From Halioglobus sp. (GTDB lineage: Bacteria > Pseudomonadota > Gammaproteobacteria > Pseudomonadales > Halieaceae), in assembly GCA_013214285.1 (NCBI GenBank), contig JABSPW010000002.1:1-64000 (forward strand): 64,000 nucleotides of DNA, given 5' to 3'. The notes under the pieces are model-generated. The model searched no databases. It saw nothing but the letters and a program-made list of their open reading frames with translations, and had not been told where the DNA came from. The stretch's first letter is position 1. The number at the start of each line of letters is the position of its first letter. A program made the translations under genes and the position numbers. Positions 1-64,000 of the stretch are shown here, in pieces.

Positions 1-701
1 CGCCGTGCCCGCCTGACCCACGCTGCAGGTCGGAACAGACGAAAACGATCTGCAGGACGCCAGTCAGTCGGCAGGCCAGTCTTCCAGGGCGGTGATTTGC
101 GCCGCGTCGTATGCAGCATTTTCGTTTCCTGTGTGAATTTGTCAAAGTCGTTCCACTCGTTCTCAAAGTAGCCGATGCGGTCCTCGTCCTCCTCGCGTAA
201 GCAGATCCATGGCTGATAGTCTTGAGTGAATTCGAACATGGCTTCGAATTTTTTTTGCACATCCCAGTGGGCCAACTCGCTGCATTCCAGTAGCATAACG
301 CTGCTGGCCTTGCATTTGTCGATCAAGCCTTTGGGCCCGGAGCGCATACGGCACATGATAGACTTTCCCTGCATGTCGCGGCTAAGCAGTTGCCAGATGT
401 CAGTAGCAGCGAAGATGTCTGGGTCTATCACGACCGCTCGCCCTGCGTACCCCATCAGCTTGGGTGGCATGAAGCGGGTTGGAGTGAAGGACTGCAGATC
501 GTCGTTCAGCCACTCTCGCTTGACGCCATCGCGCAGGTATTGTTTGCCTTCATGAGCGGCAAAGAACGGATAGTCTCGACTATCTATGATTTTCACGTCA
601 AACTTGTCGTTGTTCTGCGAGTAGCGGCGCAGAGCGTGCTGGGCTACGATGGCACCGGTTATCTGTTTATGATTTGTTTGGATAAAAACGCAGGCTTTCA
701 T
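1..701 (-). CDS. GT-A-like hypothetical protein, 3' end truncated by window edge; paralogue of 4739..5653
   Basis: Own reverse-complement translation from CAT at 699-701: MKACVFIQTNHKQITGAIVAQHALRRYSQNNDKFDVKIIDSRDYPFF...DDLQSFTPTRFMPPKLMGYAGRAVVIDPDIFAATDIWQLL...; open to position 1. Strongly similar along its length to the 4739..5653 product (DDLQSFTPLRFMPPKLMGWQGRAVLTDPDVFAVGDVFDLL). Absent from the ORF track because it runs off the edge. Confidence 0.85.
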   Translation of the reverse strand, partial: MKACVFIQTNHKQITGAIVAQHALRRYSQNNDKFDVKIIDSRDYPFFAAHEGKQYLRDGVKREWLNDDLQSFTPTRFMPPKLMGYAGRAVVIDPDIFAATDIWQLLSRDMQGKSIMCRMRSGPKGLIDKCKASSVMLLECSELAHWDVQKKFEAMFEFTQDYQPWICLREEDEDRIGYFENEWNDFDKFTQETKMLHTTRRKSPPWKTGLPTDWRPADRFRLFRPAAWVRRAR

Positions 702-838
702 GGGTTTTCGGGATAGCCGAAGGGTCAGTGTCTCGAATAAGGATAATAAAGGAATGCCGCCTTTTTTTCTATTTACGTGAGCCGCTTACAGACGTAAATA
801 GTACCTTCCGAGTTCGTGGATAGCACTATGGGTAGCGT

Positions 839-1780
839 TTATTTGAATATACCTCGGCGGTACAGACCCCAGAAGAAGGACCACATGTAAAGCAGTGGTG
901 CTCGCCTGACTTTCTCGGGTATGACGATTTCTTGGCCAGAGTGGCGTTCGAGTTTCCACGCGATATAGTCTAAGCCGCCCTCGAATGTGAATAGCGCCTT
1001 GACCAGTCTGGCAATGGACAGCAGCTTGCCCAGGCCTCTTCGGAACAGCCACGATACCTTGGCCAGATAACGCTTTGGGCCAACGATTCGGCTCCGGTAA
1101 AGCCATTGGCCGTTTTGTTTATAAAGATCTATCGGCAGAGCGACGAGTTGCTGGGTTAGCTCAGCATAAAATTGCTTTGAAAGCTCTACCAGTTCATGCG
1201 CCCTTCCTGCCTGTTCAGTGCGCAGCTCCGTGGCATAACTTAAATTTAGAGAATTTTCCCAGAGAGTCTCGAGGTGTCCCTGCTTGGGTAGTGCTGGAAG
1301 TGTTCTTTGTAGCAGTGTGTCAGCTGCCTCCATAAGCGATTTTTCGATCCGGTTCCTGATCTGCTCATCACGTGCGTACAGGATAAACGTGGGCTGTGCG
1401 AAACGGCCCCAGATGTAAGACTCGTACCAGGCAGTCGAGCAGCCACGCTCAAAATCCCTCAGGGATATAACAGTCACTTTGCTGCGCAGGGTCTTTTCAT
1501 TGGTGTTGCCGGCGGGCGCTTGTCGCGCGTAAAACACATTGGGGGGCAGTAACCAGTTGACGCCTGCGAGCAGTCTGCTGCGGTAGGCTGTGCGATAGTT
1601 GTCGCAGATGAGATAAAGGTCCAGCAGACCATCGTAGATATCACCGCTGCGCAGACAGGAGCCGTATACCAAGGTGCAACAGATACTTCCATTGAGTCGT
1701 TGGTCAAGTTGCTGCAGTAATGCGGCGAGAGTCGGCTCCGCGATCGGATCGGGACCTGTGACTGGCGGGTAGGCGGTCAA
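839..1780 (-). CDS. Nucleotidyltransferase-like protein resembling Tam41-type phosphatidate cytidylyltransferases
   Basis: 313 aa; LVYGSCLRSGDIYDGLLDLYLICDNY, VNWLLPPNVFY, KVTVISLRDFERGCSTAWYESYIWGRFAQPTFIL resemble Tam41 family motifs (VYGSG..., ...LYLAGRLxKPV); start overlaps the DAG-kinase-like gene. Confidence 0.6.
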   Translation of the reverse strand: MTAYPPVTGPDPIAEPTLAALLQQLDQRLNGSICCTLVYGSCLRSGDIYDGLLDLYLICDNYRTAYRSRLLAGVNWLLPPNVFYARQAPAGNTNEKTLRSKVTVISLRDFERGCSTAWYESYIWGRFAQPTFILYARDEQIRNRIEKSLMEAADTLLQRTLPALPKQGHLETLWENSLNLSYATELRTEQAGRAHELVELSKQFYAELTQQLVALPIDLYKQNGQWLYRSRIVGPKRYLAKVSWLFRRGLGKLLSIARLVKALFTFEGGLDYIAWKLERHSGQEIVIPEKVRRAPLLYMWSFFWGLYRRGIFK

Positions 1781-2742
1781 AGCCTTAGAAACTCAAGTAT
1801 TGGACTGGTGCTAATGTCGACGTCACCCGCTACGTGCAGTAGCTCGCCATCCAGATTGAGGCTGCCTTCCATACTCAGATTTATCCGTCTCGCGTTATAG
1901 CTCTGGTAACCCGACGCGGGTACCGCATTACCATTGGGGCTGCCTCTGATGATGGACAGGAACGTTTTCGCAAACCTTGAGCAGCCCTGCTCCATTAACG
2001 TTATTCGGGCGCCGCCAGGTCCTTTACCCCAGAATGGACGCATGCCGAAAGACAAACGCTGCAGTGTGCTGATGGCGAGAATCAGAGTATCGTAGGTTAC
2101 CGCTACCTGCCCATCTAGAGATACGGAAATTGTCACATGGCGATTAAACGCGGGATCGTTGCGCAGAATACCCCAAACCGTCCGCAGTGTGCTCAACGCC
2201 AGGCTGAAATCACCTCGCAATCCGCGTGAGTGGACTGTGCGATGGGCATATCTCGTGCCTTGTATCACGGCACCACCGCCAAGAAACATTCCGTAGCGTG
2301 GCGGCTTGTCCTTGTGCGTGCTCACCCGCAGTAAAGCGCGCTGCACCACCTTGCCTCCGGTTCGGCGGTCGCTCGCGCTCCAATCGCAAAAGCGGCCCAC
2401 CGCCTTGCGCAATGAACCCCGCACGCCGACATCACCTGCCGTCATATTGGCTGTACCGCCCGGCAGTAAAGCGATCAGCGGCGGGTCCGGAAAGGCCGTG
2501 TGTTGAAGGAGAGCGGCAAGTATGGCCGCTGCAGTGCCGTCCCCGCCATTGATTGCCAGCACGGCAACGTTGCGAGCAGCCAGTTCTTGTAGCGCGTCTG
2601 GGATATCAGTGAGGTTTTCTGTGACGCGATGATGGATCGCCGGTGACTGCGCTATCCTCTGACGAATAGAGTCAAAGTGGTCACGATTGTGGCCGCTGGT
2701 CGGGTTGCTGATCAGACCCACCGGACCGGTGGGCGTACTCAT
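1777..2742 (-). CDS. Diacylglycerol kinase-family (YegS/LCB5-like) lipid kinase
   Basis: GLISNPTSGHNR, AINGGDGTAAAILAALL (GGDGT motif), LPGGTANMTA. Confidence 0.85.
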   Translation of the reverse strand: MSTPTGPVGLISNPTSGHNRDHFDSIRQRIAQSPAIHHRVTENLTDIPDALQELAARNVAVLAINGGDGTAAAILAALLQHTAFPDPPLIALLPGGTANMTAGDVGVRGSLRKAVGRFCDWSASDRRTGGKVVQRALLRVSTHKDKPPRYGMFLGGGAVIQGTRYAHRTVHSRGLRGDFSLALSTLRTVWGILRNDPAFNRHVTISVSLDGQVAVTYDTLILAISTLQRLSFGMRPFWGKGPGGARITLMEQGCSRFAKTFLSIIRGSPNGNAVPASGYQSYNARRINLSMEGSLNLDGELLHVAGDVDISTSPILEFLRL

Positions 2743-3590
2743 TTTTCAGCTGTCCTCATGGTGACAGCCTTCAGGTTTATGCCGGTTTTCCCAATGCGCG
2801 GTGCTTGCCCGAGGACCTGCACGGGTAGCTGCGACTCGCTGTCGAAGAAGATGATGATATCGCCAATGAGTCCTAGAAGGCTGAAGTCATTGTCATCAGA
2901 CAGCCTTCCCTCGGGGCTTACCTGTATAGAAACCGCGAGGGTCTCTCGCTCGCCGCTAACCTGGCTCCGTCCATCAACCTGATAATCGACGTCGATAGGA
3001 ATGCCGCGGCCGCTACTTAATTTCACCCGGTAAAAGTTCCGGTCAGTGAGGACCAGTACTTCCCGTGATTTGTTAGGCCCTAGCGACTGCAGTTTCTGGG
3101 CTATTAGCATTAGTAGATACGGTGACGTAATTACCGTGTCAGTCTTTGTTGCAGGGTAAGGAATTTCCTGCGTAGAGGATACAGGCCACTCCTCGGGCGG
3201 GAGCGCGGGATCCGAGGTTTGATTGCGTCGCTCTCGCAGCACGTACTGGTCCTTGTATTGGTAGGACTTCATGCGCTGGCCGCTACCGCGGCTGAGACGG
3301 GAGCGTTTGATCACCCGGTCGCTGCCTGCCTCAAACAGGATATTGATTTGCTCTGTGTTGTTGACTACCGAACTCAGCACGTCAAAATGCCACAGCGAGC
3401 GATTCTCCTCATCGGGAAAAAGCGTCAAAGTCGCCGTCGCTGTCGCCCAGAAAGCTTTTTCCTCAAACTGCAGTGACTGCCAGGGCGGCAGTGGGTGCCC
3501 TGTAGTGGGCTTTTCTGTTGCAGAGTGGGCGGCGCATGCCAGCAGCAGGCTGAGGCAGATGAAAATTATCCCGTCGTATAGCGTGGTCAT
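2739..3590 (-). CDS. Hypothetical secreted/lipoprotein-like protein
   Basis: N-terminal hydrophobic signal with LLACAAHS; overlaps downstream kinase start (operon). Confidence 0.65.
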   Translation of the reverse strand: MTTLYDGIIFICLSLLLACAAHSATEKPTTGHPLPPWQSLQFEEKAFWATATATLTLFPDEENRSLWHFDVLSSVVNNTEQINILFEAGSDRVIKRSRLSRGSGQRMKSYQYKDQYVLRERRNQTSDPALPPEEWPVSSTQEIPYPATKTDTVITSPYLLMLIAQKLQSLGPNKSREVLVLTDRNFYRVKLSSGRGIPIDVDYQVDGRSQVSGERETLAVSIQVSPEGRLSDDNDFSLLGLIGDIIIFFDSESQLPVQVLGQAPRIGKTGINLKAVTMRTAEK

Positions 3591-3815
3591 GTGCGTAAAC
3601 CTTGCTGAAAGTAGTGTTTAGTGGGCTCTTCGTCGAGCGCTGTGGCCTGTATTGCAAGGCGCACCGCTGACCGCGCCTGAAACCCCTAAAGTGCATACAA
3701 ATCAATTAGTTGTGGTGGCGAGGGAAAGCCGTTAAAAATACCACATCCGCTTGAGAAAGGCAGGATCATCCTATACCCTTCGCCGCTTGGTCCGTCCTGA
3801 TCGCGGGAACGTTAC

Positions 3816-4742
3816 ATGCACATGATTATCAAGCGACTGATCAAGTGGTTGGTACGCGCGATTTCGGTATTTTTACCAGAGGAAAAAGCTCACGACCTGC
3901 AGCGCTGGCGGCGCGGCAAGGAGGAGTTCTGGAAGTACAATCACTGTCAGTATATTTTCGCATCCTACGGTAAGAGTGGGCGCACCTGGGTTCGGGTCAT
4001 GATCTCTCGTTATTTTCAGCTAGTCTATAAGCTGCCCGATAATATCTTGATGGGCTTCGATAACTACACGCGGCTGAATGGAGAGATTCCGAAGATATTC
4101 TTCACCCACGATAACTACCTGCGCGGCTATACGGGCAATGTCGATTCTAAGAAAGATTTCTACGACAAGAAAACGATCCTGCTGGTACGCAACCCCATTG
4201 ATGTCGCAGTCTCACAATTCCACCAGTGGAAGTACCGCATGCGACCTGAAAAGAAAGTCATGAACAACTATCCGGAGCACGATGCGAATATTTCAGTGTA
4301 CGATTTTGCCAAGCACGAGGGCCAAGGGCTCAATCATATAATCGACTTTATGAACAATTGGGCACGCGAGCTTCCCAATATCAAGGAACTACTTGTGGTG
4401 CGCTATGAGGATATGCGTTCTCATCCGCAAAGGGAAATGGCGCGCATTGTTGACTTTCTCGGCTTGGAGACGATTCCTGAATATCTGGACGATACAGCTG
4501 AGTTTGCTTCAGTGGCAAATCTTCGCAAGAAAGAGCAGGAGAATTACTTCTGGCGCAGCGGTAGTCGCGTGCAGGCTAAAGATGTCAACGACCCCAATAC
4601 CTATAAAGTACGCAAGGCCAAAGTCGGTGGCTATCGTGATTACTTTGACGATAAACAAGTAGCTGAACTTGCAGCCCTAGTAGACTCTCGATTGTTACCA
4701 CAGTTTGGTTATACCAGCGCAGAAATGGCGGAAGCGGTGTGA
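3816..4742 (+). CDS. Sulfotransferase-domain protein
   Basis: YGKSGRTWVRVMISRYF (PAPS 5'-phosphosulfate loop-like), LLVRNPIDVAVSQFHQWKYR, VVRYEDMRSHPQREMARIVDFLGL. Confidence 0.85.
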   Translation: MHMIIKRLIKWLVRAISVFLPEEKAHDLQRWRRGKEEFWKYNHCQYIFASYGKSGRTWVRVMISRYFQLVYKLPDNILMGFDNYTRLNGEIPKIFFTHDNYLRGYTGNVDSKKDFYDKKTILLVRNPIDVAVSQFHQWKYRMRPEKKVMNNYPEHDANISVYDFAKHEGQGLNHIIDFMNNWARELPNIKELLVVRYEDMRSHPQREMARIVDFLGLETIPEYLDDTAEFASVANLRKKEQENYFWRSGSRVQAKDVNDPNTYKVRKAKVGGYRDYFDDKQVAELAALVDSRLLPQFGYTSAEMAEAV

Positions 4743-5653
4743 ACAATCGCTGCGTATTTATCCATACAAACGAACGGCAATGGCTGGGCGCTCTGGTGGC
4801 GGAGTATTCGTTCCGCCGAAACTCAGCAAACTCCGACAAGTTTGATATCGCGTTTATACACACCCAAGATTACCCCTTCCTATCTGCGAAAGAGGGGCAT
4901 ACATTTCTGCGCGGTGGTACAAGCCGTGACTGGCATATGGACGACCTACAATCTTTTACTCCCTTGCGTTTCATGCCCCCAAAACTGATGGGCTGGCAAG
5001 GTAGGGCGGTCCTCACCGACCCGGATGTATTTGCCGTAGGTGATGTTTTTGATTTATTAGAGCGGGATATGCAAGGCGCCGCTGTGATGGGCCGACGGCG
5101 CTCTGCGAAGAAAGGCAAGTCACACCAGGTCGCGACCAGTGTCATGCTTATGGATTGTGCCAAGCTCAGGCATTGGGATGCTGAAGCGGATTTCGGTGCC
5201 TTGTTCCGTATGGAGCGTGATTACAAACAGTGGATGGTACTCGAATATGAAGATCCTGATACGGTCGGTTTCTTGGAAGATTACTGGAATGATTTCGATA
5301 ATCTCGACGCTGATACGCGTCTATTGCACAATACGAAACGCAAAACACAGCCATGGAAGACGGGTCTTCCAGTGGATTACACCCCTGCCGATAAGTTTAA
5401 AAACAGACCCTTGTTTGCCTCGGCGAACCGCCTGCGTGCAAAAGTTTTTGGCGAGTACGGTCTGCTTGGTCGATATAAGGAACACCCGGATCCACAGCAG
5501 GAAGCCTTCTTCTTTGGTTTGCTGAGGGAATGCCTCGAGATGGGACACGTTAGTGAAGAACTGTTGCAGCAGGAAATCAGTAAAAACCATGTGCGTCATG
5601 ATGCTTTTGAGGTATTAGACCGCACTTCAAAACTTAGCCGCAGCGCGGCGTGA
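4739..5653 (+). CDS. GT-A-like hypothetical protein (possible glycosyltransferase)
   Basis: 304 aa, GTG start overlapping upstream TGA; GRAVLTDPDVFAVGDVFDLL resembles a GT-A DxD region; paralogous to the minus-strand gene at 1..701. Confidence 0.7.
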   Translation: MNNRCVFIHTNERQWLGALVAEYSFRRNSANSDKFDIAFIHTQDYPFLSAKEGHTFLRGGTSRDWHMDDLQSFTPLRFMPPKLMGWQGRAVLTDPDVFAVGDVFDLLERDMQGAAVMGRRRSAKKGKSHQVATSVMLMDCAKLRHWDAEADFGALFRMERDYKQWMVLEYEDPDTVGFLEDYWNDFDNLDADTRLLHNTKRKTQPWKTGLPVDYTPADKFKNRPLFASANRLRAKVFGEYGLLGRYKEHPDPQQEAFFFGLLRECLEMGHVSEELLQQEISKNHVRHDAFEVLDRTSKLSRSAA

Positions 5654-6363
5654 AGTATCTGGAGATCGAAAAGCTGCGTGCACTGGGTACGACAGAGTTC
5701 ATGTCTGTTAAGCCTTATCCTTATTTCAATGAACCTCTCTTGACTAGCACAGGATATGCAGATTTACGCGAGACCTTGCCAGGACTGGACAATTTTGAGG
5801 CAATTATGGGCAAGGAACGCCGCGCAGGTCAGGCGCCCCATGATCGTTACTCCCTTGAATATACACGGGATTTGCAAGTACCAAAGCCCTGGCAGGAATT
5901 TATCGCGGAGCTCTGTTCGCAAGCCTACCGCGCCGAAATTGAACGCCTTCTGGGTGCTCGTAAAGTTGAGTTTCGTTTTCACTGGCACTATACGCCGACG
6001 GGTGCTGAGGTGTCCCCCCATTGCGATGCTCGGCGCGAGCATGGCTCTCATTTATTTTATTTCAATTCGGCCCGAGAGTGGGACCCCGCTTGGGGTGGTG
6101 CCACACTGGCTTTGGATGATGGTGGTCGCCTAGACTATAACTCCGCGCCGAATCTAGAGGAGTTCGACAATGTTATCGAGTTGGACTCCATGGGTAATTC
6201 CAGCGCTCTTATGTTAAGAACTGACCACTCCTGGCATGCTGTTAGGCCTATCCAATGCCCTGAAAACAAATTGCGCAAAGTTTTTATTGTGGTGGTCAAC
6301 CCGGACAGCTTGTTCTGGAAGGTGCGCGATCGGCTTATTGGCAAAAGTATTCAGAGATTTTAG
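5650..6363 (+). CDS. 2OG-Fe(II) oxygenase family protein
   Basis: FHWHYTPTGAEVSPHCDARREHGSHLFYFN...WGGATLAL...DHSWHAVRPI (HxD...H facial triad pattern). Confidence 0.75.
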   Translation: MKYLEIEKLRALGTTEFMSVKPYPYFNEPLLTSTGYADLRETLPGLDNFEAIMGKERRAGQAPHDRYSLEYTRDLQVPKPWQEFIAELCSQAYRAEIERLLGARKVEFRFHWHYTPTGAEVSPHCDARREHGSHLFYFNSAREWDPAWGGATLALDDGGRLDYNSAPNLEEFDNVIELDSMGNSSALMLRTDHSWHAVRPIQCPENKLRKVFIVVVNPDSLFWKVRDRLIGKSIQRF

Positions 6364-6367
6364 GCAA

Positions 6368-7051
6368 GTGGCGAATACCACGTACCCAAACATCGGTTCG
6401 CAGGATCTCCATTTGTGGCTGTGTTACCGCGGGTGTGTTGATAATTCCGACGCGTTCAAGCGCATTGTTCTCTCTCGTTATGCGGACAGCTCGCCACAGG
6501 CATTGCAATTCACAGAAGGCGAGCATGGTAAGCCTGAGCTGAGCGCGTCTTCAAGGCCACTTCATTTCAATATAAGCCACAGTGGCGATTGGCTGGCTTG
6601 TGCTGTAACCGTCGAGTCGCCGGTGGGAGTCGATCTTGAATGGTGTCGCCCTGAGCGCGCCTCGATCAGAGTGGCGCGCCGTTTCTTTCGAACAGATGAG
6701 GTGGCAGCGCTGGAGAAGAGTGATAGAGCTTCAATGGTGGAGCAGTTCTACGACTACTGGACCCTGAAGGAGGCGGCGGTCAAGGCGCGGGGTGGTGCAT
6801 TGGCGCCAGGACTATTCGATCATGGTTTCGCTATAGACTATCACCTTGCACGGCCGCACCGTGGGCTTATCACCGCGACGACAACGGATACGGCCCGCTA
6901 CATGCTGTTGGATCCGGTGGCGGGCTATCGAGCCGCGCTGTGCTGGACCGGCACCGCGGCGCTGCCGCGCTTAGGTTTGTTCGAGCTGAATGAGAAGGGT
7001 GCCGTCGAGCCCCTAAAAACTGTTTTGCGAGCATCTAGTCTGTGCGATTAA
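6368..7051 (+). CDS. 4'-phosphopantetheinyl transferase, Sfp type
   Basis: HFNISHSGDWLACAV, VGVDLEWCRP, FYDYWTLKEAAVKARG; probable GTG start at 6368 (ORF open from 6236). Confidence 0.88.
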   Translation: MANTTYPNIGSQDLHLWLCYRGCVDNSDAFKRIVLSRYADSSPQALQFTEGEHGKPELSASSRPLHFNISHSGDWLACAVTVESPVGVDLEWCRPERASIRVARRFFRTDEVAALEKSDRASMVEQFYDYWTLKEAAVKARGGALAPGLFDHGFAIDYHLARPHRGLITATTTDTARYMLLDPVAGYRAALCWTGTAALPRLGLFELNEKGAVEPLKTVLRASSLCD

Positions 7052-7104
7052 TTCAACATCGAAAAATTACTGTTACACTCTTCGCTTTGGCCAAGACCTG
7101 AACC

Positions 7105-7809
7105 ATGATCATCGACCAGTACTACAACCAGCTTCAGGACAGTGTCAGCTTTACCCGCGAGCAGGCCAGCACGTTCGCAAAGAATATGGCCCAGGATTTC
7201 AATCCACTGCATGATGTGGATGCAAAACGTTTCTGTGTTCCTGGTGATCTCCTGTTTTCCGTGATTCTGGCCAGGTATGGCATCAGCCGGCATATGGCGT
7301 TTGTCTTCTCCGGTATGGTGGTGGATGGTATCGAACTGCTACTGCCGCAACCCTCCGAGGAGTTACAACTGCGAGATCGTGATGGGCGAGAGTATCTCAG
7401 CGTCAAACGGTCTGGGGACACCAGCGATGATGCGGCGCTCATACAAAATGTTACCCAAAGCTACGTGGAATTTTCTGGCCAGACCTTTCCGCACATACTG
7501 GTACCGCTGCTGACGGAAAAGAGTGTGATGATTAATCCCGACCGCCCTATTGTGATATACGCGAGTATGGTGATAGATCTCGACCGTCTGGATATTGAGC
7601 GGGTGGTACTGGAGCGAGACTATAACCAGCTTGAGGTTAATGGTAAACGTGGCAGCGTCGAACTTGCCTTCAATCTGTGTGCGGAGAATGAGGTGGTTGG
7701 ACGTGGTAGAAAACACATAGTACTTAGCGGCTTACGTGAATTCGACGAAAAAGCTAACCTGGATGCACTTGCCCGGTATGATGAGAGAAGGCGCAATCTA
7801 GCGGGCTGA
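7105..7809 (+). CDS. DUF3581-like protein
   Basis: SFTREQASTFAKNMAQDFNPLHDVDAKRFCVPGDLLFSVILARYG pattern recalled from DUF3581 family proteins. Confidence 0.7.
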   Translation: MIIDQYYNQLQDSVSFTREQASTFAKNMAQDFNPLHDVDAKRFCVPGDLLFSVILARYGISRHMAFVFSGMVVDGIELLLPQPSEELQLRDRDGREYLSVKRSGDTSDDAALIQNVTQSYVEFSGQTFPHILVPLLTEKSVMINPDRPIVIYASMVIDLDRLDIERVVLERDYNQLEVNGKRGSVELAFNLCAENEVVGRGRKHIVLSGLREFDEKANLDALARYDERRRNLAG

Positions 7810-7990
7810 GATCAATCCGACCCTGAGTCGCGCCTACTCGGTGCTCAGTGATTGTTGACAATGCTCGAATCGAGCGACAGTAAATTTGTACCTAGTACTC
7901 ATGATTTCTCTTGTCAAGCTGTTCTCTCAACAGCCAGATGCTGTACAGTCTAGAGCGATAGCAGATGTGTGGCAGACCGCGGAGATTCCG

Positions 7991-8515
7991 ATGAACGACT
8001 ATTTCGAATGCATTCCTGCGGGTGTGGATTTTCTAGACAAGGCTCACAATGTTTTCGTAGCCATCGAATTGGTTAAAGCTACGCCGGAACAGATTTTCGA
8101 TGTCTTCGAAGATGCGCACGCATGGACGCAGTGGGCGTTACCTATCGAAAAAGTAGAGTGGACTTCTCCGCTGCCTTATGGTGTTGGTACAACGCGTAAC
8201 GTTCACATGATGGGTGATATTATCGGCTATGAGGAATTTGTTGAATGGGAGAGAGGCAAGCGCATGGCGTTTACCTTTCTGGGGTGCAGCAGGAGTGCCA
8301 CACGCAGATTTTTAGAAGACTATCGCGTCACCGATCTTGGCAATGGCAGTTGCCGTGTCGAGTGGTATATGGCCATGGAAGTGAGCGGTTTCTCACGCCA
8401 CATGATGTTTTTGACACGCCCTATTATGCGGCTGGCTAATAAGTTCATGTTCAGGAAGTTTCGCAAGTTTACAGAGGCCTATGCTGCTGGAGAGCTGTCG
8501 CTGGGAACGGCCTGA
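7991..8515 (+). CDS. SRPBCC family (polyketide cyclase/START-like) protein
   Basis: KATPEQIFDVFEDAHAWTQWALPIEKVEWTSPLPYGVGTTRNVHM; probable start ATGAACGACTAT at 7991 within ORF 7886..8515. Confidence 0.7.
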   Translation: MNDYFECIPAGVDFLDKAHNVFVAIELVKATPEQIFDVFEDAHAWTQWALPIEKVEWTSPLPYGVGTTRNVHMMGDIIGYEEFVEWERGKRMAFTFLGCSRSATRRFLEDYRVTDLGNGSCRVEWYMAMEVSGFSRHMMFLTRPIMRLANKFMFRKFRKFTEAYAAGELSLGTA

Positions 8516-8517
8516 TG

Positions 8518-9109
8518 ACCAGTGGGTTCGCTCTGCAAGGATCGGCACACCGAAATTTCCACGGCGTCTGGAACCGTCGTGTACTCAATGGTCGCGCGCC
8601 GGTGCTCGCAGTCGTAGTGTCCACAGTTGCGGACATAGTTCAAGTAGTGTTCCGGTGCGAAGATCGTACCTACATTGTCTGCGATCACGATGCTGGAGTA
8701 ACCGCAGTAAGCGCCGAGTCCCAGTACTTTAGGTCGTGGCGGCAGACGGTGTGCTAGCTCGGCAATAAGGGGGCCCTTTTCGGGGCCAACGCTCATTAGT
8801 TAGCGTTCTTCTAGTGCGAGACGGTCCAGGGTATACAGTACATGCCGTGGGTTGTCTCGTATTGCATGCTGTTCAACATGGCGGGCTGATTGCACCGTGC
8901 GAGGCGGCGCGCCCTTGATCGTGTCGACCAGCGACTGGCTTGCGGTTTTCATCGTAAAGGCCAGTGCGGCAGGATGGAAGAATCGCCACCATTGCATAGA
9001 GTGCCGCTCCCCAGTGACATCGCGCTTTTTCTACGTCAGTGGGCCACCCTCTCAATGCTCTGAGCCGGCGTACTGGAAATTCACGCAGTAGGTAAGGATA
9101 CTTGCACAT
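8518..9109 (-). pseudogene. Decayed O-methyltransferase (COMT-like)
   Basis: Minus strand: VEQHAIRDNPRHVLYTLDRLALEER*LMSVGPEKGPLIAELAHRLPPRPKVLGLGAYCGYSSIVIAD... matches the COMT N-terminal SAM-binding pattern (LELGAYCGYS), with an in-frame TAA at 8797-8799 and loss of the C-terminal half; the 8873..9109 frame appears to hold the original N-terminus. Confidence 0.7.
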
Positions 9110-9160
9110 TTGACTGAGACGCTCAATGCCGGCTTCGGTGTTCCGTGTTTGGAGAACAGG

Positions 9161-9925
9161 ATGAAAGGTCTAAAAGGCAAAGCGGTCCTGGTTTGTGGTG
9201 GGGCTACAGGTATTGGTGCAGCTGCTGTGCGCCGTCTCTGCGAGGAAGGAGCCAGGGTAGGTATTGGCGATATCAATATTGAAGCAGCCGCTGCGCTGGC
9301 GCAGGAATTGTGTGCACAAGGGTACGAGGCTCTAGCCTGGCAATATGATCAGTCAGAAGAGGCGACAATTAATGCACTGGTTGCTACCGCGGAGGGGCAT
9401 TTTCAGGGTCTCGATGGTCTGTTTGCCAATGTGGCGGACATAGCTGCGGTAACCTTAGACGGGGATATTCTGAGTAACGACAGTGCATTGTGGCACAGAA
9501 CCCTGTTGGTCAACCTGGTCGGTACCGCGATGCTGCTGAAGGCAACTCTGCCGAACCTTTTGCAAAGAGGCAGTGGTGCCATTGTTTTAACTTCATCGGA
9601 TGCGGGGGTGGTCGGGGAGCCCGAGCGGCCTGCCTATGCTGCATCGAAGGCAGGGGTGAACGCCTTGTGTCGGCATATTGCCAGCAAGTGGGGGCAGAAG
9701 GGTATCCGTTGTAATACTGTATCTCCTGGGTTTGTACTGACCGAGCAGATAGACGCCAATATGGATCGCCAGATGAAAGATTGGATGCTAAAAGGTGCCT
9801 GCAGCCCGCGCCATGGTGCCCCTCGAGACATTGCCTCCTCGGTTGCCTTTCTATTGTCAGATGAGGCCGAATGGGTCAATGGTCAGGTCTGGCGTGTTAA
9901 CGGTGGGGTGAGTTATGCGAATTAG
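9161..9925 (+). CDS. SDR family oxidoreductase
   Basis: KAVLVCGGATGIGAAAVRRLCEEGA, YAASKAGVNALCRHIA, VNGQVWRVNGGVSY. Confidence 0.85.
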   Translation: MKGLKGKAVLVCGGATGIGAAAVRRLCEEGARVGIGDINIEAAAALAQELCAQGYEALAWQYDQSEEATINALVATAEGHFQGLDGLFANVADIAAVTLDGDILSNDSALWHRTLLVNLVGTAMLLKATLPNLLQRGSGAIVLTSSDAGVVGEPERPAYAASKAGVNALCRHIASKWGQKGIRCNTVSPGFVLTEQIDANMDRQMKDWMLKGACSPRHGAPRDIASSVAFLLSDEAEWVNGQVWRVNGGVSYAN

Positions 9926-9969
9926 GTTTACAGGCTCAACTGCCCTGTTTCAAAAGGAGAGTTCACACG

Positions 9970-10422
9970 GTGATAACAGAAAACAGCGTCGCTAGTGAGG
10001 AGATCATTATCAACGCGCCCGCGGAGTTAGTCTGGGATATTCTTCTCGACTTCGATAATTATGGCGCATGGAATGTGTTTTGTCCTAGCGTTAGAGGCGA
10101 GCCAGTGGTTGGCAGTGCGCTTGAGATGCAGGTGGACCTGGGCAACGGTCTGCAACTGCAAACAGAGTATGTGACGCGGGTCGAGCCTTGCCACACTATT
10201 ATCTGGTCCATGGAGAACAAACCTGGAGATCCGGTGCACGCGGATCGCACTCAACGTATCACACCTATCGACAGCAAAAGTTGCCGCTATGCCAGCATTG
10301 ATGAGTTTAGTGGAGACTTCGTCCCCCAGATGATGGAGGCGTTGGCAAAAGCGGTCGAGTTGGGATTCAATCGCTGTGCAGAGGGTTTGAAGAAAAGGGC
10401 AGAAGCGTTGTATAAGGATTAG
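9970..10422 (+). CDS. SRPBCC domain-containing protein
   Basis: SEEIIINAPAELVWDILLDFDNYGAWNVFCPSV; GTG start preceded by AGGAG. Confidence 0.75.
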   Translation: MITENSVASEEIIINAPAELVWDILLDFDNYGAWNVFCPSVRGEPVVGSALEMQVDLGNGLQLQTEYVTRVEPCHTIIWSMENKPGDPVHADRTQRITPIDSKSCRYASIDEFSGDFVPQMMEALAKAVELGFNRCAEGLKKRAEALYKD

Positions 10423-10429
10423 ACTGAGG

Positions 10430-11000
10430 CGGGGTTAGTCGTAATGCGAGCACCTCTATTAGTTGAGTCTCAGCCTGTGGTCGCAGCATGTCAGCGTGGC
10501 GCGTTTCGGTTTCCTGCCAAAGTGCTGCGCCGTTGGCGATGTCCATATAGTGTGGGTAATGGTTGAGCGCGGTTGTGCGCGCGTGCCCGGGTCGGTACTG
10601 ACGGCTTGCCGCCACATCGCTACGCAGACCACGCCCGTGGTTCAGCCAGATGTGGTTTTCCACCAGATGGACTATGGTACAGGCGGCAGCAAAATTGTCT
10701 GCCACCGTCGCGGCAGTCGTTGTCGACGAGAACGATACGTGATAAGCGCGACAGCTCTTGCTGTTCGGCGAGAGTAAGGAGCATGAGCTTGAGGTAGCGT
10801 GTGGTGGGAAAATTAACGCTTACAAGCCCAAAGCGAGCTTGACCTTTAAAGGCTTCGATCTGGCTAATCCGGCTCAGCTAGCGGGCGGCACGCGCGACAA
10901 ATCGATCCATTGACATTTCGCTGTGACGGCGCAGCGTCTTCAGTCTGTCGCCCTTGAGCCGAGATAGTCGATGCAAGCGAAATCGCCAGTGCACATAGTG
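10430..11000 (-). pseudogene. Remnant of a family-2-like glycosyltransferase
   Basis: Minus strand reads RLHRLSRLKGDRLKTLRRHSEMSMDRFVARAAR*LSRISQIEAFKGQARFGLVSVNFPTTRYLKLMLLTLAEQQELSRLSRIVLVDNDCRDGG then shifts frame into ...IVHLVENHIWLNHGRGLRSDVAA: GT-like core with a stop and a frameshift. Confidence 0.5.
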
Positions 11001-11276
11001 AGTGCCAAGGCGCTGTGGTCAACCCAGTATAGGTGGACCGATAGATACGATCAGCAACCGTTCTGCGTTGGCAGACGAATGACAAGCTGACACAATCAAA
11101 TAGTACTGTTGTTGGAATATTCAAGACGGTAGTCGAATTACGCCGGGGAGGCCCTTTACTTAAAAAAATGGGTAAAGCGGGCCACTCGCAGGGTCTGCAC
11201 GATCGGTAATTATATTTGGGCTGCTTACCCGGCAAATGATTCCTGTCTAGCAAGCAGCTTGTGATATCTTCTGCCC

Positions 11277-12887
11277 ATGATTGCCACTACATTGCGCCGT
11301 ATTGTCTTTGCACTGGCCTGTTTGGCCATGGGATTTGGCTTGGCTTTTTTCTTGCTGATGCGCGGGTGTATTGCACAACCCGTTAAAGTTGCTGAGCTGG
11401 TGGATGGAGGGAGGTACGTGGGTGATGTCGTGGATGGTCGACTGGAAGGCGCTGGATTTATAGAGTGGCCAGGCGGTTCGCGTTATGCGGGCGATTTCCG
11501 CGACGGGCGGTTGCATGGAGACGGTCTTTATGAAGACAGTTTCGGCACACGCTATGAAGGCCAGTTTCGTGACGGTCAACTCGCGGGCAAAGCGTCTATC
11601 CACTATGGAGACGGCAGTCACTACGAGGGTGAGGCGCAAGCCTGGTTAATGCATGGCGAGGGAACCTATGTGACGGGCGATGATGAGTACCGGGGCACTT
11701 TTGTGGACGGAAAGCTCACCGGCAAGGGCGAGCACTTGCATCAGGGTGAGCTGGTGTATCGCGGTGATTTCAAGGATTGGCAGTACCACGGTCGCGGCAA
11801 ACGGCTATCGGGAGATGAATTCTGGCGCGGTGAGTTCGTGGACGGGTACCTGGTCAGCGGGGTCCACAGGTCTGGCAAGAGTGGGGCGCGCTACCGGGGA
11901 GATTTTTCCTTTGAGCGATACCATGGTGAGGGGAGGCTCGAGCGTGCTAACGGCGACCACTACGAAGGTGGCTTCCATTTTGGTGACTTTCACGGTCTCG
12001 GCACGATGAAGCTGGCGGCGCCTCGGGAGGGTATTACTGAGTACAGTGGAACGTGGCGCAATGGTAGGCTGATGCAGTCCGAAGTCAGTGCTTTTGTCGA
12101 GAACTATAAGCCAGACGTTGAAAAAGCGCTCTACGGCGAGACTGCCCTGCTTGAAGAAGAGCTGCTTACCCTGGTACCCGGGGATCCGGACACGCCGGAA
12201 GTGTACTTCCTCGGCATAGCCGGTGATGGTACGCAGCGTGTCTTTAGCCGTGAGGTCAGTGCCTTCCGTGACCATCTGGATCGGCTGTCATCATTGCAGG
12301 AACGGCAGATCGCCCTGCTCAATGACCGCATCCTGATGGGAAAACAGCCAATGGCGACGCGCACCAGTATTGCGCGCGCACTTGCAATGCTTGGCGAGCG
12401 CATGAACACGGAAGACGATGTTCTGGTGCTTTATATAACAAGTCATGGCAGTGACAATCACGAAATTTCATTGCGAAATGCGCATCTTGAACTCGAGGGT
12501 CTTCCTGCCGATGTGTTAGCGGAGATGCTACTTGATAGTGGTATTCGTTGGCGTGTGATTTTTGTTTCTGCTTGCTATTCGGGCGGCTTTATCGACGCTC
12601 TGGCCGATGATGAGAGTCTGATCATGACCGCCGCGGCGGCGGATCGTACCTCTTTTGGTTGTTCAGATCAGGCAGAGACAACGTACTTTGGTCGGGCATT
12701 GCTCGATAGTTTGAGTCGTTCCGCCGATCCGGCGCAGGTCTATAGCCTGCTGCGCGAGGCGATCGCGGAGCGAGAGGCGAAGGAGGCACTGAGTCCCTCC
12801 GAACCTCAGTTTTTTCTGGGCCCAAAAATGGCGGAGAAGCTGGCGCGACATGGTATAGGCGTGTTCCGCCCGTCTGACCCGCCGTAG
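11277..12887 (+). CDS. MORN-repeat protein with C-terminal legumain/caspase-like (C13-type) peptidase domain
   Basis: Repeated YxGDFxDGxxHGxGxY units; then DVLVLYITSHGSDNHEISL ... VIFVSACYSGGFIDAL (His/Cys dyad motifs). Confidence 0.82.
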   Translation: MIATTLRRIVFALACLAMGFGLAFFLLMRGCIAQPVKVAELVDGGRYVGDVVDGRLEGAGFIEWPGGSRYAGDFRDGRLHGDGLYEDSFGTRYEGQFRDGQLAGKASIHYGDGSHYEGEAQAWLMHGEGTYVTGDDEYRGTFVDGKLTGKGEHLHQGELVYRGDFKDWQYHGRGKRLSGDEFWRGEFVDGYLVSGVHRSGKSGARYRGDFSFERYHGEGRLERANGDHYEGGFHFGDFHGLGTMKLAAPREGITEYSGTWRNGRLMQSEVSAFVENYKPDVEKALYGETALLEEELLTLVPGDPDTPEVYFLGIAGDGTQRVFSREVSAFRDHLDRLSSLQERQIALLNDRILMGKQPMATRTSIARALAMLGERMNTEDDVLVLYITSHGSDNHEISLRNAHLELEGLPADVLAEMLLDSGIRWRVIFVSACYSGGFIDALADDESLIMTAAAADRTSFGCSDQAETTYFGRALLDSLSRSADPAQVYSLLREAIAEREAKEALSPSEPQFFLGPKMAEKLARHGIGVFRPSDPP

Positions 12888-13208
12888 TGGTGCTCACGGC
12901 GCAGTGAGCTATGCGTTATTAGTGGATAGCGAGCATGATAGCGCCTCTCTGTTGAAAACTTGGACCAGCACCTACTGTTCCCGGAAAATCCGGATCTCGT
13001 GGGGGATCCGGTGGATGGAATTCTACGTTCAAATACGGTTATCGATCCCATGTGCCACAAGGCGATGGAGGATACCTCCTGTGGGTCGCCAGTATGAAAC
13101 AAGCCGATCAGGGCGTTATGTTTTATCATGTTGCTGACCACGATGGAGAGGTGGTCACGGATTTCGATAATTTTAATACCACGTGCATCCAGTGTGAGGA
13201 AGAGCGCA

Positions 13209-13973
13209 ATGCCATCCACTGTTAACCGATCTTCGCCACAGGCGCTGTTGTTCGATACCTATGGCACGGTCTGTGACTTCTACCAGCCTCTGCGGCGCGC
13301 CTTTGAGGCATTGTCGGTAAAGAAGGGTGTGGAATGTGACGCCGGTCGTATGGCGATCGCATGGCGCACTGCGTACCTCGTCAGTACATCGACGCAGGCC
13401 CTGCAGGAGACCGCATTCAAGCCGCTGCCCGACATCAACCGTAACAATCTGATCGAATTGTTGGGTCGCGAATTTCCCGCCACGGTGAGTGCGACGGAAA
13501 TCGAAGACCTTGTTGCGACCTGGGAAAAGCTGGACCCTTGGCCGGATGTCGTCGAGGGACTGCAACAGATAAAGGAGCACGCCATTATTGGTCCACTATC
13601 CAACGGCAACTTCGCAGATATGGTGCGCCTCGCGCGCCATGCGAAGCTACCGTGGGATATCATCCTGGGCGCGTCGGTCTCCGGCCAATACAAGCCGCAC
13701 CCGCAGACATACCTGAAATCGGTTGCGGCATTGCGCTTGCAGCCATCTCAGGTCTGCATGGTGGCGGCGCATCAGGTCGATCTTGCCTTTGCCTCCAGTC
13801 ACGGTATGCAAACGGCTTTCATACCGCGACCTTTGGAGTTTGGTGGACGGGTTAAACCGAAATACCCGCAAGAGGGCGTGAGCTATATCGAAGCGGCAGA
13901 GGTTTACGCGGAGGGCGATTGGACGTTTATTGCAGAAGACTTTCTGGATCTAGCGGCGCAACTCGCCACGTGA
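13209..13973 (+). CDS. Haloacid dehalogenase type II-like HAD hydrolase
   Basis: ALLFDTYGTVCDFYQPLRRAFE, GPLSNGNFADMVRLARHAKLPWDIILGASVSGQYKPHPQTYL. Confidence 0.85.
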   Translation: MPSTVNRSSPQALLFDTYGTVCDFYQPLRRAFEALSVKKGVECDAGRMAIAWRTAYLVSTSTQALQETAFKPLPDINRNNLIELLGREFPATVSATEIEDLVATWEKLDPWPDVVEGLQQIKEHAIIGPLSNGNFADMVRLARHAKLPWDIILGASVSGQYKPHPQTYLKSVAALRLQPSQVCMVAAHQVDLAFASSHGMQTAFIPRPLEFGGRVKPKYPQEGVSYIEAAEVYAEGDWTFIAEDFLDLAAQLAT

Positions 13974-13991
13974 GGACATTGCCACGGTAGC

Positions 13992-14537
13992 CTAGGCCGG
14001 CGTCTCCCTTCCCAGTGCGGCCGAGGCCGGCGGGACAATCACACGCATTAACCGTCGGCCAATGGCGGATCGCCCTTCGTAAAAAGCCAGGGCGCTCATG
14101 TTTTTACGGTGATAACATAGATGATTTGCTAGGACAAAAGCGAAGCGCTCGTTGCTTCTGCGCAGGGCAATCATATATGCAGAATAGCCGAGGAAAGGTA
14201 ATACCGAAAATAGAAACACCGGTAGGGAATGCACGGCTGCGCGTGCTTTGTTGCCCCGTAGGGATTCAATGACTCTCCACGCCACTACCCACAGCGGCCT
14301 CACCATGGATCCAATGGGCAGCGGAATCATGGTGAGGTAGCGGAAGCCGCCGATGGCCAGGTGCCCGCCAAGGTGTTTGAGGATATACCCGGCCCCCTCC
14401 AGATCCGATTTGATTTGACCTGCGATCTCCCTTTCTTCGCCCGCAGAAATAATGTGTTCAGTATGCATCCGCTCTACAGAGCGATATAGAGATGCCGCAT
14501 CCAAGAGTTCACGCCGGTCTGACAATAGTCTCACCAT
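13992..14537 (-). CDS. Hypothetical membrane protein
   Basis: 181 aa ORF with hydrophobic segment AAVHSLPVFLFSVLPFLGYSAYMIAL. Confidence 0.55.
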   Translation of the reverse strand: MVRLLSDRRELLDAASLYRSVERMHTEHIISAGEEREIAGQIKSDLEGAGYILKHLGGHLAIGGFRYLTMIPLPIGSMVRPLWVVAWRVIESLRGNKARAAVHSLPVFLFSVLPFLGYSAYMIALRRSNERFAFVLANHLCYHRKNMSALAFYEGRSAIGRRLMRVIVPPASAALGRETPA

Positions 14538-15059
14538 ATACTCATGCCGTGTCGGCTAAAATCTGGCTATGTCTGCCGACCTGACATCTGCACAACAGGT
14601 TTATCATATAGGTAACTATCGTCCTCGCATCTGTTGTAGCGTTTTTCTGCACGAACTCGACGTCTTACATCAAGTGTTTCATCCGTCGTATTTTGCTGGC
14701 AACACCTTCCGCACAGAATTTCTCTCGCCCGCTGCCTTACGTTCAGTGATCCGCGGGTTGGAACGCCAGGACACCAGTTTATCCTTGCTGAATTAGGTGA
14801 GCAATGTGCGCTACATTCTGAAATACGACGCGCCGTTTTATCCCCGGGCATTGATACCCCGCACGATTTCCTGTCCCAGGAAATCGCGTATCCTGCGCTG
14901 TGTTGATTTACTTCCTCCTGGCTGCCGGCTCCAGGGACGCAAAGACGGATCCCTCGTCCGTCTCAGTAGTAGACGACTATACAGGGCCTTGGCCGCCGAA
15001 TTAAACTATAGTATGCAGGGCAGCGATTGAGTCCGCAGGGAGCAGTGCGGAGGTATTTC

Positions 15060-15926
15060 ATGATTGAAATCATACCATCGAAACAGTCGTGTGGAGCAAC
15101 CGTACGCGGGGTAGATCTGTCTCTCGATTTGGAGGCTACCACCGTGCAGACTCTGCGCGCCGCTTGGATGGAGCATCACGTCCTGGCTTTTCCTGACCAG
15201 CGGCTATCGGATACAGATCTGGAACGGTTTGTATCGTGCTTCGGTGCGTTTGGCACCGAACCGTTTTTTGATACGATAACCGGAAGTAAACACGTAGTGG
15301 CCTTGACGCGCAAAGCGGATGAAACAGCCCCCCTGTTTGCAGACAACTGGCATTCTGACTGGAGTTTCCTGCCGCAGCCGCCATTGGGCACCTGCCTTTA
15401 CAGTCTCGTGATTCCGCCGGTTGGTGGTGATACGGGCTTCACTAATCAACATCAGGCGCTGGAAGAGATGCCGTTGGCGCTGCGAGCACAAATTGAAGGC
15501 CGTACGGCACTGCACTCCGCCGTGGCTGCCTATGCCCCGGATGGCATGTATGGTGAAAGAGACAGGGCCGCAGGCCGCAGCATGGCGATACGCTTTTCAG
15601 AAGAGGCGCGAAAAGTCCATGGGCACCCATTTGTTTCCAGGCATCCTGAAAATGGCAGAGAGACGCTACTGGGCTGTTTCGGCTATATAATTGGTATTGA
15701 GGGTATGCCAGACGATGAAGCGCTAGGCCTATTGCTAGAGCTACACGACTGGCAGACCCATGAGGCCTTCCAATATGCGCACTCCTGGCAGGAGGATATG
15801 CTGGTTATCTGGGATAATCGTAGTGTATTGCATAAGGCTTACGGGGGCTATGATGGTTACGACCGTATTCTTCACCGCGTCACTGTAGCGGTGGATTCCA
15901 AGAAATTTCTCCAGCCTGCGACCTGA
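15060..15926 (+). CDS. TauD/TfdA family dioxygenase
   Basis: ATVRGVDLS, HHVLAFPDQ, NWHSDWSFLPQPPLGTCLYSLVIPPVGGDTGFTNQHQALEEMP, LVIWDNRSVLHKA. Confidence 0.88.
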   Translation: MIEIIPSKQSCGATVRGVDLSLDLEATTVQTLRAAWMEHHVLAFPDQRLSDTDLERFVSCFGAFGTEPFFDTITGSKHVVALTRKADETAPLFADNWHSDWSFLPQPPLGTCLYSLVIPPVGGDTGFTNQHQALEEMPLALRAQIEGRTALHSAVAAYAPDGMYGERDRAAGRSMAIRFSEEARKVHGHPFVSRHPENGRETLLGCFGYIIGIEGMPDDEALGLLLELHDWQTHEAFQYAHSWQEDMLVIWDNRSVLHKAYGGYDGYDRILHRVTVAVDSKKFLQPAT

Positions 15927-15930
15927 CGCT

Positions 15931-17292
15931 GTGATGAAAAAAGTAGCTCATGCAACAGTCAATCCCCTCAAATCGCTGAACCTGCTGTCCAAAGTAGATA
16001 TCGAAGGGCTCACCTCTAGCGATGGAGAACTGCTGTCGGTTTTTCGTCAATGCGCGCTGGCGATTCTCAATACCGATACAGAGCAGGATGACGCGACGCA
16101 GATTTCGACGGATTACTCTGACTTTGATATCAAACTTGTGCCCCAACCTCGTGGTTTGAGACTAGATATAGTCAATGCGCCGCCTCAGTCCTTCGTCGAT
16201 GGCAAGATGATTCGTGGTATTCAGGAGCATCTATTTTCCGCCCTGCGCGATATTGTTTATACGGATTTTAAAATCATTGCAACACAGTCGCAGCCTCTTG
16301 ATTCCGTACAGACGACGAATACCGTTTTTCGAATTCTCCGCAATGCCGGAATTGTGCGTCCGGACCAGCCACCTAATCTTACAGTTTGTTGGGGTGGGCA
16401 TTCGATTTCTCGCGAGGAGTATGACTACGCGAAGCGCGTCGGCTACGAACTGGGCTTGCGCGGACTGAATATTGTCACCGGCTGTGGGATTGGGGCAATG
16501 AAAGGTCCGATGAAAGGCGCTGCCGTCGGTCATGCCAAGCAGCAGAACAAGGATGGCCGATACATCGGCATCAGCGAGCCGGGTATCATTGCGTCCGAGT
16601 CGCCAAACGCTATTGTCAATGAATTGGTCATCATGCCAGATATTGAGAAGCGACTGGAAGCGTTTGTTCGACTAGCGCACGCCGTGGTTGTTTTCCCTGG
16701 TGGAGTTGGCACCGTTGAGGAGATTCTCTATTTGCTCAGTATCCTCATGCACCCGGGAAATCGTGAGTCGATTCCCTTGGTTATGGCTGGTCCGGAGTCA
16801 TCCCGCGTATATTTCGAAGTATTAGAGCGATTCTTGCGAGATTGCCTGGGTAAGGCAGTACGAGATTTCTACACGGTCATACTGGGTTCACCGGATGAAG
16901 TGGGTCATTTCGTCAGACGCGCGACAGACAAAGTGCATGCGCGCCGTCGTTCCTCTCAGCAGGCCTACTATTTTAATTGGGAACTACAGGTGGGCTGCGA
17001 TTTGCAAGAACCTTTCCTGCCGACCCATGAGAATATGGCAAATCTGCGGTTGGATAGTGGGGCGCCCGGGTATCAGCTGGCCAGCGCCTTGCGATGCGCG
17101 TTTTCGGGAGTAGTCGCCGGCAATGTCAAAGCCTATGGTATTGAGCAGGTGCGGAAGAATGGTCCTTATAAACTGATGGGTGACAGGAAATTGCTGGATA
17201 GTATGGACCGCTTGCTGTGTTTTCTGGTCGAGGAGCAGCGCATGAAGATTAACGCTGCGAAGTATCAACCCTGCTATCAGTTGGGTGCTTGA
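15931..17292 (+). CDS. ppnN: Nucleotide 5'-monophosphate nucleosidase PpnN/YgdH (LOG family)
   Basis: KGAAVGHAKQQNKDGRYIGISEPGIIASESPNAIVNELVIMPDIEKRLEAFVRLAHAVVVFPGGVGTVEEILYLLSILMHPGN (PGGxGTxxE). Confidence 0.88.
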   Translation: MMKKVAHATVNPLKSLNLLSKVDIEGLTSSDGELLSVFRQCALAILNTDTEQDDATQISTDYSDFDIKLVPQPRGLRLDIVNAPPQSFVDGKMIRGIQEHLFSALRDIVYTDFKIIATQSQPLDSVQTTNTVFRILRNAGIVRPDQPPNLTVCWGGHSISREEYDYAKRVGYELGLRGLNIVTGCGIGAMKGPMKGAAVGHAKQQNKDGRYIGISEPGIIASESPNAIVNELVIMPDIEKRLEAFVRLAHAVVVFPGGVGTVEEILYLLSILMHPGNRESIPLVMAGPESSRVYFEVLERFLRDCLGKAVRDFYTVILGSPDEVGHFVRRATDKVHARRRSSQQAYYFNWELQVGCDLQEPFLPTHENMANLRLDSGAPGYQLASALRCAFSGVVAGNVKAYGIEQVRKNGPYKLMGDRKLLDSMDRLLCFLVEEQRMKINAAKYQPCYQLGA

Positions 17293-17546
17293 TCTTTGCT
17301 CGCGTGTCGTTTCAGGTATTTCCAAAGGCCAATCAGTGATGCGGCAATCCAGAATAGCTCGATGACAAAACTGGCGAGATTAAAAGTAAAGCACAGGCTG
17401 AAAAGAAGGCAGCAAGCCCCGATCAAGTTGATCAGGTTGTAGCTGAGGCTTCCTGCCTTGACCTTTTCCAGCTGTAGTAAAAAGTATGCTAGAACCACTA
17501 ACAGTGTACCCAGCATCCCGACACTGTCCGTTATCCAGGTTTCCAT
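17277..17546 (-). CDS. Small membrane protein, CBU_0592-like
   Basis: 89 aa, three hydrophobic segments; SLSYNLINLIGACCLLFSL. Confidence 0.65.
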   Translation of the reverse strand: METWITDSVGMLGTLLVVLAYFLLQLEKVKAGSLSYNLINLIGACCLLFSLCFTFNLASFVIELFWIAASLIGLWKYLKRHASKDQAPN

Positions 17547-17624
17547 AAACCTTCTTACCTTTCATCCATCCAAGATGACAGTGCTGCGAATTTGAAACAC
17601 GTAGCGGGTTGCCGTGGCGAGGAA

Positions 17625-19547
17625 TCAGACAGGGAGCGCCAGCGACTCGCTCTGAACCGGTTGATGCCTGCCCGCATGTTCTTCTCGGCTAGTGATGCGT
17701 TCAGCACGTATCCACACAGCACCGTCGGGATCTTGTATGACATCGCCCACGCCCCCAGGGATGTGGATACCAATGCTAGTAGGCTGTGTGCTGAACAGGT
17801 CGCAGGACGGTAGTTCCATGCCTTCCAGGACATCAATGACGCGATTGGCATCGAAGCTAAAGCATATAAGCTCCTCGCGTGATTCGCCTGTTCGGGGAGT
17901 GAAGGCGCGGTCGATCTCAAATAATTGCGCCACGCGCCGCTTCAGGAGTGTAGCCTCCTGTTCGTGCGCTACATGTTGGTCTATCCAGTGCTCTGCCGCG
18001 CGCTCGGCGCAGGTGTAGGTGCGTTCCCGCTGTGTCAGCGCCGTGACAAACAGCTCGCAACGCAGTTCATAGACCCCCATGGGGTCTGCGCCCTCAAGGC
18101 CCTTGATGTCTTCGCTGAACTCTGCACACAATTCATGTAACACGGCGCGCATCAGTCCGGCAACCGGGAGAGAGCCTTCCAGTGCCAGGTAGCGCAGGGT
18201 CATGGGCATGATGTAACCGCGACTGGTCACGATATGAGCTGCTACTAACAAATATCCTTCCAGTCCCTCGTCCTCGGAGAAACTCATGCAGCCAACCACA
18301 TACTCGCCTTTGGCCTTGCCATATCCAGCTACTGGGCGTGTTTTGATCTCGTACTCATCGCGCCTGTCATAAAACTCTGTTCCGGGTAGCAGGGTATAGC
18401 CGAAGATATGTATTGTCGGGAAGACGGCAAATAGGTTGTCGAGGTGCTTCTCAAAGCTAGCCAAATTGTCTCCGATCAGCCCCCAGATCAGCTCACAGGC
18501 AATGGGAACTCTGGCTTTTGCCATAGCACGAGCGATCGGCTCGTACTTGTTAGCGGCCATATTGGTGCGATGGGAGAGTTCCAGTGCAAGCGGTGTCAGG
18601 GTTTGGAGTGCGAGATGATAGTGGGGTAGCAGGTTGTTCCTGTGCAACATGAGCACAATTTCCTGAGAGCGCGATCCGTGCTTCTTAGACCAAGAGGTGG
18701 CAAAGCTGTGAGGTAATCCTGTGCGTTTTTTGATCTCACACAATACTTTTGCTTTCTCCACATCTTCTCGCAACGCGCCGAAGTTAGAATCGCTGAGCCA
18801 GATATTCTTGATCCCGGCATCCACTATGCGGTTCCAGTCGCGGTTTACGCGCTCAACAGAGAAGGTTAGCATTTTGGTACCAATCAACCCGGTGCCCCAC
18901 TCGCAGAACGCGCATTTATAAGGGCAGCCTCGGCTGGTCTCGTAGGCGATACACTCATAGGGCTGGCCGTCCTCGTCACACAGGCTGATGGCATCTAGGG
19001 CCGAGGGCAGGCTGTCCAGGTTTTGCAATCGGGGCCTTTTTGCCGTGGAGATCAGGTCTCCCTCGCGCACAAAGGCCAGTCCTGCCACATGCGACCATTC
19101 TTCTCGGTTCCGCGTGTCGAGGAAGTCGCTGAAAGTTGCTTCTCCTTCGCCGAGCACGATCACGTCGATGGCCTCGGAAAACAGATAATCCTCGGCTTTC
19201 TGCACATGGGGGCCACCCGCGACAATGAGCAACTCCGGGCACAATGCCTTGATCTGGCGCATGAGCTCGAGGAATTCTGCGGCGTTCCAGGTATAAACAG
19301 AAAAACCCATAACCGGCTGCAGGCCCTGGGCCGCCGCGCCCTGCGCGCGCTCTAGATCGTCACGCCGCCAGCGCGTCAGCCAGGGTGCGATACGGTCGGT
19401 ATCGTTGGAGAAGTGCACCAGCTGTATATCCGTGTGCCCGGCATGCTGGCCCAGCTTTTCGTAATACGCCTTCAGGCCGCCGGTAGTCATGGGTGCGGCG
19501 GGAAAAGTGTCCGAATCCAGGGACAGTAGCCAGACAGGGCGATCCAT
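17625..19547 (-). CDS. B12-binding-domain radical SAM protein
   Basis: YETSRGCPYKCAFCEWGTG (CxxxCxxC), N-terminal LLIVAGGPHVQ...VIVLGEGEATF. Confidence 0.88.
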   Translation of the reverse strand: MDRPVWLLSLDSDTFPAAPMTTGGLKAYYEKLGQHAGHTDIQLVHFSNDTDRIAPWLTRWRRDDLERAQGAAAQGLQPVMGFSVYTWNAAEFLELMRQIKALCPELLIVAGGPHVQKAEDYLFSEAIDVIVLGEGEATFSDFLDTRNREEWSHVAGLAFVREGDLISTAKRPRLQNLDSLPSALDAISLCDEDGQPYECIAYETSRGCPYKCAFCEWGTGLIGTKMLTFSVERVNRDWNRIVDAGIKNIWLSDSNFGALREDVEKAKVLCEIKKRTGLPHSFATSWSKKHGSRSQEIVLMLHRNNLLPHYHLALQTLTPLALELSHRTNMAANKYEPIARAMAKARVPIACELIWGLIGDNLASFEKHLDNLFAVFPTIHIFGYTLLPGTEFYDRRDEYEIKTRPVAGYGKAKGEYVVGCMSFSEDEGLEGYLLVAAHIVTSRGYIMPMTLRYLALEGSLPVAGLMRAVLHELCAEFSEDIKGLEGADPMGVYELRCELFVTALTQRERTYTCAERAAEHWIDQHVAHEQEATLLKRRVAQLFEIDRAFTPRTGESREELICFSFDANRVIDVLEGMELPSCDLFSTQPTSIGIHIPGGVGDVIQDPDGAVWIRAERITSREEHAGRHQPVQSESLALPV

Positions 19548-19668
19548 TGATTACAGGTGTCCTAGTTCGATTGAGAATCACACACTGCATTATGCGCAAG
19601 GTCGTTGAGATTGTCAGGCATTAATTCCAATCGCGGGGACTGCACACTGTGTACCATCGGTGCTTCGA

Positions 19669-20835
19669 TTATGACAATCGCCCCTTGAAATCTTCGTAAT
19701 CAAACTCACGAATGATCTTGAGCTCATCAGTGTCAGAGTTCCATAAGGCGATTGCGGGCAGCCGGATACCGTTAAAGGTATTGGCTTTCACCATGGTGTA
19801 GTGCGCCATGTCCTGGAATATTAAGCGCTGGCCGATGTGCAGTGGCTCGGGAAAACTGTAGTCGCCTATGACATCGCCCGCCAGGCAGGTGGAGCCGCCC
19901 AGTCGATAGGTATGGTTCAGCGCGCCTGGCAACTGCGCTCCTATAATCTCGGGGCGATAGGGCATCTCCAGAACGTCGGGCATATGGCAGGTTGCTGAGG
20001 TATCCAGAATCGCCTGACTCACTTGGTTCCAGCCCAGATCAAGCACTTCTGAGATGAGCACGCCCGTGCCGAGGGCTATCGCTTCGCCGGGTTCCAGGTA
20101 TATCTGCACATTATAACGCTGCGAGAAATTGCGAATGCAGTTTGCCAAGTCCTCGCGTTGGTAGTCCGATCGTGTGACCTGGTGTCCGCCACCAAAGTTG
20201 ATCCATTGCATATGCGGTAGCAGGTGGCCAAACTTCTTTTCCACCACCTCCAGGGTGCGCTGTAACGCTGGAAATCCTTGCTCACATAAAGAGTGGAAGT
20301 GCAGACCGCTTATATGCTCGATGTCATCCTCGTCCAGTTGCGATAGGGGTGTGCCAAGGCGGGAGCCTGGCGCACAGGGGTCGTAAAGGGCGATATCGAC
20401 CTCTGAGTGTTCGGGGTTGATGCGCAGCCCGAACCGTAGATTGGGTCGCTTATTTGCCGCCTCCAGGGCGAGTGGTTGAAAACGTCGCCATTGAGAGCAG
20501 CTGTTAAATACTACATAGTTTGCAATGCTTAAAATTTCTGTGAGGTCGCTTGCACTGTAGGCGGCACTTAACACGTGGACCTCGCCAGCGTAATACTCGT
20601 GAGCTAACCGGGCCTCGTACAGCCCACTCGCGCAGGTACCGTTGAGGTAACGTGAGACCAAGGGTGCAACGTGCCATAACGCGAAGGCCTTGAGTGCGGC
20701 TAGAATGCGAGCGCCGCTGGCCTCTGCCAGATCCTGCAGAGTGCGCAGATTGACCTCCAGCGCCACCTCGTCAACGACAAAACAGGGAGAGGGCAGGCGC
20801 GCCGGGTTGAGTTTTTCAAACTTCGGGTATCGCAT
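19669..20835 (-). CDS. nspC: Carboxynorspermidine decarboxylase
   Basis: LPSPCFVVDEVALEVNLRTL, ALKAFALW, GLHFHSLCEQ, WINFGGGHQVTRSDY, YLEPGEAIALG, DTSATCHMPDVLEMPYRP. Confidence 0.88.
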   Translation of the reverse strand: MRYPKFEKLNPARLPSPCFVVDEVALEVNLRTLQDLAEASGARILAALKAFALWHVAPLVSRYLNGTCASGLYEARLAHEYYAGEVHVLSAAYSASDLTEILSIANYVVFNSCSQWRRFQPLALEAANKRPNLRFGLRINPEHSEVDIALYDPCAPGSRLGTPLSQLDEDDIEHISGLHFHSLCEQGFPALQRTLEVVEKKFGHLLPHMQWINFGGGHQVTRSDYQREDLANCIRNFSQRYNVQIYLEPGEAIALGTGVLISEVLDLGWNQVSQAILDTSATCHMPDVLEMPYRPEIIGAQLPGALNHTYRLGGSTCLAGDVIGDYSFPEPLHIGQRLIFQDMAHYTMVKANTFNGIRLPAIALWNSDTDELKIIREFDYEDFKGRLS

Positions 20836-20841
20836 CAGGCC

Positions 20842-22047
20842 TTAAGCGAACTCAAGCTGAAAAGCAGGATCCAGCTCTGCCAATTGCCACGGTAAGCCAT
20901 AGCGGTTCATATCCTCCATGAATGGATCGGGATTGTATTGCTCGACATTCCATACCCCCGCTTCGCACCACGTTCCCTCAAGAATCATCTTGGCGCCAAT
21001 CATTGCCGGGACACCGGTCGTATAAGCGATAGCTTGGGATTGCACTTCTCGGTAGCAGGCTTGGTGGTCACATACATTATAAATGTGCATGAGACGCTCT
21101 TTGCCGCCCTTGCTACCGCGTACGATGCAGCCGATGCAGGTCTTGCCTCGCGTTCTTGGGCCTAGGGTCGATGGATCGGGCAACAAGTGTGCTAGAAACT
21201 GAATGGGCACAATGGACTGGCCCCGATAATTGATGGGTTCGATGCCGGTCAGGCCTACATTTTCCAATACCTCCAGGTGCTTCAGGTAATTAGCGGAGAA
21301 GCTCATCCAGAATTGGGCGCGTTGCAGGCTAGGGTAGTGTTTTGTGAGTGACTCCAGCTCCTCGTGGTACATGCGAAATAGGGTGAAGGTTCCGATTCCT
21401 TCAGGACAGGTGTAAAGGGTCATTTTGGAAAGCGGTGGTGTAGTCACGAATGCACCATTTTCCCAATGACGACATGCTGCGCTCACCTCGCGGATATTGA
21501 TTTCTGGATTGAAGTTGGTGGCAAAAGGATAGCCGTGGTCACCGCCGTTGACGTCGATAATGTCCAACTCATGAATCTCATCAAAGTAGTGCTTATTGAG
21601 ATAGGCGGTGAAGATGTTAGTGGCACCCGGGTCGAAACCACTGCCAAGCAGGGCCGTCAGACCCGCATCGACAAATCGCTTTTGGTAGTCCCACTGCCAG
21701 CGATACTCAAATCTCGCTGTGTCGGGTGGTTCGTAGTTCGCGGTGTCCAGGTAGTGAGCTCCCGCCGCCAGGCAGGCATCCATAATGCTCAGATCCTGGT
21801 AAGGCAGCGCCACATTAATAACAAGCTTGGGTTTTTCCCTACGCAGCAGCGAAATCAAATCGGAAACATTATCAGCATCCACTTGTGCGGTGTGTATGGG
21901 TTGATCGATTTGCGCTGCAATGGCCTTGCATTTCGATTCTGTACGGCTGGCCAGTACGATATCAGAGAATACTTGTGGAACCTGCGCACATTTTTGCGTG
22001 ACCACGCTACCTACACTACCCGCCCCGACTATTAACACCTTTGACAT
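20842..22047 (-). CDS. Carboxynorspermidine synthase/saccharopine dehydrogenase family protein
   Basis: KVLIVGAGSVGSVVTQKCAQ, YLDTANYEPPD, LLGSGFDPGATNIFTAYLNKHYFDEIHELDIIDVNGGDHGYPFATNFNPEINIREV. Confidence 0.88.
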   Translation of the reverse strand: MSKVLIVGAGSVGSVVTQKCAQVPQVFSDIVLASRTESKCKAIAAQIDQPIHTAQVDADNVSDLISLLRREKPKLVINVALPYQDLSIMDACLAAGAHYLDTANYEPPDTARFEYRWQWDYQKRFVDAGLTALLGSGFDPGATNIFTAYLNKHYFDEIHELDIIDVNGGDHGYPFATNFNPEINIREVSAACRHWENGAFVTTPPLSKMTLYTCPEGIGTFTLFRMYHEELESLTKHYPSLQRAQFWMSFSANYLKHLEVLENVGLTGIEPINYRGQSIVPIQFLAHLLPDPSTLGPRTRGKTCIGCIVRGSKGGKERLMHIYNVCDHQACYREVQSQAIAYTTGVPAMIGAKMILEGTWCEAGVWNVEQYNPDPFMEDMNRYGLPWQLAELDPAFQLEFA

Positions 22048-22073
22048 TGAGTACGGTTCCTTACTGCCCGCGA

Positions 22074-24068
22074 TTAACTACGTTTAAAATAGGTATAAGC
22101 GTTCAGACTGTTTGAGAAGGCGCGCAGGATTGCTTGCCGTTGAGTAACATTGATTTTCCCCTGGCGCACGGCGCTCTCCGCCACCTGGCGAAACCGCTCC
22201 TGCATCTGTCTCGGCTCGTGCTCTACATAACGGAGTACGTCGGCAACCCTGTCGCCATGGAATTCTCGGACGAAATCGAAACTGCCGTCCCCCTTAATGG
22301 CGACGTTGATGACATTGGTGTCTCCGAAAAGATTGTGCAAGTCACCCAGCGTTTCCTGGTAGGCCCCGACTAAGAAGGCACCAAGATAGTAGTCCTCGCC
22401 AGGGTGCAGCGGGTGCAGTGGCAGTGAGCGAGTGAGCCCCTTGGGTCCCGTAAATTTGTCAATCTTGCCGTCACAGTCACAGGTCAGGTCTGCGAGTACT
22501 GCCGATCGAGTGGGCTTCTCCGTCAGGCGATGAATGGGCATGATGGGAAATATCTGGTCAATGGCCCATACGTCGGGTAATGATTGAAATAGGCTGAAAT
22601 TACCGTAGTAGATATCTGACAACAACGTCGGCAGGCTCTCCAACTCCGGTGGCACGCGATTGACTTGTGGCAGGAGGGCTGCAATATTCTGTAACACTGC
22701 CAAGAACCAGTTTTCTCCGAGACCGCGCTCACGCAAGCTAGCTTGCCCGTGCTGAAAGTCTTCCCGCAAGGCGTCGCGGTAGAACAGCGCATCGTTGTAA
22801 CATTCCTGAAAGTTGTCTTGCGTCACATTGTCCAGCGCCCATTTAAGCCCGGCGAGATTTTCATTCCCACCTGGCGGTAGACTGGAAAGAAGGGGTCCTG
22901 GGTGACTGTCTCGAACATCCAGGATGTTAAAGAGCAACACTGAGGAGTATGCCACGGTGGCTCGCCCCGATTCTGTAATGATCACCGGGTGGTCGATGTA
23001 CATTGGGTCTAGGGTTTCACAAATACTCTCGACAATGTTTACGCAGTATTCGTCTAGCTGGTAGTTCATACTGTGAGTGCTGTTCGTCCGCGCGCCTTCA
23101 TAATCCACGGCCAGTCCACCACCGAGGTCAAGGTAGCCCATCGGTGCGCCTTCCCGTACCAGACCAGCATAAAACCGACAGGCATCCAGCACCCCGCTGC
23201 GAACGTTACGGATGTTAGGTATTTGAGAGCCGAGGTGGCAATGCAGTAGCTGCAAGCAATGTAACTTACTCGCTTCTCGTAGGCTATCGATAACTGTTAA
23301 CAGAGTGTCCGTGCAGAGACCGAAGATGGATCGGTCGCCACTATCGTGGCGCCAGTGGCCGTCTACCATGACGCTGGTGCGTATACGCACACCAAGCAGG
23401 GGATCTGCGCCCACGATGTCGCTGCGTTCCAGTATCAGTGGTAATTCGTTCACAGATTCCAGGACAAAGAAACACGCATAGCCCATCTGCCGCGCGTAGA
23501 GACCGAGGTCGATAAACTCCTTGTCTTTGTAACCGTTACAGACGATCAGGCTGTCTTTGTCTCTCACTTGTGAGAGTGCGATAATGAGTTCTGCTTTGCT
23601 GCCGGCTTCGAAACCATGATGGTAATGTCGGCCGTACTCCGCGATCTCCTCAATAACATGGCACTGCTGATTGACTTTGATGGGGAACACACCCCTGTAG
23701 TGATTCCGGTATCCAGTCTGTGTGATGGCGCGGGTAAAGGATTCGTTCAGTATCTTTATCCGCTGGTCCAATAGGTTACGAATGCGCAATACTGCTGGCA
23801 TGTGCAGTCCCCGTGCTTGCATGCCAAGCACGATATCCATGAGTGAAACGGACACGGAGTCGTCGTCAATGTCTACAGTGACCTCTACTTCCCCTTGTTC
23901 GGATAGCCGGAAGTAGCCGGCCCCCCAGTCATTGATACCGTAAAGCTCGGCACTCTTTTTACTGCTCCACCGATCATTCATCGGCACTGAACACCGGCTC
24001 TCTTTGGGCATAACTTGCTTCATTGGCGCTCGCAAATGTGTTGGGGTCGCTGCCCGGCGCAGGTGCAA
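22074..24068 (-). CDS. speA: Biosynthetic arginine decarboxylase
   Basis: GYRNHYRGVFPIKVNQQCHVIEEIAEYGRHYHHGFEAGSKAELIIAL, LHCHLGSQIPNIRNV; true start may be downstream of 24068. Confidence 0.92.
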   Translation of the reverse strand: MHLRRAATPTHLRAPMKQVMPKESRCSVPMNDRWSSKKSAELYGINDWGAGYFRLSEQGEVEVTVDIDDDSVSVSLMDIVLGMQARGLHMPAVLRIRNLLDQRIKILNESFTRAITQTGYRNHYRGVFPIKVNQQCHVIEEIAEYGRHYHHGFEAGSKAELIIALSQVRDKDSLIVCNGYKDKEFIDLGLYARQMGYACFFVLESVNELPLILERSDIVGADPLLGVRIRTSVMVDGHWRHDSGDRSIFGLCTDTLLTVIDSLREASKLHCLQLLHCHLGSQIPNIRNVRSGVLDACRFYAGLVREGAPMGYLDLGGGLAVDYEGARTNSTHSMNYQLDEYCVNIVESICETLDPMYIDHPVIITESGRATVAYSSVLLFNILDVRDSHPGPLLSSLPPGGNENLAGLKWALDNVTQDNFQECYNDALFYRDALREDFQHGQASLRERGLGENWFLAVLQNIAALLPQVNRVPPELESLPTLLSDIYYGNFSLFQSLPDVWAIDQIFPIMPIHRLTEKPTRSAVLADLTCDCDGKIDKFTGPKGLTRSLPLHPLHPGEDYYLGAFLVGAYQETLGDLHNLFGDTNVINVAIKGDGSFDFVREFHGDRVADVLRYVEHEPRQMQERFRQVAESAVRQGKINVTQRQAILRAFSNSLNAYTYFKRS

Positions 24069-24236
24069 TCCAGCTGCATGGTAGGGCGATGGACGGTAAG
24101 GTTAAAAGATATCGCTGCAATCCGGAAAAAAATCTTTAGTTGCGGATACAGTGCCTGTGACGCCGCTGACCGGCGAGGGGTGACAGCGCTTTCTGTTTTC
24201 TGATATAACCTACATTTATACTGCCATGGAGACTTT

Positions 24237-25745
24237 ATGGTGAAGGTCCTCGCGTTGCTGTTGCTCGCATTGCCCTGTATGCAGGTGAGTGCTGAGGAGT
24301 TTCCGCGCCCGGAGGGTCTCGAGTCTGCCGTTAGCTTCTGGACAAAGGTGTATACCGAAATCTCGACCGACCAAGGTTACCTGCACGATGATGAGCACTT
24401 GGCCATCGTGTATTCTGTCCTGACGCTCCCCGACGCCCGCCAGAGTAGCGCCCGTGAAGCGCAGATCCATGCCGCACAGGCCGAAATAGAGGATGCCCTG
24501 CGCAACTTAGGGGAGGGGAAACGCAGCGATTTAGCGCCGATTGAGGAACAGGTATTGGCTGCCTGGCCGCAGGATAGTTCGTCACGACAATTCGCGGAGG
24601 CCGCGGCTCGTGTGCGCTTCCAGCTGGGCCAGGCCGACCGTTTTCGAAGAGGTCTTGTTCGTTCTGGCCAGTGGAAGTCACACATTCGGGAAGTTCTGGC
24701 GAAGTATGGATTGCCGGCAGAGCTGGAGGCACTGCCGCATGTGGAATCTTCTTTTATGGCATCTGCCTGGTCCAAGGCAGGTGCGGCCGGTATGTGGCAA
24801 TTCATGCCGACAACAGGGCGACACTACATGCGAGTCGATCACATTGTGGACGAGCGTATGGACCCTTTTATTGCCACGGATGGTGCGGCGCGGCTGCTCG
24901 CCACGAATTATAGGCTCACCGGGACCTGGCCTCTGGCCTTGACCAGTTACAATCATGGTGCAGCGGGCATGCGGCGTGCGGCGAAAACCCTGGGTACTAC
25001 CGATATCGATGTCATCGTGGACAAGTATAAGAGCCGCAGCTTCGGTTTTGCTTCACGAAACTTCTATGCGTCCTTCCTGGCGGCACAAGAAATCGACAGT
25101 AACCCGGAGCAGTATTTTCCGCAGATCGAGCTTGCACGTCCTGTTGCTTACGATACGGTTCGATCTGACGATTTTGTCTCGGCGCTGGGTTTTGCTCAGG
25201 AAGCGGGTGTTGAACTGGGAGAACTTAGGCGGCATAACCCGGCGTTGCTTGATCCGGTATGGAAAGGGGAGAAGCATATTCCAAAGGGTTTTCCGGTGCG
25301 TTTGCCATCATCACAGTTGCCCCGCCCACTGCACGAGTCCTTGGCTTCGCTGTCCCTAGCCTGGCGTTTCGGCCAACAGAAACCCGACAAGATATACCGC
25401 GTTGCACAGGGAGATTCGCTGTCCACTATTGCGCAACGTTACAACACGACAGTAGCCAAGCTGAAGGCCGTGAACGGTTTGCGCAGTCACAAAATCCGGA
25501 CGGGTAAGACTCTCATTCTGCCTGGCAGTGTGGAGGAATTCTCCCTTTCCGCTGCGCAAGTTGCCGCAACTCGTGCGCGTTTAGAGGGTAAGACGGTTGA
25601 ATATGTTATTCAGCGAGGAGACTCTCTATGGAGTATTGCACGTCAGTTTAACGTGTCTACACAAGATCTGGTTGTGTGGAATAACCTCTCGGCTAAAGCC
25701 TATCTGCAGCCCGGACAGAAGTTGAAAATCGCCGGCGCCGGCTGA
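24237..25745 (+). CDS. Membrane-bound lytic murein transglycosylase D-like, LysM domains
   Basis: ALPHVESSFMASAWSKAGAAGMWQFMPTTGRHYMRVD (SLT), two C-terminal LysM motifs (YRVAQGDSLSTIAQRYN; YVIQRGDSLWSIARQFN). Confidence 0.9.
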   Translation: MVKVLALLLLALPCMQVSAEEFPRPEGLESAVSFWTKVYTEISTDQGYLHDDEHLAIVYSVLTLPDARQSSAREAQIHAAQAEIEDALRNLGEGKRSDLAPIEEQVLAAWPQDSSSRQFAEAAARVRFQLGQADRFRRGLVRSGQWKSHIREVLAKYGLPAELEALPHVESSFMASAWSKAGAAGMWQFMPTTGRHYMRVDHIVDERMDPFIATDGAARLLATNYRLTGTWPLALTSYNHGAAGMRRAAKTLGTTDIDVIVDKYKSRSFGFASRNFYASFLAAQEIDSNPEQYFPQIELARPVAYDTVRSDDFVSALGFAQEAGVELGELRRHNPALLDPVWKGEKHIPKGFPVRLPSSQLPRPLHESLASLSLAWRFGQQKPDKIYRVAQGDSLSTIAQRYNTTVAKLKAVNGLRSHKIRTGKTLILPGSVEEFSLSAAQVAATRARLEGKTVEYVIQRGDSLWSIARQFNVSTQDLVVWNNLSAKAYLQPGQKLKIAGAG

Positions 25746-25815
25746 TCTGACGCGGTGTTTTATGCGCTCTATACACTGTCTCGGGCCTGCCAGAGTGTAT
25801 CGGTAGGGATACCTT

Positions 25816-26553
25816 ATGAATCCTGATCAGCAGCGCGATGATGCTTATATTGCGGACACTGAACGGCGAAAAAGCGGCAGCGCAGTCCGCCCGCGGGATG
25901 CGGCAACCCTGATTATTGTCCGCAGGGACGGCGCAGATACACGTGTCCTAATGGGCAAGCGGGCTGCCAGCCACAAGTTCATGCCGAATAAATTCGTGTT
26001 TCCTGGGGGCGCTGTAGACCGGGCCGACAGCCGCATCGTGCCGCCATATGATTTACACCCAAAGGTAATGCAGCGTCTCTCTCAAGGCTGCTCCGAGAGC
26101 CGCGCGCGGGCATTGGCGATGGCAGCTATTCGCGAGACGTTTGAAGAAACGGGCCTGATTATCGGAGAGCCGGATACACCGACCTTGGTCACACGCTCTC
26201 CTCACTGGGCCAGTTTCCTGCGGCACGATATCAACCCACGGCTCGACGTGTTGCATCTGATTGCCCGGGCGATAACGCCGCCCTACCGCAACCGTCGCTT
26301 CGATGCGCGCTTTTTCATGGTTGATGCGACACATATCCAGGGTGGCGTGCAGGAGCATCCTGAGGGGTCTGGAGAATTACTTGACCTACATTGGGTAGAT
26401 CTACTTGAGGCACAGCGACTGGAGCAGTTGCCTAATATCACGCGAACGGTGCTATTTGCGTTGGAGCAACGTTTGCAGAATGCGGCCGGACACGAAAGTC
26501 ACGGGCCATTCGTTTATATGCGCCGTGGTAAGCGGATAATCGATACGGTTTAG
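25816..26553 (+). CDS. NUDIX hydrolase
   Basis: FVFPGGAVDRAD ... AMAAIRETFEETGLIIGE (Nudix box-like). Confidence 0.85.
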   Translation: MNPDQQRDDAYIADTERRKSGSAVRPRDAATLIIVRRDGADTRVLMGKRAASHKFMPNKFVFPGGAVDRADSRIVPPYDLHPKVMQRLSQGCSESRARALAMAAIRETFEETGLIIGEPDTPTLVTRSPHWASFLRHDINPRLDVLHLIARAITPPYRNRRFDARFFMVDATHIQGGVQEHPEGSGELLDLHWVDLLEAQRLEQLPNITRTVLFALEQRLQNAAGHESHGPFVYMRRGKRIIDTV

Positions 26554-26556
26554 GCG

Positions 26557-26970
26557 TTACATATCGTTGCGGCGCTGCGCTCCGCGCGGCGTGTTCATGT
26601 CATCAGCGCGGCGTGGGTGTCGCATGTGCACCATAAACCGAATACAGGCCAGAGGAGCGATGGCGCAGCCTACCGATACCAGCCACTTGAACGCAGTCGC
26701 TTTTCTCAGGGCGGTGTAGCCGAAGAATGCCAGCTCTCGCATATCGATCATAAACTGCATGGCCAAGTTTATCTCAATGACAATCAGAGCGCTGAACCAT
26801 AGCATTAAGCCTGTCATCACAATGACCTGTGAACGGCGTAAGTACTTGCCGACTAGGTAGGATGCTATAAGGTAGGCCGACAGGAGGAATATGAGAAGGA
26901 TAACCCAGAGTATCAGATTGGTTTGCCAAGCGCTTAATACAGCGTAGATTTCGAAGTTGGGTTCATCCAT
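26557..26970 (-). CDS. Hypothetical membrane protein
   Basis: 137 aa with several hydrophobic segments. Confidence 0.55.
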   Translation of the reverse strand: MDEPNFEIYAVLSAWQTNLILWVILLIFLLSAYLIASYLVGKYLRRSQVIVMTGLMLWFSALIVIEINLAMQFMIDMRELAFFGYTALRKATAFKWLVSVGCAIAPLACIRFMVHMRHPRRADDMNTPRGAQRRNDM

Positions 26971-27038
26971 TGTTAGATTAGGCCTGTATTTTTGCTGCCT
27001 AGAGCATAGACTAGTTCGGTACCTGTTGTGTACTCCTT

Positions 27039-27419
27039 TTATCCTTCTTGATTTTCATTCTCAAATTCCGCGATCGCCTCTTCTACGGGCCCGAGCATGG
27101 AGGCGGCGCGAGGATAGCCGGCATACTGGGCGATGAAGAGGAGAAATTCTCTGGCTTCTTCAGCATCGATTTCGCCACGCTTCAGGGAGGCCTTGATCTG
27201 TATTTTAAAAGTAGTTGCTTCACCTTTTTCGGCGATAATTCCTAACAATAAAATACGCTTGTCGCGCATGGACAAAGTGTCGCGAGTCCACAGCTCCGCG
27301 AAAAGTTGTTTCAGCATGACATCGGTGAACGTATAGCCCTCCGGCGGCACGATGACATCGCCGGCATAAACATCCATGATTTTTTCTTCGCCGAGGGCGC
27401 GGCGTTCAGAATCGCTCAT
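27039..27419 (-). CDS. Carboxymuconolactone decarboxylase-family-like protein
   Basis: FAELWTRDTLSMRDKRILLLGIIAEKGEATTFKIQIKASLKRGEIDAEEAREFLLFIAQYAGYPRA; probable start ATG at 27419. Confidence 0.75.
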   Translation of the reverse strand: MSDSERRALGEEKIMDVYAGDVIVPPEGYTFTDVMLKQLFAELWTRDTLSMRDKRILLLGIIAEKGEATTFKIQIKASLKRGEIDAEEAREFLLFIAQYAGYPRAASMLGPVEEAIAEFENENQEG

Positions 27420-27438
27420 AGTCGGTCTCCTTCGGACG

Positions 27439-28167
27439 CTAGTCCAGTGTGCCAAAAATCTTGTCGTAGAATAGGGTAATCGTCGCGTAATTTCCCTTGT
27501 GCATGTTCTCATGGTGCACATGATGTTTGGCGACAATCCAGTTAAGCGTTTTAAACGGAAAGCGCGGCACTTTGAAATAGACGTGATTGATCTGGTTTAT
27601 CTGAAAGTAAATCAGAAAAGTGACAACGATAGTAGCCAGCTGGAAACGCCCCATGATGGCTGACAGTAAGATCACGGTGAGCATGTAACCGCCCAACCCG
27701 ACGAACGTTTCCAGTGGATGCACATAATGCGCATCAAGGTAAGAGGGGTCACGCGCCTGGTGATGCACCGCGTGCACCTTTCGCATCCTGCCGTTACCGT
27801 GGAACCAAAACCGGTGCGCGCAGTAATAGAACAGGTCGTAGACCATCAGGATCACAAATACGTCCAGTGGAATACGCCACCAGGGCTGCGCCTCAAAAGT
27901 GATGCAAAAGGGCAGTAGCAGGAAAAAAAAGGCGATGTTCAGCCATTTGCCGACACTTTGGCTGGACTTCACCGTTCGCGGATACTTCTCCTTCGCCCAG
28001 CGCAGTTTATCTTCTTCCGTATTGATGCGACGCATTTCCGCCAGGTCGGGATGCCTGAAGACCAGTTTTTTACCGATGATGGTAATCCCTGCGATCAGTG
28101 CCAATGCTGCCATCGACCCTAAGATATTGTAGTTTTCCCAGAACGTTGAAAGCCATTCATGCATCAT
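27439..28167 (-). CDS. Sterol desaturase/fatty acid hydroxylase family protein
   Basis: His boxes: HRFWFH, HAVHHQARDPSYLDAHYVHPLE, HHVHHENMHKGNY. Confidence 0.88.
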   Translation of the reverse strand: MMHEWLSTFWENYNILGSMAALALIAGITIIGKKLVFRHPDLAEMRRINTEEDKLRWAKEKYPRTVKSSQSVGKWLNIAFFFLLLPFCITFEAQPWWRIPLDVFVILMVYDLFYYCAHRFWFHGNGRMRKVHAVHHQARDPSYLDAHYVHPLETFVGLGGYMLTVILLSAIMGRFQLATIVVTFLIYFQINQINHVYFKVPRFPFKTLNWIVAKHHVHHENMHKGNYATITLFYDKIFGTLD

Positions 28168-28173
28168 TGTTGT

Positions 28174-29232
28174 CTACCTCGCGCTGTCCTGCTGAGAGAG
28201 CAATAGCCGGGCCAGCTCCTGGCTGCCCTGTTCTCCCAGTTGTTGCTGAAGTTGGTGTGCCAGCAGACGGAGATCTGCATGGCCTTTGCTATCGAAGCTC
28301 TCCTGCTTCAAACCCAGGCCATCGAACAGGTCACGCAATGTGTCATTGACCCGTTTGACCCCGGCTTTGCCAATGATGGTCGCAAATTCATGTTCTAGTT
28401 CTCTGCCGCTCGCCACCGAGTCTGCGATCAGTTGCTTACCATGAGGCGTTAGTGTTAAGACGATTTGACGTGCATCCAGCGGATCAGGGTCTCGCTGTAA
28501 ATAACCCAGGACTTCTAGCTCCATGGCGATGACACTTATCGCCTGCTTGCTCACATCGTGCGAGGCAGCCATCTGTTGAATGCGTCCGCCGGATGGCCCG
28601 ATATGCGTGAGCACCTGTTCGAATGAGACCTTCAGTTCTGGGTGTCCTTTCTTGCGCGTCAGTTCCATTAGTCGCTGCAGGGTGTAATCTGACAACCTTG
28701 GTAGCAGGCCACCCATGATGATTGGCGTCTCAACCCCACTGTCGTGTTCGGTGAGCCCCAGTGAGAGGTGCCGATAAATTGTTCTGAGACACTCGCTGGT
28801 ATCTGCGATGCGCTCTTCACCTACGATGAGAGCAAACTGCTTGTCCAATCGCGCGACAATGCGCATGCCATCGCGACGCAGGCGCAGACCGGCGGGGGAC
28901 AGTGCCAACCGCTTCGCGCGCCCGTCGCTTGGGTCTGCTCGGCGCTCGATGTACCCGGCGGCCTCTACCTGCTTGACGGCCTGGTTGCAGGCCTGTCGAG
29001 AAATACCGAGTATCTCTGCCAGATCGGTCAGGCGCTTGTCGTTCTCGCCGATCAGCGTGATATAGGGTGCGAAGCCGAGTCGCAGGTCGCCGTGTCCGCA
29101 CTCTTTCTGCAGGGTGTCCATCATGCACGTCTGCAGGTACCGTGCTACACCCAGCAAGTGCTGGGAGAAGTCATGTCGATAGCGTGATGAGTGCAAGGCC
29201 GTCTCGACATGTTTTGTGGACAGGGTGATCAT
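28174..29232 (-). CDS. Transcriptional regulator with two tandem MarR-type winged-helix domains
   Basis: First: RLTDLAEILGISRQACNQAVKQVEAAGYIERRADPSDGRAKRLALSPAG; second: RIQQMAASHDVSKQAISVIAMELEVLGYLQRDPDPLDARQIVLTLTPHG. Confidence 0.85.
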   Translation of the reverse strand: MITLSTKHVETALHSSRYRHDFSQHLLGVARYLQTCMMDTLQKECGHGDLRLGFAPYITLIGENDKRLTDLAEILGISRQACNQAVKQVEAAGYIERRADPSDGRAKRLALSPAGLRLRRDGMRIVARLDKQFALIVGEERIADTSECLRTIYRHLSLGLTEHDSGVETPIIMGGLLPRLSDYTLQRLMELTRKKGHPELKVSFEQVLTHIGPSGGRIQQMAASHDVSKQAISVIAMELEVLGYLQRDPDPLDARQIVLTLTPHGKQLIADSVASGRELEHEFATIIGKAGVKRVNDTLRDLFDGLGLKQESFDSKGHADLRLLAHQLQQQLGEQGSQELARLLLSQQDSAR

Positions 29233-29252
29233 GGTGGGAAATAGTAAAGCTC

Positions 29253-29271
29253 AATTGACTATAAGTCAATT
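29253..29271. promoter_or_regulatory. Perfect inverted repeat AATTGAC-TATAA-GTCAATT (candidate MarR operator)
   Basis: 7-bp perfect arms, 5-bp spacer, in the divergent intergenic region; additional half-site TTGAC at 29276-29280. Confidence 0.65.
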
Positions 29272-29351
29272 TATATTGACATAATGCGATGCCAGCATCT
29301 AAACTGCCTGTCAAAACAATAAGGTCACTTGCAGGCCTGCAGGGAGTGCTG

Positions 29352-30227
29352 ATGAGCGAGAAAATCAATGTTGGCTATATTGGGCTGGGAAATATCGGCA
29401 AGCCCTCCGCGCAGCACTTGATCTGCGACGCCTTTAACGCCCATGTCTACGATGTGTACGCCCCCGCCATGGAGCCATTGGTCGTCGCCGGGGCAGTGGG
29501 CTGTGCGTCGCTCGCGGAGCTGGCGCAGGCTTGTCAACACATTGGTGTCTGCGTGCGTGATGACGCCCAGGTGGAGGGCTTGCTATCCGGTGATGGGGGT
29601 ATCTTCGCCAATGCGGCAAAGGGTACGCTGGTGGCAATTCACAGTACGGTTACGCAGGCGAATCTGCTCAAATGGGCGCAGCAGGCGGCAGATATCGGTG
29701 TTGATTTAATCGATGCCCCAATCACTGGCGGGGCGCACCGCGCTGCGGACGCCACCTTGTGTTATATGGTGGGCGGCAGCGAGGAGCAGCTACTGCGGGG
29801 TACCCCGGTCTTCGATACATCCGCGGAGAAAGTGGTGCACGCGGGGCCCATTGGTTCAGGGATTGCTTTGAAGCTGTGCAATAATTTTATTCAGTACACA
29901 GAGTTTGTCGCTATGGCGGAAGCGGCTCGTCTCGCACATGCCTGCGGGTTATCGGGTGACGTATTGCGCGACGTGGGTTTGTCCAACGGCGTGGTAAACG
30001 AGCAAATGCAAATGTTTGTCAGTGGGCGCAATGGGCTCTCCGGTAGCTGCAGCGAAGAGGAAATGGAACAGATCTTCGGGGCCGTGGGCCGGCTGGCCAC
30101 CAAGGATCTCCGGTGTGCTATCAGCACCGCCGCTGACAACGGGGTGCTGCTTCCCACCGCTGAATATATCTGCGAACGCATTGAAGACGTCTTTCTGGCC
30201 AAAGACGAATCCAGAATCCCGGATTGA
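29352..30227 (+). CDS. NAD(P)-dependent oxidoreductase, 3-hydroxyisobutyrate dehydrogenase-like
   Basis: VGYIGLGNIGKPSAQHL, DAPITGGAHRAADATLCYMVGG, KLCNNF. Confidence 0.85.
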   Translation: MSEKINVGYIGLGNIGKPSAQHLICDAFNAHVYDVYAPAMEPLVVAGAVGCASLAELAQACQHIGVCVRDDAQVEGLLSGDGGIFANAAKGTLVAIHSTVTQANLLKWAQQAADIGVDLIDAPITGGAHRAADATLCYMVGGSEEQLLRGTPVFDTSAEKVVHAGPIGSGIALKLCNNFIQYTEFVAMAEAARLAHACGLSGDVLRDVGLSNGVVNEQMQMFVSGRNGLSGSCSEEEMEQIFGAVGRLATKDLRCAISTAADNGVLLPTAEYICERIEDVFLAKDESRIPD

Positions 30228-30241
30228 CAGGAGTAGAGTGT

Positions 30242-31705
30242 ATGAACCCGGAAACCCGATTGTTCATCGACGGTGAACTTTGTGATGCCCAGAGTGGCAA
30301 AACGTACCCCAATATTAACCCCGCTACGGAAGAGGTCATGGGCTATGTGGCCGACGCCGGTCCTGCGGACATGGACCGCGCCATAGCCGCCGCGCGGCGT
30401 GCTTTCGATGACACGGGTTGGTCGACCGACCACGTGTTTCGTCACCAGTGCCTGGACCAGCTGTATCAGGCACTGCTGTCCATTGAAGAGGAGTTTCGTC
30501 AACAGATCGCCGCAGAGACCGGTGGACCCTTGGGTACCTGTGGCGACATGGGGCCCCAGTGCAAGACACCTATCGGTTTTATGGAGTACACCCTGAAGAG
30601 CCTGCCGGAGTACGAGTGGAGCAAAGATATTGGCGAAGCAGAAATGATGGGTGTCAAAAGCCGCCGGCTGGTAGAGAAAGAAGCTGTGGGAGTGGTGGCG
30701 TGCATTACGCCCTGGAACGTGCCTTTGCAGATCAACCTTGCCAAGTGCATCCCCGCTCTCGCGGCGGGTTGCACAGTGGTTTTAAAAGCAGCCCCTGATA
30801 CACCCTGGTCGGCGACCATGCTGGGGCGCTTGATCAAGGAAAATACCGACATGCCGGCGGGTGTTTTCAATGTGATTACCGCTGAAGATCCGAAGCAAGT
30901 GGGTGAGCAGTTGGTGGATGATCCGCGGGTGGACATGGTGTCTTTTACCGGTTCTACGGCGGTGGGCAAACACATTGCGGCGCGCGCGGCGGCTACTGTC
31001 AAGAAGGTGTTTCTCGAGTTGGGCGGTAAGTCAGCCAATATTATCCTCGATGATGCGGATCTCAACACGTGCCTGCTGAGTTCGCTGGGTGTCTGTTTCC
31101 ATGCGGGTCAGGGCTGCGCCATTTTGTCGCGTTTGCTGGTGCCGCGATCGCGGCAGGCCGAGGTGGAGGAATTACTGCCGACTTTTTTCAATTTTATCGA
31201 ATACGGTGACCCGGCTTCCGAGAGTCAGATCATGGGCGCTTTGGTCAATGCGCGTCAAAAAGAGCGTGTCCTGGGATACATAGAAAAAGGCAAGAGCGAA
31301 GGCGCCCGTCTGCTGATGGGGGGAGGCGTTCCGGAGCACCTCGAAAAGGGCTACTACGTGGAGCCCACCGTTTTCACTGATGTAACGAATGACATGACCA
31401 TTGCCCGGGAAGAGATTTTCGGCCCCGTGTTGGTCATCATTCCCTACGATGATGAAGAAGATGCCATTCGTATTGCCAACGACTCCGATTATGGCTTATC
31501 TGGTGGCGTCTGGTCGGCCAGCGAAGAGAGGGCGTTGGCAGTGGCTCGTCGCATCCGTACCGGCACCATCAATGTCAATGGCGGGATATTTTATGGCGCG
31601 GACGCGCCCTTTGGCGGTTATAAGCAGAGTGGAGTGGGTCGCGAAATGGGGCGTGAGGGCTTTGAGGAATATCTGGAGACAAAAACACTGGCGATTGCCG
31701 TATGA
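30242..31705 (+). CDS. Aldehyde dehydrogenase family protein
   Basis: VACITPWNVPLQINLAK, VSFTGSTAVGKHIA, FLELGGKSANIILDDAD, HAGQGCAILSRLLVP. Confidence 0.93.
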   Translation: MNPETRLFIDGELCDAQSGKTYPNINPATEEVMGYVADAGPADMDRAIAAARRAFDDTGWSTDHVFRHQCLDQLYQALLSIEEEFRQQIAAETGGPLGTCGDMGPQCKTPIGFMEYTLKSLPEYEWSKDIGEAEMMGVKSRRLVEKEAVGVVACITPWNVPLQINLAKCIPALAAGCTVVLKAAPDTPWSATMLGRLIKENTDMPAGVFNVITAEDPKQVGEQLVDDPRVDMVSFTGSTAVGKHIAARAAATVKKVFLELGGKSANIILDDADLNTCLLSSLGVCFHAGQGCAILSRLLVPRSRQAEVEELLPTFFNFIEYGDPASESQIMGALVNARQKERVLGYIEKGKSEGARLLMGGGVPEHLEKGYYVEPTVFTDVTNDMTIAREEIFGPVLVIIPYDDEEDAIRIANDSDYGLSGGVWSASEERALAVARRIRTGTINVNGGIFYGADAPFGGYKQSGVGREMGREGFEEYLETKTLAIAV

Positions 31706-32475
31706 GCGAGGTTTTGCGTAACCGGGTCTATATCGTTACCGGCGGATCGCGGGGTTTTGGCCTTGCCATCGCGAAGCAGTTGGTGGCCCAGGGTGCAAAC
31801 GTCGGGTTGATTAGCCGCAACCAGGCGGGATTGGACCAGGTGGTAGCGGAGCTCGGTACCGATCAGGCTGTCGGGATGGCCTGTGATGTTGGCTCCAGCG
31901 AGCAGGTGTGTGCAATCTTTGAGGAGATCCGGCGCCATTTCGGACAGTTAGACGGATTGATCAATAATGCGGGACTGGCAGCGCCTAATCGGGTAGAAAA
32001 CTTGGTGGAAGCGGAGGTGATCTCACAGGTTCATACCAATTTCCTCGGTACCGTTTTCTGCAGTCAGGCCGCTATTCCTTGGCTGCGTGGTACAGATAAC
32101 CCGCGCATTGTGAACATATCCTCTGCTAGTGCCTGGCACTATGATGAAATAAGCCACCTGTCTATATACGCCTCGACCAAGGCCGCAGTGGAGCGTTTCA
32201 CCCGAGACCTTCGGCTGGAGTTGCAACACGACTGTATAGGGGTTACCTGCATTCGCCCCGGCGGTGCGATCACGGACTTTTCCGTCGGCTGGGACCCTGA
32301 TGCTTTTGCAGCCGCGTTGGAAGGCTGGAAAGATATGGGTACGTATATGGATATGGGTATGGTACCGGAGGATGTTGCAGAAGCGGTGTGCTACTGCCTG
32401 ACACAGCGCCCGGGTGTCGCGGTAGACCTTCTGGAAGTGCGCCCCAGTGTGCTCACACCGAAGGACGGCTTTTAA
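31702..32475 (+). CDS. SDR family oxidoreductase
   Basis: VYIVTGGSRGFGLAIAKQL, LINNAGLA, YASTKAAVERFTRDL. Confidence 0.88.
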   Translation: MSEVLRNRVYIVTGGSRGFGLAIAKQLVAQGANVGLISRNQAGLDQVVAELGTDQAVGMACDVGSSEQVCAIFEEIRRHFGQLDGLINNAGLAAPNRVENLVEAEVISQVHTNFLGTVFCSQAAIPWLRGTDNPRIVNISSASAWHYDEISHLSIYASTKAAVERFTRDLRLELQHDCIGVTCIRPGGAITDFSVGWDPDAFAAALEGWKDMGTYMDMGMVPEDVAEAVCYCLTQRPGVAVDLLEVRPSVLTPKDGF

Positions 32476-32505
32476 ATCTAGATGACACCTCAGAAGGAAA
32501 CAGAT

Positions 32506-33327
32506 ATGAACGATGTGTTGGGCTACAGGGGAAAAAATGTTGTCATTACCGGGGCCGCCTCCGGTATGGGCGAAGCTGCTGCACAGCTACTGGTCGATGC
32601 CGGCGCGCAGGTCTATGCCTTGGATATTGCCGAAGTGTCCGCCCCGGTCGCTGTGTCTGTGAAGGTCGATATGAAGAACGACACCACGATTGATGCGGCA
32701 TTGAACCGGCTGCCACAGGAGATATACGCCCTATTTAATTGCGCGGGTGTGCCCAGTCCACCGTTTGCTATGAGCGACACGGTATTGATTAACTTTACCG
32801 GTTTACGCTACCTGACGGAGAAACTAATCGACAGAATAACCAGCGGCGGTGGTATCGCGTCAATCGCGTCAACGGCGGGTATGGGCTGGAAGCCCAATAT
32901 CGAGCGCGTGAAGGCGTTCCTCGCCCTTGACAACAGTTACGACGCCGCAAAAACCTGGTTGGTCGAGCATGAGGACGAGGTAAGCGATGGCTACGGCTTT
33001 TCCAAGCAGTGTATTATCGTTTATACCATGCTGATGGCGGGGAAGCTGGCCAAAAAAAATATACGTATTAACTGCATTGCGCCTTCTCCAACTGACAGTG
33101 GTTTTATGAAAATTCTGAAGGGAGAAGGACATATCCCCGACGAAGCGGTCGAGCTGTTCCTACCTTCGAACGGTCGCTATGCCAGTGGCGCCGAGATGGG
33201 CGCGCCGCTCGTTATGCTTAACAGCAAGTTGGCCAGCTTCGTCAGTGGCCACAACCTTCCCGTAGATTTCGGTTATTGTGCTGAGGTCTCCATGGGCCAG
33301 CGCGATGACCTACTGGGTATTGCCTGA
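32506..33327 (+). CDS. SDR family oxidoreductase (3-alpha-HSD-like)
   Basis: KNVVITGAASGMGEAAAQLLVDAGAQVYALDI, FNCAGVP, YGFSKQCIIVYTMLMA. Confidence 0.85.
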   Translation: MNDVLGYRGKNVVITGAASGMGEAAAQLLVDAGAQVYALDIAEVSAPVAVSVKVDMKNDTTIDAALNRLPQEIYALFNCAGVPSPPFAMSDTVLINFTGLRYLTEKLIDRITSGGGIASIASTAGMGWKPNIERVKAFLALDNSYDAAKTWLVEHEDEVSDGYGFSKQCIIVYTMLMAGKLAKKNIRINCIAPSPTDSGFMKILKGEGHIPDEAVELFLPSNGRYASGAEMGAPLVMLNSKLASFVSGHNLPVDFGYCAEVSMGQRDDLLGIA

Positions 33328-33330
33328 AGC

Positions 33331-34221
33331 ATGAAAACGTTGATCGTCGGTGGGACAGGCCTAACCGGCGCGCACGCCGCACTGCATTTGCGTGATGCGG
33401 GTGACGCGGTGACCTTGATGTCGCGTTCTGCGCCGGTCCTCGACTGTCTGCAAGATTTTGATCATATTTGTGGGAGCTACCTCGGCGACGAAGTGTCTCT
33501 GAAGGAGTTGTCAGTCTTTGACCGTATGGTTTTCGCTGCGGGAGCCGATATTCGTCAGCTGCCTCAAAACGAAGAAGAAGCTGCTTTTTTCCAGCGGGTC
33601 AATAGCGAGGGCATACCGCGCTTTTTTAATCGATCTAAAACAGCAGGTATAGGGCGCGCTGTCTATATTGGGACCTACTATCCGCAGGTTGTGCCGGAGA
33701 AAATCGATACCAGCCCTTATGTGCGCTCGCGTCATATTGCCGATGAGTGCTTGCGCGCGTTAAACGGTGACGACTTCAATGTCTGTAGCCTAAATGCGCC
33801 ATTTATCATAGGTCATGTGCAGGGTCTGGTTCAGCCGCACCTTGAAGCGTTGGTTCACTACGCAGCAGGGCGCATTGCGGGTCTGTCTCCTGTTGCTCCC
33901 GCTGGTGGCGTTAACCACATTACGAGCTGCTCTATGTCAGAAGCGATAGAGGGTGCGCTGCAATGCGGTGTGGGAGGAAAGGCTTACCTCGTCGGTGATG
34001 AAAACCTCAGTTGGAAGGCATACCTTGAACTTTTTTTTCATGCTGTTGGCAATCCACGAGAGCTGCCTGTATCGGAAGAGGAGCATCCGATGTTTCCGGA
34101 TGCGATACTGTATGCGGGGCGCAACGCCACCGTCGAATATGAGCCTTATGTCGGTGAACTACGTTATAGTCGTGACAATGTCCGTACAACGGTGAAAGAA
34201 ATCGTGGCGGTTTACGATTAG
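33331..34221 (+). CDS. NAD-dependent epimerase/dehydratase family protein
   Basis: KTLIVGGTGLTGAHAALHLRDAGDAVTLMSR, GRAVYIGTYYPQ. Confidence 0.82.
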   Translation: MKTLIVGGTGLTGAHAALHLRDAGDAVTLMSRSAPVLDCLQDFDHICGSYLGDEVSLKELSVFDRMVFAAGADIRQLPQNEEEAAFFQRVNSEGIPRFFNRSKTAGIGRAVYIGTYYPQVVPEKIDTSPYVRSRHIADECLRALNGDDFNVCSLNAPFIIGHVQGLVQPHLEALVHYAAGRIAGLSPVAPAGGVNHITSCSMSEAIEGALQCGVGGKAYLVGDENLSWKAYLELFFHAVGNPRELPVSEEEHPMFPDAILYAGRNATVEYEPYVGELRYSRDNVRTTVKEIVAVYD

Positions 34222-34269
34222 ATTCAGCCAACGCAGTTGCAGGGTGATGTGTAGTCGAAGGGGAATAAC

Positions 34270-34797
34270 ATGGGTACATTAAGCAACGAAGAGTTGCGTG
34301 CCACGGCCGACAAGTTGATCGCAGCACATCAGGAAGCCTCCCGTACCAACGATTGGTTGTGCTTCGTGGACGCACTATACGCGAAGGACTGTGTGTATAC
34401 CTGCGAATACGCCGGCGTTATGGAGGTAACCGCCAATGGCATCGAGGAGATCAAGGCCACGCACTATGGTCGGGATATGCAGGTCGGTTGGGATGGCTGG
34501 ACGTTTCCCTACAGGGGGGTTTATACCGGCACGGGAAATCGACTGATAACACACTGGCTTAATCGGGGTCCTGGGATGCGTGCCGACGGCAGCTACTTCG
34601 AGACACCTGGTATTTCTTTTATTACCTTGAACGATAAGGCGAGAATCTGCCATCAGTTTGATATGTTTGATTTGGCGCACCAGATGAAGCTGTGTGATGA
34701 GCTTGAGGAGGTCGATTTGCTCTCTCCCCAGCTTAAATTTCAGTGGGTGCTGCCGATGAAGGAAAAGTTGGAAGCCCAGCTGGCGCGCAATCGCTGA
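34270..34797 (+). CDS. NTF2/SnoaL-like protein
   Basis: DWLCFVDALYAKDCVYTCEYAGVMEVTANGIEEIKATHYGRDMQVGWDGWTFPY. Confidence 0.7.
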   Translation: MGTLSNEELRATADKLIAAHQEASRTNDWLCFVDALYAKDCVYTCEYAGVMEVTANGIEEIKATHYGRDMQVGWDGWTFPYRGVYTGTGNRLITHWLNRGPGMRADGSYFETPGISFITLNDKARICHQFDMFDLAHQMKLCDELEEVDLLSPQLKFQWVLPMKEKLEAQLARNR

Positions 34798-34866
34798 GTA
34801 ATCGAGCATCCCATGCGGCCAGCGGAAAGCTGTTATAGAGATCGGCGACTGTGCAGGAGATAAACC

Positions 34867-35259
34867 GTGAGTGGTAGCGTTCACAAGTCTGGTCTGGCGC
34901 TGATTTGGTTGGTCCTGTCAAGCGCGTGCTATGCGGCGGATGAGGGCAGGGCTTACCGCGTGCTAGCAATCAATTCTGTAGAGACATGTTCGGATCTCAA
35001 CACGGCCGTGGCAATTGCGAATGAGGAAGACGATTGGCGGCTGCTGTATACGTTCTCACTGTATACCATGGGGTACCTGACTGGCGTTAACCGTCTAGCC
35101 TACGATACTTACGATATTGCGGGTGGCAAAAACGTAAAAACGCACATGGTCTGGTTGCAGCGCTACTGCGCGGAAAATCCTCGAGTTGATTTTAGTGAAG
35201 CATTACACCAGTTGGTGATACAACTTTATCCCAGGCGATTAATCGCTGAGCCGGGTTGA
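34867..35259 (+). CDS. Hypothetical secreted protein
   Basis: GTG start; N-terminal signal LALIWLVLSSACYAAD. Confidence 0.55.
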   Translation: MSGSVHKSGLALIWLVLSSACYAADEGRAYRVLAINSVETCSDLNTAVAIANEEDDWRLLYTFSLYTMGYLTGVNRLAYDTYDIAGGKNVKTHMVWLQRYCAENPRVDFSEALHQLVIQLYPRRLIAEPG

Positions 35260-35742
35260 GTGTCGATGCCGATGAGCCCTCAAGAGATTCATAATCTGAG
35301 AGGTCTCATGGATTTTGAGGCTTCGAGAACGCCGCCGCTGGCAGGTTTTCCTCCACTCCCCGATATCCCTGCCGGGCGCTACACCGATATGCGGTTTTAT
35401 GAACTAGAGCAGGAGCAGATTTGGCGCAAGAGTTGGCTGCTCGCAGCTCATATGGATGAACTGCCTGAACCAGGCGCGTTCCTTTAGTCGGAGATTGCCG
35501 CGTAGCCCGTCCCTTTGATCCATGGAGTCTTGCGGTTTTAAAGGTGTGCCACTGAGCGACCAGGAGGTCCGGATCTACCATTGGAACGAAGCTGCGGATC
35601 GCATGATGGGCGTCAAAAATATTGCGCCGGAACTGCGTGTGCAGCCGGTGCTTGGAGACTAATGGATTTATCCAAATGACCCCCGCCTTGCGCAGTTGGT
35701 TGACCAAGTGGGCGACACAGTTGAAATGGATAGAACGAAATC
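35260..35742 (+). pseudogene. Remnant of Rieske-type aromatic ring-hydroxylating oxygenase alpha subunit
   Basis: N-terminal piece ...MRFYELEQEQIWRKSWLLAAHMDELPEPGAFL*; C-terminal piece GVPLSDQEVRIYHWNEAADRMMGVKNIAPELRVQPVLGD*WIYPNDPRLAQL with TAA at 35660-35662; Rieske [2Fe-2S] and Fe-binding core missing. Confidence 0.75.
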
Positions 35743-37480
35743 ATGATTGAAACAAAGAAGACGTTTTGCCGATTTTGTCATGTATTGTGCGGCCTTGAAG
35801 TGGATGTCGAGGATAACCAGTTTATCGCGGTGCGAGGCGATCACGACAATCCGGTCTCTGAGAGTTATACTTGCCCAAAGGGCAGGTCCGAGTCAGAGCG
35901 AGTCCACCATCCTGATCGATTGTGCTCTTCCTTAAAACGGGTGGATGCCCGCTGTACTGGAATCGGTAGTGAACAGGTGATCAATGAGATCGGTGAGCGC
36001 TTGCGGGCAATCATTGAAGAGCACGGTCCCGAGTCCATGGCAGTGTATGTGGGATGTGGTGGTCATCGGACGGCCCCCGGGTGACCCTGGTATGGTGCCA
36101 GGTGGCTGGAGTCTTTCAGATCGCCACGTCGTTACACCTCGCTAACGATGGACTCTCCCGCTCTCATGACTGCTTACGATCGTCTGTTTGGCGGCGCGCT
36201 TCCACTGGGATGCTTTGACACCTAGCATGCAGAAAGTGCTCTTTTTGCGGGTACTAATCCCGTAGTTTCCCATCAGTGGACCATGCCCCAATCTAACCCC
36301 ATGACACGGATCAAGCGGGCCTTGCAGCGGCGTATGAAGCTTGTCGTTATTGATCCGCGTCGCTCTGACCTTGCCCAGCGCGCCCACGTCCACTTGCGGG
36401 TGAAACCTGGTGAAGACGCTGCCCTGCTGGCCTGTATGATTCGTGAAATTATCGAAAACCAATGGTATGACGCCGATTATGTCGAGAACTATGTCAGCGG
36501 TTTTCAGGATCTGCATGAGGCGGTGAAGTCCTTCGGTCTCGCCTATACCGAAGGACGCACCACGTGTGTTGCTGATGACATTTTGGAGGCGGTGCGGCTA
36601 TGCGCTACCGCAGCAGTGGTGCGACGGCCTCGGGTACTGGACTGCATATGGCGCGCCATCAGAATCTGAATACACAGTTGGTGCAGGCCTTCAATGCAAT
36701 TTGTGGCCGCTTTGATCGGCGTGGCGATATGACACGGATTGACGGTACGCTGGGGCCCGCAATACCCGGTGCGGGCAACCAGCCTCTGCCTGTGAATATG
36801 CGTACGCAACAGCGGTCACGGGTGCGCAATATTCAGAGTATTACGGGGTTGTTCGGTTACCAGGAAATACCCTCGAATACCCTAACTGACGAGATTCTCA
36901 CACCCGGTAAAGGTCAGATCAGAGCGCTGATCGTGAATGGCGGTAACCCCGCACTGGGGTTTAGTGACACTGATCATACGCTGAAGGCGTTGACTGCTCT
37001 CGATCTTTTAGTGGTCAGCGACCTCTTTACGTCTGCCACTGCGAAACACGCAGACTATGTGATAGCTCTTACGCACCCTTTTGAGCGAGTCGACATTCCC
37101 ATGCTGTCAGACAATTACTACCCGTTTTCCTTTAATCAGTATACCGAGAAAATGGTAATGCCAGAGGATGACGTCATCGAGGAGTGAGAATTCTTCTGGC
37201 GAACCGCACAGCGTATGGAGTCTGGTTTTCACCTTGAAGGTCTGGCGCCGAACGCGAACCCGACTGCGGATGACATCAATCGCGCGCTTACGCCACATGC
37301 GCGGGTAGGACTGGATGAACTATGGCCTGGCGCATGCTTGGGGGGATCCGGCGGACCCGCTTTCGACCCGTGAGAAGGCCAGTAACGTGCAGCAGTTGAT
37401 TCTCAGAAATATAGGCTACGATAAAATTACCGGGCTTGCACAGCAGAGCGCTTTTTCAGTAAACGTCCATCCTCATAGTG
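35743..37480 (+). pseudogene. Remnant of molybdopterin-dependent oxidoreductase
   Basis: FCRFCHVLCGLEVDVEDNQFIAVRGDHDNPVSESYTCPKGR ... LFAGTNPVVSHQWTMPQSNPMTRIKRALQRRMKLVVIDPRRSDLAQRA ... ALIVNGGNPALGFSD across two frames, with stops at 36082-36084 and within 36085-36282, and TGA at 37185-37187 (EE*EFFWRTAQRMESG). Confidence 0.8.
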
Positions 37481-37639
37481 TTTAGCGTGACGCTGCGCTG
37501 TCTTTTGCATGTCATGGATACCGGACCACGAGATACTCTTCGCCAGTAGTGATGACTTTGGGGCGTTTGCCAATTGGTGATGCACGACGTTTTTCTTTGC
37601 AGGCAGCCACCGGATTGCTGACCTGAGTCTCGTCGCAAG

Positions 37640-38063
37640 TATGGACACCGCTAAACAAGCTGCGCCGGAAAAGTATGTGCGCACTCGGATTGCAGCCATT
37701 GGTAGACAGCGGCGCCACGTTATTGATTCAAAGGTCTTACGAACAACCTATTGCACGCTGGTGCTGGCCACTGGTTCACGTCCTTCTGTACCTTCTCTGA
37801 CAGGCACCGGTTTATCTGGTGTATATACCTTCAGAAATATGGCTGATGCGGAGAAGCTGGACGCGCGACGAGTCCTGAGTAAGCACACTGTGGTCTTCGG
37901 CGCGGATTTGTCAGGTGTAGAGGCTGCGCGGGGTATGCAACGATACAATACGCGCGTCACCCTGATCGACCACACCCCTTATCCCATGTACAGGCAACTC
38001 GATGCACTGCGGGAGGAATGCTTGCGAACGAGTTATCTTCGCGTGGAGTTTAACTTCGCCTAG
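37640..38063 (+). pseudogene. Remnant of NAD(P)/FAD-dependent oxidoreductase
   Basis: CTLVLATGSRPSVPSLTGTGLSGVYTFRNMADAEKLDARR...VVFGADLSGVEAARGMQRYNTRVTLID; Rossmann glycines degraded and both ends missing. Confidence 0.7.
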
Positions 38064-38813
38064 ACTGCAGTATTTGAATGATTATCGGGGCGCACTATGC
38101 CAGGACATGCGAATGAAGAAGGGGCCGTAGTTACCCCAGTCGGCGGGCCACCAGTCCTGAGAGTGGGTCAGTCCGGCGTCAATGTCTGCCATAACCTCGG
38201 TGAGACCCAGAGCATTGAAAGCCTTTGCTTAACTGAAGTCATGCCCCATCGGACTGGATCGGGCATCGTGGTCGCGCAGCGGTGACAGGTCCAGTTGTCC
38301 TGGCCACCAACACTGATTGCTGCTGGCGTGTTCGGGCGGGTTGCGGTGATTCGGCTGCAGGCGCTGTCAGCCGCCAGGACTGACGCCACGGGCAATGCCG
38401 AGGCACTGACTACGGTTGTCCACAAGACTGCGTTGCGTTTCTTCATGAGGAGGCTCCTTCTTCTGCTTTGAGGCCGCAAATGTTGGATCACGGGTTTGGG
38501 TCTGTTTGCAGCATATCCATGTCTCTAACCAAATGCCTGCAGGTCAGCGTATTAGGACGCGAACACAGGCCACCAACTGCGCGAGGCGACGTCGATGAAC
38601 GCGATCAATACGCCACCCAATAGCGCAGGCATTAATGCGTTGCGTGCTGTACGGGCTGTTCGCGACCCTGCATGCGGGTGCTCGTTGCGCACAGGCTTTT
38701 CTGGGGATCCTGCATGGCGTGTGATCCGTGCCCCGAAACGGACCTGGTGCGGGGCTTCGGGCCGCTCATATGTTTTCGACATCGGGTACGTTTTGACTGT
38801 CGGCGTGCGTTGT

Positions 38814-38831
38814 ATAGTAAGTGCTTACTAT
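38814..38831. promoter_or_regulatory. Palindrome ATAGTAAG-TG-CTTACTAT (TetR-operator-like)
   Basis: 8-bp perfect inverted arms with 2-bp spacer in non-coding sequence. Confidence 0.5.
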
Positions 38832-39013
38832 TTTTCTATAAATCTAAAATAGGGGGAAGTAGGTGTGATGCGCGGTGCAGGCACGGGACATGTAGACAAT
38901 GGTTTCCCGCTTGTGTGACGCGGCGCCCGGCGAACCCGGTGCTGCAAGGGGCCTCGGGGCGAAACCGCAAACCGGAACGCGCTACTGTTTTCTCGAAGAC
39001 ATGTATTGTAAAC

Positions 39014-39032
39014 AATAATGCTAATCATTATC
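39014..39032. promoter_or_regulatory. Fur box
   Basis: AATAATGCTAATCATTATC matches consensus GATAATGATAATCATTATC at 17 of 19 positions; lies directly upstream of the biosynthetic cluster. Confidence 0.82.
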
Positions 39033-39127
39033 ATTAGCCCCTTTTCGTGAGCGTTGTCTCCCGCCATAGCCCCCGACCCGGGGGCATGGCAGCGGACGCC
39101 CGCAGAAAACTTCAGGTGTCGACCGCT

Positions 39128-40093
39128 ATGCCCAGCAGTGCTTACAGCGATTCCGAATTCACAGCGAAAACGCCGCAGGCGAATAGCGGGCCGTTAATCA
39201 TTCATGGCGGTGGTGAATCGCTGTTCGATTACGCGCACCGTGAGCGGCAGCGCTTGCTGTATGAGGTGCAGTCGGGAGTTGGCGTCCTATTGCGTGGTTT
39301 TGCTGAAAGTGGCGCACAAGCATTGCGCTCACTGGCTGTGGTATTCGGTCATAATTTGAGTGTCTAGGAATTTGGATCCACGCCGAGACAGTCGGTGGCG
39401 GCGCAGGTCTATACGTCAACAGAGTATCCCGCCCACCAGACTATTCCTTTGCACAACGAGCAGTCGTATACCAAACCGTGGCCCTCGCTTATCTGGTTCC
39501 ATGCCATGGTAGTCGCCCGGTATGGCGGTGAGACGCCGGTGGCCGATGCGCGTAGGGTGTATCGCCGGCTCGATCCAGGTATACGTGCCCAATTCAGCCG
39601 GAGACAATTGCGGTACGTTCGCAACTATGGAAACGGCCTGGATCTGGGCTGGAAGCAGGTCTTTGGTACGGAAGATAGGGCGCAGGTGGCACAGTTCTGT
39701 CACCAGCGTGATCTTGGGTTTGAGTGGCGCAATGACGATGAATTACGTACCTGGGAAATCTGTCAGTCAGAGACACATCACCCGGTGTCCGGAGAGCCGG
39801 TCTGGTTTAACCAGGCCCATTTGTTTCATGTCTCTTCGCTAGAGCAAAACACCCGGGAAACACTGCTGTCGATCGTCGAGGAAGAGGACCTGCCGAGGAA
39901 CGTTTATTACGGCGATGGCGGTCCGATTGAAGAGAGCGTACTTACCGAAATCCGTGCGGTGTATGAGGAGGAGAAGCGGCTTGTCTGTTGGCAGCCGGGT
40001 GATTTTTTAATGCTCGATAATGTAATTACCGCGCATGGCCGGGAACCCTTTGAAGGTGATCGTCAAGTGGTCGTTGCCATGGCGTCTGCCTGA
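39128..40093 (+). pseudogene. Stand-alone SyrP/TauD-family beta-hydroxylase-like gene interrupted by in-frame TAG
   Basis: ORFs 39047..39367 and 39395..40093 are in the same frame, separated by TAG at 39365-39367: VGVLLRGF...FGHNLSV*EFGSTPRQSVAAQVYTSTEYPAHQTIPLHNEQSY...DNVITAHGREPFEGDRQVVVAM; homologous to the TauD domain of 53712..56399. Confidence 0.75.
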
Positions 40094-40134
40094 AGGCGTT
40101 GTAGCCACTTAACAGAGTGAGGAAACGAGTCTGA

Positions 40135-42252
40135 ATGAATACTACAGCGTTACCGCGCAGCGTTAACTACCGCAGCTTGCCTCAGCGACTGGAGGAACTT
40201 GCGGCTGTGCAGCCCTGCTCGAAGGCCTTTACCTTCCTGTCCGATCACGGTTGCGAAGACGTCCGCACGTTTGAGGAAGTGAGTCGGCGGGCACAGTCGG
40301 GTGCCAGAGCGTTGCTCAGCCGGGTTAACGCGGGCGATCGCGTTATTCTGCTATTTCAGCCGGGCCCCGCATTTATCGAAGGGTTTCTTGCCTGTCTCTA
40401 TGCAAAGGTTATCGCCGTACCCGTGTACTTTCCGCAGAACCGTGACAGCGATTGGGAGAAGCTCGCCTTGATTGCCGAGGATTGCGGCGCTGCGGCGTTC
40501 TTCGCCCTGGGGGCAACCCGCGACAAGGTCCAGGGCCGCTGTCAATCGATTCGCTCACTGGCCGCCCTCCTGTGGATTGCGCTGGATGAAAGGGTCTGGG
40601 CAGCGACGACAGTCCTGCCAGACGATCCGGCAAGCTTCGACGCGGATGCAACGGCTTTTCTGCAATACACCTCAGGTTCAACTGGCGATCCAAAAGGTGT
40701 GATGGTAACGCATCGCAACATACTGCATAACCTTGAGGTGATCGCCACGCGGCTGCAATTGTCTTCGGAATCCGTGGGCGCGTCCTGGCTGCCCCCCTAT
40801 CACGATATGGGTCTGATTGGCGGCATCCTTGTGCCACTGTACGTCGGTTTCCACGTTGTGCATATGTCGCCACTTTCCTTTCTAAAGAGTCCGCTGCGCT
40901 GGTTACGGGTGCTGTCAGATTATCGTGTCACCGTCACAGCAGCGCCGAACTTTGCGTATGAGCTCTGTGTGCAGAGATTGTCGTCGCAGCAGACGGCAGG
41001 TCTGGATTTATCGGCTTGGCGGGTTGTGTGCAATGGCGCCGAGCCGATCAATCCCGCGACACTGAGGGCGTTTTCTGCGGCCATGGCGTCCGTAGGCTTT
41101 CGTCCCGCCACATACTTGTGCTGTTACGGTCTGGCGGAGAGCACGCTAATGGTGACGGGCCAAGATGTTGCAGCGGAACCCACGGTGATTTCGCTAGACC
41201 GACAGGCGCTGTCTGAGCACATTACCAAGCCTGCTGGTTCAGAGAGCATGCAGATGGTCGGCTGTGGGAGCCCGGGCATCGATATGGATGTGCTCATCGT
41301 CAACCCGGAAGCCCGCCGCCCGCTGGAAGATGGTGCGGTGGGGGAAATCTGGGTTGCCGGGCCCAGTGTTGCTGCTGGTTACTGGGGGCGGCCTGAGTTG
41401 TCAAAGGACGTGTTTGATGTGCCCCTAGACACAGGTCGTGGTTTTTTGCGTACGGGAGATCTGGGCTTCGTTAGGGACGGAGAACTCTTTGTCACGGGTC
41501 GCCTCAAGGATTTAATCGTTATCAACGGCAGAAACCTGTACCCGCAAGATCTGGAAGCGGTGGCCGTTGCCGCCGATGACGCTTTAATGCCCAACAGTGC
41601 CGCCTGCTTCTCTGTCACAGAGCAGGGTGATGAGCAGCTGGTAGTGACCGTAGAGGTGCGCCGCACTCATCGCAAGCGCGTTGACGCGCAGGCCGTATGT
41701 CGGAGCATCGCTGCGACACTGGCGCGCGAGGTTGGGGTAAGGCCCAGCCACTGCGTCCTGCTGCAGCCTTCGACTTCTCTGAAAACGTCCAGCGGCAAGA
41801 TCCGGCGCCATGCCACAAAGGAGGCGTTTGAACAGGGTGTCTTGCGCGTTCTCTCCCAGTGGCAGGGGCGGGGGAGTTCCGACATTGCGCTTGAGCTTGG
41901 GGTCGGCAGGGAGGAGTTGCTGGCGTTGAGTGGTGTGCGACGCAAAAAGTGCCTGCAGAAAGCGCTGCTGCGTATGGTCGCCGTCAGGGCCGAGTGCCCG
42001 GTCGGGGACATTGATCCGGCTGCTTCCGTATTTGATATCGGATTGGATTCCCTGGCCGTAGTTGAGCTGTCAGAGGCTATTTCTTCCAGCTTAGATGTTG
42101 TGTTGGACCAGGCGGTGTTACTCGAAAACGCTAACCTTGTATCCCTTGTTGAGCACGTCCTAGGTGAGCTGGATAGGGCGGACGCAACAGGCTTTCTGGG
42201 CTCGGAAGACGTCAGTGATCGGCCCGGTCAGGGTCAGTGGTTGGGAGCATGA
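40135..42252 (+). CDS. Fatty acyl-AMP ligase (FAAL) with C-terminal acyl carrier domain
   Basis: TAFLQYTSGSTGDPKGVMVTHRNILHN, SWLPPYHDMGLIGGILVPLY, LKDLIVINGRNLYPQDLE; ACP site VFDIGLDSLAVVEL. Confidence 0.92.
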   Translation: MNTTALPRSVNYRSLPQRLEELAAVQPCSKAFTFLSDHGCEDVRTFEEVSRRAQSGARALLSRVNAGDRVILLFQPGPAFIEGFLACLYAKVIAVPVYFPQNRDSDWEKLALIAEDCGAAAFFALGATRDKVQGRCQSIRSLAALLWIALDERVWAATTVLPDDPASFDADATAFLQYTSGSTGDPKGVMVTHRNILHNLEVIATRLQLSSESVGASWLPPYHDMGLIGGILVPLYVGFHVVHMSPLSFLKSPLRWLRVLSDYRVTVTAAPNFAYELCVQRLSSQQTAGLDLSAWRVVCNGAEPINPATLRAFSAAMASVGFRPATYLCCYGLAESTLMVTGQDVAAEPTVISLDRQALSEHITKPAGSESMQMVGCGSPGIDMDVLIVNPEARRPLEDGAVGEIWVAGPSVAAGYWGRPELSKDVFDVPLDTGRGFLRTGDLGFVRDGELFVTGRLKDLIVINGRNLYPQDLEAVAVAADDALMPNSAACFSVTEQGDEQLVVTVEVRRTHRKRVDAQAVCRSIAATLAREVGVRPSHCVLLQPSTSLKTSSGKIRRHATKEAFEQGVLRVLSQWQGRGSSDIALELGVGREELLALSGVRRKKCLQKALLRMVAVRAECPVGDIDPAASVFDIGLDSLAVVELSEAISSSLDVVLDQAVLLENANLVSLVEHVLGELDRADATGFLGSEDVSDRPGQGQWLGA

Positions 42253-42319
42253 TGATGAAGCCGTGCCTCAGCCTAATGTATTTGACTCGGATTAAAGGAT
42301 CACAAGCTATCTGGAGGGA

Positions 42320-45300
42320 GTGATGGGCGTCGATACCTCAAGCATGGGAAAGATCACGGCCGCCGTTGAAGGCGCTGTCACCGATATTGCCATCATCGGT
42401 ATGGGGTGCCGTTTTCCGGGTGCGGACTCTCCCGGCCAGTTCTGGCAGAACCAGCTCGCGCAGCGTGACTGCGTGACTACGGTTCCCCGTGATCGCTGGG
42501 ATTGGCGTCGCTTCCACGATGACGACCCTGAGCGCCCCGGCAAGTTGTACTTTAATCGTGGTGGTTATCTCAATGACATCGATCGTTTTGATGCGGATTT
42601 CTTTGGTATCGCACCCGCTGAATCGCGCTACTTGGATCCCCAGCAGAGGCTGTTGCTGGAGGTCGCTTGGGAGACGCTAGAAAATGCGCAAATTCAGCCC
42701 GCTGCGGTCCGTAGCACAGACCTGGGCGTGTTTATTGGTATATCAGCGCTGGACTATGCCACGATGACGGCCCAGCAAACGCCGCTGGATAAAATATCCC
42801 CTTATTGTGCGACAGGCTCTGCATTAAGTACCGCTGCAGGTCGCCTTGCTTATTTTCTTGGTACCCACGGACCGGCCATGTCGATAGATACGGCCTGCTC
42901 ATCCTCGTTGGTAGCGTTACATACTGCGATACGAAGTTTGCGGGCGGGGGAGAGCAGCCAAGCTCTTGTCGCTGGAGTCAACGTGTTGCTTGCGATCGAG
43001 CCAAGTATGAATTTTGCCCGCGCTCACATGCTATCCGCCGATGGCAAGTGCAAGACGTTTTCCGAGCAAGCCGACGGTTACGTGCGTGGTGAAGGGTGTG
43101 GTGCTGTATTGTTGAAGCCGCTGGCCGAGGCCGAGGTAGCTGGTGATCGCATCTTTGCTGTGATTCGCGGCAGTGCAGTAAACCAGGACGGAGCCAGTGC
43201 CGGGCTTACCGCACCCTACGGTCCTGCTCAGAGTGCAGTGATACGTAAGGCGCTTGAAGACGCTGATGCAGCGCCGGATGATATTGGTTATCTGGAAGCC
43301 CACGGCACAGGTACGCCGCTTGGCGATCCAATTGAATTAAAAGCACTCACCGCAGTATTCAGAACAGATTCGCGCCATGCGCCGCTTCCCGTGGGCTCGG
43401 TGAAAACACAGATCGGCCACCTGGAACCGGCGGCGGGCATGGCCAGTCTGATTCGCGTCGTCTTGTCGCTGCAGTCAAAAACACTGCCTGCACACCTTTG
43501 GGCTGAAGAGCCGACGACCAAGGTTGACTGGGATATGGCTGGGCTCAGAGTTATGGGTGCTCCCGAGCCATGGGATACCTCTGGCCCGCGGGTCGCCGGC
43601 GTGAGTGGCTTCGGTTTCTCTGGTACCAATGCGCACGTGGTCCTGCAGGAGTACTTGGCAACTGCGCAGAGCAGGGCAGTGTCTGACACGCTGAGTGATG
43701 CAGGCGAGAGTGCTTCTGCATTGTTTTGTCTCTCGGCGAAAGATTCCGTGGCGTTGGTGGAACTTGGTTGCCGTTATCTCGACGTCGTGCGGCAGAATCA
43801 GGCACTGGATATAAGGCAGCTCGCGTTTGCCACTGTGGCGCGCCGGGCGGACTTCCCTTCCAGGGCATGGTGGTGTGTTGCTGACCGTGACGAGCTGATT
43901 GCCGGATTGGAGACTTTGGCACAGGCTGACGCTGAGACACTGGATACCGCAGGTATTAACTATTCCAGAACGCGATCCGTCAACGATCCAGTCATTGCTT
44001 TCATGTTCTCGGGGCAGGGTTCCCAGTGGGCCGGGATGGGGCAGTCGCTGTACCAGCATAACCGTGTTTTTCGCGCAAACTTTGCCCGCTGTGATGCTGT
44101 ATTCCAGCAGGAACGTCGGGGTCAATCGCTAGCCGCAATGGTCTTTGGCGAAGGAAATGATGACTCGTTAATGCTTACCGCCAATACGCAGCCGGCCCTG
44201 TATGCTTTTGAGGCGTCGCTTGCAGCGTGCCTGACATCCGCAGGTTTACGCCCTGCGATTGTGCTGGGTCACAGCATTGGCGAGTTTGTTGCTGCGCACG
44301 TCGCCGGCGTATTCACCCTGGAAGACGGTATGCGGCTTGTCTGCAAGCGTGGATCAGCGATGCAGGCACTGCCTGTCGGGGGTGGCATGCTCGCTGTATT
44401 TGACACTGAGGACAGTCTGCGCCAGCGAATCGATGATGAGGGTTTTGAGCTTGATATAGCGGCCGTGAATGCGCCATCCCAGGTGGTGGTGTCTGGATCG
44501 CAGTTCCAGCTTGACGCGCTGGCTAATCGGCTGACTAACGCCGGCGTCACGACGCGTGCACTGAAAGTGTCTCATGCCTTTCACTCACGGCTTATGCAGC
44601 CAATGCTAGAGCCGTTTCGCGAAGCCTGCGAAGCGGTAGACTTCCGACCGCCGGAATGCGAACTGATCAGTAATGTAACGGGCCAAGCCGTGGGGGCAGA
44701 GGTGGCTACGACACAATACTGGATGGAGCATGTGCGTGCACCGGTGCAGTTTTGTCAGTCTGTGCGTGCGCTGGCCACCGCTTATTGCGATCTGCTGCTG
44801 GAAGTCGGACCGCAGGCGACGCTCAGCGCTAGCGCTAAACTGTGTTTGGCTGAAGATATGTCGGATGAGGAGATGCCGGCTATTTACCCTTGCAGTCGGC
44901 GCGGTCAGGACTCAGTGGAGGCCTTTCGATTGACACTGGGTGCCTGCTATGGCCGGGGCGTCGTTCCAGATTGGTCGGCAGAAATCCTTCAGTGGCGCGA
45001 TACGGTGCCAGCCAGAACGGATTTGACGCTACCTAATTATCCGTTCCAGAGGCAGTCATTCTGGTTTTCGGAGCGCATGCCGCGCGAACGTTGGGAGAGT
45101 GCGCTGAGAGATCCCACGGCCAGCGTTGGAACGTTCTGCGATGGGCTGCTAGGCCGAACGCTACCGCTGGCGGTAGGTATAGATGATTGTTCCATTTATC
45201 AGGCGGTGATGACGCCCAACACGCCTGAATTTTTGGACGACCATCGAGTTTTCTCGGAAATTGTTTTTCCTGCTGCGGGTTATCTGGACATGTTGGTAGG

Positions 45301-48300
45301 GGCAGTCCGCCAGCACCCTAAGGCGTCCGCTGCCGGTGCGTTGATCTTGCGCGATATTGTTATTCGTCGCCCGATCATCCTCGGTAAGCACCCCGTTACC
45401 CTGCAGACAGTCCGTAAGACCGATACGGTAACTATTTTTGTACTCGATGGTAATTCAGAGCAATGGCAGCCAGTGGCTGGCGCAAGATTTGATTTTGCTG
45501 ATAGGGCGGTGGAGTCTTTAGCGACAGCCGTTCCTTCGGCTGCTGACCGCGACGTGTCTGCATTCTATGGTGCTATGCGTGAACACGGGCTTCAGTACGG
45601 CTCCGCGTTTCGAACTGTAAGTGCCATCTCGGTTGATGAAAGTGGTGAGACGGCGCGGGTATTCGCTGAGCTATCGCGACGGTCGGTGGCGCTGGATTCC
45701 TACAGGGGACTGATCGATCCCACGCTCCTGGACGGTGCCTTTCAAACGGCAGCGGCGTTGCTGATCGATGGAGAAGAAGCGGGCTTGCACCCCGATCGGG
45801 TGTTTTTGCCGGTAGCCATCGACGAAGTGAGTGTCCCATTAGCCTGTGAAGCTATTCCAAGCACCGCTCAAACCGAGTTGACTCTCGTCGAACAGCGGCC
45901 CGCATTCAGCCGTGTAGACCTCAAGTTGCGGTATGCAGGTGAGACGACGGTCATCAGCGTTACAGGTTTGCGTCTGTTCAGCGCAAATCGAGAAAGTCTG
46001 CTGGCGGGCCAAGACGAAGAGGTTGCGAAGGACGACGCTAGTTTTGAACTTGTCTGGCACACCACCGCTCCGGCTCTTGCTGATCAACATGAAGGGGGTC
46101 GTTGGCTATTGGTGCATTGGGACTGGGGCGGCGCCAATGACCTGCAGGCGCAGCTGCACGAGCGTGGTCTAGATATAGATCTCTTTTCTCTGGGGTCCAC
46201 GGAAAGGCTGACACCAGAAGGCTTTGACGTCGAGCTTGATGAGGCGCTTGGCGCCTCAGCGCAGGTCGCAGGTATCTTGGTTATGCCGCCTGCGCAGGGC
46301 GCAGGCGATTTAGCAGTCGAGACACTTGATCCTGGCTATCGGTTTTTGAGAGCGATAAATGCCTTGCCCAGTAGTCGCTTCAATCGCCTTGTTGTACTGC
46401 GTTCCTCCCAGACTAGTGATGCGCAATCGCAGCTATCTGACACTGCTGCTGAGGCTTTTGCGGCAATGAGTAGTGTTGTTGCTAAAGAATGCGGCTGGTT
46501 GTTTGCACAAATTGAATTCAGTTCTACCCCGACGGTATTCGACTTAATGGCCAAGGAGTTGGCGGGGCCACTTCCCGACCGCAGACTGCGTTTGCGTGAC
46601 ACGGACCGTCAGGCTCTGCGCCTCACATCAAAGGCTTCGCAGATCACTCCAACCGACCTCAGGCTGCTGGATAAGGGCTCTGACTATCGCCTTATGCTGA
46701 AGGATTACGGTGGCTTTGATCAGTTGGTGTTGGACCCGGTGTCCATTGCCTCGCCGTCCGGTGCAGAGGTGAGCGTGCGTATAGAGGCGGCGGCATTGAA
46801 CTTCAAAGATCTGCTTGTGGCCCTTGGAGGTCTTGCAGAGTACTTAGAAAGTGTGGGCTACGCGCATCCCTCCAAGGTGCCACTCGGATTTGAGGCTGCG
46901 GGCGTGGTAACGGCGGTGGGTGATAGCGTCACCGATCTTGTGCCGGGCCAGAAAGTTGTTGTCACCCAGACGGGGTGTATGGCCAGTGCAGTTACGGTCT
47001 CTAGAAATTGTGTGGCAGCTCTGCCAGTTGGTTTGAGCTTTGCAGAGGGTGCGGCGCTTCCGACGGTCTTTATGACTGCCTTGTATGCTTTGGAGCAGTT
47101 GGCGGAGCTTGGCGCAGGAGATAGCGTTTTGATTCACGCCGCCGCAGGAGGTGTTGGTCAGGCTGCGCTGCAGGTGGCACGTGCTCGTGGTGCCAAAATC
47201 TTTGCAACCGCCTCTCCATCGAAGTGGTCCTGGCTGCGGTCACAGGGCGTTGATCATGTATACAGCTCACGTGACACGGCATTTGCCAGGGCGATCATTG
47301 CCGACACTGACGGTGCGGGAGTGAGTGTGGTGCTGAATGCCCTAAATGGGGATTTTATTGAAGCTGGCCTAGACGCTCTCGCCGAGGGTGGTCGTTTTAT
47401 TGAGATCGGTAAGGTGGGGGTCTGGACTGCAGAACAGATGCGCGAGCGCAGGCCTGATGTGTCCTACCATCTGTTCGATCTCGCGGATGTTACTTCACAG
47501 CAGCCGGAAGTTTTTCTCAAGCTGCAGCGTGCGCTCTGGTCCAGGTTCGAGTCTGGGGAGTTCGTCGCACTCCCTACAGAAGTATTTGACGTGCAGGAGG
47601 CGGAAAGCGCGATGCGGCACATGAGCCAGGCCCGCCATATCGGCAAAGTCGCGCTCAGGTTCCCTCGGCACCGTTCTGGCTCACCGGTTAGCAGTGACCG
47701 GAGTTATCTGGTGACGGGCGCTAGTGGTGGTATTGGTATCGCGTTGGTGGAATGGCTGGTAGGACTGGGAGCTGAAAATCTGTTGTTGACCAGCCGCAAA
47801 GCGTCGGAGGACCTGCAATCCTTGTTAGAAAAACTGCAGGTAGAGCGTATCAATATCCGCTGGCTTGCCGGCGACATCGCGAATGCAGCTCATGTCGATC
47901 GCTGCGTGGAGGTGGCGCAGAGCATGGCGCCATTGGCTGGGGTGTTTCACGCCGCTGGGGCAACGACAGATGGCCTGTTTGCCGATATGAACTGGGGCGC
48001 ACTGCGCGATGTGTTTGCCGGCAAAGCCGAGGGTGGCTGGCACCTGCATCGAGCGACCGAGACAATACACCAGCTAGAGCATTTTATTGTCTTCTCCTCC
48101 GTATCATCTGTGTACTCGACACCGGGCCAAAGTAACTATGCTGCCGCAAACGCCGCCCTTGATCGCCTTGTTGAAATACGCTGGGCGAGCGGCTTGCCGG
48201 CGCTGGGCATCAACTGGGGACCCTGGGCCGGCGCGGGAATGGCGGCGGGCATGGAAGATACATTCGCCCGGTTAGGTGTCAGGCCTTTGCAGCCGAGTCG

Positions 48301-48895
48301 TGCCCTCGGTGTCTTGAAGCGTGCCATGCTTGAGCCGCCGCGACGCGCCCGTTTGTTAGTCACTGAAACGCAGTGGGATACGTTCACCAAGATTAACGAT
48401 GACAGTTTATTCGAACTATTGAATGAGGGTGCGTCTTCTACGACAGCTGGGGTGGATGACACCGTTCGGGGTGAACTGAGAGAAGAGCTTGTTGGACTTG
48501 CGACGCCACAGCGTCGCAGGGCGTTACAACAATACCTGCAGAGGCAGCTGGCAAATACCCTGGGTCTTCCCGGCGATCAGTTGCTGGATGCCTCCGCGAG
48601 CTTTTTCGACCTCGGTCTTGATTCGCTTATGGGTATGGAATTAAAGGGCAGACTTGAACAGGCCCTTGATATGCGACTTCAGCCAACGGTGCTGATCGAA
48701 GCTGGAAATTTGGAAGAACTCACCGAGACATTACTTGCACTGCTGACCGCCGAATTGACTGAGTTGGCCGTCGAGACACTGCCTCAAACGGATGCCTGCG
48801 TTGCTGATGAAGAGTCGCTAGAGGGTCTCAGTGAGGACGAATTGGAGGCGCTGTTGGCGGCCTCTCTCGATGATTTAGATAAGGTACTGTCGTGA
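42320..48895 (+). CDS. Type I PKS module, apparent order KS-AT-DH-ER-KR-ACP
   Basis: KS DTACSSSL, EAHGTGTPLGDPIE; AT GHSIGEFVA with HAFH (malonyl type); DH-like DHRVFSEIVFPAAGYLD; ER HAAAGGVGQAALQVA; KR YLVTGASGGIG; ACP FFDLGLDSLMGMEL. Confidence 0.95.
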   Translation: MMGVDTSSMGKITAAVEGAVTDIAIIGMGCRFPGADSPGQFWQNQLAQRDCVTTVPRDRWDWRRFHDDDPERPGKLYFNRGGYLNDIDRFDADFFGIAPAESRYLDPQQRLLLEVAWETLENAQIQPAAVRSTDLGVFIGISALDYATMTAQQTPLDKISPYCATGSALSTAAGRLAYFLGTHGPAMSIDTACSSSLVALHTAIRSLRAGESSQALVAGVNVLLAIEPSMNFARAHMLSADGKCKTFSEQADGYVRGEGCGAVLLKPLAEAEVAGDRIFAVIRGSAVNQDGASAGLTAPYGPAQSAVIRKALEDADAAPDDIGYLEAHGTGTPLGDPIELKALTAVFRTDSRHAPLPVGSVKTQIGHLEPAAGMASLIRVVLSLQSKTLPAHLWAEEPTTKVDWDMAGLRVMGAPEPWDTSGPRVAGVSGFGFSGTNAHVVLQEYLATAQSRAVSDTLSDAGESASALFCLSAKDSVALVELGCRYLDVVRQNQALDIRQLAFATVARRADFPSRAWWCVADRDELIAGLETLAQADAETLDTAGINYSRTRSVNDPVIAFMFSGQGSQWAGMGQSLYQHNRVFRANFARCDAVFQQERRGQSLAAMVFGEGNDDSLMLTANTQPALYAFEASLAACLTSAGLRPAIVLGHSIGEFVAAHVAGVFTLEDGMRLVCKRGSAMQALPVGGGMLAVFDTEDSLRQRIDDEGFELDIAAVNAPSQVVVSGSQFQLDALANRLTNAGVTTRALKVSHAFHSRLMQPMLEPFREACEAVDFRPPECELISNVTGQAVGAEVATTQYWMEHVRAPVQFCQSVRALATAYCDLLLEVGPQATLSASAKLCLAEDMSDEEMPAIYPCSRRGQDSVEAFRLTLGACYGRGVVPDWSAEILQWRDTVPARTDLTLPNYPFQRQSFWFSERMPRERWESALRDPTASVGTFCDGLLGRTLPLAVGIDDCSIYQAVMTPNTPEFLDDHRVFSEIVFPAAGYLDMLVGAVRQHPKASAAGALILRDIVIRRPIILGKHPVTLQTVRKTDTVTIFVLDGNSEQWQPVAGARFDFADRAVESLATAVPSAADRDVSAFYGAMREHGLQYGSAFRTVSAISVDESGETARVFAELSRRSVALDSYRGLIDPTLLDGAFQTAAALLIDGEEAGLHPDRVFLPVAIDEVSVPLACEAIPSTAQTELTLVEQRPAFSRVDLKLRYAGETTVISVTGLRLFSANRESLLAGQDEEVAKDDASFELVWHTTAPALADQHEGGRWLLVHWDWGGANDLQAQLHERGLDIDLFSLGSTERLTPEGFDVELDEALGASAQVAGILVMPPAQGAGDLAVETLDPGYRFLRAINALPSSRFNRLVVLRSSQTSDAQSQLSDTAAEAFAAMSSVVAKECGWLFAQIEFSSTPTVFDLMAKELAGPLPDRRLRLRDTDRQALRLTSKASQITPTDLRLLDKGSDYRLMLKDYGGFDQLVLDPVSIASPSGAEVSVRIEAAALNFKDLLVALGGLAEYLESVGYAHPSKVPLGFEAAGVVTAVGDSVTDLVPGQKVVVTQTGCMASAVTVSRNCVAALPVGLSFAEGAALPTVFMTALYALEQLAELGAGDSVLIHAAAGGVGQAALQVARARGAKIFATASPSKWSWLRSQGVDHVYSSRDTAFARAIIADTDGAGVSVVLNALNGDFIEAGLDALAEGGRFIEIGKVGVWTAEQMRERRPDVSYHLFDLADVTSQQPEVFLKLQRALWSRFESGEFVALPTEVFDVQEAESAMRHMSQARHIGKVALRFPRHRSGSPVSSDRSYLVTGASGGIGIALVEWLVGLGAENLLLTSRKASEDLQSLLEKLQVERINIRWLAGDIANAAHVDRCVEVAQSMAPLAGVFHAAGATTDGLFADMNWGALRDVFAGKAEGGWHLHRATETIHQLEHFIVFSSVSSVYSTPGQSNYAAANAALDRLVEIRWASGLPALGINWGPWAGAGMAAGMEDTFARLGVRPLQPSRALGVLKRAMLEPPRRARLLVTETQWDTFTKINDDSLFELLNEGASSTTAGVDDTVRGELREELVGLATPQRRRALQQYLQRQLANTLGLPGDQLLDASASFFDLGLDSLMGMELKGRLEQALDMRLQPTVLIEAGNLEELTETLLALLTAELTELAVETLPQTDACVADEESLEGLSEDELEALLAASLDDLDKVLS

Positions 48896-51800
48896 AGGAA
48901 GCACGGATGGAGCAAGATGTTGAGCTGCAGATAGAATCGACGCAGCAGGGCGCTGAAGGTAACCGCGAAGATACTTTAAGAAAAGCCCTGGTAGCTATTT
49001 CCTCTCTGAAACAGAAATTGTCGCAGGATAGACAACGCGCAACGGAGGACGTTGCGATTGTGGGAATGGCCTGTCGATTTCCGGGTGGGTGCGATACGCC
49101 GGAGGCGTTCTGGGATTTACTGAGTGGAGGGCGGCGCACGGTTGCGCCGGTCCCCGACTCACGCTGGGACATCGAGCAATACTATAACCCGGTCCCTGGC
49201 ACGCCGGGCAAAATGTATGTGAGGGAGCTGAATTTTGTTGATGACGTGGAGTATTTCGACTGTCAGTTTTTCGGCGTAACTCCCAAAGAGGCCCGAAGTT
49301 TAGATCCCCACCAGCGTCTGCTTTTGCAGATTATGTGGCATGCCATGGAAGATTCAGGCATTACCGCAGCGTCTATTCGCGGTACGGATGCTTCAGTATT
49401 TATGGGGCAAAGTAGCTCGGACTATGCGCTGCGGCTAAATCGCTATTCCGATATTGAGGAAATGGATGGCTTTGTTGCCACGGGCAATAACTACAGTGTG
49501 ACATCGGGAAGAATGTCCTACTTACTAGGCATCAACGGCCCGTGCATGACGATTGACACGGCTTGCTCCAGCAGTCTGGTATGTCTCAACCAAGCGGTTG
49601 AGGCGCTCCGGGCAGGGCGCACCGGCCTTGCCTTCGTAGGTGCTTCCCATGTCATGAGCACGCCAGAGTCTTGTCTCGCACTGTCGCATGCGCAAGCGCT
49701 TGCGCCCGACGGTATGTCAAAGCCGTTTGATAATTCTGCGGATGGGTATGGCCGTGGTGAAGGAGGCGCGGTACTAATATTAAAGCGCTTATCCAATGCT
49801 GAACGTGATGGCGACCGAATTCTCGCGTTGATTGAAGAGAGTGTAATCAATCAGGACGGTGCCAGCGGCGGTCTCATGGTGCCCAATGGTAATGCTCAGA
49901 CCGCCCTGATCGAAGCTGCCTTGCAGCGCAGTGGTTTGGCGCCGGAGGATATTCAGTATATCGAGGCTCATGGTACCGGCACGCCCATCGGCGATCCCAT
50001 TGAGGCGGCGGCGATCGCTGCGGCCTTGGGTCAGCGTGATCGTGAAGTGCCGTTGTTAATGGGCTCTAGTAAGGCAAACATTGGGCACCTTGAGGCAGCC
50101 TCTGGCATGGCCGCATTGCTCAAAGTGGTGATGATGTTGCAGCGTGAGCAGATCGTTGCTCAGCCGGGGCCTTTTGAACCGAGTCGTCAAATCGATTGGG
50201 CGTCGATGTCTGTGGAGGTGCCGACCGAAACGCGCGCCTGGCAGGTTCCGGAAGGGGTAACGCGCAGGGCTGGTATTAATGGCTTCGGCTTCAGCGGCAT
50301 GAATGGTCATGTCATTCTAAAACAGTATGAGATGCAGCAGGGCGCTCAAACCCAGCAACAAAAGCCGGCATTGATGCCACCACTGCTCGTTTACAGTGCC
50401 AAGCATCCAGATGTTCTGTCTCGACTTAGTGAGCAGTACGCTGATCTGATCGATTCGGACAATGCTGAAGCGATTTGTCGCGCGGCTGCTCAGCGGCGTG
50501 ATCATTGGCCCCATAGGGTGGCAGTGGCCGCAGAGACGGTCGAGGACATGCGCTTTGCGCTGCGAGCGCATGCTGATGGTATGGAGGGCGTCAATCTGCA
50601 TACGGGTAGTAGCGGGCGGGCGCCCAAGACGGTGTTTATGTTCACGGGACAGGGTTCGCAATATGTTGGTATGGGTAAATACCTTTACGATCATGAGCCG
50701 GTCTTCCGAGATGTGATGGATCGCTGCAATCAAGCTGTATCGCCAACGCTGGAATGTGATCTTCTCGAGCTAGTTTTCCGCGGTGACGAGGTCACTCTGG
50801 CGGATACGGCCTACACTCAGCCGGCTCTGTTTGCCCTTGAGGTAGCTCTTGCCGCCCTCTGGCGGCACTGGGGGATTGAGCCACAGGCTCTAGTTGGCCA
50901 TAGCGTCGGCCAATATTCAGCGGCTTGCGTAGCGGGTGTGTTCAGTGTCGAAGATGGGGCGCGGCTCATAGCTCAGCGAGGTCAGTTGATGGCGCAATTG
51001 CCTGCTCTGGGTGGGATGCTAGCCATTTCTGCTGACCGCGCGACCGTTAGTGCGTTGGTCGATGGTCTGTCGTTGCTCGACATTGCGGCGATAAATGGGC
51101 CCGAGCAGACGGTGGTCTCGGGACATCATGATGCCATCGCGGGAATTGCAGACGTATGCTCGCTGCGGGGGTTGGCAACGAAACCCCTTAATGTCTCCCA
51201 CGCGTTCCACTCGGCGTTGATGGATCCGATTTTAGCACCCTTTTTTGAGGTGGCTGGCCAAATAGCGTTTCAGGCTCCAGACATTGACGTGTTGTGCAAT
51301 GTGTCTGGGCGTTTCGCCGATCCTGACGATATGCTCACACCGGATTATTGGGTGCGTCATTTGCGTCAGCCGGTAAACTTTAACGACTGCATGAAACACC
51401 TTGTGGCACAGGGTTACGACTGTTTCGTTGAAATCGGGCCCGCGCCGGTGCTCTGTGCCATGGGTGAGATCGTGGCGCGCCATCAGGACCGAGATGTCCG
51501 CTGGATACCCACACTGCGTCGACCTCGCGCGGAAGGAGAGGTCGAGTTACGTCGGCAACTGCAGCATTCACTGGCAGCTGTCTACTGCGCGGGGGTTGAT
51601 ATTGATTGGGCGCGGATTCAGGGCGTGGAAACGGATCAGCAGCTTTCCTTGCCCGCCTATCCATTTGAAAGAAAGTATTTTTGGCCTGAGGGGGAAGAGC
51701 GTAAAGGGAGCCACGCCTTTCCCAGTGGCTCTCCTCTGCAGTTACTGCAGTCTATGGAGCGTGATACAAATATTTCTGAACTGCTTGGCAGTTTGGTTCA

Positions 51801-53715
51801 GCAGGGCAGCGTCAGTGAGTCCAATCGAGCGCTGGCTGCAGAACTTTTGCAAGGGTTGAATACCTGGCATCGACAGGTGTGCCGGTATGGTGACCTAGAT
51901 GAATGGTTCCTGCAGCTATCCTGGTGCGCGACGAATCTACCGGACGCCCCTGCAGCTATCAGCGCTCACTGGTTGATCCTGCGTAAAAATGATAGCTGTT
52001 CGTTCGCACTATCAATGCAAGCATTGTTGCAACGCGCTGGCCATAGGGTCAGCACGATAGAAACGGATGAGCTCACATCGTCCGCGGAGCCGTCTCTGGT
52101 GAAGCGACTCACCGCTCTGCCGGATGTAAATCACTGCTTACTCTTGGCGCACTGGCAAACCCCCAGGGATTCGGCTGGTGTTGACTTTGCTGCCGTTCGC
52201 GCGAATTCGGTCGATCTATTGCTCGATCTTGTACAAACGCTCGAAAGTCGAAAGAGTGCTGCGCGGGTCTGGATACCCACGCGGCAGGTTTGGAATGTCG
52301 GCAGCGAAACGCCTGGTGTCGAGCATTTCCACAGCCCACTCTGGATTATGGCCCGCAACCTTTATAGAGAAATGCCCCATCGCCTTGGTGCTGCCTTAGA
52401 TCTGGCAGCGAACGGTGAGGCCGCTGAGCTGCATGAAGCGATAGAACGACTTGTGTCGGCCGATGTGCGCCATGAATACCAGTGGTTACTGCGAGGCGAT
52501 TCGAGTTATGTCCCGCGATTAGAGTCGGTGGCTGCAATGCCTATTGGTGCACATGAGCGTTGGCTGCTGGATGACACCTCTAGATACATGATCACCGGTC
52601 CATTCGGTGGTATTGGTCTGGCAGTGACACAATTGTTGGTTGATTGTGGTGCCCGCCACCTATGTCTAGTCAGTCGCAGTGGGCCGGTGTCGGAAGCTGC
52701 GCGATCTGCTGTCAACACGTGGCGTAACGCGGGAGTAGAGGTTTCGACACCTTTAGTGGATGTAGCAGACCCGGTCGCAGTGGCCACATTGTTTGATTCC
52801 TTAAACCCCGCACAGCCATTGAAAGGCCTCATTCACACGGCAGGAGTAACTGCCGACGGGATGCTGGAAGATCTCACCCGTGATGATTTTGCGCGGGTCA
52901 TGGGCCCTAAGGTTAATGGCACCTGGTTGCTAGACAAGCATTCGAGGGAGCACACGCTTGATTTTTTTGTCTGTTTCTCATCGACATCGGCTCTGCTTGG
53001 TGCCCCCGGCCTTGCAAATTATGCGAGCGCAAATTTCTACATGGACGCACTCATGGCGCATCGCCGCTCGCTAGGTTACTGCGGATTAAGTATCCAGTGG
53101 GGCACCTGGGCAGAGGTCGGCATGGTCGCTAAATTGGGCCACACCCATCTGACGCGACAGGCGGCCCAGGGGTGGCAGTTGATTGGCACGGCTGACGGTA
53201 TGCGCGCTTTTGAGCGGATAATGATAGCAAGTCAGTCCAGCGGCGAGATGCCGGATGCGCCGATCGTAATGCCGGTTGCAGACTGGTCGCGCGTGTTAAC
53301 CGTTCTGGGTGGTCGCCAGGATGCACAATTTGCGCTTCTTTCGGATCAGTTCGGCGATACGGACGATTTAGAGGGAGGCGTCGAGCAGGCAGTCTTTACG
53401 TTACTGTCGTTGCATGAGGATGAACAGGTTGAATTTCTGACCGCTAGGCTTAAAACCAAAATCGCCATAGGTTTCGGTTTCGACGAAGCTGACTTGTCGA
53501 TCAACGAGTCACTGGTGAGCTTAGGAATGGATTCCCTGCTAGCCGTTCAACTCAAGATGGCTTTGCAGAAAATGCTTGGAGTGGACCTTCCGATGGAAAT
53601 ACTGCTTGAGGGTGCCAGTATAGCGGAGCTGTCGCGAGCTGTATTGGCGGAGCTTGTTCGTGAGGAGCCGTCCAGTGCAACTTCGTCTTCAGAACAGGTA
53701 TCGATGGTGCTATGA
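48892..53715 (+). CDS. Type I PKS module, KS-AT-KR-ACP
   Basis: KS DTACSSSL, EAHGTGTPIGDPIE; AT GHSVGQYSA with HAFH (malonyl type); KR YMITGPFGGIG; ACP SLGMDSLLAVQL. Confidence 0.95.
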   Translation: MKEARMEQDVELQIESTQQGAEGNREDTLRKALVAISSLKQKLSQDRQRATEDVAIVGMACRFPGGCDTPEAFWDLLSGGRRTVAPVPDSRWDIEQYYNPVPGTPGKMYVRELNFVDDVEYFDCQFFGVTPKEARSLDPHQRLLLQIMWHAMEDSGITAASIRGTDASVFMGQSSSDYALRLNRYSDIEEMDGFVATGNNYSVTSGRMSYLLGINGPCMTIDTACSSSLVCLNQAVEALRAGRTGLAFVGASHVMSTPESCLALSHAQALAPDGMSKPFDNSADGYGRGEGGAVLILKRLSNAERDGDRILALIEESVINQDGASGGLMVPNGNAQTALIEAALQRSGLAPEDIQYIEAHGTGTPIGDPIEAAAIAAALGQRDREVPLLMGSSKANIGHLEAASGMAALLKVVMMLQREQIVAQPGPFEPSRQIDWASMSVEVPTETRAWQVPEGVTRRAGINGFGFSGMNGHVILKQYEMQQGAQTQQQKPALMPPLLVYSAKHPDVLSRLSEQYADLIDSDNAEAICRAAAQRRDHWPHRVAVAAETVEDMRFALRAHADGMEGVNLHTGSSGRAPKTVFMFTGQGSQYVGMGKYLYDHEPVFRDVMDRCNQAVSPTLECDLLELVFRGDEVTLADTAYTQPALFALEVALAALWRHWGIEPQALVGHSVGQYSAACVAGVFSVEDGARLIAQRGQLMAQLPALGGMLAISADRATVSALVDGLSLLDIAAINGPEQTVVSGHHDAIAGIADVCSLRGLATKPLNVSHAFHSALMDPILAPFFEVAGQIAFQAPDIDVLCNVSGRFADPDDMLTPDYWVRHLRQPVNFNDCMKHLVAQGYDCFVEIGPAPVLCAMGEIVARHQDRDVRWIPTLRRPRAEGEVELRRQLQHSLAAVYCAGVDIDWARIQGVETDQQLSLPAYPFERKYFWPEGEERKGSHAFPSGSPLQLLQSMERDTNISELLGSLVQQGSVSESNRALAAELLQGLNTWHRQVCRYGDLDEWFLQLSWCATNLPDAPAAISAHWLILRKNDSCSFALSMQALLQRAGHRVSTIETDELTSSAEPSLVKRLTALPDVNHCLLLAHWQTPRDSAGVDFAAVRANSVDLLLDLVQTLESRKSAARVWIPTRQVWNVGSETPGVEHFHSPLWIMARNLYREMPHRLGAALDLAANGEAAELHEAIERLVSADVRHEYQWLLRGDSSYVPRLESVAAMPIGAHERWLLDDTSRYMITGPFGGIGLAVTQLLVDCGARHLCLVSRSGPVSEAARSAVNTWRNAGVEVSTPLVDVADPVAVATLFDSLNPAQPLKGLIHTAGVTADGMLEDLTRDDFARVMGPKVNGTWLLDKHSREHTLDFFVCFSSTSALLGAPGLANYASANFYMDALMAHRRSLGYCGLSIQWGTWAEVGMVAKLGHTHLTRQAAQGWQLIGTADGMRAFERIMIASQSSGEMPDAPIVMPVADWSRVLTVLGGRQDAQFALLSDQFGDTDDLEGGVEQAVFTLLSLHEDEQVEFLTARLKTKIAIGFGFDEADLSINESLVSLGMDSLLAVQLKMALQKMLGVDLPMEILLEGASIAELSRAVLAELVREEPSSATSSSEQVSMVL

Positions 53716-56399
53716 CTGAGAGCAGGTGTATTAGATCAACCAGCAGCGAGGTGGAATTACAATCCTTGCTCCTGCGGGTCGGTAAATTGATGTCCTCCGG
53801 TCTTTCCCTTTGGGCAGAGGACGGTCGGATCAAGTTGAGCGGTTCGAAATCGTTGGTTGATGAAAGTCTTGTTGAAGCACTGCAAGCACATCGGCAAGGC
53901 GTCATTCGTTGGTTGCAGGCTGAAGGTTTTGACCGGCGTTATTACCCGCTTAGTTTTGGACAGCAGCGCCTTTGGTACCTACATAGTCTGGGCGCTGACA
54001 GTAGCTCGGCTCTTAATGTCACCTTTGCATTTGGCATCAAGGGCCGCTTTGATATTGACCTGGCTCGGCGTGCCGCCAGTCAGCTATATCAGCGTCAGCC
54101 TTCGCTTCGCACGGCCTACACAATGCGCAATCACGAGCCCATGCAGGCCGTATGGAACGATGTGTCAGTACTCCTCAATGATGTCTCGATCCCGTTACCG
54201 CACGGCAGTGATAAAGAGCAGCTTGACTCGGTGCGGCGGGCAGTGAACGAGATTGCGATCAAGCAGGCAGCCGCTCCGTTTGATCTTGAGTGCCCCCCAC
54301 TAATAAGAGTATGTGTCGTTGGCTTCAGAGATGACCTGCACGCAGTTGTTATTACGATGCACCACATTGCCTGCGACGGTTGGTCACTGGGCCTTTTATT
54401 CAGAGATTACATTGCTTTGTATCTCAAAGAAATGAATATGGCAGACGTGGATCTTCCTACGCTTCCGCGTACATACGTAGAATTCTCCTGTGAGCAATTG
54501 CAACGATTTGATGAGGCAGAGTGTCGGCGTCAGCTAAGCTTTTGGAAGGAGGCGCTGGCCGGTGTCGATACCGTGCTGGACCTGAAGCCAGACCTTGATC
54601 CACCGGTGGAGCGGAGCCGCCGGGGTGCGCGGGAAATTGTTCAGCTTGATGCGACACTGCTAGATAAGTTAAACCATCTATCACGGTCGCTCGATACCAC
54701 ATTGTTTACGACGTTGATGACGTGCTATGCCATCATGCTATGTCAGCAGAGTGGGCAACGCGATTTTATTGTAGGTACCGACGTCGCCAATCGGAATTCG
54801 TTGGAGGATACTGACCTGATTGGATTCTTTGTCAACGTGGTGCCCGTCCGTGCGCGTCTTGAAGGCGATCCACGATTCACTGATCTGGTAGGTGCGCTAA
54901 AGGATCGTCTACTGAAACAGCTGCCCTACCAGGAGTTCCCTCTGGATAGGATTGTGGACGGTCTTAAAATCCCTCGAAGTAGTGCACACAGTCCGCTTAT
55001 TCAGGCGCTTTTTGTGTTGCAAAACACCTTTAGAAATAGTCTTTCGATAAAAGGCCTTGAGCCCTTCGACGTGCCGATAGATACCGCTACAAGCCGTTTT
55101 GATCTGGCGCTGTTTGTGACGGAGATAGAAGGAGGGCTGCAGCTCGAGTGGAATTATGCTACGGACCTCTTTACACGTCAGCGGATACTGGCAATGTCTA
55201 AAATATTTGAATCCAATATTGAGCGGGCGTTGGCGGATTCTCAGGCACGGCTAAACGCGTTTATTCGGCCAGAGGGGTCGATGAAAACTGCAAATCCACG
55301 AAAGAAAAGCATTCGCGGTAGGCTAAAAAAGTTAAAACAAAGTCGTGATCAGCGACAGAACGGCACTATCGATTTGATAAGTAAACGTACTCTAAAAGAA
55401 CAAGGCGCTGAGCAGTGGGAGCAGAATCTGCCATTGGTATACGAGACAGCTAACACTGACATCGATCCTGTTGGTTGGGCGCAGCACAATAGGGAAGAGA
55501 TTCACTCTGAGCTGCTAGCGCACGGTGCATTATTGTTTCGTGGTTTTGATGTTCAAACTGTCGAGGCATTTGAAGGTTTTGCGCAAACGGTATGTCCTCT
55601 CTTATTCGGAGAGTATGGTGATCTTCCGAAAGCTGATAGAGGGAAGAAAATCTATCGGTCAACACCGTACCCATCGGATCGTGCGATCCTCTATCACAAC
55701 GAAAGCTCACATATGCATGCTTGGCCTCGACAGCAATTTTTCTTTTGCTCTAAGCCCTCAGAGAAAGGTGGCGCTACACCAATTGTGGACACGCGGCAGA
55801 TTTATCTTGCGCTTGAGCAGGATATGAGGAGCGCCTTTGAGCAGAGGGGGCTATGCTATACGCGGAACTTCACAGCGCAATTGGATGTCAGTTGGCAGGA
55901 CTATTTCAAGACTGATGACTCGGCAGTGGTTGAGCGGATTTGTGCTGCGCGTCATATCCACTTTGCATGGCAAGACGATGGTACCTTGCGCACCAGAGAG
56001 TTTGCACCTGCAGTTCGCATGCACCCTGGTACCCTTGAAAAGACCTTCTTCAATCAGATTCAGCTTCACCACATCAGCTGCCTTGAAGACAGCGTTAGGA
56101 GTTCGCTGGTGTCGATGTTGGGCGAAGAGGGAATGCCCAGGAATGTCTATTTTGGGGACGAGGAGCCCATTCCCGATGATTGGGTTCGACGCTTGACGGA
56201 GCTGTACGAGAAATACGCACTGCGTTTCCAATGGCAAAGCGGCGATATCCTGGCCTTGGATAACATGAGTATGGCCCACGGCCGTGACCCCTTTGAGGGA
56301 GAACGAAGTATTCGCGTGGCGATGGGGCATATGATGGATTCCGCTGAATATGAGCGTGAAATCTCTGCCGTATCCCCAGGCTTGGGAGAAGCCTTATGA
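53712..56399 (+). CDS. NRPS protein: TubC-like N-terminal docking domain, condensation domain, C-terminal SyrP/TauD-type oxygenase domain
   Basis: N-term LLLRVGKLMSSGLSLWAEDGRIKLSGSKSLVDESLVEALQAHRQGVIRWL; C domain MHHIACDGWS; TauD domain GALLFRGF, YHNESSHMHAWP, MAHGRDPFEGERSIRVAMGHM. Confidence 0.9.
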   Translation: MTESRCIRSTSSEVELQSLLLRVGKLMSSGLSLWAEDGRIKLSGSKSLVDESLVEALQAHRQGVIRWLQAEGFDRRYYPLSFGQQRLWYLHSLGADSSSALNVTFAFGIKGRFDIDLARRAASQLYQRQPSLRTAYTMRNHEPMQAVWNDVSVLLNDVSIPLPHGSDKEQLDSVRRAVNEIAIKQAAAPFDLECPPLIRVCVVGFRDDLHAVVITMHHIACDGWSLGLLFRDYIALYLKEMNMADVDLPTLPRTYVEFSCEQLQRFDEAECRRQLSFWKEALAGVDTVLDLKPDLDPPVERSRRGAREIVQLDATLLDKLNHLSRSLDTTLFTTLMTCYAIMLCQQSGQRDFIVGTDVANRNSLEDTDLIGFFVNVVPVRARLEGDPRFTDLVGALKDRLLKQLPYQEFPLDRIVDGLKIPRSSAHSPLIQALFVLQNTFRNSLSIKGLEPFDVPIDTATSRFDLALFVTEIEGGLQLEWNYATDLFTRQRILAMSKIFESNIERALADSQARLNAFIRPEGSMKTANPRKKSIRGRLKKLKQSRDQRQNGTIDLISKRTLKEQGAEQWEQNLPLVYETANTDIDPVGWAQHNREEIHSELLAHGALLFRGFDVQTVEAFEGFAQTVCPLLFGEYGDLPKADRGKKIYRSTPYPSDRAILYHNESSHMHAWPRQQFFFCSKPSEKGGATPIVDTRQIYLALEQDMRSAFEQRGLCYTRNFTAQLDVSWQDYFKTDDSAVVERICAARHIHFAWQDDGTLRTREFAPAVRMHPGTLEKTFFNQIQLHHISCLEDSVRSSLVSMLGEEGMPRNVYFGDEEPIPDDWVRRLTELYEKYALRFQWQSGDILALDNMSMAHGRDPFEGERSIRVAMGHMMDSAEYEREISAVSPGLGEAL

Positions 56400-59300
56400 G
56401 TCACGGAGTACTCACTTCACAGCAGAAGCGCCTTGCTCAGTTGCAGGCCGACGGTGTCCTTCCGCTATTTGCTTCCCTATCGTTTAGTATTAATCGGGAT
56501 TGCTGCGAATCTGATGTTCGCAATGCGCTGCTCAATGCGATTTATGACCTCGAGGCACTGCGAACCCGGTTTAAGTCGGTTCGGGGTTTGAAAGCACCTG
56601 TCCCTGAAGTGCTGGATGTGCATGATCACTCCATCCTGGAGTGGACGAAGTTGCCCTTCCAGCAGGATGATTGGCAGAGAGGTAAATACGCATGGACAGT
56701 TTACGCGCAATGGCAGGACAGTGCGGGCGAGTCTGCCGGCGATCACTGGCTTTCCCTGCACCTTGACGCAAAGAGTATCGACGTGCGTAGCGCAGAGATT
56801 CTTTGCGAAGTGATGGATCGGCGTCTGCAGGGTAAGCGAAGCGAAACGGAATGGTGTGACTATAGTCTTGTGGCAGAGTGGCAACAGTCTCTGCTAGAGG
56901 ACAAAGACGCGGCGAACGAAAGGCAGGAGGCTGAGAGGTTCTGGCAACAGCGGCTGCGAGAGCTTAGACCGCTGGTGTTTCCTGTGCCGCGCTTTCGTGT
57001 GGATCGAAACGAGAGGCCGTTAACTCGTAACAGGCACCAGTTTGGCTTGTCGTCGGATCTCATGGAGTGCATGGATGGGCTCGTAGCAGATAGGCCGGAG
57101 CTGTCTGTTGCCGTGTTGCTGCAATCTGCCTGGGCGGTCTGTGTAGCAAGCAGCGAAGCGTTGGAAAGTCTGCCTTTGCCGGCCTATCAGTGTGAGCGGT
57201 CAGTGGATGAATTGCAGGACTGCTTCGGCCTGTTGGATATTTACCAACCAAAACAGGCGGTGATCGAACCCAGTTATAATTGGTTTGAGTTGGCGGCAGC
57301 GCTGAAAAGCAGTGATGAACAGGGTTTGCTACATAGTGAGTTTTATCTACCCGGTGTTTCATGTGTAGATGTTGCAGAAAGTGGCCTTCCGGTCTCTCCT
57401 GAAACGAATCTCGCCTGCGCGGCTGCCTTTCGTTGTATAGACTGGACCGATTCGTCTGGCGAGTTGCTCGGAGTCAGCGAAATAGAACACGAAAGCGACT
57501 GCCATTCGCTTGATTTGTCCGTACAGCGGGCGGTGACAGGACAGACGATCTGTACGCTGAGCGCGGATGACCGCACTCTTGGCAAGGAAGACGTCGTGCA
57601 GCTCGCAAATCGGTGGCAGCAGCTCTTGGTGCGCTGGGCGAAAATGCCTTCGGAGACGGTTTCTGCCCTAGCAGTCGGTGATCCTCCTGGGCAGCCCGTT
57701 CTTGAGGGTGAACAAAGGGTGGAAACTGACACTGGACTGTTTGATGCCATTGCCCGACAGGCGCTCGAGAATCCGCAGGCGCCGGCATTCCGGTTCAAAA
57801 GCCAGTGCCTAGATTATTCGGCATTGTGCAGTTTATGTGCACGCGTTGCTGATGCCCTGTCAGAGGTAAGCGCACCCGGAGACCGTGTCGGCGTGCTGAT
57901 GGAGCGTCGACTAGAGTTGTTGCCTTGCCTGCTGGGTGTTATGTGGTCTGGCCGTGTCTTCGTTCCACTTGATCCCGTCTGGCCCCAAAGCAGAATTGCA
58001 CAGGTGATTGCCGACAGCGGTTGTGCCTGTGTGGTGGTTGACCCTGCCAACGAAGCGAAGGTCCTGTTTCCCGACTGTTCGGTTATCGCGTTGTCGTGCG
58101 TTCTAAATTCTGAAAAACACGCCTGCGATACTGACCAGAATACTTTACTGGAGGCACCTGACGCTGATGATCCTGCCTATATTATGTATACATCAGGCAC
58201 CACTGGCATCCCTCGCGGAGTCTGTGTGTCGCATGCCGCGCTATCAAACTATACGGCTGCGATTACCAATGTTCTCTCGCCGGTGATTGGCGGACATTTT
58301 GGCTGGATTTCAACTTATGCCGCGGATCTCGGCTACACGGCCGTGTTTCCTGCCTTGGCTAAGGGGTGCTGTATCCACCTTATAGAGGCATCAAATGCCA
58401 TTGATGTGCAGAGCCTGAATGAATACTGTCGCCGTTTTCCGCTCGACGTTTTGAAAATTGTGCCCTCGCACTGTCTCGCCCTTCTGCAGGCAGCAGCTGA
58501 TGCAGGCAGTGCGCCAGACTTCCTGCCGCGCGACTCACTGGTACTGGGCGGCGAGGCACCCAATCAGGCGCTTCTAGAGGCACTTTTTGCGGCGGACAAT
58601 CCACCCGCTAGGGTGCTCAACCACTATGGTCCGACGGAGACAACTATCGGTGTGATGTGGGCGGAACTCCGACCCGATCAGCCGCATGGGCTGGCCAATG
58701 TGCTGGCGAATAACAAGATTTATATACTGAACGATGAAGGAGGCGCGGTGCCTCCCGGCGTGCGTGGGGAGCTCGCCATTGTCGGCAAGAACCTGAGCAG
58801 TGGCTACTGGGATAATGCGTCCTCTAACCGCGACAGGTTCATTGAATTGAGATGCCTTGAAGGCGATACGTTGCGGACCTACCTGACCGGCGACTACGCT
58901 GTGCAGTCCGGAGACGGACGGGTGCATATTCTGGGTCGACGAGATGATCAGATGAAAGTACGCGGTTACAGGGTCGAGCCCGCTGAAGTGGAGCGCGTAT
59001 TAACAGGCTTACCTGATGTTTCAGAAGCAGTTGTTGCGAGCCATCCGGCCCATCCTGATCAGTTGGTGGGCTATGTTGTGCCCCGGCGCGGCGTCAGCCT
59101 AGCGGCGGCCGACCTGCGTTTGGAGCTGTCGGGCAGGCTACCAGAATATATGGTCCCTGGCCGACTCATCAGTCTTGAGCAGCTGCCGTTGACTCGAAAT
59201 GGCAAAGTAGACAAGTCACGCCTGCCGGATCCTGATACGGTGCTGAGCCGTTCGTATGAAGCGCCGTCCACTGATGCAGAGCGACTCATGGTGAGCATTT

Positions 59301-59629
59301 GGGAGCAGACGCTAGACGTTGACCGTGTCGGTATAGCGGATAACTTTTTCGATATTGGCGGCCATTCTCTCCTCGGTATAAAGTTGTTGTCACAGGTGCG
59401 TACACAGTTTCGTGTGGAGGTCGGCCCGGGGGCTATGACCGAAGCTGCAACGCCCTCAGAACTGGTCCACTACATCACTTCGATTGAATCGCAGCCTGGG
59501 GTAATTGAAAAGATAGCGTCGGCGCGACTGCGGCTGGCGTCTATGAGTGAGGCCGAGCGTAAAGCGCTAGAGAGTCGATCAGTGAGCAAGAGGCGCAGCA
59601 GCGATGGCGACCTCTCCCCGGCAGCCTGA
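56396..59629 (+). CDS. NRPS protein: degenerate C-like (interface-type) domain, Asp-specific adenylation domain, PCP
   Basis: HHxxxDG position reads LHLDAKSID; A domain YIMYTSGTTGIPRGV, NHYGPTETTIG, code DLTKVGHIGK by alignment to GrsA; PCP FFDIGGHSLLGIKL. Confidence 0.92.
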   Translation: MSHGVLTSQQKRLAQLQADGVLPLFASLSFSINRDCCESDVRNALLNAIYDLEALRTRFKSVRGLKAPVPEVLDVHDHSILEWTKLPFQQDDWQRGKYAWTVYAQWQDSAGESAGDHWLSLHLDAKSIDVRSAEILCEVMDRRLQGKRSETEWCDYSLVAEWQQSLLEDKDAANERQEAERFWQQRLRELRPLVFPVPRFRVDRNERPLTRNRHQFGLSSDLMECMDGLVADRPELSVAVLLQSAWAVCVASSEALESLPLPAYQCERSVDELQDCFGLLDIYQPKQAVIEPSYNWFELAAALKSSDEQGLLHSEFYLPGVSCVDVAESGLPVSPETNLACAAAFRCIDWTDSSGELLGVSEIEHESDCHSLDLSVQRAVTGQTICTLSADDRTLGKEDVVQLANRWQQLLVRWAKMPSETVSALAVGDPPGQPVLEGEQRVETDTGLFDAIARQALENPQAPAFRFKSQCLDYSALCSLCARVADALSEVSAPGDRVGVLMERRLELLPCLLGVMWSGRVFVPLDPVWPQSRIAQVIADSGCACVVVDPANEAKVLFPDCSVIALSCVLNSEKHACDTDQNTLLEAPDADDPAYIMYTSGTTGIPRGVCVSHAALSNYTAAITNVLSPVIGGHFGWISTYAADLGYTAVFPALAKGCCIHLIEASNAIDVQSLNEYCRRFPLDVLKIVPSHCLALLQAAADAGSAPDFLPRDSLVLGGEAPNQALLEALFAADNPPARVLNHYGPTETTIGVMWAELRPDQPHGLANVLANNKIYILNDEGGAVPPGVRGELAIVGKNLSSGYWDNASSNRDRFIELRCLEGDTLRTYLTGDYAVQSGDGRVHILGRRDDQMKVRGYRVEPAEVERVLTGLPDVSEAVVASHPAHPDQLVGYVVPRRGVSLAAADLRLELSGRLPEYMVPGRLISLEQLPLTRNGKVDKSRLPDPDTVLSRSYEAPSTDAERLMVSIWEQTLDVDRVGIADNFFDIGGHSLLGIKLLSQVRTQFRVEVGPGAMTEAATPSELVHYITSIESQPGVIEKIASARLRLASMSEAERKALESRSVSKRRSSDGDLSPAA

Positions 59630-62600
59630 TGCTCAAGAAACGACATAAAGACGATTGCATGATGGGCGCTGAGGAGCTGCTCTTGGACCAACTGCTTGCA
59701 GAGGAGGGAATCTCTGTCGCAGCCCCGGCTGAGTCGATACCGCACACTTGCTCACAACATCATGGCCTGCGCAGCGGTCCGCTGTCCTATGCCCAGCAGC
59801 GCCTATTTTTCCTCGATCGTATAATGCAAGAGAAGACTGCCTATCACATCGCTTACTGCGTTCATTTTTCAGCTGCATTGGATGTCGATCGTTTAAGGGC
59901 CTCCTTTGAAACACTGGTGCAGCGGCATCCCGGGCTGCGTACCCGATTTGACTTTTCCAGTGAGCAAAACCAGCGACTCACGCTGGGTGAGCCTATCCAG
60001 CAAGTGCTTCCCGCTGTCGAGGTGGATTGGGAATCGGCGTTTCTCCCGTTGGGGGGTGTGGAGGCGTTGCGTACGTTGCTACGCGACCCCTGCTCTGCAA
60101 TCGCCCTGCAAGCATTGGCCCCACTTCAGGCGTACACTGCTCGCCCCTTTGATCTGACCCGGCCACCTCTGAGTCGACAGTGCCTTTATGAGCTGGAGGA
60201 CGGCAGTTATCTACTCCAGTGGGTGCTTCACCATATCGTGTCGGATGGATGGTCACGCGACATCCTCGTAAACGATCTGGCGCATTACTACATGGGAAAC
60301 CTGACGCAAACGGGTAGTGGTGAGGCGGGCATCGATTATATCGATTACGCAATTTGGCAACGCTCTGATGCGCGCACAGCAGTGCTTGCTAGCGAGTTGG
60401 ACTACTGGCGCTGTGCGCTGGCGCCGCTACCTGAGCCGCTGGAATTACCTGCGGACCGGCGACGTCCAGATAGGCCTTCCGGCCGCGGTGCCTTTGTGCC
60501 GGTAGAACTGGGGTGTGAATCTGTTGATCAGGTTAACCGCATGGCACGGCGGTTTAAAGTGACACCCTTTGTGGTGTTGCTGGCTGCCTACCAGGTTTTC
60601 TTAAATCGTATGAGCGGTCAGGGGCGATTCCTCACCGGTGTACCGGCGATGAACCGGGAGCGGGAAGAGGTGCATGGGATTGCGGGCTTGTTCCTCAATA
60701 CCCTGCCGTTGGCCGCCGATTTTTCAGAGCCGGTGACCTTTATTGAATTGTTAAAAAACCTGCAGACGCAGCTCGGTGCAGCACAGAACCATCAGTCGGT
60801 ACCCTTCGAACAACTGGTGGACGCGTTAATGGACCAGCGGGATGCCAGCAGGCCGCCGCTGGTACAAACCCTGTTTTCATGGCAACCGGCGTCTCAGGCT
60901 GCAGTGTCGTTAGGCTCGCTGCAGGTTGAGCAGTTTGCGCTCCCGACTATGACCAGCAAGCTGGATCTTTCGCTGTACCTTGTCGAAGGCATTGATGTTG
61001 ACGAAAAGCCCACCGTGAACGGCGTTTTTGAATACGCTTCCGATTTGTTTGATACGGACACAATAGTCAGCTTTGAGTCCGCTTTCCAGAAAATACTGCA
61101 TAGCTGCCTGTTGTCACCTGAGCAGCCGGTGCAACAGTTGGATATCCTCGACCGACGTGATGTAGCGCTGCGCGATGCGTGGATGGGTGAACAGTGTCAT
61201 TACAAAACTTGCAGCGTTATGGACCTTTTCCTGTCGCAACTGGCTGTGAGACCCTCGGCCACGGCTGTGGTCGACGATGCTCGCAGCTTGAGCTACGAGG
61301 GGCTGGATCGTCGCAGTGACAGTATTGCTGCGGCAATTGCGAAGCAGCTTAAAGCGAGGGGTGTGCAGCTGGCGCCGGACAGGTTGATCGGCGTTATGTT
61401 GTCGCGCGATTGTGATCTCGTCGCCACACTATTGGCAATTTTTAAACTGGGTTGCGCCTATTTGCCCCTGGATTCGGAGTATCCAGCGCAGCGACTCAAC
61501 TATATCTGGGAAGATAGTCAAGCCGCACTGCTGGTAACTAACAGGACATTGCCGGACTGTGGACTCGATACGCCTTATGCATTGCATCTAGAGGACGTTA
61601 TCGATCGGAGCCTCGTGTTGGATAAGCCTATTCATTTCAAGTCCAGCGACCTGGCGTATGTCACTTACACCAGTGGATCTACTGGTCGACCCAAGGGTGT
61701 CATGGTGGAGCAGGGCAATGTGGTCTCGTTGCTTGAGTGGTCCAACACGGTATTCGCTGAAGATCAGTGCCGTGGCGTGTTGTTTTCCACGTCGGTGTGC
61801 TTCGACCTCTCGGTGTTTGAGATATTTATGCCGCTGAGTGCCGGCGGCACCGTGCTTGTGGCGGAGAGTTCGCTTGAATGGTCCTCGCTGGCGGCACACT
61901 TGGCTGCCGACCCTAATCTCCCGGACATCAGTCTCATCAACACGGTGCCCTCGGCGATCCGTGTGCTCTGTCGTCAGGACATGATTCCGTCAACGGTGCA
62001 AACCGTGACGCTGTGCGGGGAGCTGCTGCCCCAAACTGTGGTCGATGAGCTGTATGATCTCCCACAGATCAAAGATGTGATTGACCTTTACGGACCCTCG
62101 GAGGATACCGTGTACTCGACCTGGGTCCGTCGCACGCCGCAAGGCCGGCAAAGTATCGGTCGTCCTATTGCCAATACTCAGGCCTATGTTCTTGATCCAC
62201 ACATGAACCGGCAGCCACTGGGGGCGGTTGGTGAATTGTATCTGTCGGGCTCCGGTGTGGCCCGCGGCTACCTTTTTCGTGATGAGCTCACGGCCGACAG
62301 GTTCCTGCCCAATCCGTTCCAACGGCCGGATCATTATGGTGACCGTCTTTACCGTACTGGCGACCTTGTCAAACAGCTGCCCGATGGAGATCTGGTGTAT
62401 CTGAGGCGAGCGGATGACCAGGTCAAGCTGCGTGGTTTCCGGGTGGAGATCGGCGAGGTAAATCACGCGCTCTGGTCGGTTCCGGGCGTGGAGGAAGCCG
62501 TCTCCGTTGTTCGCCATGATCGGGAGGGTACACCGATGTTGGTTGCTTATATTGTAGCGGCGGGAGATCAGACGTCGTCGCAAGATGAGTGGGCGCAAGG

Positions 62601-63069
62601 TGTGCGCGAGGTCGTTGCGCGACGATTGCCGGAGTACATGGTGCCAACCAGCTGGGTGGTGCTACCCGCCCTACCGCAAACGCCAAACGGCAAGATTGAT
62701 CGTAACGCGCTGCCTGCGCCTGCTGAGCGGCGCCGTAAAGGCATTGCTTTGAGCGGCCCCATGCAAAACGAACTCGCGGCTCTGTGGCGCGAAATGCTGA
62801 ATCTGCCGGTCGACCAGACACTGTATGCCGACGACGACTTTTTCCAACTGGGAGGTCACTCGCTATTGTTGCTGCAGCTGGTTCACCAAGTCGAAGCCCG
62901 CTGGGGGGTGCCGATGTCGCTAGAGCAGGTGGTCGTGGATACTCGATTGGTGAGCCTGGCCGAAGCCATTGAACTGGCAAAATTATCTGCAGGATTGACA
63001 GACTCTGGTCGACCTGAAACCGCAGTGACCGACTCCGCGCCTCAGGATGTGGAGCGTTTCGAGATATGA
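59629..63069 (+). CDS. NRPS module C-A-PCP
   Basis: C domain LHHIVSDGWS; A domain YVTYTSGSTGRPKGVMVEQ, DLYGPSEDTVYSTW; PCP FFQLGGHSLLLLQL. Confidence 0.95.
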   Translation: MLKKRHKDDCMMGAEELLLDQLLAEEGISVAAPAESIPHTCSQHHGLRSGPLSYAQQRLFFLDRIMQEKTAYHIAYCVHFSAALDVDRLRASFETLVQRHPGLRTRFDFSSEQNQRLTLGEPIQQVLPAVEVDWESAFLPLGGVEALRTLLRDPCSAIALQALAPLQAYTARPFDLTRPPLSRQCLYELEDGSYLLQWVLHHIVSDGWSRDILVNDLAHYYMGNLTQTGSGEAGIDYIDYAIWQRSDARTAVLASELDYWRCALAPLPEPLELPADRRRPDRPSGRGAFVPVELGCESVDQVNRMARRFKVTPFVVLLAAYQVFLNRMSGQGRFLTGVPAMNREREEVHGIAGLFLNTLPLAADFSEPVTFIELLKNLQTQLGAAQNHQSVPFEQLVDALMDQRDASRPPLVQTLFSWQPASQAAVSLGSLQVEQFALPTMTSKLDLSLYLVEGIDVDEKPTVNGVFEYASDLFDTDTIVSFESAFQKILHSCLLSPEQPVQQLDILDRRDVALRDAWMGEQCHYKTCSVMDLFLSQLAVRPSATAVVDDARSLSYEGLDRRSDSIAAAIAKQLKARGVQLAPDRLIGVMLSRDCDLVATLLAIFKLGCAYLPLDSEYPAQRLNYIWEDSQAALLVTNRTLPDCGLDTPYALHLEDVIDRSLVLDKPIHFKSSDLAYVTYTSGSTGRPKGVMVEQGNVVSLLEWSNTVFAEDQCRGVLFSTSVCFDLSVFEIFMPLSAGGTVLVAESSLEWSSLAAHLAADPNLPDISLINTVPSAIRVLCRQDMIPSTVQTVTLCGELLPQTVVDELYDLPQIKDVIDLYGPSEDTVYSTWVRRTPQGRQSIGRPIANTQAYVLDPHMNRQPLGAVGELYLSGSGVARGYLFRDELTADRFLPNPFQRPDHYGDRLYRTGDLVKQLPDGDLVYLRRADDQVKLRGFRVEIGEVNHALWSVPGVEEAVSVVRHDREGTPMLVAYIVAAGDQTSSQDEWAQGVREVVARRLPEYMVPTSWVVLPALPQTPNGKIDRNALPAPAERRRKGIALSGPMQNELAALWREMLNLPVDQTLYADDDFFQLGGHSLLLLQLVHQVEARWGVPMSLEQVVVDTRLVSLAEAIELAKLSAGLTDSGRPETAVTDSAPQDVERFEI

Positions 63070-64000
63070 CCAGTCAGGTCCTCACTTTACTGCGGACGCT
63101 TGATGAGCGGCAAGTGAACCTATCGCTGAAAGGTGAGGGCTTGGATATCACTGCGCCGCAAGGTGCTATTGATTCTGCGCTGCTAAGAGAGCTGAAGGCT
63201 CACAAGGCCGATATTGTAATGTTGCTGAAGAAAAGAGAAGAGGAGCGCGCGAGAAGGGCGTCCATTGTTGCGGTCGACAGTGCGCAGCCGCAGCCACTTT
63301 CCTTCGCGCAACAGCGCCTGTGGTTTCTCAGTCAATTGGGGCAGTCTCTGGATGGGGCCGCCGCGGACAGCGCCTACCATTTGAGCTGGCTGGTCCATGT
63401 CGAGGGCAGGCTTGATCACAACCTTGTAGCGACAGCTCTGGACCGCCTTGTTCAGCGACATCCAGCGCTGCGTACAGTATTCCGTGATATTGATGGAGAA
63501 GGGCGGCAGCTGGTTCTGGAAACGCTTAAGATTGCACTGCAGCCTCTTGCGGACGATGGCTCGCTTTTGCACCAAGATGACTTGCTCCGTCTGGCCCGGG
63601 AACGCGCCGGTACGGCTTTTGATCTCACCCACGGTCCGTTGATGCGTGTGCACTGTGCACAGTGTGCGGGGTCTAAGGACAGCTATCTTCTCATTACTCT
63701 GCATCATTTGATCGCTGATGGCTGGTCCTTTCCCGTGTTATTAAAGGACTTCGCCACCTTCTACGCCGAGCCTGATAAAGCGCTAGCGGCATTGCCTGTC
63801 GATTATGCAGCCTATGCTAACTGGCAGCGGGCAGATTTGGCGGATCATCGTGATGATCTTCAGGCGTTCTGGCAGGCTGAGCTGTCCGGGGTAGGGTATC
63901 TGCAGTTGCCTACAGATTATGCTCGGTCGCGGAGCTCTTTCCGTCCAGCCGGGCGGGTATCGCTGCAGCTGTCGCCGCTGTCCTTAGCGGCTCTTGAGCG
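63066..64000 (+). CDS. NRPS protein, N-terminal TubC-like docking domain plus condensation domain, truncated by window end
   Basis: Own translation from ATG 63066 (overlaps upstream TGA): MTSQVLTLLRTLDERQVNLSLKGEGLDITAPQGAIDSALLRELKAHKADIVMLLKK...PLSFAQQRLWFLSQL...LHHLIADGWSFPVLLKD; open to the edge, absent from ORF track. Confidence 0.9.
   Translation, partial: MTSQVLTLLRTLDERQVNLSLKGEGLDITAPQGAIDSALLRELKAHKADIVMLLKKREEERARRASIVAVDSAQPQPLSFAQQRLWFLSQLGQSLDGAAADSAYHLSWLVHVEGRLDHNLVATALDRLVQRHPALRTVFRDIDGEGRQLVLETLKIALQPLADDGSLLHQDDLLRLARERAGTAFDLTHGPLMRVHCAQCAGSKDSYLLITLHHLIADGWSFPVLLKDFATFYAEPDKALAALPVDYAAYANWQRADLADHRDDLQAFWQAELSGVGYLQLPTDYARSRSSFRPAGRVSLQLSPLSLAALE

Follow-up and report, generated by a model that had tools for sequence, protein, structure and literature searches.

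Gene organization at the left end of the window

The window, i.e., the whole stretch of 64,000 nucleotides of Halioglobus sp. DNA analysed here, begins with a small group of genes belonging mostly to the minus strand, among which a nucleotidyltransferase-like gene and a lipid kinase gene form an overlapping pair. The features considered here are the following:

3 to 701, minus strand: partial gene running off the window edge, member of an unannotated family with paralogues nearby in relatives
839 to 1780, minus strand: Tam41-related nucleotidyltransferase, probable CpgC (313 aa, TTG start)
1777 to 2742, minus strand: lipid kinase of the DAGK/LCB5 family, probable CpgB-type ceramide kinase (321 aa, ATG start)
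2739 to 3590, minus strand: secreted beta-rich protein with a DUF1849-like fold (283 aa), upstream of the kinase
3816 to 4742, plus strand: sulfotransferase (Sulfotransfer_1, 81 bits), an operon neighbour conserved in Halieaceae

The open reading frames of the Tam41-like protein and the kinase overlap by 4 bases (TTGA), and a similar 4-base stop/start overlap links the kinase to the 283-aa open reading frame. Owing to these overlaps at both junctions, the three genes likely form a co-translated unit, in agreement with an earlier note on this DNA, which had described two overlapping genes and a third gene in the same apparent operon.

The 283-aa protein looks secreted, with a signal peptide-like N-terminus. 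It finds no match in Pfam, and its beta-rich AlphaFold model (pLDDT 90) resembles in Foldseek the Brucella DUF1849 structure 6ntr (E 7e-5). The gene is kept upstream of cpgB in Halieaceae, and a periplasmic envelope role would fit. The earlier description of this product as secreted or lipoprotein-like holds for its first half only, the lipoprotein assignment being rejected because the cysteine is absent in the Halieaceae relatives.

Other genes surround this unit. The sulfotransferase keeps its position in relatives and is one of four Halieaceae-conserved sulfotransferase-family genes of the locus, the other three occurring at positions 11486-12415, 14292-15203 and 15146-16138 of locus L124 of the same genome; a role in sulfated lipid head groups or lipid tailoring is possible. 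The partial gene at the window edge belongs, together with 4739-5653 and L124 19673-19999, to a family of paralogues starting with FIQTNHKQ or FIHTNERQ and devoid of any match in Pfam. Downstream of the sulfotransferase come a 2OG-Fe(II) oxygenase-like gene (5650-6363, below cut-off), a phosphopantetheinyl transferase (6236-7051) and a DUF3581 gene (7105-7809), the first and last of which hold their place in relatives. Farther away, positions 40135-63069 hold the gene of an AMP-binding/ACP protein and, after it, five very large open reading frames (895 to 2191 aa), which together resemble a cluster for the synthesis of a polyketide or nonribosomal peptide, Pfam having been run on the first protein only.

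The Tam41-like protein

Taken alone, the 313-aa protein matches the Pfam family Tam41_Mmp37 (PF09139) with an E-value of 2e-4 and 21.2 bits for a curated cut-off of 24, and a single-sequence phmmer search of the PDB returns nothing. A PF09139 search of the Halioglobus genome likewise gave no match, but it was equally silent in the control genomes and is thus uninformative. Among 20 relatives of the protein, 11 are matched by PF09139 at E<=1, the best at 3.9e-11, and a profile built from these 20 sequences retrieves the Tam41 crystal chains 6ig2/6ig4 of S. pombe (E 1.3e-8) as the sole significant match in the PDB. The AlphaFold model (pLDDT 94.4) points to the same family, since its five best Foldseek matches in the PDB are all Tam41, either from S. 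pombe or from a Firmicutes bacterium (7ecd), with TM scores (query) of 0.48-0.52 as compared to 0.26-0.30 for the next family; aminoglycoside nucleotidyltransferases rank well behind Tam41. The resemblance to Tam41 recognized in the earlier note is therefore borne out, and the placement in a family outside Tam41, which that note named as a test, did not occur.

In addition to the common nucleotidyltransferase fold, the protein shares with Tam41 (6ig2/6ig4, 7ecd) the YGS motif with a single Asp, the Lys of a KYxV-S strand and a GRF..P motif. Asp54, the single acidic residue of the motif, is invariant in 47 sequences and is followed by LY without a second acid; Lys101, Arg126 and Gln129 are equally invariant. 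Tam41 itself has been described as possessing only one of the three acids usual in nucleotidyltransferases (PMC11646218). The protein nevertheless departs from Tam41 by an identity of about 15% in the structure alignment, by its own score below the Pfam cut-off, and by its linkage to ceramide synthesis rather than cardiolipin synthesis.

The lipid kinase

The kinase encoded at 1777-2742 contains the DAGK_cat domain of Pfam (51.9 bits, cut-off 23.6) and the GGDGT motif, as expected from its previous assignment to the YegS/DAGK family. It differs from the YegS/BmrU-type lipid kinases, with which it shares these features, by scores far under the equivalog or subfamily cut-offs of NCBIfam (for YegS, 38 bits where 284 are required; 34.9 vs 118.65 bits in the other comparison), and by a GGT[AT]NM motif, here GGTANM, which replaces the usual GTxND and is common to kinases adjoining CpgC. 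It is a probable ceramide kinase of the CpgB type. The only CpgB with proven ceramide kinase activity is that of Caulobacter, which also phosphorylates diacylglycerol in vitro (PMC10331486).

Distribution and association with ceramide genes

Among 369 genomes of the class, 19 in addition to that of Halioglobus contain a relative of the Tam41-like gene, the genomes with the gene spanning 16 genera. Both the Tam41-like gene and the bacterial ceramide synthase bCerS were found in 19 of the 369 genomes, the former only in 1, the latter only in 5 and neither in 344, with bCerS counted at E 1e-30 or better, a cut which removes four weak matches. The Fisher p-value of this co-occurrence (2.8e-26) overstates the evidence, since related genomes are not independent. 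The single genome with the Tam41-like gene only is 62% complete. An alignment-based scan of genome_contigs yielded at least 567 Tam41-like places, and the scan with the single Tam41-like protein yielded no relative. Relatives are distributed among Gammaproteobacteria, Alphaproteobacteria, Nitrosomonas-type bacteria, Desulfobacterota, Nitrospirota and Calditrichota.

When reference genes were mapped onto 99 loci, the kinase directly adjoined the Tam41-like gene in 81 of them, and in 75 the examined stretch also contained one or more further genes of the sphingolipid cluster. The recurring order, with gene names assigned from order and families, consists of bCerS, CofC-like, LptF, LptG, phosphoesterase, CpgA, CpgB and CpgC, with Spt, AcpR, CerR and AasR nearby. 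The succession CpgA-CpgB-CpgC is found in many loci, e.g., in Pseudomonas luteola (L110) and Nitrosomonas europaea (L109).

The probable sphingolipid cluster of the Halioglobus genome

The genome which contains the window is a draft MAG, 93% complete and distributed over 299 contigs, one of which (C255) harbours Spt, with 57% identity to a cluster Spt, and bCerS, with 47%. The same contig carries CofC-like, phosphoesterase, murA and AcpR genes, two ELM1-like proteins, an MsbA-like transporter, LptG and LptF, three sulfotransferases and an oxygenase. These names were set by gene order and family and subsequently checked by Pfam, where bCerS found no match, so that it is identified by homology and synteny. 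Neither CerR nor a dedicated AasR turned up in the contigs of this genome that were examined. In three close Halieaceae relatives (loci L042, L043 and L046 of genomes G370, G371 and G373), the genes orthologous to those of C255 and of the window's left end lie together on a single uninterrupted stretch, with the kinase/Tam41-like pair about 15 kb from serine palmitoyltransferase (about 15.7 kb from CpgC to Spt in G370). Judging from these relatives, the window contig (C245) would join C255 in one cluster. The cluster was likely split by an assembly break in the unannotated gene family, because the start of C245 and the end of C255 both fall inside copies of it.

The murA gene (L124 3524-4771) adjoins spt and keeps this position in relatives; it was rejected as a dedicated MurA since the genome has no other murA match, which makes a housekeeping role probable. 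Genes of the Mito_fiss_Elm1 type occur in or near the cluster, two in the Halioglobus genome (L124 6328-7371 and 12403-13512) and a third in relatives (L135 12006-13115). An ELM1-like protein of Acinetobacter is a suspected glycosyltransferase of LOS core synthesis (PMC10936431) and, by analogy, glycosylated sphingolipids are possible at this locus.

Comparison with the Caulobacter system

In Caulobacter, CpgA is required for CPG2 and dispensable for CPG. The region CC_1168-CC_1152 contains the recurring sphingolipid gene set; P. luteola lacks orthologues of only four of the cluster genes, and these four include neither CC_1161 nor CC_1160 (PMC11324152). According to the same paper, CC_1161 (CpgC) carries an InterPro domain of the CDP-DAG-synthase type, and an NDP-activated ceramide has been suggested. 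CpgC is required for the conversion of ceramide-1-phosphate into CPG by a mechanism stated as unidentified (PMC12275187; PMC13228409).

The window pair resembles CpgB-CpgC (CC_1160, CC_1161) of Caulobacter crescentus by the adjacency of the kinase and Tam41-like genes, by the CDP-DAG-synthase-type domain reported for CC_1161, and by the common cluster partners bCerS, Spt, AcpR, CofC-like, phosphoesterase and LptF2/LptG2. The Tam41-like gene, next to a CpgB-type kinase in a genome equipped with Spt and bCerS, is a probable orthologue of CpgC, an assignment reached through the P. luteola locus, CC_1161 being known by description. Unlike Caulobacter, the Halieaceae locus has its ceramide genes at some distance from the pair in the relatives, associates the pair with the secreted DUF1849-fold protein, sulfotransferases, ELM1-like proteins and an MsbA-like transporter, and has no CpgA found at or around the pair. 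A search for CpgA gave no relative in the Halioglobus genome, and eight relatives of the Halieaceae type yielded no more than weak, generic matches, whereas the same search found it in the Nitrosomonas and Nitrosospira controls. Since CpgA is dispensable for CPG in Caulobacter, CpgB and CpgC alone are compatible with a CPG-type lipid. From the lack of a detected CpgA, a head group simpler than that of Caulobacter is expected, either mono-substituted or modified by the sulfotransferases and ELM1-like proteins of the locus, rather than ceramide diphosphoglycerate.

Proposed pathway and alternative readings

With good confidence, the pair is regarded as the cpgB-cpgC arm of a Halieaceae-like sphingolipid locus, in which CpgC probably activates ceramide-1-phosphate with CTP. 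From homology, Spt, AcpR and bCerS of contig C255 would make ceramide. As suggested by its fold and its position in the pathway, the Tam41-like protein would transfer CMP from CTP to ceramide-1-phosphate, giving CDP-ceramide and pyrophosphate, a step modelled on the use of phosphatidate by Tam41. A further transferase would put a small acceptor in the place of CMP (in Caulobacter, this acceptor is glycerate), and the finished lipid would presumably be exported by a dedicated LptF/LptG-like pair. CTP-dependent activation by CpgC is probable, and the fold evidence supports the published suggestion of an NDP-activated ceramide, at the level of the fold and not as a proof of the substrate. A text search of the literature for CDP-ceramide in bacteria gave no paper. 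Only two CDP-alcohol phosphotransferases were found in the Halioglobus genome: the first is pgsA-like and adjoins uvrC, and the second was rejected as the acceptor enzyme, its neighbours being devoid of sphingolipid genes.

It is rather unlikely that the Tam41-like protein acts on ceramide-1-phosphate other than as a cytidylyltransferase, by joining glycerate or another group directly or by using another nucleotide or CDP-linked donor. The attachment of glycerate to ceramide-1-phosphate by CC_1161, proposed earlier and discussed in PMC11324152, agrees with such a role, as does the fact that no separate acceptor transferase was found in the window genome, but the fold and the conserved single acid match CTP-binding Tam41, and direct condensation is considered unfavourable on energetic grounds (PMC11324152). 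The module advanced in the earlier note, namely a DAG kinase and a Tam41-type CDP-DAG synthase which would salvage DAG via PA into CDP-DAG and so add another route to phospholipids, is very improbable: it accords with the family relations of both proteins (DAGK_cat; Tam41), with the in vitro activity of CpgB on DAG (PMC10331486) and with a Firmicutes Tam41 which makes CDP-DAG, as cited in PMC11646218, but the genome has an ordinary cdsA, which that note had proposed to look for (contig C24, E 4.9e-53), the genes strongly co-occur and cluster with ceramide genes and match cpgB-cpgC, deletion of cpgB leaves PA unchanged in Caulobacter (PMC10331486), and loss of cpgC abolishes CPG (PMC11324152).

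Significance

The kinase and Tam41-like pair is probably a further instance of the known cpgB-cpgC type, informative on the enzymatic step of CpgC, whose route from ceramide-1-phosphate to ceramide phosphoglycerate was stated as unknown in papers of 2025 and 2026. Owing to the relation with Tam41 at the fold level and to the clustering and co-occurrence with ceramide genes, the formation of CDP-ceramide becomes directly testable. The spread of the relatives suggests that more bacteria synthesize phosphosphingolipids than the few species named to date. More tentatively, and with somewhat less than even confidence, the Tam41-like protein may make CDP-ceramide, the Tam41 fold may serve the synthesis of sphingolipid head groups across several phyla, and the Halieaceae, without CpgA, may produce a phosphosphingolipid of another kind, possibly with sulfate or sugar groups.
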